Source: Candidatus Thalassarchaeum sp.
Lineage (GTDB): Archaea > Thermoplasmatota > Poseidoniia > Poseidoniales > Thalassarchaeaceae
DNA length: 33,877 nt
NCBI GenBank assembly: GCA_030748335.1
Contig: JASMMD010000016.1
Span: 1 to 33,877, forward strand
Reading direction: 5' to 3'
Position 1 is the first letter of the stretch. Each line of letters starts with the position of its first letter. Under the pieces are notes generated by a model. The model saw nothing but the letters and a program-made list of their open reading frames with translations. It was not told where the DNA came from and did not search any database. The position numbers and the translations under genes are program-made. Shown in pieces: positions 1 through 33,877 of this stretch.

Positions 1-223
1 CTGATACGCCGCAGGCCCATCCTATGCCGCCGGAGCTTTCATCCACCCACCGTTCCAGGCGTGGTGAACTATGGGGCATTATTCTCAGTTTCCCGAGGTT
101 ATTCCCCAGCATAGGGCAGGTTACCCACGTGTTACTGAGCGGTACGCCGAGTCCCTAGGACTCACGACTCGCATGGCTTAATCGAACTCCAATAGCGGTA
201 GCCTCCGGCAGGATCAACCGGAT
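1..223 (-). rRNA. 16S ribosomal RNA, 5' end (partial)
   Basis: Read on the minus strand, the segment begins with TCCGGTTGATCCTGCCGGA, the near-universal archaeal 16S 5' end, and continues through the expected early helices (for example CATGCGAGTCG and AACACGTGGG). The gene runs leftwards out of the window, so only about the first 220 nt are present. The 5' boundary at 223 is set by homology and may be off by one or two bases. It lies downstream of secY on the same strand. No 23S or 5S gene is in the window, so linkage to them cannot be judged. Confidence 0.97.
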
Positions 224-567
224 TTCGCGTGAGCGGAATCACATGATCCTTGCAGAGTCTGTTTATCACAAGTTGTCACTAATTGGTTATTGGCGCAGAT
301 GCACTTTCATTGATTGAATGTAATTTATCTGCTTCTTGCACCCCCTGTATCGGGGGTCAAGTCATAATTGTGGTTAACCTCCTCAACCACGAACTAGTTC
401 GTGGCCGCACTTCCTCGGCAGCGCCACACCTGAAGGAGGATATCATCGCACTGGGTGCTCAATCTCCAACGCCGGTTAGACGCAGCGTCCTGCCGACCCT
501 CATACGGTATTTCAACGTGACGAGGGAGTCAGTATCGGCACTGCCGGGCAGTACGCCGAATATCGAC
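224..567 (-). promoter_or_regulatory. 16S rRNA leader and promoter region (gene-free)
   Basis: 344 bases between secY and the 16S 5' end hold no convincing gene. On the minus strand there are two TATA-like boxes: TTGAAATA at 508-515, close to the archaeal consensus and placing a start near 484, and GATAAATTA at about 321-329. A small hairpin ACTGC-CGG-GCAGT (540-552) follows the secY stop and could mark the end of the ribosomal transcript. A second hairpin ACCCCC/GGGGGT lies at 340-357. An 18-nt palindrome is annotated separately. Seen: motifs and structures. Inferred: which TATA box drives rRNA synthesis. Confidence 0.5.
387..404. repeat. 18-nt perfect palindrome in the 16S leader
   Basis: CCACGAACTAGTTCGTGG equals its own reverse complement over all 18 bases. 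The left arm AACCAC (385-390) is also complementary to GTGGTT at 370-375, so the palindrome fold and a GTGGTT/AACCAC hairpin exclude each other in RNA. It could be a dimeric DNA-binding site, an RNA processing or antitermination element, or a terminator stem; no T-run follows on the minus strand. Confidence 0.6.
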
Positions 568-2490
568 TCAGTCCGCTCCGAAGAACTCGCGCAGGACGGG
601 GTGCATCTCCATCGCCTGCTCCTTTTGGATTTGCTCGTAGGTCCGCAGGATTATGCCTACGGCTAGGAGCAGTCCGGTTCCAGTCGCGTTACCCACGGTT
701 CCCAGCAAGTCCGCACCTGCAGCAAGCAAGCCGACGAAGGCTCCGGAGAACAGGGTCACGGGAGGGATGTAACGCTCGAGGATGCGCTCGAGGACGACCG
801 GGTTCTTGCGGAACCCGGGAATCTGCATGCCGGTGCGCTCGATCTGCTTGGCGACGTCCTTGGCCCCCATGTTCGTGGTCTCGATCCAGAACTTCGCGAA
901 CACCGTCGAGCCTGCGGTCATGAAGAAGACGTAGGTGAAGACGTGCACCATTATCTGACCGAGGCTGTGGCCGTAGGCGTCGCCTGTCTGGTTCAGCAGC
1001 GGAATCAGCCAGTCGCCGACACCATTCACCATAGACGAGTACCATGCGAAACCGTCCGTGGGAGTAGTGGCGCCCGGTTCGTATGCTCCGAACCAGTGCG
1101 CCTTGCTCCAAGCCCCGTTCCTCCCTAATATCGGGACGGTGGACAGCACCGGGTGGCTCCAGAACAACAGGGTGAACATGTTGACGTTGGCGAGCAGGGC
1201 GGCCATCAGGATGACTGGGATGTTGCTCGCGTAGACCAGTCGGATGGGATACTGGCCCCGGTGACCGCGGACCTTGCCGTGGGTCAGGGGTAGTTCCAGC
1301 TTGCTAGACTCGGCGTATGCCACCACTAGGAACACGATGATTGAGGACGCTAGCGCTGCTATCGGGTTGGCATGATTGAGCAGTATAAGCTCGAAGCCGT
1401 TCTGCGACACCAGTTCGGAGTTGGTCGCGGTGCGCAGCGTGTAGAAAATCATCGGCAGGGTCCCGGAGGGTGGGTTGTCGAAGCTCATCGGTGAGCCTTG
1501 GACGACCGGTAATGGGGACAGTGTTCCGACGAAGGTCGACTGGGCGACACCGGCGGCGATGAACAGCGAGATTCCGCTACCTATGCCCCACTTGCTGACC
1601 AGCTCGTCTAGGAGGAACACGAGGTAGGAGCCGATGAACAGCTGCGAGACGATGATGGCGTTGGCCCATCCGATGCCGTACTGCCCGATGATGGTCTCGC
1701 TGGGGTCGAGGAAACCGTACACCTGGGGAATCGACTCGACGGGAATCATGAACAGGACTAGTAGTTTCTGGACGCCTTGGTACAGCTGCTTGTCGCTGGA
1801 GTCCTGCAGATCCAACTGGATAATCTTGGCCCCAGCGAACAACTGCATGATGATTGAGCCAGTGACGATTGGGCCTATCCCAAGGTGCATGATTGAGCCA
1901 GAGGCACCAGCCATGATGGCCCGGAACGAGGAGAAGATGTCGAGCGTAGAGTCTGAGAGCCCGTAGATCATCACGTTGGTCATCATGAAGTAGATGATGA
2001 GGACCAGTACGGTCGTCCACATCTTCTGGTTGAACCTGACGTGTCCCTCGGGCTTGGTTATGCTGGGGTAGACGTCAACTAGGCGTGACAGCGCGTAGAG
2101 CCTGCTTGACTCGGAACCAGAGTATGCCAAGCACGTGATAGCCATTGTCGCTCCCAGCCCTAGCAGTGCGACGCCTACCAGCAGGAATCCCACCGCGGCC
2201 TTGTCGACCCATCCCCAGTAGGCTAGGGCTAGTACGAAGACGAGCCATATCATGCCCTTCAGAGACTTGCCTAGGAATGGGATTTCCCTGATGTTATCAG
2301 GCAGGTCCCGCATGGTCGCCCACATGACGTAGCCGACGTAGAGGAATGAAACGAGGAACATCTTCAGAGCGCGCGTCTGCTCATCCGCAGAGCCATCGAG
2401 AAGATCTCCCCTCAACCAGTAGAACAGGGCACCCCAGTATATTGTCGCCATTATCGCGATTCCAATCGGGCTCGCTCGGCGCTCGACCAT
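568..2490 (-). CDS. secY: Preprotein translocase subunit SecY with N-terminal membrane extension
   Basis: Central pore subunit of the Sec translocon. The SecY core begins around DVYPSITKPEG, followed by hydrophobic helices, the plug-like region GASGSIMHLGIGPIVTGSI and the KWGIGSGISLF segment. At 640 aa the protein is longer than the usual archaeal 450-500 aa. The excess includes about 130 N-terminal residues with four predicted membrane helices ahead of the core. I chose the ATG at 2490, not the tracked 2511: it lies 5 nt after the uL15 stop and has a GGAGTGATC Shine-Dalgarno 4 nt upstream. Last gene of the ribosomal operon, as in other archaea. Confidence 0.95.
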   Translation of the reverse strand: MVERRASPIGIAIMATIYWGALFYWLRGDLLDGSADEQTRALKMFLVSFLYVGYVMWATMRDLPDNIREIPFLGKSLKGMIWLVFVLALAYWGWVDKAAVGFLLVGVALLGLGATMAITCLAYSGSESSRLYALSRLVDVYPSITKPEGHVRFNQKMWTTVLVLIIYFMMTNVMIYGLSDSTLDIFSSFRAIMAGASGSIMHLGIGPIVTGSIIMQLFAGAKIIQLDLQDSSDKQLYQGVQKLLVLFMIPVESIPQVYGFLDPSETIIGQYGIGWANAIIVSQLFIGSYLVFLLDELVSKWGIGSGISLFIAAGVAQSTFVGTLSPLPVVQGSPMSFDNPPSGTLPMIFYTLRTATNSELVSQNGFELILLNHANPIAALASSIIVFLVVAYAESSKLELPLTHGKVRGHRGQYPIRLVYASNIPVILMAALLANVNMFTLLFWSHPVLSTVPILGRNGAWSKAHWFGAYEPGATTPTDGFAWYSSMVNGVGDWLIPLLNQTGDAYGHSLGQIMVHVFTYVFFMTAGSTVFAKFWIETTNMGAKDVAKQIERTGMQIPGFRKNPVVLERILERYIPPVTLFSGAFVGLLAAGADLLGTVGNATGTGLLLAVGIILRTYEQIQKEQAMEMHPVLREFFGAD

Positions 2491-2495
2491 GGGGA

Positions 2496-2924
2496 TCACT
2501 CCTCTTCCCACTCGTCCCAGTCGCCGTCGCCGTCTTCTCCGACGGTGACGGACCCTCCAGCTGCCTCTACCTTCTCGATGGCGCGGGCGCTAGCCTCGGC
2601 GACGGTGATGTTGATGGCGCGGTCGATTCTGCCCTTGCCGAGCAGCTTGTCGTAGCCCTTCTCGCCGAGATTTATGGAATCGCCCTCAGCGAGCTCCTGC
2701 ACCTCTTGCAGGTTGATTGAGACGTTCACGTTGCGCAGGCTGGGGTGTCGGTTGAAGCCGTACATGCCCCAGTGTCTGGGCATGTACTTCAGTCGCGTCA
2801 TCAGCCTGTGCTTGTTGATTCCCGCGTTGCCGCGGCCGCCTCTCTTGCCAGCCCCTCTGCCGGCCTTCTTGCCACGGCCGTGATAGCGGCTGCGACCTCT
2901 GAACTTGTTCGTTCGTGAAACCAT
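2496..2924 (-). CDS. rpl15: Large ribosomal subunit protein uL15
   Basis: 142 aa. The Gly/Arg-rich N-terminus (HGRGKKAGRGAGKRGGRG) is the rRNA-penetrating tail typical of uL15, followed by the conserved archaeal stretch around RHWGMYGFNRHPSLRN. The C-terminus ends in a strongly acidic tail (DGDGDWDEWEEE), uncommon for an rRNA-binding protein but in line with other acidic termini in this operon. The stop lies 5 nt before the secY start, and uL30 is 9 nt upstream, so the genes are very probably cotranscribed. Confidence 0.95.
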   Translation of the reverse strand: MVSRTNKFRGRSRYHGRGKKAGRGAGKRGGRGNAGINKHRLMTRLKYMPRHWGMYGFNRHPSLRNVNVSINLQEVQELAEGDSINLGEKGYDKLLGKGRIDRAINITVAEASARAIEKVEAAGGSVTVGEDGDGDWDEWEEE

Positions 2925-2933
2925 GGCTATCCC

Positions 2934-3404
2934 TCAGATCATCCTTCCCACGAGGTCTGCTATCGCCTCGCCCCTGAATCCCAGAGCGCCACCAACAGAG
3001 AAGCTGCGCTTGATGCCGCCCCAGCCCTTGGCCCCCCTTGGCGGGTGCAGCCGGAATACTGGTTTCATCCCCTCGACGTCGCTGGTTCGGGCATCGCCTG
3101 AGGCGATGGCTTTCGATAGCGCGTTTATGGTCGAGAATTCGCTTCCAGACTTGATGATGGCGTTGGTGATTGGCTTGTCTCCAATCATGCGACCTCTCTG
3201 TGAGATGAGTTCGGAGATGGTGTCCGCGTCGGCCTCGCCCCATGTAACGTAGTCCTTGGCCTTCTTCAGCATCCCGACGTAGGCAGGGGTGTCGGGCACC
3301 AGTACGGCGTGGTTGACCTTGGTCAGGTTGAGCATCGACATGGTGTCGCGAATCTTCGGCTTGACACCGCGATCGCTGCGGACGCGTATCACTAGGAAGG
3401 TCAT
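2934..3404 (-). CDS. rpl30: Large ribosomal subunit protein uL30
   Basis: 156 aa, the long archaeal/eukaryotic form (bacterial uL30 is about 60 aa). The N-terminal beta strand FLVIRVRSDRG, the LNLTKVNHAVLVPDT segment and the C-terminal HPPRGAKGWGGIKRSF block fit archaeal uL30. It overlaps the uS5 stop by 4 nt (ATGA-type coupling), so its translation is probably coupled to uS5. Position between uS5 and uL15 is the standard spc-cluster order. Confidence 0.94.
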   Translation of the reverse strand: MTFLVIRVRSDRGVKPKIRDTMSMLNLTKVNHAVLVPDTPAYVGMLKKAKDYVTWGEADADTISELISQRGRMIGDKPITNAIIKSGSEFSTINALSKAIASGDARTSDVEGMKPVFRLHPPRGAKGWGGIKRSFSVGGALGFRGEAIADLVGRMI

Positions 3405-4204
3405 CTGATGATCCTCCCCTCAGTGATGTTGAGCCTAGTGCGGTCGGCCTCAGTGATTCGGGTCCGATTGAGCTCGACCAGCGCATTGAAGGTGGCGCGA
3501 GCGAAGTTGATTGTGGTCCGGGTCTGTCCCGCCGAGCGCGACCAGACGTCGGTGATACCGGCTAGGTCTAGGACTCTACGACCGTAGTCTCCAATGACAA
3601 GGCCCTTGCCCGCGGGTGCAGGCATCAGTGTGACTCTGGTCGAGCCCGAGTGTCCGGTCACCTTGAATGGGACGCTGGTTCCAGGACCCTCTGAGGACTC
3701 CCATGAGCCATTGCCACGCATCACGGTGACGAGATTGAGTTTGGCCTTGTCAATGGCCTTACGGATGGTGCTAGCAACCTCTTTGCCCTTACATACGGAC
3801 AGGCCGATGTATCCGTCCCCGTTGCCGACGGCGCAGAGCACGTTGAATCTCACCCTGCGGCCTGAGTCAGTCATCCTCTGAATCATGTTGACTGAGAGCA
3901 CGTCGTCGGTCAGGTCGGGCAGTAGCGCGTCAACAATCTCGACCTCGCGTACGGGCAGACCAGTGTCTAGGGCCTGCTCGTAGGTGTAGACCTCTCCGCT
4001 GGCGACCATTCTGCCTAGGCGCGTGCGGGGCTGCCATGCCCTCAGCGCGGCCAGTGGGTCGGGGCCCCGGCGGCGACGGGCGTCGCCTTCCTGCTCCTCC
4101 TGGGGTGCCAGTGCCATGGCTAGGCCCGGAGCTAGGTTGACGGGTTCTTCGATGGGCTCCTCTGAGGGCTCCTCTGTTGGCTGCTCTGCCGGTTCCTCGC
4201 TCAT
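3401..4204 (-). CDS. rps5: Small ribosomal subunit protein uS5 with acidic N-terminal extension
   Basis: 267 aa from the chosen ATG at 4204; the tracked start 4213 is an upstream GTG. The ATG follows the uL18 stop directly and has GAGGGTG upstream. The conserved double-stranded-RNA-binding and S5 C-terminal domains are clear (GNGDGYIGLSVCKGKE; GSTRVTLMPAPAGKGLV). Ahead of them lies about 60 residues of low-complexity EEP repeats (EEPSEEPIEEP) and a short basic segment RRRRG. The extension is clean in frame. Uptake-independent function is translational accuracy at the mRNA entry side. Confidence 0.94.
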   Translation of the reverse strand: MSEEPAEQPTEEPSEEPIEEPVNLAPGLAMALAPQEEQEGDARRRRGPDPLAALRAWQPRTRLGRMVASGEVYTYEQALDTGLPVREVEIVDALLPDLTDDVLSVNMIQRMTDSGRRVRFNVLCAVGNGDGYIGLSVCKGKEVASTIRKAIDKAKLNLVTVMRGNGSWESSEGPGTSVPFKVTGHSGSTRVTLMPAPAGKGLVIGDYGRRVLDLAGITDVWSRSAGQTRTTINFARATFNALVELNRTRITEADRTRLNITEGRIIR

Positions 4205-4205
4205 A

Positions 4206-4712
4206 CTATGCACCCTCTATCGCTTTCTTCGCCGACTCGACCGCTGCGGCAATCGAATCGTCGATGTGAGTTCCGTTGATCCTGTCGTCGTCAGGCAGCA
4301 CGTCCGCGCCGTGCGGCACGTCCAGTCCCGCGTCGACCATGCCCTTGAGGGCAGCGAACACGCGTCCGCCCGGCGACGAGGATGCAAGGCCGATGTCTAG
4401 TATGGCGCTGTCATGGCCCGCGGCGATGGCGGACTTGGCGAGCGCGTACCCTGCGATGTAGCAGGCGGGGACCGATTTCCTCGATGCTTCGGCGGGCCAG
4501 CCGTGCTTGGCCAGCGTCTTGCCGTTGACCGAGGCGACGATGCTGTCCCCACCCATCCCGAACTTGACCAATTGGCACGTCACTTGGGTGTTGGATACCC
4601 TGACGACTGCTCGGAGTGCGCCGCCCCTGAGCATCCTCAGACGGCGCCTGTAGTCTGTCCTGCCACTGCGGCGGCGCTTGAAGCGCAACCTCTGTCGCTT
4701 GCCGTGGGCCAT
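4206..4712 (-). CDS. rpl18: Large ribosomal subunit protein uL18
   Basis: 168 aa 5S-rRNA-binding protein. The basic N-terminus (RLRFKRRRSGRTDYRRRL) and the AYIAGY-like segment ACYIAGYALA are typical of the archaeal/eukaryotic type. I chose the ATG at 4712 rather than the GTG at 4715: an exemplary GGAGGTGAT Shine-Dalgarno lies 5 nt upstream, and the ATG shares a base with the eL19 TGA stop. Confidence 0.95.
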   Translation of the reverse strand: MAHGKRQRLRFKRRRSGRTDYRRRLRMLRGGALRAVVRVSNTQVTCQLVKFGMGGDSIVASVNGKTLAKHGWPAEASRKSVPACYIAGYALAKSAIAAGHDSAILDIGLASSSPGGRVFAALKGMVDAGLDVPHGADVLPDDDRINGTHIDDSIAAAVESAKKAIEGA

Positions 4713-5188
4713 CACTCATCACCTCCTAGCGAAATTTCGTCTAGCTCCATATTTGATCGCATATGAGCTATCGATCTGTATGAGCCGCCCTTCGACTTGC
4801 GGTAGTAGTAGCGGTACTGCGACGGAGTCAAGGTTCCGCTCGATCGAAGTTCCTTGAGTTCCCTGCGCTGAGCCCTAATCAGGCTCATCCAGCGCTGCTT
4901 CTTCGGGTTGCGTGAGTTGGCGCTGCCCTTGCGCGAGCCGTGGCCCTTGCGGCGGCCCTTCGACCTCTGGGCCGCTGCCTTGCGAGCCCTCACTCGACTG
5001 GTTCCCTTAATCGGCTTGGCCCTGATCAGGCCCTCCTCAATCAGTTCCCTGATGTCGTCCTTCTGGACGGCGCTCGAGACCTCGTCGAGGTAGTCCGGGT
5101 GGATCCAGACGCGGTGGACACCAACCTGCCTGCCTTCCTTCCTAGAGAGTATCTGGGCAGCCATCCGCTTCTGGTTGGTGATCATCAT
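4712..5188 (-). CDS. rpl19e: Large ribosomal subunit protein eL19
   Basis: 158 aa, a protein shared only by archaea and eukaryotes. The N-terminal globular part (MAAQILSRKEGRQVGVHRVW), the basic middle (RKAAAQRSKGRRKGHGSRKG) and the long C-terminal helix with RRELKELRSSGTL are all present. Two ATGs in tandem open the frame; the first is kept because GGGGG lies 8 nt ahead of it. Overlaps the eL32 stop. Confidence 0.95.
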   Translation of the reverse strand: MMITNQKRMAAQILSRKEGRQVGVHRVWIHPDYLDEVSSAVQKDDIRELIEEGLIRAKPIKGTSRVRARKAAAQRSKGRRKGHGSRKGSANSRNPKKQRWMSLIRAQRRELKELRSSGTLTPSQYRYYYRKSKGGSYRSIAHMRSNMELDEISLGGDE

Positions 5189-5835
5189 TGCAAGTCCCCC
5201 TTGCGCTCGAAGCGCCTCCGATTCAGTACCCTGAGCCCTAGGTCGTCGGCGCGGTCGTGAATCTGCGCTCGCTTCCTGTTACCGACCTTGGAGCCGATGC
5301 GGACAGCCTGACGCTCTGGGTCGATGCCGTCGAGGTCGGCTGGCTTGTGCACCATGACCTCCTTGAACCCTGATGGGTGCAGGCCTCTGACGGATGCGAT
5401 TTTGCGGTATCCAACCCTAGCCATGGGAGAGCGGTACTTGCGATTGACTCGCTGGCTCGACTGCATGCCCTTCGGCTTCCTCCAACCGGTCTTGGAGAGT
5501 CTTCTGTAACGGAACCACTCCTGTCTCCTGAAAGCGGGCTGCTTCTTCTTCTGAGCGTTCAGCAACTCTATGTCAGAGATTGTCGAGTCGTCGAGAACTG
5601 GCTTCTGCCGGGCGACGTGGAAGTCATCCCACTCGTCGTCGAAGAAGTCGTCATCGGCATCGAAGTCGTCGTCCTCGCCAACCTCTTCTTCGTAGTCTGG
5701 CTCCGGTTCGGAAGCGCCGCCGTCCTCGACTAATCGGTCGATCAGCTCTGCCTTCTTGCCGGAGACGGGCAGCCCGCGCTCGCGCAGGATGTCCTTGAGT
5801 TGGGCGACGGTGAGTCCCTCGTATTCCTCGTTCAT
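5185..5835 (-). CDS. rpl32e: Large ribosomal subunit protein eL32 with N-terminal SAP-like domain
   Basis: 216 aa from the ATG at 5835, 4 nt after the uL6 stop. The tracked start at 6081 lies inside uL6 and is not credible. The C-terminal ~120 residues are eL32 (FRRQEWFRYRRLSKTGWRKP; VRGLHPSGFKEVMVHK). The first ~37 residues (LTVAQLKDILRERGLPVSGK, then AELIDRLVE) match the SAP helix-turn-helix nucleic-acid-binding pattern. A very acidic linker (EEEVGEDDDFDADDDFFDD) joins the two. Haloarchaeal eL32 also carries an N-terminal extra domain, so extensions here have precedent; the SAP identity is my reading of the motif. Confidence 0.9.
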   Translation of the reverse strand: MNEEYEGLTVAQLKDILRERGLPVSGKKAELIDRLVEDGGASEPEPDYEEEVGEDDDFDADDDFFDDEWDDFHVARQKPVLDDSTISDIELLNAQKKKQPAFRRQEWFRYRRLSKTGWRKPKGMQSSQRVNRKYRSPMARVGYRKIASVRGLHPSGFKEVMVHKPADLDGIDPERQAVRIGSKVGNRKRAQIHDRADDLGLRVLNRRRFERKGDLQ

Positions 5836-5839
5836 TCTA

Positions 5840-6391
5840 TCATACTCCCTTTGAGACGATGTAGATTCCATCTTGGAAGACTCGTCTGTCTCGTTTCTTG
5901 ATTTTGCAAGCACGCTCGATGTTAGCAGCCGTCTGACCGACCTTCTCGCGGTCGGCTCCCTTGACCACCACATCGGTCTTGTTCTCGACGCGGACCTCGA
6001 CCTCAGCAGGGGTCCAGGGCAGCGGTGCCACTCGAGGGACCTTTTCGCCGAACAGGTTGGTGATTGTGAACCGCTTGCCATCCACCTTGAGGCTCATGGG
6101 GAAGTGGCTGAATACCGCCTTCAGTCGATACTCAAAGCCCTCGTCGACGCCGCGGACCATGTTTCTCAGATGCGCGGCCCAAGTCCCTGCGAGGGCCTTG
6201 TCGGAGCGTCGAGGGAGATTGGTGAATACCTCTAGTGCTCCCTCGCCCGTCCTGACCTCGACCTTGTGGTGACGGAACTCGCGAGATAGTGTCTGCTCGT
6301 CCTTGGAAATCGTCACGACATCACCATCCATGCTCGTGCTCACGCCTTCGGGGAGTGCGATTGAGTGCGAGATGTGGTCAAGTTTCGGCAT
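5840..6391 (-). CDS. rpl6: Large ribosomal subunit protein uL6
   Basis: 183 aa, two tandem alpha/beta L6 repeats. The N-terminal PEGVSTSMDGDVVTISKDEQ strand pair and the second-repeat KTDVVVKGADREKVGQTAANIE helix are characteristic. GGAGGG lies about 5 nt before the ATG. Sits between uS8 (12 nt away) and eL32 (4 nt). The protein contacts the sarcin-ricin loop region of the large subunit. Confidence 0.95.
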   Translation of the reverse strand: MPKLDHISHSIALPEGVSTSMDGDVVTISKDEQTLSREFRHHKVEVRTGEGALEVFTNLPRRSDKALAGTWAAHLRNMVRGVDEGFEYRLKAVFSHFPMSLKVDGKRFTITNLFGEKVPRVAPLPWTPAEVEVRVENKTDVVVKGADREKVGQTAANIERACKIKKRDRRVFQDGIYIVSKGV

Positions 6392-6403
6392 CTTATCCCT
6401 CCT

Positions 6404-6793
6404 TCAGAAAATGTATGCGAGGAGCCTTCCGCCGACTCTCTCCTTCTTGGCGTCGTAGTGGTTCATGACGCCCTGATTCGTGGTTAGTATCAGTACTCCT
6501 AGGTCGCGTGCGGGCAGGTACCTCGACTCCCACTTCTCGAACTCGGCGCGCCTCACGGAGTGCCTCGGCTTGATTACGCCGCAGCGGTTTATGGCCCCTA
6601 TGAGTTCAACCCGGTAAGAGCCTCCGCGTCCGTTCTCCAGTTTCTCGTACTCGCCAATGTATTCGGATGCCTGCATGATGGAAAGCATGCTGCCCAGCAT
6701 CTTGCTGGCAGGTTTGACGGTCACTTCGTAGTGGCCGGCTTGCTCGGCGTTGAATATTCGCGCGAACGCGTCACTTAGGGGGTCAAACTGCAT
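6404..6793 (-). CDS. rps8: Small ribosomal subunit protein uS8
   Basis: 129 aa, the normal archaeal length. The start DPLSDAFARIFNAE, and the C-terminal half with KWESRYLPARDLGVLILTT and the GRLLAYIF end match archaeal uS8, which binds the central domain of 16S rRNA. GAGGTGAT is found 4 nt before the ATG; the uS14 stop is 10 nt upstream. Confidence 0.96.
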   Translation of the reverse strand: MQFDPLSDAFARIFNAEQAGHYEVTVKPASKMLGSMLSIMQASEYIGEYEKLENGRGGSYRVELIGAINRCGVIKPRHSVRRAEFEKWESRYLPARDLGVLILTTNQGVMNHYDAKKERVGGRLLAYIF

Positions 6794-6803
6794 TTATATC
6801 ACC

Positions 6804-6956
6804 TCACGAGTATTTCTTGAATCCTATATCGGGAGCCACGTCCCGGAAGCACTGCCTGCACAGCCTCAGACCGTGTCGGCGAATCAGGCCACGCTTGCGG
6901 CCGCAGCGCCTGCAGCCGTTGGAACGTCCTATCTCTTTGCCATGATCGTGCGCCAT
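6804..6956 (-). CDS. rps14: Small ribosomal subunit protein uS14 (zinc-binding form)
   Basis: 50 aa, below the ORF-track cutoff and found by translating the gap between uS8 and uL5. It starts [14 protein letters not shown] and ends IGFKKYS. Four cysteines form two CxxC pairs (C15/C18 and C33/C36), the classic zinc ribbon of short uS14. GGAGTGAG precedes the ATG. Length, cysteines and position between uL5 and uS8 agree with archaeal uS14. Confidence 0.97.
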
Positions 6957-6961
6957 CCTTC

Positions 6962-7489
6962 TCACTCCTCCACTATCTCAAGCTCGTAGCGCTCCTGGAA
7001 CCACTGCTTGCTCTCCTCGCGGCCAACCCTGTGTCTCATGCCGACCTTGGAACTCCTCTGTCGGCGTCTCGACACCCGATGTCCCGGCCTCTCGAGGACG
7101 ACGTTGATGTCCATCCCGAAGATGCCGATGTCGGGGTCGTACTTCTGCTTCGGGAAGTCGGTGTAGTCCGAGATTCCGAAGGAGAGGTTTCCCTGTGAGT
7201 CGAAGTTGTAGGATGGCAGGGCGTTCTGCCTGACCCAGAACGCGTCCGTGAGGAACTTCTGAATCTCGTCATCACCGCGAATTGTCACCTTGCAGCCTAT
7301 CGGAGCACCCCTGCGCGTCCCGAGGTCGCGGTTGGTCTGCGTGGCCAGAGTGCGCACTGGCTTCATGCCGGTGAGCACCTCCAGGACCTTCTCGGCCAGT
7401 TGCAGCCTCTGGCCGCCCTCGCCGACACCGATGTTTACAGTGACCTTGGTGATGGACGGGGCCATCATGGAATTGCCCTCGTTGCTCAT
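6962..7489 (-). CDS. rpl5: Large ribosomal subunit protein uL5
   Basis: 175 aa 5S-rRNA-binding protein. The strand [15 protein letters not shown], the helix ending [18 protein letters not shown] and the [13 protein letters not shown] loop are diagnostic. The start overlaps the eS4 stop (ATGA), suggesting coupled translation. MSNEGNS is a short variable leader before the conserved core; the alternative start at Met8 cannot be excluded. Confidence 0.95.
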
Positions 7490-8181
7490 GACTCAGCCCC
7501 CGGGATATCAGACTCTGAGCCGACGACGAACACGTAGTCGGCAATGGTTTGGAAGTCGTCGAACTGGACCTCGTTCGCCTTGGACGAGCGCTTTACATCG
7601 TGCTCGCGGACTGTTGCCGTCTCGCCGATGTGACTGCCACCGGTCAGGTAGGCCAAGGCGCCTTCTGCAAACGGCAGATGAGATGTTATCGCCTGCTCGG
7701 GTAGGGAGATTACGACGCTGTCACCGCTCTTGTAGGCTGAGGCGTCTTCCATCAGCAGGTTCCTGCCATCATGCAGGTGCAGTTGCGTCTTAGCGCCGCG
7801 AATCGTCGTCTTGCCGGTGACGCGGCACAGCTTGCTGCTCGCTGCGCTCGCTGGAATCGGTCGGTAGCGGAGCTTGCCGTTGATATCAAGCACGCAGCGA
7901 TAGTTGCTCTGGCCCACCGTCAGGACGTCCATCAGCCCAACCCCGCGGCCGTCGTCGGTCTCTATTCGTCCGTCGACCATGACCTGTCGGGAGTGCAAAA
8001 TTCGCTTGGCCTCGCGGCGAGTGTGGGCGACACCGAGGATGTCGCGCAGAACCAGTGCCATGGGCATGCAGTTCTCGATGGAGTGACCACCGGGATTGGG
8101 CTTCTGGACCCATATCGAGGACTTGCGAGGAAGGGGCCAGCTGCGTGGCATAACTAGGCGCTTGATGTGGCTCCTACTCAT
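7486..8181 (-). CDS. rps4e: Small ribosomal subunit protein eS4
   Basis: 231 aa from the ATG at 8181; the tracked start 8190 is a GTG nine bases earlier. GGGGGTG lies 6 nt ahead of the ATG. The N-terminal HIKRLVMPRSWPLPRK block, an S4 RNA-binding domain (HTRREAKRILHSRQVMVDGR), a central domain and a C-terminal KOW-like segment (GGSHIGETATVREHD) follow in the family order. Archaeal/eukaryotic-specific; placed between uL24 and uL5 as usual. Confidence 0.95.
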   Translation of the reverse strand: MSRSHIKRLVMPRSWPLPRKSSIWVQKPNPGGHSIENCMPMALVLRDILGVAHTRREAKRILHSRQVMVDGRIETDDGRGVGLMDVLTVGQSNYRCVLDINGKLRYRPIPASAASSKLCRVTGKTTIRGAKTQLHLHDGRNLLMEDASAYKSGDSVVISLPEQAITSHLPFAEGALAYLTGGSHIGETATVREHDVKRSSKANEVQFDDFQTIADYVFVVGSESDIPGAES

Positions 8182-8611
8182 CGGCGGCACCCCCTGACCT
8201 CTCCATTAGCCTCTTGATTCTGAGAGGGTCACCCTCAAACAGTGCTGTGACGACGAGGTTTGATGGCCTGATGGGGACTCCTTCCTCCTTGCCGTCAGCG
8301 GTCGAGGAGGTGATTCCGTCGACGAAGATCATCCCTCTCTCTGTATCGACGCTGGCCACCTTGGCCTTGATTCCGGCTCGGCCCCTAGATTGACCTAGGC
8401 GCTTACCTCGAGAGTCTGCCTTGACGCTGTTTGGGTTGCTGAAGTCACCACGCAGGACCTCTACTTCGTCGCCCGCTCGCACGGTGACGGTCCTGATTCC
8501 CTGCAGTTCTGAGTCGTCAGACAGCAGTCGGGCGCGTATCCGCTTGCGCTTGACGTGCAAGGCCGCCTTGCCACTGGTCCGACGCTGCTTACTCGGATGC
8601 TTGCTTACCAT
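8174..8611 (-). CDS. rpl24: Large ribosomal subunit protein uL24
   Basis: 145 aa from the ATG at 8611. Upstream GTG and ATG codons (8620, 8617) lie within or against the GAGGTGAT Shine-Dalgarno, which is ideally spaced 4 nt from 8611. The N-terminal SKHPSKQRRTSGKAALHVKR segment and the KOW motif around RAGDEVEVLRGDF identify uL24. The last codons overlap the eS4 start. Confidence 0.94.
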   Translation of the reverse strand: MVSKHPSKQRRTSGKAALHVKRKRIRARLLSDDSELQGIRTVTVRAGDEVEVLRGDFSNPNSVKADSRGKRLGQSRGRAGIKAKVASVDTERGMIFVDGITSSTADGKEEGVPIRPSNLVVTALFEGDPLRIKRLMERSGGAADE

Positions 8612-8621
8612 ACTCATCACC

Positions 8622-9020
8622 TCACACTATCTGCTTAGCAGTGGCGGCTATGCGCGGCCACCGCTCCGCTGCCTCTCGGCTCACAGGGCCCTTGATGTCG
8701 GAGCCCTGAACCTCGCCACGTCTGTTCGTAATTACGCAGGCGTTGTCTTCGAATTGGACCCATGTCCCATCAACGCGCCTGAATGGACGCGCCTGTCGGA
8801 CTATGACGGCGTCGAATATCTGTCGGCGCGTCTCGGGCGTCCCGCGATTCACGGTCACGCGAATCATGTCACCCACTCCAGCCGAGGGATAACGTCGCGC
8901 TACGCCTCCCTTGTTCAGAACGGTGATCAGCTGCACCACCTTGGCACCGGTATTGTCTACACAGTCGAGCTTTGCCTGCGACGGCAGGCCGGCGGTGACA
9001 CGTCCGGCTATTCCCTTCAT
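8622..9020 (-). CDS. rpl14: Large ribosomal subunit protein uL14
   Basis: 132 aa, normal archaeal length. The beta-barrel core is clear: LDCVDNTGAKVVQLITVLN, GDMIRVTVNRGTPE, VRQARPFRRVDGTWVQFEDN and the end GPVSREAAERWPRIA. One of the best conserved proteins in the window. The start overlaps the uS17 stop by 4 nt. Confidence 0.97.
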   Translation of the reverse strand: MKGIAGRVTAGLPSQAKLDCVDNTGAKVVQLITVLNKGGVARRYPSAGVGDMIRVTVNRGTPETRRQIFDAVIVRQARPFRRVDGTWVQFEDNACVITNRRGEVQGSDIKGPVSREAAERWPRIAATAKQIV

Positions 9021-9349
9021 TGCTTGGCCTCCTTCTCTATGACGCAGAACTTCACCGTCTTCGACAGCGGCCTACACTCCATGATGCGGACTCTGTCACC
9101 ATGGCTGACGCCGCCTATGCACGAAGGTAGGTGTGCAGCGTAGCGCCGCGTGCGCTTCTCGTAGCGTTCGTACTTCTGCATGTAGCGCGTAGTCTCCCTT
9201 TCGACCACTATCGAGTCGGTCATGCCGTGCGAAGATACGGTTCCCTCAATGATCTGGCCGCGCACCTTGAGGCTACCGTAGAACGGGCAGTTGTCACTGC
9301 CGTCCCACTCTCCCTCAGGAGATCTTACGTCGACGCCTATGTCTCTCAT
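9017..9349 (-). CDS. rps17: Small ribosomal subunit protein uS17
   Basis: 110 aa OB-fold protein. It starts RDIGVDVRSPEGE and has the archaeal CPFYGSLKVRGQIIEGTV strand, the basic loop YEKRTRRYAAHLPSCI and GDRVRIMECRPLSKTVKF. It begins one base after the RNase P p29 stop and overlaps uL14. Confidence 0.96.
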   Translation of the reverse strand: MRDIGVDVRSPEGEWDGSDNCPFYGSLKVRGQIIEGTVSSHGMTDSIVVERETTRYMQKYERYEKRTRRYAAHLPSCIGGVSHGDRVRIMECRPLSKTVKFCVIEKEAKQ

Positions 9350-9350
9350 C

Positions 9351-9608
9351 TCAGCGCCTCCCGTACCTGCGGTTAATCCGATCCTCGGGGCGCTGGGTGA
9401 CGACTGAGCCGTCGATTACCTCCCCCGAGTCGATTGTGAACTTGATGACGTTTTTCGCCAGTCTGACGCGACCGCTGTCGGTCAGGATGCGAATGGTCCT
9501 GCGTGTCTCGTCTAGGACGGTGCCGCTCAGACCGACCAGCGTCGGGTCTAGTGAGTCGACCACGGTGATCGTTCTCGACAGCCAGGGCAGGTGCATGACT
9601 TCACCCAT
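9351..9608 (-). CDS. rnp1: RNase P protein component 1 (Rpp29/Pop4 family)
   Basis: 85 aa Sm-like beta-barrel subunit of archaeal RNase P, which matures tRNA 5' ends. Recognised by the family pattern of LVGLSGTVLDETRRTIRI followed by VRLAKNVIKFTI, and by its stereotyped archaeal location between the SUI1 and uS17 genes. The ATG follows the SUI1 stop codon directly, so expression is tied to the ribosomal operon. Confidence 0.93.
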   Translation of the reverse strand: MGEVMHLPWLSRTITVVDSLDPTLVGLSGTVLDETRRTIRILTDSGRVRLAKNVIKFTIDSGEVIDGSVVTQRPEDRINRRYGRR

Positions 9609-9908
9609 CTATCGCACCTCCACCTGGTAGCCGTTCTGCTCGAGTACCTTCGCGGCTCTCTTCTTGTGATCGCCCTGCAGCTCGATGGTCCGTCCCTTGA
9701 CCGTGCCGCCACTGGCGCAGGCCCCCTTGAGAATCTTGGCGAGTTGGCCTAGGTCGATAGCGGTGTCCTCAATCCCCTCAACGATGGTTACCATTTTCCC
9801 GTACCTCCTCCTTACTACTGAGATTGTCGCCTTCTGCTGTTCCTTTGCTATCTCTTGGCATATGCACAGTTCGTCCGGTAGTCCACACAGGTTGCATATC
9901 CCAGCCAT
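9609..9908 (-). CDS. SUI1/eIF1-family translation initiation factor
   Basis: 99 aa. The C-terminal eIF1 fold is seen in YGKMVTIVEGIEDTAIDLGQ, the LKGACASGGTVKGRTIELQG core and the final helix plus QVEVR strand. The N-terminus has four cysteines (C5, C8, C15, C17), which could bind a metal. Archaeal aIF1 helps the small subunit choose the start codon. Embedded between uL29 and the RNase P gene, the normal archaeal position. Confidence 0.94.
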   Translation of the reverse strand: MAGICNLCGLPDELCICQEIAKEQQKATISVVRRRYGKMVTIVEGIEDTAIDLGQLAKILKGACASGGTVKGRTIELQGDHKKRAAKVLEQNGYQVEVR

Positions 9909-9912
9909 CTAC

Positions 9913-10116
9913 CTACTCCCTCTCCTGCTTGTTGATGTTGGTGAGCAGCCTCGCAATGCTCCTGCGTGTCTGCTTATACTCTCCTGAGTTCGATGCCGAG
10001 CCTCCCAGTGCCTGCTGGGCTCGTAGTTGCAGGAGCTCCTCTCGGAGCTCCTCAAGCGCGTCCTGACGCTGCTCGGGGCTCATCGTCTCGATGTCCCTCG
10101 ACTTCACGTGCGTCAT
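9913..10116 (-). CDS. rpl29: Large ribosomal subunit protein uL29
   Basis: 67 aa two-helix protein near the peptide exit tunnel. The LEELREELLQLRAQQALGG helix, the GEYKQTRRSIARLLTNIN helix and the size are typical. The ATG follows the uS3 TGA with no gap, and the purine-rich end of uS3 (GGAGGAGGAG) serves as its ribosome-binding site. Confidence 0.95.
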   Translation of the reverse strand: MTHVKSRDIETMSPEQRQDALEELREELLQLRAQQALGGSASNSGEYKQTRRSIARLLTNINKQERE

Positions 10117-10890
10117 TCACTCCTCCTCCTTCTGCTCTATTCCGGCCATCATGTCGACGACCGAGTCGACCACGCCCTCGGTATTCTCCTCGGGCTCCTC
10201 GGTCGCAGCGACGAGTTGTTCGGCTTCCTCGTCGGGGGCGTCTATGACTGCGATCTCCGCCAGCGGCGGCAGGCCCGAGTCGGCGCGCTCGGTGATTACT
10301 ATCTCGTGCGGGAGTTTGGCGTCCGGTCGCATTATCTTGACCGTGCAGCCGATTGTGCCCAGTTTCTTGACTGCGGTCGAGAATCCAGTGTCCATGAACT
10401 CAAGTGCGGTCTCGCCGCAGAACTTGATGTGCCCCTGCTGGAACTTCTCGACCCGGTGCCTAGCGCCTGTGATCTTACCACTGAGTACGACTAGGCAGCC
10501 TCTTGCACCTGCGTCCATTATCTGCTGCGCGGTGCCGTGCCCAGCGCGGCGGAAGAACCAGCCGCGCTCGAGTGAGCTGGCTAAGCGACTGGCCATAATC
10601 TGGGCGTTGAGACGGGGTTCGGTGATTTCGTCGACGTCGAGGTGGGGTCGGTCGATATCGAAGTCGTTCTTGAGCCGGTTGCCCAACTCGTGGATGACCT
10701 TCCCCCGACGACCTATCACTCTCCCGACTTGCTCTGCCAGCAGGCTGATCTTGGTGCCTTCCGGGGTACGGGTGAAGGTCAGGCCGCCGAAGCCGGCGCG
10801 CTCGGTCTCCCTCAGCAGGAACTCGCGGACAAGCTGGCGCTCGACGTTGCGGTCGATGAGTTTCCTGATGGTACTCTGCTGCTCCGCCAT
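10117..10890 (-). CDS. rps3: Small ribosomal subunit protein uS3
   Basis: 257 aa. The type II KH domain contains VIGRRGKVIHELG, and the C-terminal S3 domain includes GCTVKIMRPDAKLPHEI. The protein lines the mRNA entry channel. The last ~45 residues are acidic (EEPEENTEG...EQKEEE), like the tails of uL15 and uS5. AGGTGA lies ahead of the ATG. Confidence 0.96.
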   Translation of the reverse strand: MAEQQSTIRKLIDRNVERQLVREFLLRETERAGFGGLTFTRTPEGTKISLLAEQVGRVIGRRGKVIHELGNRLKNDFDIDRPHLDVDEITEPRLNAQIMASRLASSLERGWFFRRAGHGTAQQIMDAGARGCLVVLSGKITGARHRVEKFQQGHIKFCGETALEFMDTGFSTAVKKLGTIGCTVKIMRPDAKLPHEIVITERADSGLPPLAEIAVIDAPDEEAEQLVAATEEPEENTEGVVDSVVDMMAGIEQKEEE

Positions 10891-10899
10891 TATGTCACC

Positions 10900-11424
10900 T
10901 CAGAATACGTCCTCTCCCTCTCCGGCGCCGTAGTGCTCGAGGAAGACCTCAAGATTGACCTGGTAGTGATTGCTGGGAGTGGCGCGACCTTGGGCCCTAG
11001 GGCGCCAGTTAGTGGCGACCTGCCCGCGGTGCGCGGCGACGTGCGTGATTGTCATGTCCTCGGCGTCGAGGGTGTCGAAGCGCTGGCGCGCGTTGTCCAT
11101 GGCGCTGTTGATCAGTTTGATGAACTCCTTCGAGGCTTTGTTTGGGTACTTGCCCGGGCCCATCTTGCCCTTGCGGTGGCCCGCCATGGTGTTGCCGCCG
11201 CGGCCCCTGCGGGAGCGGCGAGTGTAGGGGATGGCGCGCTTCTTGGCGATGACGTCCTCGAGGTAGCCAACGGCGTCAGCGGCGTTCATCCCGCGAATCG
11301 CCTTGGCTATGTGGTAGCAGTGCTTGTGATGGCAGTCAATATTGACTGCTCTGGCAGTGACGAGGTTGGAGCCCTCCAGCAACTGAGTGTAACCGGACTG
11401 CGGCTTGCCTGCTCTCCTGCTCAT
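10900..11424 (-). CDS. rpl22: Large ribosomal subunit protein uL22
   Basis: 174 aa from the ATG at 11424, with GAGGTGAG 5 nt upstream; the tracked 11433 is a GTG inside that site. The conserved ARAVNIDCHHKHCYHIAKAI segment and the long beta hairpin reaching into the exit tunnel (RAIPYTRRSRRGRGGNT) are clear. Longer than bacterial uL22, as usual in archaea. Confidence 0.95.
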   Translation of the reverse strand: MSRRAGKPQSGYTQLLEGSNLVTARAVNIDCHHKHCYHIAKAIRGMNAADAVGYLEDVIAKKRAIPYTRRSRRGRGGNTMAGHRKGKMGPGKYPNKASKEFIKLINSAMDNARQRFDTLDAEDMTITHVAAHRGQVATNWRPRAQGRATPSNHYQVNLEVFLEHYGAGEGEDVF

Positions 11425-11434
11425 TCTTCTCACC

Positions 11435-11935
11435 TCACTTCAGTGCCACGTGCTGTGACGAACGGGTCGCTCCAACGCCCGGACCGGTGTGCGTGACCGA
11501 CTTGCGCGTGTGGGCGAACTCGCCCAGCGCGTGGCCAATCATCTCCGGCACGATATCGACTCTGACGAAGTCCTTGCCGTTGTGGATTCCAACGGTCGTA
11601 CCGACCATCTCGGGCAGGATGTACATGCCGCGGCAGTGGGTCTTGACGGTCTTGCCGTCGTTGGAACGGATGCGCTCTAGGAGCTTGTAGCACTCGAGGC
11701 TGAGGCCGCGTGACAGCGAGCGCTTGGCCCGAGAGGGCATCAGGGTGGCTATGCAGGGCGCCTCGATGTCGTCCTCGGGTGGATATAGGGGCAACTCAAG
11801 GAGCTGCTCCATCGTGTAGCCGCGCCACATGAATTCCTTCTTGCGGCGCTCGGATATCCTTGAGCGTCGCTTGCGGGCTTGGCGCCTCGCCAACTTGGGC
11901 GAGCGGAATACCTTCTTCGATCTTCGACGAGCCAT
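11435..11935 (-). CDS. rps19: Small ribosomal subunit protein uS19
   Basis: 166 aa. The highly conserved HCRGMYILPEMVGTTVGIHN and IPEMIG-type block (VPEMIGHALGEFAHTRKSV) plus the GPGVGATRSS end identify uS19, which contacts 16S rRNA in the head. The N-terminal ~60 residues, starting with a basic ARRRSKKVFRSPKLARRQAR stretch, are a longer extension than in most archaeal uS19. Confidence 0.96.
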   Translation of the reverse strand: MARRRSKKVFRSPKLARRQARKRRSRISERRKKEFMWRGYTMEQLLELPLYPPEDDIEAPCIATLMPSRAKRSLSRGLSLECYKLLERIRSNDGKTVKTHCRGMYILPEMVGTTVGIHNGKDFVRVDIVPEMIGHALGEFAHTRKSVTHTGPGVGATRSSQHVALK

Positions 11936-11936
11936 T

Positions 11937-12662
11937 CTAATCAGTCTCCTGCTCCCTCACCCTTCCGCGTCCAGTCCGGCGCGGCGCGATGTTGCCGACC
12001 TTCTTGCCCGGCGGGGCGTTGCGACTCACCGAACTCGGGCCGTGGACGGCCTGGTGGTTACCTCCGCCATGCGGGTGGTCAACCGGGTTCATCGCCACGC
12101 CGCTGACAGTGGGGTATAGCTTGCCGCGGGCCTTGGCCCGATAGTGAGCTGCGCCGGCCTTCATCAGGGGCTTCTCAGAACGGCCGTGGCCGGACAAGAC
12201 GCCAATAGTGGCTCGGCAGTTCGCCGGCAGATCCTTGACGCGACCGCTCGGCAGGCGGACACGAGCCCTGTCGTCCATCCTGGCCTCCAGAGTCGCAGAG
12301 TTCCCACCGGAGCGGGCGAACTTACCTCCGTCACCGGGGCGCGCCTCGACGTTGCATATCGGGGTCCCCTCGGGTATCTCGGAGAGCTTGGTGACGTTGC
12401 CCGGCCTCAGGGACACGTTGTCACCGAATGACAGGCTTTGGCCTATCGATATGCCCTCGGGCGCGGCTATGTGTCCGACGCTACCGTCGTCGAACTTGAT
12501 CTTGGCTAGAGGGGCTGTGTGTACCGGGCTGTGTACGAGGTCGACCACCACGCCGATCTGGTCGTAGACCCGGGGGATCCTGTTCGAGGCCGGGAAGCGG
12601 TGGCTCGAAACCCTGTTCTTGGGGCTTGAGCCGCGACGTTGTGATCGTGTGCGCTTACCCAT
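11937..12662 (-). CDS. rpl2: Large ribosomal subunit protein uL2
   Basis: 241 aa, archaeal length. The conserved C-terminal motif NPVDHPHGGGNHQ carries the histidine implicated in peptidyl-transferase centre architecture. The SH3-like barrel (PEGISIGQSLSFGDNVSLRP) precedes it. GAGGTGAG is the ribosome-binding site. Starts 12 nt after uL23. Confidence 0.97.
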   Translation of the reverse strand: MGKRTRSQRRGSSPKNRVSSHRFPASNRIPRVYDQIGVVVDLVHSPVHTAPLAKIKFDDGSVGHIAAPEGISIGQSLSFGDNVSLRPGNVTKLSEIPEGTPICNVEARPGDGGKFARSGGNSATLEARMDDRARVRLPSGRVKDLPANCRATIGVLSGHGRSEKPLMKAGAAHYRAKARGKLYPTVSGVAMNPVDHPHGGGNHQAVHGPSSVSRNAPPGKKVGNIAPRRTGRGRVREQETD

Positions 12663-12674
12663 ACTCTCACCTCA

Positions 12675-12965
12675 TCAGAACGCGCCCAGCTTGAGCGCGG
12701 CCTCCTCTGCATCGTAGCCCTCGGCAAGGCGCACACTGGCGTGCTTGCCGGTGATCGTGAATCTGGTGTTCACCTTGTCCACCTTGACGTCGAACATCTG
12801 CTCGACGGCTTCTCGGATTTGCGGCTTCGTCGCTTCCTTCCGGACGATGAACTCGATACGGTTGTTGTTTTCCTTGTAGCCGCCGTCCTCGTCTGCGACA
12901 CGGCGCGCCTCGAGAGTCTTCTCGGTAATCCAAGGCATGATGATTATGTCATACGGATCGGTCAT
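12675..12965 (-). CDS. rpl23: Large ribosomal subunit protein uL23
   Basis: 96 aa from the ATG at 12965; the tracked start 13004 would lie within uL4. GGAGTGAT is found 5 nt upstream, and the uL4 stop is 5 nt away. The core (IIMPWITEKTLEARR, EFIVRKEATKPQIREAVEQM, TRFTITGKHASVRL) is typical, as is the ending LKLGAF. uL23 forms the docking site at the exit tunnel for SRP and the Sec translocon. Confidence 0.95.
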   Translation of the reverse strand: MTDPYDIIIMPWITEKTLEARRVADEDGGYKENNNRIEFIVRKEATKPQIREAVEQMFDVKVDKVNTRFTITGKHASVRLAEGYDAEEAALKLGAF

Positions 12966-12970
12966 CGAAA

Positions 12971-13849
12971 TCACTCCAGCTCCTCTATCGAGGCCTTGGT
13001 CCACACTGTCAAGCGGCCGGCATCACCGCCGGGGGCGAGATCCTCGGCGGATAGGTCCCTAGCGGCGACCACGTCGACACCGGGGACGTTTCTTGCGGCC
13101 TTGTGGAGACCGTCCTTGTTGGATACGACGAGAAGGATACTCTTGGGAGTCCTGTAGCGGCGGCCGCGCATCTTACCCTTGCCCGCGCGGATGTTTCTGC
13201 CGCTCTTGGCCCTCTCTAGATCGGCACCTAGGCCGAGTCCCTCCATCATGGCGAGGAACTTGCGAGTGGAGTACTGCAGAGGGAGGGACTCGATGTCGTA
13301 CTTCTCCTCCGAGTCGTCGCGCGACTCAACATAGCCATCGACGATGATGGGGAATCGTACGCCGTCTTCGAATCGGTGGCCGCGCGCGGCCACGGTCCCG
13401 GCGTCAGCGGTTGCTGCGATGGCGGAGTCGCGGGCCATGCGGCGTTGCTTCGAGTTGGCCTTCTGCGACCAGTCCTTGGCGACCAACGGACCGTGCGCCC
13501 TGCGACCGCCGCGAGTATGTGGGTTCTGAGCTCCTGTGCGCTGGCCGGTCTTGCGCATAATCCTCGACACACCACGCCCCTTGCCCCACCACTCGACGGA
13601 ATGTTTCATGCCGGGCTGCGGGGCCCTCTTGCCGTCATGCTCGCGGTGGCCGTAAGGCTGCCTGCGATTGGCCCGGGAAGCCAGTACTGCTGAGCGGATC
13701 AAGTCCTCGCGGACATCGGAGGAGAATGCTGCTGGCAGAGTGATGTTCTTGCCATCGCTCGCCTCGACGAAATAGTACTCGGCTAGAAGCCCGGCGTCGA
13801 GCTCATCCTGCTCTACTGAATTGACCAGATTGTACGCCTTCGTCTTCAC
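12971..13849 (-). CDS. rpl4: Large ribosomal subunit protein uL4
   Basis: 292 aa, archaeal/eukaryotic type. The extended tunnel loop is visible (KGRGVSRIMRKTGQRTGAQN, then RGGRRAHGP), followed by the globular fold with SILLVVSNKDGLHKAARNVP. In bacteria uL4 represses its own operon by binding the leader RNA; whether anything like that happens here is unknown, but the uL3 leader upstream is strikingly structured. Confidence 0.96.
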   Translation of the reverse strand: MKTKAYNLVNSVEQDELDAGLLAEYYFVEASDGKNITLPAAFSSDVREDLIRSAVLASRANRRQPYGHREHDGKRAPQPGMKHSVEWWGKGRGVSRIMRKTGQRTGAQNPHTRGGRRAHGPLVAKDWSQKANSKQRRMARDSAIAATADAGTVAARGHRFEDGVRFPIIVDGYVESRDDSEEKYDIESLPLQYSTRKFLAMMEGLGLGADLERAKSGRNIRAGKGKMRGRRYRTPKSILLVVSNKDGLHKAARNVPGVDVVAARDLSAEDLAPGGDAGRLTVWTKASIEELE

Positions 13850-13853
13850 GGTA

Positions 13854-14930
13854 TCACGCTCCCTGCTTGCTCGAGGTGCTCACGTAGGTGATGTCGACCT
13901 CGGGTTTGGCCACCCTAGGGCGGATGGCATCCCGGAACCTCAGCATCCGCTTGGAGGGACCGGGCAGACTGCCCTGGATTAGCATGTATGGATTGGTCAC
14001 CTCGCCGTAGTTGAGGAAGCCGCCAGCGGGGGTTATGTCAGACTCCCCTGGGTCGGAGATTCTCAGGATGCGTTTATTCAGCTCGGTTCGGTTGTGGTAG
14101 CCGACTTGGCCAGCCTGACGGATGGTCTTGCGGACGTAGCGGGTGCCGAAATCACCCATGTTTCCACCTTGTCGTCTTCGCTTGCTGTTCTTGTGAGAGA
14201 GGAGTTTGATACCCCACCTCTTGATTGAACCCTGCCAGCCCTTGCCCTTGGTCACACCTGCAACATCGATCTCCTGACCGGTCTGGTAGACGTCATCCAG
14301 CGTGATGGCCCCACCCAACCTCTCCTCGGCCCAGTCCAGCTTGGCGGCGTTGTCACCTCCAGCCAGTGCGACCTCCATGATCTCGGGGGTCTTGCTGGAG
14401 ACACTCTTGACGAGGGCAGGTTGTGTGGAAACTATCAGGCGGACCTCACAGAGGTCTGCCTCACGCAGGGCCTTCAGGGCCTCCTCAGGAGAACTATCCC
14501 CTCTGACTGGGATGCGGCCAGCGCGCTTGGAGGGTTTACGGCCCTCCTCTGCGTCGCGCTCGCCTCGACTCTGGTTGGCCAAGCGGGGCATCAGGCCCTC
14601 GGGGCCGCCGTCAGAGTCGTGCCAGGCCTCGCCTGCAGTCTGCATCCCGTAGGGAGTCATGCGGTAGCCGCGCACGGCTAGGACGCTCATCGGAGGGGCC
14701 TCGACGACGGTGACGGCCTTGCGAACCTCTTGCTGGGCCGAAGGTGAGTGAGGGTTGTTGTCGCGAATTAGGATGTGGGTCATGCCGGCCTTCCAGCCGG
14801 CGAATCCCTGAACCCTGACCTCGGAGGAGTCCGACTCAGGCCAGGAGCTGATTCTACTGAACTGTCGGTTCGCCCTCTTGCGAGGGCTATAGCCCATGCT
14901 ACCACGGCGGGGTTTGCTGCGGTCTGCCAT
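13854..14930 (-). CDS. rpl3: Large ribosomal subunit protein uL3
   Basis: 358 aa from the ATG at 14930 (MADRSKPRRGSMGYSPRKRA), the normal archaeal start; the tracked start 14975 adds an unconserved leader. GGAGG lies 7 nt before the ATG. The core is clear: GFAGWKAGMTHILIRDN and KGKGWQGSIKRWGIKLLSHK with the RRQGGNMGDFGTRYV loop that reaches the peptidyl-transferase centre. First gene of the operon, so its translation start is a natural control point; the leader can hide this Shine-Dalgarno (see separate feature). Confidence 0.95.
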   Translation of the reverse strand: MADRSKPRRGSMGYSPRKRANRQFSRISSWPESDSSEVRVQGFAGWKAGMTHILIRDNNPHSPSAQQEVRKAVTVVEAPPMSVLAVRGYRMTPYGMQTAGEAWHDSDGGPEGLMPRLANQSRGERDAEEGRKPSKRAGRIPVRGDSSPEEALKALREADLCEVRLIVSTQPALVKSVSSKTPEIMEVALAGGDNAAKLDWAEERLGGAITLDDVYQTGQEIDVAGVTKGKGWQGSIKRWGIKLLSHKNSKRRRQGGNMGDFGTRYVRKTIRQAGQVGYHNRTELNKRILRISDPGESDITPAGGFLNYGEVTNPYMLIQGSLPGPSKRMLRFRDAIRPRVAKPEVDITYVSTSSKQGA

Positions 14931-14933
14931 ACT

Positions 14934-15084
14934 GGTTCCTCCGGGCGTTACCGGCATCGGGCCGCAAAACGGCACTCCACCGGGCCCACTGCGTCAAGGA
15001 GGAACCGTGACACCGGGCCCGGGCCGCGAGTGCGGCCGGGGCGTGAAGGGTGCTTCAGCAGTGCCTATTGGTGTCTGGTTCCTC
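14934..15084 (-). promoter_or_regulatory. uL3 operon leader with alternative hairpins around the Shine-Dalgarno
   Basis: In minus-strand RNA the segment GGTTCCTCC (15006-14998) is perfectly complementary to the uL3 Shine-Dalgarno region GGAGGAACC (14942-14934). It is also complementary over 8 bases to an upstream copy GAGGAACC (15084-15077). That upstream stem continues as GACACC/GGTGTC (15075-15070 with 15014-15009), giving 14 pairs with one small internal loop. Inside lies a third hairpin GGCCGC-ACTC-GCGGCC (15037-15022). The two outer pairings exclude each other. Seen: the complementarity. Inferred: translational or autogenous control. Confidence 0.6.
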
Positions 15085-15110
15085 ACGTAGTGAGCGGCCT
15101 TCCGACAAAC

Positions 15111-15137
15111 ATACCCTATTTGAACGAATCGGGGTAT
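15111..15137 (-). promoter_or_regulatory. Ribosomal operon promoter, TATA box within an inverted repeat
   Basis: TTCAAATA on the minus strand (15124-15117) is a good archaeal TATA-like box. It would place transcription start near 15093, about ten bases upstream of the first arm of the leader hairpin. The box is flanked by ATACCC (15111-15116) and GGGTAT (15132-15137), a 6-bp inverted repeat that could bind a dimeric regulator or be coincidental. No start site was mapped. Confidence 0.45.
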
Positions 15138-15146
15138 GACCCGCAC

Positions 15147-15196
15147 CACCCCTACGGGGTGTAAGTGGAATCCCGGACTTGTGCAACGATTTAGAA
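15147..15196 (+). promoter_or_regulatory. Helicase promoter and upstream hairpin
   Basis: ATTTAGAA (15189-15196) is a TATA-like box about 27 nt before the helicase ATG, so the transcript may be leaderless or nearly so. A hairpin CACCCC-TAC-GGGGTG (15147-15161) lies just upstream, in the region shared with the divergent ribosomal operon. Confidence 0.35.
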
Positions 15197-15220
15197 CCCT
15201 GACTCCCAAGGTGTGGGCCC

Positions 15221-17011
15221 ATGCGGTACGGAATACGCCATCCGAGTCTCACCTCGGGGGTAATCGAGGCACGTGCCTACCAACTCGAGGCGGCGGACGA
15301 GGCGCTCTCCGGCTCGACGATGCTGGTACTGCCCACCGCGGCTGGCAAGACAGTGGTGGCCTGGATGGTGATAGCCGACCGGTTGGAGAGCAGCGACGGG
15401 TGGGTCTTGATCGTCGCCCCGACCGTTGCCCTAGTCGAGCAGCACCTGCGTGGTGTCGGGCCCGTGCTGGCTGACGCCGCTTCGGTGAATCCGATATCCA
15501 TTACAGGTCAGAACCCGGTGGCCAAGCGCGCTAATCTATGGGGGTCTTCCAGACTCGTCGTAGCCACGCCCCAGGTCGTCAGGAACGATGTAATTAGAGG
15601 CGTCCTAGACCTCTCTGGCTGCGCACTGCTAGTGGTTGACGAGGCGCATCACTCCACGGGCGACCATGCCATGGCGCAGGTCGGCGATTTGTATCTGTCG
15701 CAGACCTCCGAGCCCCTCGTCCTCGCCACCACGGCGAGCCCGGGCTCAAGGACCAATCAGGTCGAGGAAGTCTGCGACCATCTGGGCATAGGCAGAATCC
15801 ACATCAGGACCGGTGGCGATGCGATGGTGGCCAAGCACCTCGCTGGACTGGAGGTGCAGGAAGTAAAGGTCGAGGTCCCAGTTCAGATTAGAGAACTTGC
15901 GGAGCCCCTCGTGATGTGGCAGAGCGGGATTGTCGATCGCGAGAGGCGGCTCGGCAGGTACGTGATGCCGGGTGTAATTAGCCACGCCGGCCTCTCCAAT
16001 GCGATGGAACGGGCCCAGCAAGCGATATCGAGGGGCGAGTCCAGCGCCTACCAGTCAGTATCGAGGATAGCCACGGCGATGCGCTTGCATCACCTGATCA
16101 ATCATCTGCTTTGTCAGGGTGTCGCCGCGTCCAGAGAGTTCCTTGAGCGCCTCTCCAGAAGCGAGCAGTCCCAGAACAAGTCGACACGTAACTTCCTGAG
16201 GGACAGGAGGGTGTCGAGTCTGCGAGCGAACCTGTCTGAGATGGAAGAGGCACACAGCAAGGTGGGCGCGGTACGCAGGCTAATCTCGGAGAGGCTTCGC
16301 AGGGATTCAGGCTCACGCGTCATCGTGTTCGCAACTTTCAGGGACACCGTCGCTGCCGTCGAGGAGTCCCTCGGAGAGCTAGAAGGAGTTCGTCCGATTC
16401 AGTTCGTCGGGCAGTCCAGCCGCGAGGGCAGTGGAGGACTAACTCCCAAGCAGCAAATCGCTAGGCTTGACGAGTTCAGATCGGGTGCTGCCAACGTCCT
16501 AGTAGCGACCTCGGTAGGAGAGGAGGGTCTAGATATTCCCAGTGCCGATCTAGTCATATTCTACGAGCCGGTGTCCAGCGAGATACGGACCATACAGAGG
16601 CGAGGGAGAACGGGTAGGCATAGGGAGGGTGAGGTCGTCGTCCTGATAGCCGAGGGTACTCGGGACGAGGGTGCTAGGGCATCCGCCGAGAGGCGTGAAG
16701 AGTTCATGCAGCGGGCCGTCCACAGGGTCAGCAGGAAATTGCCTCGCAGCCATCACAGGGATCTCTCGAACCTAGGCAGGTTCGAGGTGGTCTCCGAGAG
16801 TGGTTCCGTCCCGGCATCCGAGTTCGTCTCCGAACAGCGGGAGATACACAGGGTGGAAATCAACGAGTCTGACGACAACGAAACCGTAGATAGTAGCGGC
16901 CCTCCCGCTCTGCCCCCAGAGACATTCAGAGCCAAGGGGCAGACTGGGCTGGAGCAGTTTGGCGTCGAATCAGTTATGCCCGTAGAGAATGGCCTTGAGC
17001 GTGACACTTAG
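15221..17011 (+). CDS. Hef/FANCM-like superfamily 2 DNA helicase without nuclease domain
   Basis: 596 aa. Helicase motifs are in order: Walker A LPTAAGKT (37-44), DEAH (140-143), motif III TASPG (~171), motif V SVGEEGLDIPSADLVIFYEP (431-450) and motif VI QRRGRTGR (459-466). GEEGLDIP followed by YEPVSSEIR is characteristic of the Hef/FANCM/Mph1 group, which remodels stalled replication forks. Euryarchaeal Hef usually continues into an XPF-type nuclease; here the protein ends with a ~90-residue low-complexity tail. That tail holds QTGLEQF (574-580), which resembles a PCNA-interacting motif. Convergent with the next gene with zero bases between stops. Confidence 0.85.
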   Translation: MRYGIRHPSLTSGVIEARAYQLEAADEALSGSTMLVLPTAAGKTVVAWMVIADRLESSDGWVLIVAPTVALVEQHLRGVGPVLADAASVNPISITGQNPVAKRANLWGSSRLVVATPQVVRNDVIRGVLDLSGCALLVVDEAHHSTGDHAMAQVGDLYLSQTSEPLVLATTASPGSRTNQVEEVCDHLGIGRIHIRTGGDAMVAKHLAGLEVQEVKVEVPVQIRELAEPLVMWQSGIVDRERRLGRYVMPGVISHAGLSNAMERAQQAISRGESSAYQSVSRIATAMRLHHLINHLLCQGVAASREFLERLSRSEQSQNKSTRNFLRDRRVSSLRANLSEMEEAHSKVGAVRRLISERLRRDSGSRVIVFATFRDTVAAVEESLGELEGVRPIQFVGQSSREGSGGLTPKQQIARLDEFRSGAANVLVATSVGEEGLDIPSADLVIFYEPVSSEIRTIQRRGRTGRHREGEVVVLIAEGTRDEGARASAERREEFMQRAVHRVSRKLPRSHHRDLSNLGRFEVVSESGSVPASEFVSEQREIHRVEINESDDNETVDSSGPPALPPETFRAKGQTGLEQFGVESVMPVENGLERDT

Positions 17012-17872
17012 TCAGTCGCCGATTACCGCAATTCTAGTGCGCAGTTGTGCCAGCCTAGTGTTGTGGTGTCCCATCGAGAAAGAAAGCATCTCTGTGAGGT
17101 GTATGACTGGGATGTTGGTGGCCAGCCCAGTCGACCTCGATGCCTTGCCTTGGTAGACGTCGAGGACGGTGTGAGAGAGATTGCACGCGCTCACGATGAG
17201 GTCTGCGCCCTCGGACTTGGCCTCGTGGAGCACAGAGGCTGCCTGCCGCAGCACTGTAGACTCCTCTGAGAAGAGTCCCGGAACCCCGACGCTCTGGGTG
17301 CGCCCCTCCCACTGCACCGGCCTCCCGCCAAGCGCGTCGATGACCAATTCGAGGTACTCGGGGTCGTGGACGTCGTCGCCCCCACAGGCCCCGGTCTGCT
17401 GGATATTGGGACCGTAGAACCCAGCGACATCGAAGTCGATAGGGTTCCTCACCTCCGATTCTAGCCTCTCGATTCCGACCTCATCGACGATGACATGCAG
17501 GAGGTGGTGGACGTGTGTGTCGCCCGAGAATCTCCTGCCGCATGTCTTCTCTAGGACCTCGTTGATCTCCCCGAGCAGGTTCGGGTCCTGCTTCAGTGTA
17601 GCGAGGTCTTCCTGCAGGTTGCCCGCAGTCGCGGCGCATGGCGTTATGATGTCGAGACCCATTTCCTCGGCCATCGAGAATGTGCGTGCGTTAAGGGTCA
17701 GCTGGAGGCGTCTGCTGGCCTGCTTGATTATGCCGGCTCCGCAGCTGGTGGCACCATCCAGAGGGACCAACTCGATGCCCAGTGAGCTTGCTACCGGTTC
17801 CATCGTCTCTGCCACCTCGGTGGCGCTGCTGTGGGCCACGTTTCCGGGGTGGTAGGCGTACTTCAGGGGCAT
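17012..17872 (-). CDS. HdrB/SdhE-like CCG-domain protein with most cluster cysteines lost
   Basis: 286 aa. The whole length follows the heterodisulfide reductase subunit B pattern, including segment spacing (GATSCGAG; TPCAATAGNLQEDL; FYGPNIQ; DPEYLELVIDALGGRPVQW; GADLIVSACNLSH). In active family members these positions read CC, CxxC, YGC, CC and CPxC. Here they read SC (C44), CAAT (C79), YGP, SV and CNLS (C230), so only about three of roughly ten ligand cysteines remain. No stops or frameshifts interrupt it. The ATG shares one base with the upstream stop, so translation is coupled to the Fd-flavodoxin fusion. Catalysis of heterodisulfide reduction is unlikely; a structural or rewired electron-transfer role is possible. 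Confidence 0.8.
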   Translation of the reverse strand: MPLKYAYHPGNVAHSSATEVAETMEPVASSLGIELVPLDGATSCGAGIIKQASRRLQLTLNARTFSMAEEMGLDIITPCAATAGNLQEDLATLKQDPNLLGEINEVLEKTCGRRFSGDTHVHHLLHVIVDEVGIERLESEVRNPIDFDVAGFYGPNIQQTGACGGDDVHDPEYLELVIDALGGRPVQWEGRTQSVGVPGLFSEESTVLRQAASVLHEAKSEGADLIVSACNLSHTVLDVYQGKASRSTGLATNIPVIHLTEMLSFSMGHHNTRLAQLRTRIAVIGD

Positions 17873-19842
17873 CAGAACCTACCATCCACTTCGTTGAATA
17901 TCGCGACGACCTCATGGTGGTCGTCGATAGAGGAGTTGAACTGCTTGGGCATCTTCCCGATGCCGGCGGGAGGAGCCACCATCCCGAGCATCCCGTTGAA
18001 CACGTTTCCTCCTGTCCTAGTGAAACCGAGGACCATCCGGGCAGTGACTCCAGAGAACAGGTTCCCGAGTAGACCCATGGGGCCGAGTACCTGCCTGTAG
18101 ACAACTGTGTCATTGACCCTACCGCTGCTCTTCACGGACCAGGTGTACCACCATACGTGCTTGCCGTGGCGGCCGTTGAAGGCGTCCCTAGACAGAGTCG
18201 AGGTCCGTGCGTCGAGCAGGGCCTCGGCGATAATTCTAGTCGAGTCGTTCTGACGGCGGATTGAGGCTAGGTCCGTCTCGGCCTTAATGCCGCCCTTGGA
18301 GTCCATAACCGCATGCATCTCGGTTATGCTCCCCACCGAGGAGCGAGGGTCGTTTATTCGGGCCCAAGTCCGTGCCAGCACGGCCGGGCCGAGGTACGCT
18401 TCGGCGTGAGGAGTAGCGTCCGAGCAAGAGTGGAGCAGGGGCGCACTACAGAAGTCGGTCGACGAGTGCAGCACGTCCGCCGTCGAAGCCTCCATTGTGC
18501 CAATTACTCCCTGCGAGGTCTCGGCCCCGTCCCTAGTCGCTGCCACCATCCACGGCTTGGAGGACTCGCGCCCTCTCTCAAGCGGCCAGTGGTCCACCAC
18601 CAGATCACGGATGACGTCGAACGCGGGCAGGGGTTCTATGCGCAGCCTCAAACCGCCGTCGCGAATCGGCGCGACCGAGTCAAGTCTGACACCTCCAGGC
18701 AGGATTAGCCTGCCGTTGACCGATATGGCTGTGGTCGGGTCGTCGCTGGGGCCGTCCCTGAACGACAGGGTGCCGTCATGAGTTTCCTTGAGCGTCCTCA
18801 GCGACTCGAGCACCGTCATGTGACCTGGCAGGGCACAGACCCAAGTGTCCTTGCCAGTGCTTGCACTGACCGGGTCATAGCGGAAGATGCTAATCTCGGC
18901 CTGGATTACCTTGGCTGTGGTATCCGGGACCGAGAAGCCGTCATCACCGGATGCACCTGCAGCTGCCGAGCCGGAGACGAGGTCCTTGATCGCCTCGACC
19001 TGTTCCTCGTGGAACTCGCCGTTCCCGTCAACTGCGGCCATCACTGCAAGAGCGTCGATGGACCATGCGGCGGCGGGGGCGTCGTAGTCGACGTCACAGT
19101 CGACGCGTTCGACCAGTCGTGTGGCTCCCAACTCCTCCAGTCGCTTGTCCCAGTCCTTACCGGACTCACAGTAGAACTCGTAGCTGCTGTCTCCCAGCGC
19201 CAGTACCGAGAAGCCGACGTTCCCCATTTTGGGGGCCGAGTCGGCACTGGCCTCTTGCCACAGCTCCTCGGCGTTGTCGGGCATTTCGCCCTCGCCCCAA
19301 GTCGAGCAGATGATTAGCACCCTCTTCATCGCGGTCATCGAGGACAGGTCGAACTCATCCATGTCGTGCACCGTGGCATCCAGCCCGTAGTCACTAGCCC
19401 GCTTGGCGAATTTGGCCGCGAGCTCCTCCGAATTTCCGGACTGCGAACCAAAGAGGATGTTCAGTGTACGGTCCCCTGTGGACAGAAGCGAGTCGAGGTC
19501 ATCGCTTGAGACCTCTACGGGGCCCTCGGGCGCAGCCTCCTCTTCTGGCTCGGGCGCAGCCTCCTCTTCTGGCTCGGACTCTCCCTCCTCAGTTCCATCA
19601 ACAACAATGATGACATCGACCGGGCAGGCGTCCGCGGCGTCGAGGATATCATCGGAGAATGAGGATATGACTTCTGGTTTCAGACCGGATTTGTCGATGT
19701 TGCGGTCGTAGCCGCCGTCGACTCTGGCGTCGGGCTTGATGAAGCAGGTGTCCTCGGTGACCTCGAAGACATCGGGTGCGGCCTCCTCACAAGCGTCGCA
19801 TGTGATGCAGCCATCATCGATGAAGACGCTGAATATCTCCAT
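17872..19842 (-). CDS. Ferredoxin-flavodoxin-SdhB-like fusion protein lacking SdhB cluster ligands
   Basis: 656 aa in four parts. Residues 1-80: small ferredoxin with C12, C15, C18 and C73 (CP), enough for one Fe4S4 cluster. 81-125: acidic linker with a PEEEAAPE repeat. 127-270: flavodoxin, with FMN loops GSQSGNSEELA, STWGEGEMPDN and LALGDSSYEFYCESG. 310-545: the two-domain iron-sulfur subunit of succinate dehydrogenase/fumarate reductase. It keeps the fold signatures (LESLRTLKETHDGTLSFR, PLPAFDVIRDLVVD, YLGPAVLARTWARINDPR). The Fe2S2 loop reads GPSDDPTTAISVNGRLILPG with no cysteine, and the Fe4S4/Fe3S4 motifs keep only C465 and C473. A ~110-residue unrecognised tail follows. TATA-like TTCAATAA near 19887-19894. 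Probably annotated elsewhere simply as SdhB or flavodoxin. Confidence 0.8.
   Translation of the reverse strand: MEIFSVFIDDGCITCDACEEAAPDVFEVTEDTCFIKPDARVDGGYDRNIDKSGLKPEVISSFSDDILDAADACPVDVIIVVDGTEEGESEPEEEAAPEPEEEAAPEGPVEVSSDDLDSLLSTGDRTLNILFGSQSGNSEELAAKFAKRASDYGLDATVHDMDEFDLSSMTAMKRVLIICSTWGEGEMPDNAEELWQEASADSAPKMGNVGFSVLALGDSSYEFYCESGKDWDKRLEELGATRLVERVDCDVDYDAPAAAWSIDALAVMAAVDGNGEFHEEQVEAIKDLVSGSAAAGASGDDGFSVPDTTAKVIQAEISIFRYDPVSASTGKDTWVCALPGHMTVLESLRTLKETHDGTLSFRDGPSDDPTTAISVNGRLILPGGVRLDSVAPIRDGGLRLRIEPLPAFDVIRDLVVDHWPLERGRESSKPWMVAATRDGAETSQGVIGTMEASTADVLHSSTDFCSAPLLHSCSDATPHAEAYLGPAVLARTWARINDPRSSVGSITEMHAVMDSKGGIKAETDLASIRRQNDSTRIIAEALLDARTSTLSRDAFNGRHGKHVWWYTWSVKSSGRVNDTVVYRQVLGPMGLLGNLFSGVTARMVLGFTRTGGNVFNGMLGMVAPPAGIGKMPKQFNSSIDDHHEVVAIFNEVDGRF
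19525..19572. repeat. Two tandem copies of a 24-nt unit in the fusion-gene linker
   Basis: CTCGGGCGCAGCCTCCTCTT plus CTGG repeats twice without change, giving the PEEEAAPE repeats of the ferredoxin-flavodoxin linker. In-frame tandem duplication; a place where linker length may vary between strains. Confidence 0.85.
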
Positions 19843-19904
19843 GAAGCCAACTCACGCCTACCGGCAGTATGGGCACCCTGACGCGATTATTGAATCTAGT
19901 GCAA

Positions 19905-19941
19905 CCGAGGTCTACGGCCGTAGGCCGTATTCCACCCTCGG
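19905..19941 (-). terminator. Nested hairpin downstream of the thermosome gene
   Basis: Just after the thermosome stop, TACGGCC-GTA-GGCCGTA (19913-19929) is enclosed by CCGAGG/CCTCGG (19905-19910 with 19936-19941). No T-run follows on the minus strand, so it may be an mRNA 3'-end stabiliser or an operator for the next gene rather than a terminator in the strict sense. Confidence 0.4.
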
Positions 19942-19943
19942 CC

Positions 19944-21560
19944 TCACATCATGCCCATTCCGTCGAACTCGCCGCCCTCTGGCATAGGAGGGGTGGCCCG
20001 ACTGGAAATCACGTCGTCGATCCTCAGAATCATCACTGCGGTCTCCGAGGCGCTCTGGATTGCCTGCTCGACTACCCTACTAGGCTCGAATACCCTTCCC
20101 TCCTTCATGTCCGCGACTCCGCCCTCGTACACGTTGACACCGAAGTGCGATTTGCCCTCGGAGTGCGACTTCCTGAGGTCGATGATGGTGTTGACCGGGT
20201 CCAGACCGGCATTCTCAGCGAGAGTTCTCGGAATCACCTCTAGTGCCCCTGAGAAAGCCTCGATTGCCATCTGCTCCCTTCCACCTATCCCCTCTGCGTA
20301 GGAACGCAGTTCACGGCTGATGGCTGCGGTGACGGAGCCGCCTCCTGTCAGTACCACTCCGTCCTCGTGTGCAACAGCGACGACGCCAACGGCATCATCG
20401 AAGGCCCGGCGAATCTCGTCCACGACGTGTTCGGTGCCGCCTCGGAGAAGGACCGAGACACTCTTGGCGTCAGGGCAGCCTGTAACGAAGACCATATCCG
20501 ACTCGCCAATCTTGCGTTCCTCGACCTTGGATGCGCTTCCCAAGTCGTCAGAGGATAGGTCGTCGATGTTCGTGACTATCCTACCGCCGGTTGCCTTGGA
20601 CAGGGCCTCCATATCGCTCTTCTTGGCCCTGCGTATGGCGAACAGACCGGCCTTCGACATGTAGTGCTGAGCCACGTCGTCGATGCCCTTCTGGCAGATG
20701 ACCACACTTGCCCCGGAGTCCTGAATCTTGTCGACGAGGGACTTGAGGTACTGCTCCTCCTCATCTAGGAACTGCGACAGCATGTTGGGATCGGTAATCT
20801 GGATTTTGGCATCGACCTCGGTCTTCTTGACCTCGATGGCCGAGTTAATCAGCGCTACCTTCGCATCGGAAACGCTGCGGGGCATCCCGCTGTGGACGCG
20901 CTCCTTGTCTAGGATGATGCCGTCGACGAGGGAACTGTCCTTGATGGAGCTGCCTTGCCTCTTCTGCACCTTGATGTCATCCAGATCGACCACTGTCTCC
21001 CCGTCGACTTCCTGAGCCACGGCGAGCACCGCCCTGACCGAGATGTCAGCGAGGAACTCCTTGACGGCACCCGCGCTCTTGCCGGTGAGCGCGGTCTTCG
21101 CCACCTCCTCCAGCATGTCTTGGTCGACTTCAATTGAATGCGCCTCTATCAGCTCCGACGCCTTGTCCGAGGCGAGCCTGAAGCCCTCGCAGATGACCGT
21201 CGGGTGGACGTTCTGCTCGACTAGGTCCTCGCTGCGCTTGAGCAACTCCCCTGCTATCACGACTGCGCTGGTGGTGCCGTCGTAGCAGTGTTGCTCTTGG
21301 GTCTTGGCGATCTCGATGATCATCTTGGCAGCGGGGTGCTCTATGTCCATCTCCTTGAGTATCGTTGCGCCGTCGTTGGTGATGACAACGTCGCCCATGC
21401 TGTCGACCAGCATCTTGTCCATACCCTTTGGACCTAAGGTGGAACGAACCGAGTCTGCGACTGCCTTCGCAGCAGCGATGTTGTTACTCTGCGCAGAGCG
21501 ACCGCTGGTGCGCTCAGTGCCTTCCTTGAGTATGAAAATTGGCTGTTGACCGCTGTACAT
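19944..21560 (-). CDS. thsA: Thermosome subunit (group II chaperonin)
   Basis: 538 aa, the normal length. It refolds proteins in an ATP-driven double ring in the cytoplasm. Landmarks: [39 protein letters not shown], the apical domain, [27 protein letters not shown] and the Gly/Met C-terminus DGMGMM. The ATP-hydrolysis motif normally EVGDGTTS reads QHCYDGTTS: the catalytic Asp is kept but the preceding residues differ. A TATA-like GCTTATGA lies at 21607-21600, giving a short leader. Confidence 0.95.
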
Positions 21561-21641
21561 AGGAAATCACGCTCCGGAATCCGGCGACCAATGGGGGGGT
21601 CATAAGCCCTCGCACGGGCGCGAGCGGGTGCGCTCACGGCG

Positions 21642-24600
21642 CTATTCCCGGTTCTGCTGGTCCAACCAGCGCTGACCGTAGTGGACCCACTGCTCGACCG
21701 TCCATCCTTCGGGGAGGCCCTCGTCGGGAATCGGCGGGACCCCGGGTGGCAGCTCGGGCTCTGGCTCGGGCTCTGGCTCGGGCTCTGGCTCCGGCTCGGG
21801 CTCAATAGGAGGAGGTGGTGGCATCTCAGGGGGTTGCTCGAAGATCTCCTTCGCCCCCCCATACATCGAGTTGGCCACATCGTCGTCAGCCGGGAGCTCC
21901 GGTGCGTCGGGTATTGACTCGTCCCCGCCCCAGCCGCTGCCGTCGACGGTCATCTCGTAATTATCCAGAGTGGATATCTCCTCCATAGGCGCGGTCGCGC
22001 TCTTGAATATCCTGAGGGACGCTAGCAGTACAGCGACCATGACTCCGATTCCAATCAGCAGGAAGAGGATGTTCCCGGCCCACCATGCCGTCTCCTCTAC
22101 GTCGACCCCCGTCTCTATTGGATTCAGCTTGTGCATCACGACCGAGCCGTTCATCGATACCTTGTCTCTGTCTCCGTCGACCTCGAGAGTTATCTCAAAG
22201 GTCATCTCGTTCGCTACGAGGTTCTCGAGGTTGTCCTCGGTCACCGTCAGCCAGACCGTGATGGTTCTCGAGTCGTTTGCGAGCAGGACGAAATCCCTGT
22301 CTCCGGCGTCGACTCGCGCGTCGAAGATGTTGAAGAAGATGTCAGAGTTCCTGTCTATGTCAGCCCTCAGAAGTTGGTCATCGGGATACAGGTTGACTAC
22401 CGTGTACACCAGAGCGTAGTCGTCCCCGCTCTCGGTAATCTCCAAGGGCATAGGGGCGAGCACTTGGAAGAATCCCTGAGTGCCGACGATGAAATCGGCC
22501 GTCCCGCTTCCGGTTACGGTGAGGCCGTCACTGGTCGCCTCGACGCTGGAAGCAATCAGGGTGACTTCACGTTCGCCTGCGGCGGAGAAATCGAACGAGT
22601 ACCGCACGGTCAGGTTCAAAGACGAGCCGGCCGGGATGTACGGAGTCCTGCCGTTGGTCAGCCCAGTTGCCTGAACCCAGACGTCGGGGTGACTGGTCTG
22701 GAAGTCAATAGTGAAGGCATCGTTGACGTTTCCGTTGTTCCAGATTTCCCAATTGACGGTCCTAGCATCGTCACCGCCCCTGAACACCTCCTCAGTCATG
22801 TCTAAATCCTCTACTTCGACGAGGTTTGTCACGGGGACGGTTAGCAGCACCCTGACGCTTGATTGGTAGTCCGAGTTGTCCTGGCTGGCTGCGATGACCC
22901 AAATCTCGTAGGTCTCGTTCGCGATTCCGTACGGCATAGGCAGCAGCAGCATGACGGTGCTATCTCCTCCGAACGGATCTATTCCGAGGCTCTGCTCGGC
23001 GTTCAGTGAGACGCCGAGTTTCCAGTCGGACAGCACCGTCAGGTCGAACGCCTCCTCGGAGTTTCCGTTGTTAACCATCCTAATCTCGATCAGCCTTAGG
23101 AAGCCATCTGCAGCGGCCATAATCTCCGTGGTCTCTGGCTCGAGCACTAGGTCGTGGAACACCGGGACCTCGATGTATATGGTCCAATCAGCAACGAAGT
23201 TGGCAGGGGGCCTGCCACTTGCGAGTAGGGTTATCGGATAGGTCCCGGGAGGCATCTCGTCGGGCACGATGACGGTCGCAGTGAGTTCGAACTCGTCGGT
23301 GATGTTCATCGAGAGACTGGTGACCACGGAGCCGTTGGCATCGTTCCAGATTAGGTTCTCGGCACCCCAGCGATTGTCTCCGAAGGTGGCGCCTAGGTTC
23401 CAGGTCGCGATTTGGTTCCCGGTGTTCTTGATTACCATAGCGACATTCCCGGTTGTTCCCGGGTACAGGACTGCAGCGGGGTTGGCGAGGGTCTTCTGAT
23501 CGAGTGTAATCGAGTACGATGCTATGACCGATACGGGCAACTCGATGTAGACCTTGGAGAGGTTTGTCGTCCCGTCGTTCACCCAGACGAACCAGTCGAG
23601 TTCCTCGACGCTGGCGCCCTCGGGTATGCTGAGGTTGAACCAAGTGTCCATGGTCTCTAGAGCGTTGATGACTTCCGATACGACGTAATTGTCATGGTCG
23701 AACATGTTGTTAGAGTCGATCCTCAGCGGGTAGTTGTTCATCCACGTCTGGTTTGAGACCTCGGTGTATAGGCGCAGCGTGATGTCAACATACCCGTTGT
23801 TCTTGATTTTGCAGTACAGCGATGGCGGCCGGGGGTCATCGGGGATGACCATGTAGGCGTTGGGCAGCGGGTCGTCGCAATCGACGTCGATTGTGTACTC
23901 GGCGACCTTCTCGAACCCGAACAGGAGGAATGAATCTAGGTGAATGCCTTGGTTCGCTAAGGAGCTGTTGGAATCGAAGCGAAACGCGAGTGTGTAGTCG
24001 GCGTTCGGGTGCACGTCGGTCATGTTCCAGATCATCTGTGACCACTCTCCGTGGTTCTTGGACAGGTTCTGCGCGGTGTAGTTGTAGTGGGCGAGAGAGC
24101 CTCCAGCGTCAGCCTCAAGCCTAATCTGGTCACCGGCAGCCATCTCGCCCCAAGCCTCGGTTACTAGGTGCATCGAAATGAAGTCGAACGACCTCACTCT
24201 AATCTTGCAGAAGTTGTTGCCGTAAAGGGCCGAGACCGCCGAGTCAAGGGTTCCGTACTTGAGCCCGTGCCCAGGGTCATCGCAGTTGTCGAACGGGGTG
24301 AACCATCCCCACCATAGTCTGTCATGCCTGTTGCTGGCGTAGTCCGAGCCTGGCCTCGACACCCTCCAGTGCCAATCACCTTCTGCACTCGATGCGTTCT
24401 CCATCCTCCAATGGCCGTACCAGTCTGGGTCTGACGAGAGGGAGCCATCCGAGTTGTAGCCAGCGCCTGCCCACGTCGGCTCGTTGGCGCTTAACTGATT
24501 GGTGCAGTCAATGACCTGATCGCCATCCACATCCCCGCAGAAACCGTTGTCCATCGGGTCCTTCCAGACGGCTACCGGGACCTCCCTGTCCAACTCGTTG

Positions 24601-25100
24601 TTCTCCTCGTTGTCGTCGGCTAGGCCGCCGTCTATGGTGCCACGTAGTATGATGCCACCGTAGAGGTCGCCGACATCATTGATGGCACTGTGAGCAGCGC
24701 TGGGGGTCCAGTAGAACGTCTCGGTCGTGGACTGCAGGCCGGACAGTGTCATGTTGACGTAGTGTTCCTCCATCAAGAACCCAATCGGGTGCCACACCTG
24801 CATCCAACCCTCTGCGTAGGCAGGCTGGCTGGACGTACCCGCCTGAGTGAATGTGATGCTCACGAGAATCCACTGGTCACGGAGGACGTACTCGGCGGTC
24901 GAGTTATCTGACTGGTTCCACTGATGGGCCGACGTCTGAGAATCGCCGAGCTCGATCGAGGTGACTTCGAAGTCAATCAACGCCTTCGGGGTGGCCGCAC
25001 GCTCGTCGACGGTCGTAGTCATCACCGAGTTGGCGGCCAACGGGGCCGTACTCATTACTAAGAGTAAGGACACCAAGAAGAACGGGGACAGGCTGCGCAT
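21642..25100 (-). CDS. Large secreted, C-terminally anchored cell-surface protein
   Basis: 1152 aa. A signal peptide (FFLVSLLLVMSTAPLAANS) opens the protein. The ectodomain includes a jelly-roll-like region (about 190-400) and several Ig/CARDB-like beta domains of the kind DLVLEPETTEIMAAADGF followed by VNNGNSEEAFDLTV. One membrane helix (about 1006-1032) leads to a ~120-residue inside tail with EP repeats (EPEPEPEPEPEPEPEPE) and a distinctive end, GWTVEQWVHYGQRWLDQQ. N-glycosylation sequons (NxS/T) are frequent. No catalytic motif was seen. TATA-like CTTCATAC at 25132-25125 suggests a leaderless mRNA. Function unknown; adhesion or polymer binding is a guess. Confidence 0.8.
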   Translation of the reverse strand: MRSLSPFFLVSLLLVMSTAPLAANSVMTTTVDERAATPKALIDFEVTSIELGDSQTSAHQWNQSDNSTAEYVLRDQWILVSITFTQAGTSSQPAYAEGWMQVWHPIGFLMEEHYVNMTLSGLQSTTETFYWTPSAAHSAINDVGDLYGGIILRGTIDGGLADDNEENNELDREVPVAVWKDPMDNGFCGDVDGDQVIDCTNQLSANEPTWAGAGYNSDGSLSSDPDWYGHWRMENASSAEGDWHWRVSRPGSDYASNRHDRLWWGWFTPFDNCDDPGHGLKYGTLDSAVSALYGNNFCKIRVRSFDFISMHLVTEAWGEMAAGDQIRLEADAGGSLAHYNYTAQNLSKNHGEWSQMIWNMTDVHPNADYTLAFRFDSNSSLANQGIHLDSFLLFGFEKVAEYTIDVDCDDPLPNAYMVIPDDPRPPSLYCKIKNNGYVDITLRLYTEVSNQTWMNNYPLRIDSNNMFDHDNYVVSEVINALETMDTWFNLSIPEGASVEELDWFVWVNDGTTNLSKVYIELPVSVIASYSITLDQKTLANPAAVLYPGTTGNVAMVIKNTGNQIATWNLGATFGDNRWGAENLIWNDANGSVVTSLSMNITDEFELTATVIVPDEMPPGTYPITLLASGRPPANFVADWTIYIEVPVFHDLVLEPETTEIMAAADGFLRLIEIRMVNNGNSEEAFDLTVLSDWKLGVSLNAEQSLGIDPFGGDSTVMLLLPMPYGIANETYEIWVIAASQDNSDYQSSVRVLLTVPVTNLVEVEDLDMTEEVFRGGDDARTVNWEIWNNGNVNDAFTIDFQTSHPDVWVQATGLTNGRTPYIPAGSSLNLTVRYSFDFSAAGEREVTLIASSVEATSDGLTVTGSGTADFIVGTQGFFQVLAPMPLEITESGDDYALVYTVVNLYPDDQLLRADIDRNSDIFFNIFDARVDAGDRDFVLLANDSRTITVWLTVTEDNLENLVANEMTFEITLEVDGDRDKVSMNGSVVMHKLNPIETGVDVEETAWWAGNILFLLIGIGVMVAVLLASLRIFKSATAPMEEISTLDNYEMTVDGSGWGGDESIPDAPELPADDDVANSMYGGAKEIFEQPPEMPPPPPIEPEPEPEPEPEPEPEPELPPGVPPIPDEGLPEGWTVEQWVHYGQRWLDQQNRE
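21752..21803. repeat. Tandem 12-nt repeat encoding the Glu-Pro tract
   Basis: Units of GGCTCGGGCTCT, with minor changes, run over about 50 bases and encode the EPEP tract of the surface protein's cytoplasmic tail. Same theme as the Glu/Pro tracts in uS5 and the ferredoxin fusion. Confidence 0.7.
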
Positions 25101-25258
25101 GTGACGAATCTTCGGTCCTACAACTGTGTATGAAGGTTCGCTAGCAACGTTCGCCGCCCAAAGGGCGGCATCGAATGGATTGGCGGTTCTCGGGTGCCTC
25201 CCTAACCGCCCGGTGGTGGCACAGCCTCGATGAAGGGCTTATGGTGACTCTATGAGGC
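25101..25258. promoter_or_regulatory. Divergent promoter region with perfect hairpin
   Basis: 158 bases between divergent genes. On the plus strand GGCTTATGG lies at about 25227-25240, a plausible TATA element for the membrane protein starting at 25259. On the minus strand CTTCATAC (25132-25125) suits the surface protein. Between them, GCCGCCC-AAA-GGGCGGC (25153-25169) is a perfect 7-bp inverted repeat, a possible shared operator. Confidence 0.4.
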
Positions 25259-26356
25259 GTGACTGCTGTGACTGGAGAGGAACTGTACCAGAGGTTCGTA
25301 CTCTACACAGTGGTCGTGTTGCAAGTCACGCTGGTCCCGATAGTCGGCTTCTCTCTGACCTACTTGCTTGAGGTGGATCAGGACAACTTCTCCATTGCCG
25401 TGCGAACCGAGCTTGTCTACTGGATAGTCATCGCCGGCCTGCTGTACGGTTTCCTGTCGCTCCTGCTGGCTCTGTTCTTCGGCGGTTTCAGACCTACTCC
25501 GGTCGCTGACAAGGGTGGATGGATGCCGGTGCTCGGCTTGAGCAGGAGAGCGGGTGATCCGGAGCTCATCGACCGGTCGAGGTTGGCCCTGCAGGCGAGT
25601 CCTTACGGCAGGATGGCGAGAATCGTGCACGAGAAAACGATGGGCGATGGGCATGACCTGATAGCGGTTCACGGTGGACTCCAACTGCTGGCCGTCCCCA
25701 TGCAAGTGCTGCTGATTGCAGTGCCGCTGCTCATCATGGAGGGCGTGCCCGAGGGGGTGATCAAGTCGGACCGGGCCTTCGAACTGGGTATGGCAGGCTA
25801 CATGATTGCACTGTGGATGGCAGTGAGGATCCAACCACTGGTGTCGAGCTGGTTGGTGGCTTACGCGGCGATGTTCAGGAGCGTGCTCTGGCGGATATCG
25901 AGGTTCTCGTGGCTGCTGCCGATACTGTTCTTCTGGATTATCGCCAGAACCTTCCTCGCAGCCTCCCTCAACTGGCTAGACGTCGACATCACGCAGTGGG
26001 ACGAGGTGCAACTCGAAGCGGTCCTGTTGCACGTGGTCGCCCCTGATGCGGTGGTTCCCGAAACCGCTGTAATCGACTTCCTCGTGGCCATTTCGGTGCT
26101 GCCGATGGCGACCTTCACCACGATGTCCGTACTTGGGGGGGCGCACGACATGCCCGGTTGGATGGGGGGGCAGGAGAGTGGGCTTGAGAACCTGCAGATG
26201 GACTTGCTTGAGAGTCCAGAAGAGTCGGGAGGCGATGAGGTCGTCGAGCCTGAGGAGCCTGATTTTCCAGAGGTCGATGAGGCTGTCGATGAAGAGGCTG
26301 AGGAGGACGCTTCAAGCAGGATGATTGACCTTCCATTCAGGCTGTTCGAAGACTGA
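25259..26356 (+). CDS. Multipass membrane protein of unknown function
   Basis: 365 aa. About six hydrophobic helices (starting FVLYTVVVLQVTLVPIVGFS; later LYGFLSLLLALFFGGF, MQVLLIAVPLLIMEG, MIALWMAVRIQPLVSSWLVA, LLPILFFWIIARTFLA and LVAISVLPMATFTTMSVL). An acidic hydrophilic tail of ~60 residues follows (EEPDFPEVDEAVDEEAEEDA). The start is a GTG at 25259; the nearby ATG at 25252 is out of frame. No family recognised. Its stop and that of the next gene form a back-to-back TGATCA with no base between them. Confidence 0.75.
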   Translation: MTAVTGEELYQRFVLYTVVVLQVTLVPIVGFSLTYLLEVDQDNFSIAVRTELVYWIVIAGLLYGFLSLLLALFFGGFRPTPVADKGGWMPVLGLSRRAGDPELIDRSRLALQASPYGRMARIVHEKTMGDGHDLIAVHGGLQLLAVPMQVLLIAVPLLIMEGVPEGVIKSDRAFELGMAGYMIALWMAVRIQPLVSSWLVAYAAMFRSVLWRISRFSWLLPILFFWIIARTFLAASLNWLDVDITQWDEVQLEAVLLHVVAPDAVVPETAVIDFLVAISVLPMATFTTMSVLGGAHDMPGWMGGQESGLENLQMDLLESPEESGGDEVVEPEEPDFPEVDEAVDEEAEEDASSRMIDLPFRLFED

Positions 26357-26575
26357 TCATCGAAGCGGCGTGGCCCGTTCGACCATCTCATTCAACAGGA
26401 CCCATCCGGAGCCGATGGCCAGTCCGAATCCGATTGCAGACGGGCCGAGGGCATACAGGTATGCTAGTGAGAACAGCAGGATTGCAAGTGCCAGCGTGCT
26501 AGACCCTATTCTAGGACTCTCGCTGCCGATGTAAAGGCAGACGAGGAAGAGCGTGAATGCCTCGATTAGCCCCAC
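26357..26575 (-). CDS. Small two-helix membrane protein
   Basis: 72 aa, mostly hydrophobic (AFTLFLVCLYIG; LALAILLFSLAYLYALGP; GFGLAIGSGWVLLNEMVE). It starts with GTG 5 nt after the aminotransferase stop, so it is likely the distal gene of that transcript. Not recognised. Kept as real because its position and composition are gene-like and it fills the gap exactly between two stops. Confidence 0.6.
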   Translation of the reverse strand: MGLIEAFTLFLVCLYIGSESPRIGSSTLALAILLFSLAYLYALGPSAIGFGLAIGSGWVLLNEMVERATPLR

Positions 26576-26580
26576 CTTAG

Positions 26581-27729
26581 TCAGTCTCCCCTGAGGTCGG
26601 CCAGCACCGCCTCGACCCGGTCCATGCCCCTCTCGATGTCATCACGGCCGATGGTGTAGGCGAAGCGGAGGTGCCCCTCACCCAACTCGCCAAACGCCGT
26701 GCCGGGAGAGCACAACACTCCTCCCTCAAGCAATGCCATGGCTATCTCCTCGCTATTCATCCCAAAGACCTCGACCTTAGGGAACACGTAGAACGCCCCG
26801 GTGGGGACGTGACAGGAGACTCCTGGCATCGCATTGAGTCGTTTACAAATCAGGTCTCGCCTAGCCTTGAACTCTGAGCACATCTCCTCGGGATAATCGG
26901 GAGCGTTCTCAAGGGCCTCAAGTACAGCGTGCTGCATGGCGTCGTTGCTGCAGGCGGTGACGTAGTACTGCATCTTGGTCAATTGCGACATCGCATCGGC
27001 GTCTGGGGACAGCAGATACCCGATTCTCCATCCGGTCATGGCGAAGGTCTTGGAGAACGACTGCACCATGATGACCTTATCGTAGCCCGCCCCTAGGAAG
27101 GAGACGTGCTGGGCGTCGTACACTATACGGTCGTAGACCTCATCGCTAATCAGCCAGAGGTCGTGCTCCTTGGCGAAAGCCACGAGTTCGTCCCTTTGGG
27201 ACTCGTCCACGTTGCCACCGGTGGGGTTGCCGGGGAAGTTGTACAGGATGGCCACCGTGTTCTCATCCACTCTGGATTCGAGGTCCTCGATGGTCGGGAC
27301 GAAGCCGTTCTCGAAGGTGCAGGGGTACAGGTTAGGCTCGCCTCCACAGATTACCACGTCCGAAGGGTACAGGGGGAAGTAGGGCTCGGGCAGTAGCACA
27401 TTGTCCCCGGGGCCCACCAAGGCTAGGAAGATGTCCAGTAGACCGTTGGTCCCGCTCATGGTGATGCAGACGTTCGACTCGTCGAGCCCCGGCTCAAGGT
27501 GTTGCCACATTTCGGCGATCTTCTCCCTCAATGCCGGGAGCCCGGCCGTTGTGGTGTACTTGTTCCGGCCGTCCTCCATTGCCTTGGTGAACGCCTCTAT
27601 GGCGATTTGAGGTGGCTGGAAGTCCGGCTCTCCCAAGCCGAACTGCACCGCGTCGTCCCCCGCCATGTCGAACATCCTCCTGACTCCAGTAGGACGGATG
27701 CTGTTGGCACGCTCGGAGAACCCCGCCAT
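26581..27729 (-). CDS. Class I/II PLP-dependent aminotransferase (aspartate aminotransferase-like)
   Basis: 382 aa fold-type I aminotransferase. Expected residues are in place: NFPGNPTGG with N168, the PLP-pyridine aspartate D196 in ISDEVYD, the Schiff-base lysine K227 in SFSKTFAMTGWR, and the carboxylate-binding R355 in HLRFAYTIGR. The GLGEPDF start is typical of the archaeal aspartate/aromatic aminotransferase group; the substrate cannot be fixed from sequence. A TATA-like TTCAAAG (27758-27752) about 27 nt before the ATG suggests a leaderless mRNA. Confidence 0.92.
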   Translation of the reverse strand: MAGFSERANSIRPTGVRRMFDMAGDDAVQFGLGEPDFQPPQIAIEAFTKAMEDGRNKYTTTAGLPALREKIAEMWQHLEPGLDESNVCITMSGTNGLLDIFLALVGPGDNVLLPEPYFPLYPSDVVICGGEPNLYPCTFENGFVPTIEDLESRVDENTVAILYNFPGNPTGGNVDESQRDELVAFAKEHDLWLISDEVYDRIVYDAQHVSFLGAGYDKVIMVQSFSKTFAMTGWRIGYLLSPDADAMSQLTKMQYYVTACSNDAMQHAVLEALENAPDYPEEMCSEFKARRDLICKRLNAMPGVSCHVPTGAFYVFPKVEVFGMNSEEIAMALLEGGVLCSPGTAFGELGEGHLRFAYTIGRDDIERGMDRVEAVLADLRGD

Positions 27730-27769
27730 GGCCGGCGGACGAGAGTTCTAGGCTTTGAACAAGGCGCTT

Positions 27770-27786
27770 CGAATCCTGCGGATTCG
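27770..27786 (-). terminator. Hairpin directly after the protease stop
   Basis: CGAATCC-TGC-GGATTCG is a perfect 7-bp hairpin starting at the base next to the protease stop codon and lying upstream of the aminotransferase TATA box. It may end or protect the protease mRNA, or act as an operator for the aminotransferase. Confidence 0.4.
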
Positions 27787-29919
27787 CTATTCGGGGTCCT
27801 GTTCAGGAATCAGTTCGGCTTCGAGCACTTCCTCGACTGCCGAGTCCTCCTCCCTGCGCCACCTCGAGAGCAGGCTGTCAATCTCGCCGTCAGAGCGCAT
27901 TCGGACGAGGGACAGCGAAGCCAGCCAAATGACGAAGACCACGCCGATTCCGAATATCACGAGTGGGGGTACGGAGAAGTCCGAGGCGCTGCCTGCCGTG
28001 CCGTACACGGTCGCTAGAACGGGTAGTGAGTGGCCATCTCCCGAGACTGCCCTGACCTCGATCTGATGGGGACCCTCCCCTAGTTTGGACGGATCTAGGA
28101 TGACGTGCCATGAGAATGGCGTCAAGGCGCCTATCTCGGCGGGCTCGGCAGAGTACGTCGTCTCGTGCCACTCACCCCCGTCGATTCTGAACTCGACCCT
28201 GTCGACGCTTCCCAGCTGACCCCATGCGTGTCCTGTGACATTGATTGTACCGTTGGAGTCGATGAGTTTCAGGAGGTGGTTCTGCAGGCTGACGTCCAAG
28301 GAGTCCGTCTGGTCTGTCTGGGCGATGTGCTGTGCCATTGCTACGGCTGCGTAGGCGTCCACCATACCCCACCCGAAGTCGCGGTTCCAGTATGGGTCAA
28401 TGTCAGGAACACTGGGCTCTCCCCTGCGCTCTGCGGTCTGCTTGAGAATCTCCTTAATCTGCAGAGGGGTGAGGTTGCCATTCGCCTCGATGACAAGCGC
28501 GATGACCCCGGTGACCGCAGGTGTGGCGTAGGACGTGCCGCTGCCGCGTCCGGTGTAGGTGTTGTCGGAGGCATCGCCACCGAGGAAGTTGTTGCACCCT
28601 CCGCTGGTGACGCAGCCTTCGGCCTGGACAATGTTGGTCCCGGGCGCACTGAGTTCCGGTACGAGTTCGTTGAGGGGGTTACCGTCGCCGTTGTCCTTGC
28701 GAGGTCCCCGGGAGGAGTAACTGGCTATGGTGTCGTCCGTGCGGTTGACGGTATTGAGGTCGTCAGTCGCCGCAACGGTGACCGACAGGGAAGACGCGCT
28801 CATTCCCGACAGGCCGTCGTTGTCCGGCCCGTCGTTCCCAGCAGCGTTGGAGACAGTGACCCCTGCCAGCATCGCGTCATCCAGTATTCTACTGTGCATG
28901 TCCGTACCGTCCGAGCCGCCGTTCTCATGGCTGGTAATCCCCCATGACAGCGAGATGATGTCTATACCGTGGTTGGCCTCGTCGACCCCAGCCCAAGCAT
29001 CGTCCCTGTGGTCGATAATCCACTGCAGGCCGTTCATCGCGGACTCATAGAACTCCTGCTCCAGCAGGTAGTTCTCGAACGGACCCGCGCCAACGTCAGT
29101 GCCGATTCTTACATCGACCAGCGAGGCGTTCGGGGCGGAGCCGTAGTAATCCGACTGAGAGCCGTCTGCCTCGATTCCCGTTGCACTGGCCATCCCCATG
29201 CACGCGGTACCGTGTTGATTGCCGTCATCGGGATCAAAGGAGCCATCCTCCTCGCGACCCCCCGCTAGGAGGCACTGAGGGTCTGTGTGCACATAGCAAA
29301 CGGCATCATACCCTGCCACGAACTTGCCCGAGAGGCCGGGGTGCTCGTTGTCAACCCCGGTGTCGGTGAGTGCTATGTTCACCCCGCGTCCGCTGACCCC
29401 GAGGTCCCATGCACCCACTGGGTACTCCGTGGAGTTGCTAGCCTTGACCGCGGGTGTCTGGATGTCGCCGAAGAACACAAGAGAGCCGTACCGTTCAACC
29501 ATCACTACGCCCTCCAACTGGGATAGGACGTGCACATCGGAGGCGTCCACGTCCCCGATCAGCACAGCGTCGACCGAGAGAAGTTCCAGATGTATGTCGT
29601 GACCCATTCGGGCTAGATCGAGTCGATTGGATTCGGTGACCTTGCCATCGTAGGAGAGTCCTACGTTAACCGGACCGGATGCCGTCTGCAAAGAATCGTG
29701 GATGCCGTTCCTGTCAGAGTCCAGAGATGTCCACGTCCACCACGGCCCGGGGTTAGCCCAGCTTACAGCAGCCTGGGTCGGTGGCGTGGTCTGCTGACCA
29801 TCGCCAATCAGATGGAGCCCGTCCGAGTCTAACAGGGATGCCTGCGGAGGAGCCACACTACCAGCCAGAGGGACTAGGAGCAAAGCGCACATGATGGCGT
29901 GGAGTCCCTTGGCGTCCAT
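27787..29919 (-). CDS. Secreted, membrane-anchored subtilisin-like serine protease (S8)
   Basis: 710 aa. Signal peptide (HAIMCALLLVPLAGSVAPP), a ~150-residue N-terminal region that may be a propeptide, then the S8 domain with catalytic D186 (ALTDTGVDNEHP), H236 (NQHGTACMG), oxyanion N362 (NAAGND) and S463 (GSGTSYATPAVTG). All four are intact. A beta domain follows, then one membrane helix (PPLVIFGIGVVFVIWLASLSL) and a short acidic inside tail. Predicted to degrade protein outside the cell while tethered, which fits a protein-eating marine heterotroph. Confidence 0.93.
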   Translation of the reverse strand: MDAKGLHAIMCALLLVPLAGSVAPPQASLLDSDGLHLIGDGQQTTPPTQAAVSWANPGPWWTWTSLDSDRNGIHDSLQTASGPVNVGLSYDGKVTESNRLDLARMGHDIHLELLSVDAVLIGDVDASDVHVLSQLEGVVMVERYGSLVFFGDIQTPAVKASNSTEYPVGAWDLGVSGRGVNIALTDTGVDNEHPGLSGKFVAGYDAVCYVHTDPQCLLAGGREEDGSFDPDDGNQHGTACMGMASATGIEADGSQSDYYGSAPNASLVDVRIGTDVGAGPFENYLLEQEFYESAMNGLQWIIDHRDDAWAGVDEANHGIDIISLSWGITSHENGGSDGTDMHSRILDDAMLAGVTVSNAAGNDGPDNDGLSGMSASSLSVTVAATDDLNTVNRTDDTIASYSSRGPRKDNGDGNPLNELVPELSAPGTNIVQAEGCVTSGGCNNFLGGDASDNTYTGRGSGTSYATPAVTGVIALVIEANGNLTPLQIKEILKQTAERRGEPSVPDIDPYWNRDFGWGMVDAYAAVAMAQHIAQTDQTDSLDVSLQNHLLKLIDSNGTINVTGHAWGQLGSVDRVEFRIDGGEWHETTYSAEPAEIGALTPFSWHVILDPSKLGEGPHQIEVRAVSGDGHSLPVLATVYGTAGSASDFSVPPLVIFGIGVVFVIWLASLSLVRMRSDGEIDSLLSRWRREEDSAVEEVLEAELIPEQDPE

Positions 29920-29997
29920 CGAGTCACGCGAAATACGCGAAGTCCTTCAACCCAACCTATGTCGGAGTTACTGAAATGCTGTACGCACTGGTGCATA

Positions 29998-30186
29998 TGG
30001 TGGGGGCACTGGGATTTGAACCCAGATCAGCGGGTGTCTTCCGCTTAGCGTGCACCTGGATTGCGCACGCTCTCGGGTTGCGACGGGTCGGTGCTCCAGT
30101 TGGTCATCAAAGCCATCAGAAAACCCACTCGTCGTCATTCCCGTGCAACTGGAGCCCGCGGTACTACCAGGTTATACTATACCCCC
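29998..30186 (-). tRNA. tRNA-Trp (anticodon CCA) with 113-nt intron, CCA encoded
   Basis: Exon 1 30186-30149, intron 30148-30036, exon 2 30035-29998. Acceptor stem GGGGGTA/TGCCCCC (one G-U), D arm GTAT/GTAC, anticodon stem GCGGG/CCCGC with loop CTCCAGA, and T arm CTGGG-TTCAAAT-CCCAG. Discriminator A and CCA are encoded. The anticodon is at 30152-30150. The intron lies between 37 and 38, the usual archaeal site. Splice boundaries come from stem pairing; the bulge-helix-bulge is imperfect (one mismatch in the central helix as I fold it). A TATA-like ATCATAAG lies near 30223-30216. Confidence 0.95.
30036..30148 (-). ncRNA. Box C/D guide RNA within the tRNA-Trp intron
   Basis: Boxes in order: C ATGACGA (30138-30132), D' CTGA (30119-30116), C' TTGATGA (30110-30104), D CCGA (30091-30088). 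The guide before D, CAACTGGAGC, pairs perfectly with GCTCCAGTTG across the anticodon; the fifth base from box D faces C34. The guide before D', GAGTGGGTTTT, pairs with ACCCGCT of the 3' exon; the fifth base faces C39. These are the positions modified in Haloferax tRNA-Trp by its intron. The 3' part holds a GCGTGC/GCACGC hairpin. Predicted product: 2'-O-methylation at 34 and 39. Confidence 0.85.
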
Positions 30187-30247
30187 TTAGGAGTGCATCG
30201 CCATAGGGCCTCGCTCTTATGATGCTCTCGGTCCGTCGAATGGGATC

Positions 30248-32584
30248 TCACAATGAGCCCATGACCGGGCCCACCAACAGAGCCAGCACCACCCAAGTCC
30301 CTAGGATCGCGGAGGCGAGTCCCCACGCACGCGGGCGTATGCCCACACTTAGCCACCCGAACACACGAGAGAGTTTTCCTGGTGACAGGGCTACGAGACG
30401 TGCTATGTTGACTACAATCCCTGCAGCGACTAGGAAGCCCAGCATGGCAAGCACGGAGAGTGGGATTCCCAGTATGTCCGATCTAGCGACTGCACCCACT
30501 CCCTGAGGAATCAGTGCAGGCGTGCGCAACCACAGCAGCCAAGCCAGCCAAAGTCCCAGGTAGGCGTCCTCAGCGAAGCTGGCTCTGTCGCGCCAAGAGC
30601 GGAATCCATCAGGTAGGCGCGAGTATGCCACTGTGATCAAGCGCTCGACCTCGACTATCTTGCCGTACAGCAGTACTGACAGTCCGTGGTACACGAAGAC
30701 CACCGCGAGCAGTAGCTCGACCCAGATCCAGAACGCACCTAGCCCAAACGCGGCCATCAGCGCCACAGGCAGGGCCCAGAGTCCGAATCCCGTGGCCGCG
30801 CCGGCTGCGGTCATGAGTGCTCCAGCACCTGGGAACAGAGGCTCCTCAGGCAGCTCCAACTCCCGGTCTCTCGGCATGGCGAGAACAACCAGAGGTAGCA
30901 GTGCAGTTCCGATGATCACCGAGAATAGTGACAACGGGTTATTGCCTGAGCCTCTGGAGGCAGATGAAACGGCCTCATCTATCTCCAGTGCCGACATCGT
31001 GCCTGGTTGCCAATCGGTGACGAAGCCTGCTGAGTCGATGATTATGACAGCGTCCGTGGCGCCACTTGGGAACGCCTTACCAACGGCAGCATCTGCCTCG
31101 TCCATGAGCAGGGGCCATGACTCGTTGAGGATCAGAGAGTAGGTGTCCAGATCGACTGACTGGACGCCCTCACCGGTGGCAATCTGGATGAATGCGATTT
31201 CAGAATCACTGATTATAGCAGCACCACGGAAATCGTCGAACTGCCTGATTGCATTGGGCGAGCCGGTTCGGAACAGCCCGACGACCACGGCATCGCTCCC
31301 CTTCAGCAGTTCGGGCAGTTTGACCAGTTCTCCCTCGTGCGATAGCAACGCGAACGATGGGGAAGCTCCCTCCTCCCTCGGGGCGTTGCTGTCTATGTCA
31401 GGTAGGTGGATGGCAGGACCGAGTGCTGCTATCGCAAGTAGCAATAGTATCGCGTAGGTCTGTATCGGCAGCATCGCCTCGCGCATCGACACTCCAATCC
31501 AGGCGATTATCCCCAGAGGGACCACGACTGCGGCCCACATCGAAGACAGCATCGGTTTGGCATCCTGCGGGACCTCAAAGCGAAGGACCCCGATTGCGTC
31601 GCAAAGCTCCCCTGGATTCTGGTCGGTGATCATGAAGCAAGCGTCAATCATGTATCTGCCAGGCATCAGAGGCTTCTCCGAGGACCAGGTCAGTATCGTC
31701 CTGTTACCCTCACCGGTCCTCGTTCCATGAGGAGTCTCAAAGTGCTCCAATCGCTGATCCTCCTTGCCGAAGCCATGGACCATCTCATCCCAGTCTAGTG
31801 GCCCCACTATCTCAAGCACTTGCCCATCAAAGTCTCCTGGCCCCCATGGAGAAATTGGTGTGAATTCTACCCTTGCCATTCTATTGGAGTCGATGCTGTA
31901 TTCTAACTTCGGTTCGATGACATCCCCGTCGAAGATGATTCCGGAGGTCGCATCATATGTCCCCCACCAAAGGACCCCCTGCTGTAAGCAGTCGTGCTGT
32001 ACATCGACTTGTAGAGAGACGAGATCCCCTGATGCCAGTGAGACGTTGACATCGAGTGCCTGTACTGTGAACTCGTGGGCCGAGAGGTACGATTCCTCCA
32101 TAGGCAGCGAATTGGTCTGAGCGTTTCCTATGACCACTGTGCTACCGAGAGACAGGGTCACTAAGAAGGAGGTCTCAGCACCAGCGGAACCCGGTAACAC
32201 GTTAGTCAGTCTACAACCGTCGTTGGTGGAGTCAAGAGATGCAAAAAGCCGCACTGTGATGTTGCCCTCGAACCTGAACGACTCCGATAGGGGCGCAGAT
32301 TGGATGTCAATCAGATTGGGATTGAGCGCGGAACTCGTCTTGGTGAACTCGGCCCTGCCTAGGGGCTGACCGGTGTTGGTGGTCCAGTTGCGGTCTAAGA
32401 ACGGCTGATCCTCCGTACCCTTCAGATACAGCATGTGAGTGTCAGGGAGTGTCCATTCGATACCTGGGCCTTCGGCTTCCATGGCATCCTGAGCGTTGAC
32501 CATCAGGGATGTCGAAGTCACCGTCAGAAGCAATACTAGGGCAATCAAGGCCCCGGCTCTAGCAGCTCCAGTCCCCTCTCCCAT
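30248..32584 (-). CDS. Membrane protein with beta ectodomain and cysteine-free thioredoxin-like domain
   Basis: 778 aa. Signal peptide (ALIALVLLLTVTSTSLMVNA), a ~300-residue beta-rich ectodomain, two membrane helices (345-392), then a region at about 405-542 that follows a redoxin/TlpA pattern (PSFALLSHEGELVKLPEL, VVVGLFRTGSPNAIRQFDDF, DAVIIIDSAGFVTDW). Where the CxxC active site is expected the sequence reads RTGSPNA, so it has no redox cysteines. About seven more helices end the protein. Start preceded by AAGGAGA. DUF92-protein gene 44 nt upstream, probably one transcript. Overall function unknown; the thioredoxin-like reading is moderate. Confidence 0.7.
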   Translation of the reverse strand: MGEGTGAARAGALIALVLLLTVTSTSLMVNAQDAMEAEGPGIEWTLPDTHMLYLKGTEDQPFLDRNWTTNTGQPLGRAEFTKTSSALNPNLIDIQSAPLSESFRFEGNITVRLFASLDSTNDGCRLTNVLPGSAGAETSFLVTLSLGSTVVIGNAQTNSLPMEESYLSAHEFTVQALDVNVSLASGDLVSLQVDVQHDCLQQGVLWWGTYDATSGIIFDGDVIEPKLEYSIDSNRMARVEFTPISPWGPGDFDGQVLEIVGPLDWDEMVHGFGKEDQRLEHFETPHGTRTGEGNRTILTWSSEKPLMPGRYMIDACFMITDQNPGELCDAIGVLRFEVPQDAKPMLSSMWAAVVVPLGIIAWIGVSMREAMLPIQTYAILLLLAIAALGPAIHLPDIDSNAPREEGASPSFALLSHEGELVKLPELLKGSDAVVVGLFRTGSPNAIRQFDDFRGAAIISDSEIAFIQIATGEGVQSVDLDTYSLILNESWPLLMDEADAAVGKAFPSGATDAVIIIDSAGFVTDWQPGTMSALEIDEAVSSASRGSGNNPLSLFSVIIGTALLPLVVLAMPRDRELELPEEPLFPGAGALMTAAGAATGFGLWALPVALMAAFGLGAFWIWVELLLAVVFVYHGLSVLLYGKIVEVERLITVAYSRLPDGFRSWRDRASFAEDAYLGLWLAWLLWLRTPALIPQGVGAVARSDILGIPLSVLAMLGFLVAAGIVVNIARLVALSPGKLSRVFGWLSVGIRPRAWGLASAILGTWVVLALLVGPVMGSL

Positions 32585-32628
32585 GCCCTTGTCTCCTTAC
32601 CACTCAGTACAAACCCCTCGTCTTGATG

Positions 32629-33378
32629 TTACAGGAACCTGAATACCACCACAGCAGCCATTACCGCCCCGGAGAGCGTTGCCAGGAAGTTCACGGTATG
32701 CTTGCCGATGTATCCTCTATTCTCTAGGAGCTCTCCTAGGATTGAATCGATCTGGCACCCAAGCCAACCCACAATCGTTACCGTAACGAAGATGGTGGTG
32801 GCGCTCATCTCCTCTCCGTAAACTGGGGCGAGCAGAGCGGTCGATACGGCGATAATCAAGGCTCCGAGCAGCGCTGCTATCGTGCCCGTCGGAGACATCC
32901 CTCCGTTGGTCCCGGGCGGTACGGCCTCGAGGGTGATGATGCTGCGTGTCCTCGGGTCTAGGCTGCCGATCTCCGAGGCCAATGTGTCTGAGAGGGCCAC
33001 CGATACACTGCAGGTCACGGCTAGGAAGTACCAATCTCCGTTGCCGAACCAACCGAGTATCGCTACAATGGATGCGGCCGCACCGTTAGCCATCACATTG
33101 CGCCATCCCCTCGCGCCCTCGTTGGACTCTTGAATCGAAAGTGCTCGCTTCTCCTCGAAGCGCCACTTGGTTGCGATGGAGGCCACGAAGAGGAATATTA
33201 CGAGAATGATGAGCCATGTCCAGTGCCCAAGAAGAGAGACTGTGAGTCCGACAGCCATGGCAGCGAGCATTCCGCTCAGGTTGAGCATGTCACGGAGCTT
33301 GGATACCAGCAGCAACCCGACGACCAAGGCGATAGAAATCATCTGGTCGTCGGAAAAGTAGGTCGATGGGTCCACCAT
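32629..33378 (-). CDS. DUF92/TMEM19-VTE6 family membrane protein
   Basis: 249 aa with about six membrane helices. The family signatures are clear: SDTLASEIGSL (130-140) and PPGTNGGMSPTGTIAALLGA (154-173). Plant VTE6 in this family phosphorylates phytyl phosphate, and the fold is related to dolichol kinase and CDP-archaeol synthase, so a role in isoprenoid phosphate recycling for archaeal lipids is plausible but unproven. No strong Shine-Dalgarno; upstream hairpin described separately. Confidence 0.85.
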   Translation of the reverse strand: MVDPSTYFSDDQMISIALVVGLLLVSKLRDMLNLSGMLAAMAVGLTVSLLGHWTWLIILVIFLFVASIATKWRFEEKRALSIQESNEGARGWRNVMANGAAASIVAILGWFGNGDWYFLAVTCSVSVALSDTLASEIGSLDPRTRSIITLEAVPPGTNGGMSPTGTIAALLGALIIAVSTALLAPVYGEEMSATTIFVTVTIVGWLGCQIDSILGELLENRGYIGKHTVNFLATLSGAVMAAVVVFRFL

Positions 33379-33433
33379 TCTGCTCGTTCTCGCTGCCTTG
33401 TGCAGCGGTCATGAAGGATTCCCCTGTGAGAAG

Positions 33434-33463
33434 TCCGTTCCCGTAGGAACGGAGGTATTTTCG
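33434..33463. promoter_or_regulatory. Perfect inverted repeat beside a TATA-like box
   Basis: TCCGTTCC-CGTA-GGAACGGA (33434-33453) is an 8-bp perfect inverted repeat. On the minus strand it directly follows a TATA-like GAAAATA (about 33461-33455), placing it between TATA box and predicted start of the DUF92 gene, a classic archaeal repressor position. It also precedes the divergent partial gene. Confidence 0.4.
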
Positions 33464-33528
33464 AAACCCGAGCTTTTCTGCTTGTTGCTGCTCCGAAGAT
33501 TCAAGGGTTCTAATCCGTTCCACCATAT

Positions 33529-33877
33529 ATGGCCGATGGGTCGGATAATGACTCATTTGAATCCAGAGTTGGCAGTGCCTTGGACAAGATCGATGAGGCA
33601 TCGAAAAAATTGGAGTCTTCAATCAAGCAGAAACTCGACAGTAGAGAGAGTGAAAAAGAGTCCGCCGCCAATGAAATTAATCACGATGATGAGCAATCAA
33701 ACCAAGGGTCGACGTTGTCAAAGACCCGGGAAGGGATGAGCGATATAGGAAGCAGAATTTCCACAACTGTAGAAAAAGCAGATATTCCAGGCAAAGCAAC
33801 CGGGATAGGCAATTCAGCCAAAGGTGCGGGGAGTGCGATTTACTCTGTATTGAAGAGTGTCGGAAGTTTTCTCCCTT
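33529..33877 (+). CDS. Partial gene of unknown function, cut by window edge
   Basis: An open frame from ATG 33529 to the end of the window (116 codons, no stop), absent from the ORF track because it does not close. It begins MADGSDNDSFESRVGS and is rich in Ser, Lys and Glu with few hydrophobics (DKIDEASKKLESSIKQKL looks helical), then GKATGIGNSAKGAGSAIYS. Codons favour A/T at third positions (AAA, ATT, AAT, ATA), unlike the GC-rich neighbours. Not recognised. Confidence 0.65.
   Translation, partial: MADGSDNDSFESRVGSALDKIDEASKKLESSIKQKLDSRESEKESAANEINHDDEQSNQGSTLSKTREGMSDIGSRISTTVEKADIPGKATGIGNSAKGAGSAIYSVLKSVGSFLP

Follow-up and report, generated by a model that had tools for sequence, protein, structure and literature searches.

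Organization of the uL3 operon and its leader

The DNA analyzed here, a 33,877-nucleotide contig of Candidatus Thalassarchaeum sp. referred to as the window, carries an S10-type ribosomal protein operon on the minus strand. The genes identified were, in order, uL3, uL4, uL2, uS19, uL22, uS3, eIF1 (SUI1), uL14, eS4, uL5, eL32, uL18 and SecY. In all 65 of the 65 loci with enough sequence, uL4 was the next gene after uL3. Two open reading frames, one in the position expected for uL23 (12667-12933, minus strand) and one near the end of the operon (2686-3486, minus strand), had no Pfam match at E 0.001. The eL32 protein (encoded at 5185-6081, minus strand) has a SAP domain (PF02037, E 3.5e-18) in a long N-terminal extension, and the contig end (1-224, minus strand) contains the 5' part of an archaeal 16S rRNA gene, shortly downstream of the operon. 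Upstream of uL3, a divergent helicase reading frame begins at 15221. A perfect palindrome, CACCCCGTAGGGGTG (15147-15161), lies between the helicase gene and the uL3 promoter; it was present in several genera of the Thalassarchaeaceae, was missing from others and is possibly a transcription factor site.

An earlier note on this DNA had proposed that one RNA segment in the uL3 leader can pair either with the Shine-Dalgarno (SD) sequence or with an upstream mimic of it, the stem formed with the mimic being extended by GACACC/GGUGUC. These elements were all located. The anti-SD segment, GGUUCCUCC (15006-14998, minus strand), is perfectly complementary to the uL3 SD and to the mimic, GAGGAACCAG (15084-15075, minus strand), of which it is the common partner, and the extension was found at 15075-15070 / 15014-15009 (minus strand). 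When the leader was subjected to dinucleotide shuffling, 2 of 3000 shuffled sequences contained a comparable 8-mer triple of mimic, anti-SD and target. Three further elements had not been described: a 5' hairpin in competition with the mimic stem for one GAG, an outer stem (GCUCACU/AGUGGGC, 15095-15089 with 14990-14984), and a conserved three-stem core inside the mimic stem. The parts of the leader are listed below. Energies and z-scores in the list refer to strand-swap tests, in which the duplex energy of a leader's own strands was compared with that of permuted strands; in the comparison across genera, strands were permuted between 21 Poseidoniales genera. Related genomes are non-independent samples, a problem that permutation between genera lessens and does not remove. 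Loci L230 and L257-L259 were excluded from the Poseidoniales leader statistics.

15117-15124, minus strand: TATA-like promoter box TTCAAATA, at a fixed spacing to GCUC in relatives
15085-15095, minus strand: P1 5' strand, GCUCACU.CGU, which covaries with the P1 3' strand
15082-15094, minus strand: 5' hairpin, CUCAC-UAC-GUGAG, overlapping the mimic arm; own versus permuted halves, z = -3.6 (Thalassarchaeaceae)
15077-15084, minus strand: P2 5' strand, GAGGAACC, the SD mimic; lower P2 covariation, z = -5.8; inner CC invariant in 96 of 96 sequences
15070-15076, minus strand: unpaired A (15076), invariant in 96 of 96 sequences, and P3 5' strand, GACACC (15075-15070)
15047-15066, minus strand: P4 hairpin, AGG-CAC-UGC-loop-GCA-C-CCU, with a 3x1 internal loop; GGG/CCC and UGC/GCA covary
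15016-15042, minus strand, approximate limits: P5, a variable hairpin; changes on both sides in 9 of 9 helix-5 pairs
15009-15014, minus strand: P3 3' strand, GGUGUC, which pairs with GACACC
14998-15008, minus strand: AC (15008-15007), then P2 3' strand, GGUUCCUC, and an extra C; AC and GG invariant in 96 of 96 sequences
14984-14994, minus strand: P1 3' strand, ACG.C.AGUGGGC, from covariation with the P1 5' strand and from folding
14951-14983, minus strand, approximate limits: P6 hairpin between the core and the SD; own halves -12.35 versus permuted -9.15 ± 0.44 kcal/mol
14934-14942, minus strand: SD sequence, GGAGGAACC, within GGAGGAACCAG (14942-14932); complementary to 15006-14998
13854-14930, minus strand: uL3 gene, first of the operon (PF00297, E 2.4e-87); ATG at 14930-14928

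In 114 of 126 Poseidoniales leaders, the first base of the TATA-like box and the GCUC at the opening of the structure were separated by a distance of exactly 29 nt. Transcription in archaea generally begins some 25 nt downstream of the center of the TATA box. The constant spacing, together with this usual distance, predicts a start near 15095 in the window, which would place the entire structure in the transcript. The start downstream of 15006 that the earlier note had held to be fatal to its proposal is thus not what the TATA spacing predicts.

Conservation of the core

The uL3 leaders taken from relatives were strikingly conserved. The core, which consists of CCAGAC, GGGCAAUGC, a loop, GCAUCCC, a hairpin and GUCACGG and is closed by the mimic stem, was found across the Thermoplasmatota. 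A covariance model of the leader, R1, had matches in 251 of 293 Poseidoniales genomes, nearly always in a single copy, while the re-trained model, R2, matched 106 of 157 genomes of the phylum and 52 of the 86 genera sampled. The uL3 gene was immediately downstream in each of the 40 distant matches that were inspected (two sets of 20). The exact core pattern, scanned over about 85,000 species genomes, occurred in at least 117 stretches. Among the 117 matches listed, 114 were consistent with the Thermoplasmatota, and these comprised 103 with uL3 downstream and 11 that were cut by the ends of the sequence; the other three were bacterial chance hits (L089, L163 and L175) that lacked GUCACGG. The covariance models were applied within the Thermoplasmatota, and the other archaeal phyla were covered by the exact-pattern scan alone.

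The core ranges over the Poseidoniales, the Methanomassiliicoccales and numerous further families of the phylum. In the family labels used here, f1 is Thalassarchaeum/Thalassarchaeaceae and f2 is Poseidoniaceae, while f27 appears to be Thermoplasmataceae-like, f24 an Aciduliprofundum-like group and f3 MGIII. Both the core and its position before uL3 were retained even in families that have no mimic. In Poseidoniales leaders, P1 extends P2 outward and P6 lies between the core and the SD, and both covary.

Other arrangements were seen near the uL3 start in some relatives. The leaders L058, L070, L071 and L293 (f30 and f37) have a second SD-mimic-like arrangement downstream of the core, where a UCUCUC segment has two alternative partners, GAGAGU upstream of it and the SD region, GAGAGGGG. 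In Methanomassiliicoccales-type leaders (L059-L068, L072-L074 and L294, mostly f17), a conserved hairpin, GCGAGGUUAGCGAAGA.ACCCUCGC, is located just 5' of the uL3 start.

Covariation and invariant residues

A phylum-wide alignment of 96 sequences supported P2, P3, P4 and P5, with 92.8% of the cells paired, changes on both sides in 24 of 29 pairs, and a covariation score of 0.513, compared to 0.144 ± 0.006 for shuffled controls and 0.084 or less for slid controls, figures to be read in the light of the fact that the alignment was fitted to the covariance model, which favors the pairs of that model. An independent MAFFT alignment had double changes in 13 of 19 predicted pairs. In the strand-swap test, the extended mimic stem had an energy of -20.7 kcal/mol with its own strands and -14.1 ± 0.7 kcal/mol with permuted strands (z about -10, 21 genera), the corresponding values for lower P2 were -4.3 and -2.4 ± 0.3 kcal/mol, and the P1 strands gave z = -6.0 within f1 and z = -8.75 over all 21 genera. 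The first P3 pair was G-C in 86 relatives, U-A in seven and A-U in two, the U-A form in f27 reading CCAUAC/GUAACGG and the A-U form CCAAAC/GUUACGG. The UGC/GCA of P4 was replaced elsewhere by UCC/GGA or UUC/GAA, and the 5' hairpin occurred in variants such as CUCG/CGAG and CUCA/UGAG.

A chance inverted repeat, or the ordinary folding of a GC-rich sequence, could be considered for a leader that is GC-rich and has a single-sequence folding z-score of only -2.4 in the window, but the phylum-wide covariation and the constant gene context refute this explanation, the probability of which is negligible.

Twelve core positions had no variation among the 96 sequences at the precision printed. They include CCA and a C on the 5' side, one G and one C in P4, and a G and ACGG on the 3' side; in addition, the first base of the 3x1 internal loop of P4 was usually C. 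A compact core with an invariant unpaired A, an invariant AC and covarying stems that close it would also suit a metabolite or ion riboswitch that governs the ribosomal operon, in place of a protein-binding leader, as would the want of clear rRNA mimicry described below. Among the matches listed, however, the element always preceded uL3 and never metabolic or transport genes, and it was nearly always present in a single copy per genome. A riboswitch has, in our judgement, a slim chance of being correct. We give similarly low odds to a reading in which the invariant core senses a small molecule or assembly status, and so sets the translation of the main ribosomal protein operon in the Thermoplasmatota, in place of binding a protein that the operon itself encodes.

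The same residues bear on a third explanation, that the leader is a structural element which stabilizes the mRNA or makes transcription pause, or that it is bound by a protein from outside the ribosome, with no feedback by a product of the operon. In the Poseidoniales it sits at the predicted 5' end of the mRNA, and a stem at that end could protect the transcript. The invariant internal-loop residues nevertheless exceed the needs of a protective stem, and restriction to one operon would not be expected of such an element, which we consider improbable.

Pairing of the Shine-Dalgarno sequence

Taken in full, the proposal of the earlier note is a switch in which GGUUCCUCC alternates between the mimic and the SD, sequestering the latter; it is considered here as the way in which the leader would work in the organism of the window and in the rest of its family. 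Several observations favor it, 1) the window leader folded at -88.5 kcal/mol when the mimic stem was present and at -87.0 kcal/mol when the SD was sequestered and the 5' hairpin CUCAC/GUGAG had formed, so that the two states are nearly isoenergetic (within 1.5 kcal/mol), 2) the resemblance of mimic and SD was above chance in f1 (p about 0.01), 3) the extra C of CUCC, which lies beyond P2 and faces an unpairable U, A or C on the 5' side, was retained in 119 of 126 leaders, 4) the 5' hairpin fits the off state, excludes lower P2 and covaries in f1, and 5) in g1, the genus of the window, the SD and the 3' arm change together, although only two sub-clades were compared. The arm and SD pairs in g1 were UUCCUCC with GGAGGAA, UUUCUCC with GGAGAAA, and GUACCUCC with GGAGGUAC; in one species both strands differ (UUCCUCC versus UUUCUCC and GGAGGAA versus GGAGAAA). 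The energy of SD pairing in this genus was -14.5 for own strands versus -12.7 ± 0.5 for permuted strands.

Across genera, the evidence is of the opposite kind. The mimic stem was conserved by covariation and the SD helix was not. While P1 and P2 covaried strongly, the pairing of the anti-SD strand with the SD showed no covariation in the 21 genera (own -9.96 versus permuted -9.76 ± 0.31 kcal/mol, z = -0.64). The complementarity to the SD was weak in genera g13, g16 and g19, and forcing the SD pairing in genera other than g1 cost an average of 3-13 kcal/mol. In some g3 and g16 leaders, GAG/CUC of lower P2 was changed to GGG/CCC, which kept the stem and lost the match to the SD. Moreover, the core and its uL3 context persist in the families that have no mimic. 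The compensatory changes anticipated in relatives were therefore found for the mimic stem, whereas the SD pairing was flat over the 21 genera. Taken together, the null result across genera and the local support within g1 make the switch plausible within the Thalassarchaeaceae or the genus of the window and not a conserved function; as the mechanism at work in this organism and family, it is possible and rather doubtful. What stands of the earlier proposal is a putative regulatory RNA leader of an archaeal S10-type operon, while SD sequestration as its general mechanism does not.

Comparison with known leaders and rRNA

To our knowledge, the archaeal ribosomal operons for which a cis-regulatory leader has been recognized are few. 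A search of the window leader against Rfam 15, at gathering and at permissive thresholds, gave no family above the cut-off, and no leader family was found by Rfam for 19 distant leaders. The sole Rfam family reported for the window leader, the S6-S18-Chlorobi leader (RF03134), scored 17.1 bits against a cut-off of 47.4 bits (E 1.7) and was attributed to chance.

The closest parallel by position is the Archaeoglobi L4 r-leader candidate, rated borderline and reported from Archaeoglobi only (Eckert and Weinberg 2020, PMC7247131). Like the RNA described here, it is an archaeal leader known from prediction, and it precedes the same operon (rplC, rplD, rplW, rplB); the two were compared by description and Rfam lists only, and homology between them is possible. 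It was the only archaeal uL3 leader found in the literature, coverage of which was partial, and an earlier description may exist. The uL4-regulated S10 leader of E. coli resembles the present RNA, a predicted 5' UTR, in being long, structured and part of the operon that holds uL3 and uL4, but it is a bacterial element that works through transcription attenuation as well, and no sequence, structure or Rfam match to it was found here. Its occurrence is restricted to part of the gammaproteobacteria (review PMC10931766). The archaeal uL1 leaders provide autogenous control by a large-subunit protein (PMC10931766), but they belong to a different gene and their sites closely resemble the rRNA site, whereas the uL3 leader had no clear rRNA match.

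The whole-motif covariance model detected no significant similarity to 23S rRNA. P4 and the helix 96 region of 23S rRNA (L052) have GGGCAAUGC in common, with a G(U/C)A.CC strand after it; the linear score was 14, and 67.7 kb of window sequence gave 13 at most. Mimicry of helix 96 by P4 is suggestive but weak, because the bases of P4 change freely as pairs in relatives and because a deproteination study linked uL3 to stronger density in domain VI, with the exception of H96 (PMC9687910).

Discussion

The leader combines a covariation-supported RNA structure with a steady position before a ribosomal protein gene, both of which are features of ribosomal protein leaders. It is likely to be a phylum-wide, cis-acting leader of the uL3-uL4 operon, the ligand of which is a product of the operon and the read-out of which is lineage specific. 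The inner part of P2, the internal loop formed by A and AC, P3, P4 and P5 would constitute the presumed binding site. By analogy with known ribosomal protein leaders, binding would let the operon's translation follow ribosome assembly through negative feedback, and the leader is probably an old autogenous control on ribosome production.

The constant company of uL3 and uL4, and the analogy with ribosomal protein leaders, make a protein of the operon the likeliest ligand, with uL3 or uL4 to the fore. The uL3 protein is a primary binder encoded by the next gene, and uL4 is the ligand known from E. coli; the location of the leader favors neither. The next gene is a poor guide to the ligand of a leader (Eckert and Weinberg, PMC7247131), and operon splits are uninformative for telling uL3 from uL4 since uL4 always follows uL3. 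In our judgement, uL3 is the leading candidate with somewhat less than an even chance, uL4 is a sizeable possibility and any other ligand a smaller, appreciable one.

The way in which binding would reach the ribosome may differ between lineages. In f27 genomes the core ends near a GGUGA-type SD, which suits direct blocking, and in f24 the end of the core is also close to the SD; in both groups a protein bound to the core could be enough to keep the ribosome off. In the Poseidoniales the core is at the predicted 5' end of the mRNA and the distance from core to SD is mostly 60-90 nt, so that some carrier of the signal would be needed. One visible candidate is the exchange of lower P2 for the 5' hairpin and a CUCC:SD helix: the lower P2 strand CUCC would leave its GAG partner and hide the SD, and the freed GAG would then form the 5' hairpin. 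Since fully formed P2 leaves the SD free, a ligand that stabilized the entire P2 stem would promote translation, the reverse of feedback repression; one that needs only the inner CC/GG pairs could exert control of either sign.

As judged from comparative sequence analysis, the uL3 leader would belong to the ribosomal protein leaders, with no Rfam family of its own and notably deep conservation. At about 75-120 nt and with its invariant residues, it is a well-delimited RNA for tests against uL3 and uL4. In the Thermoplasmatota, a conserved sensor-like core would be coupled to differing, lineage-specific arrangements in the region of the start codon.
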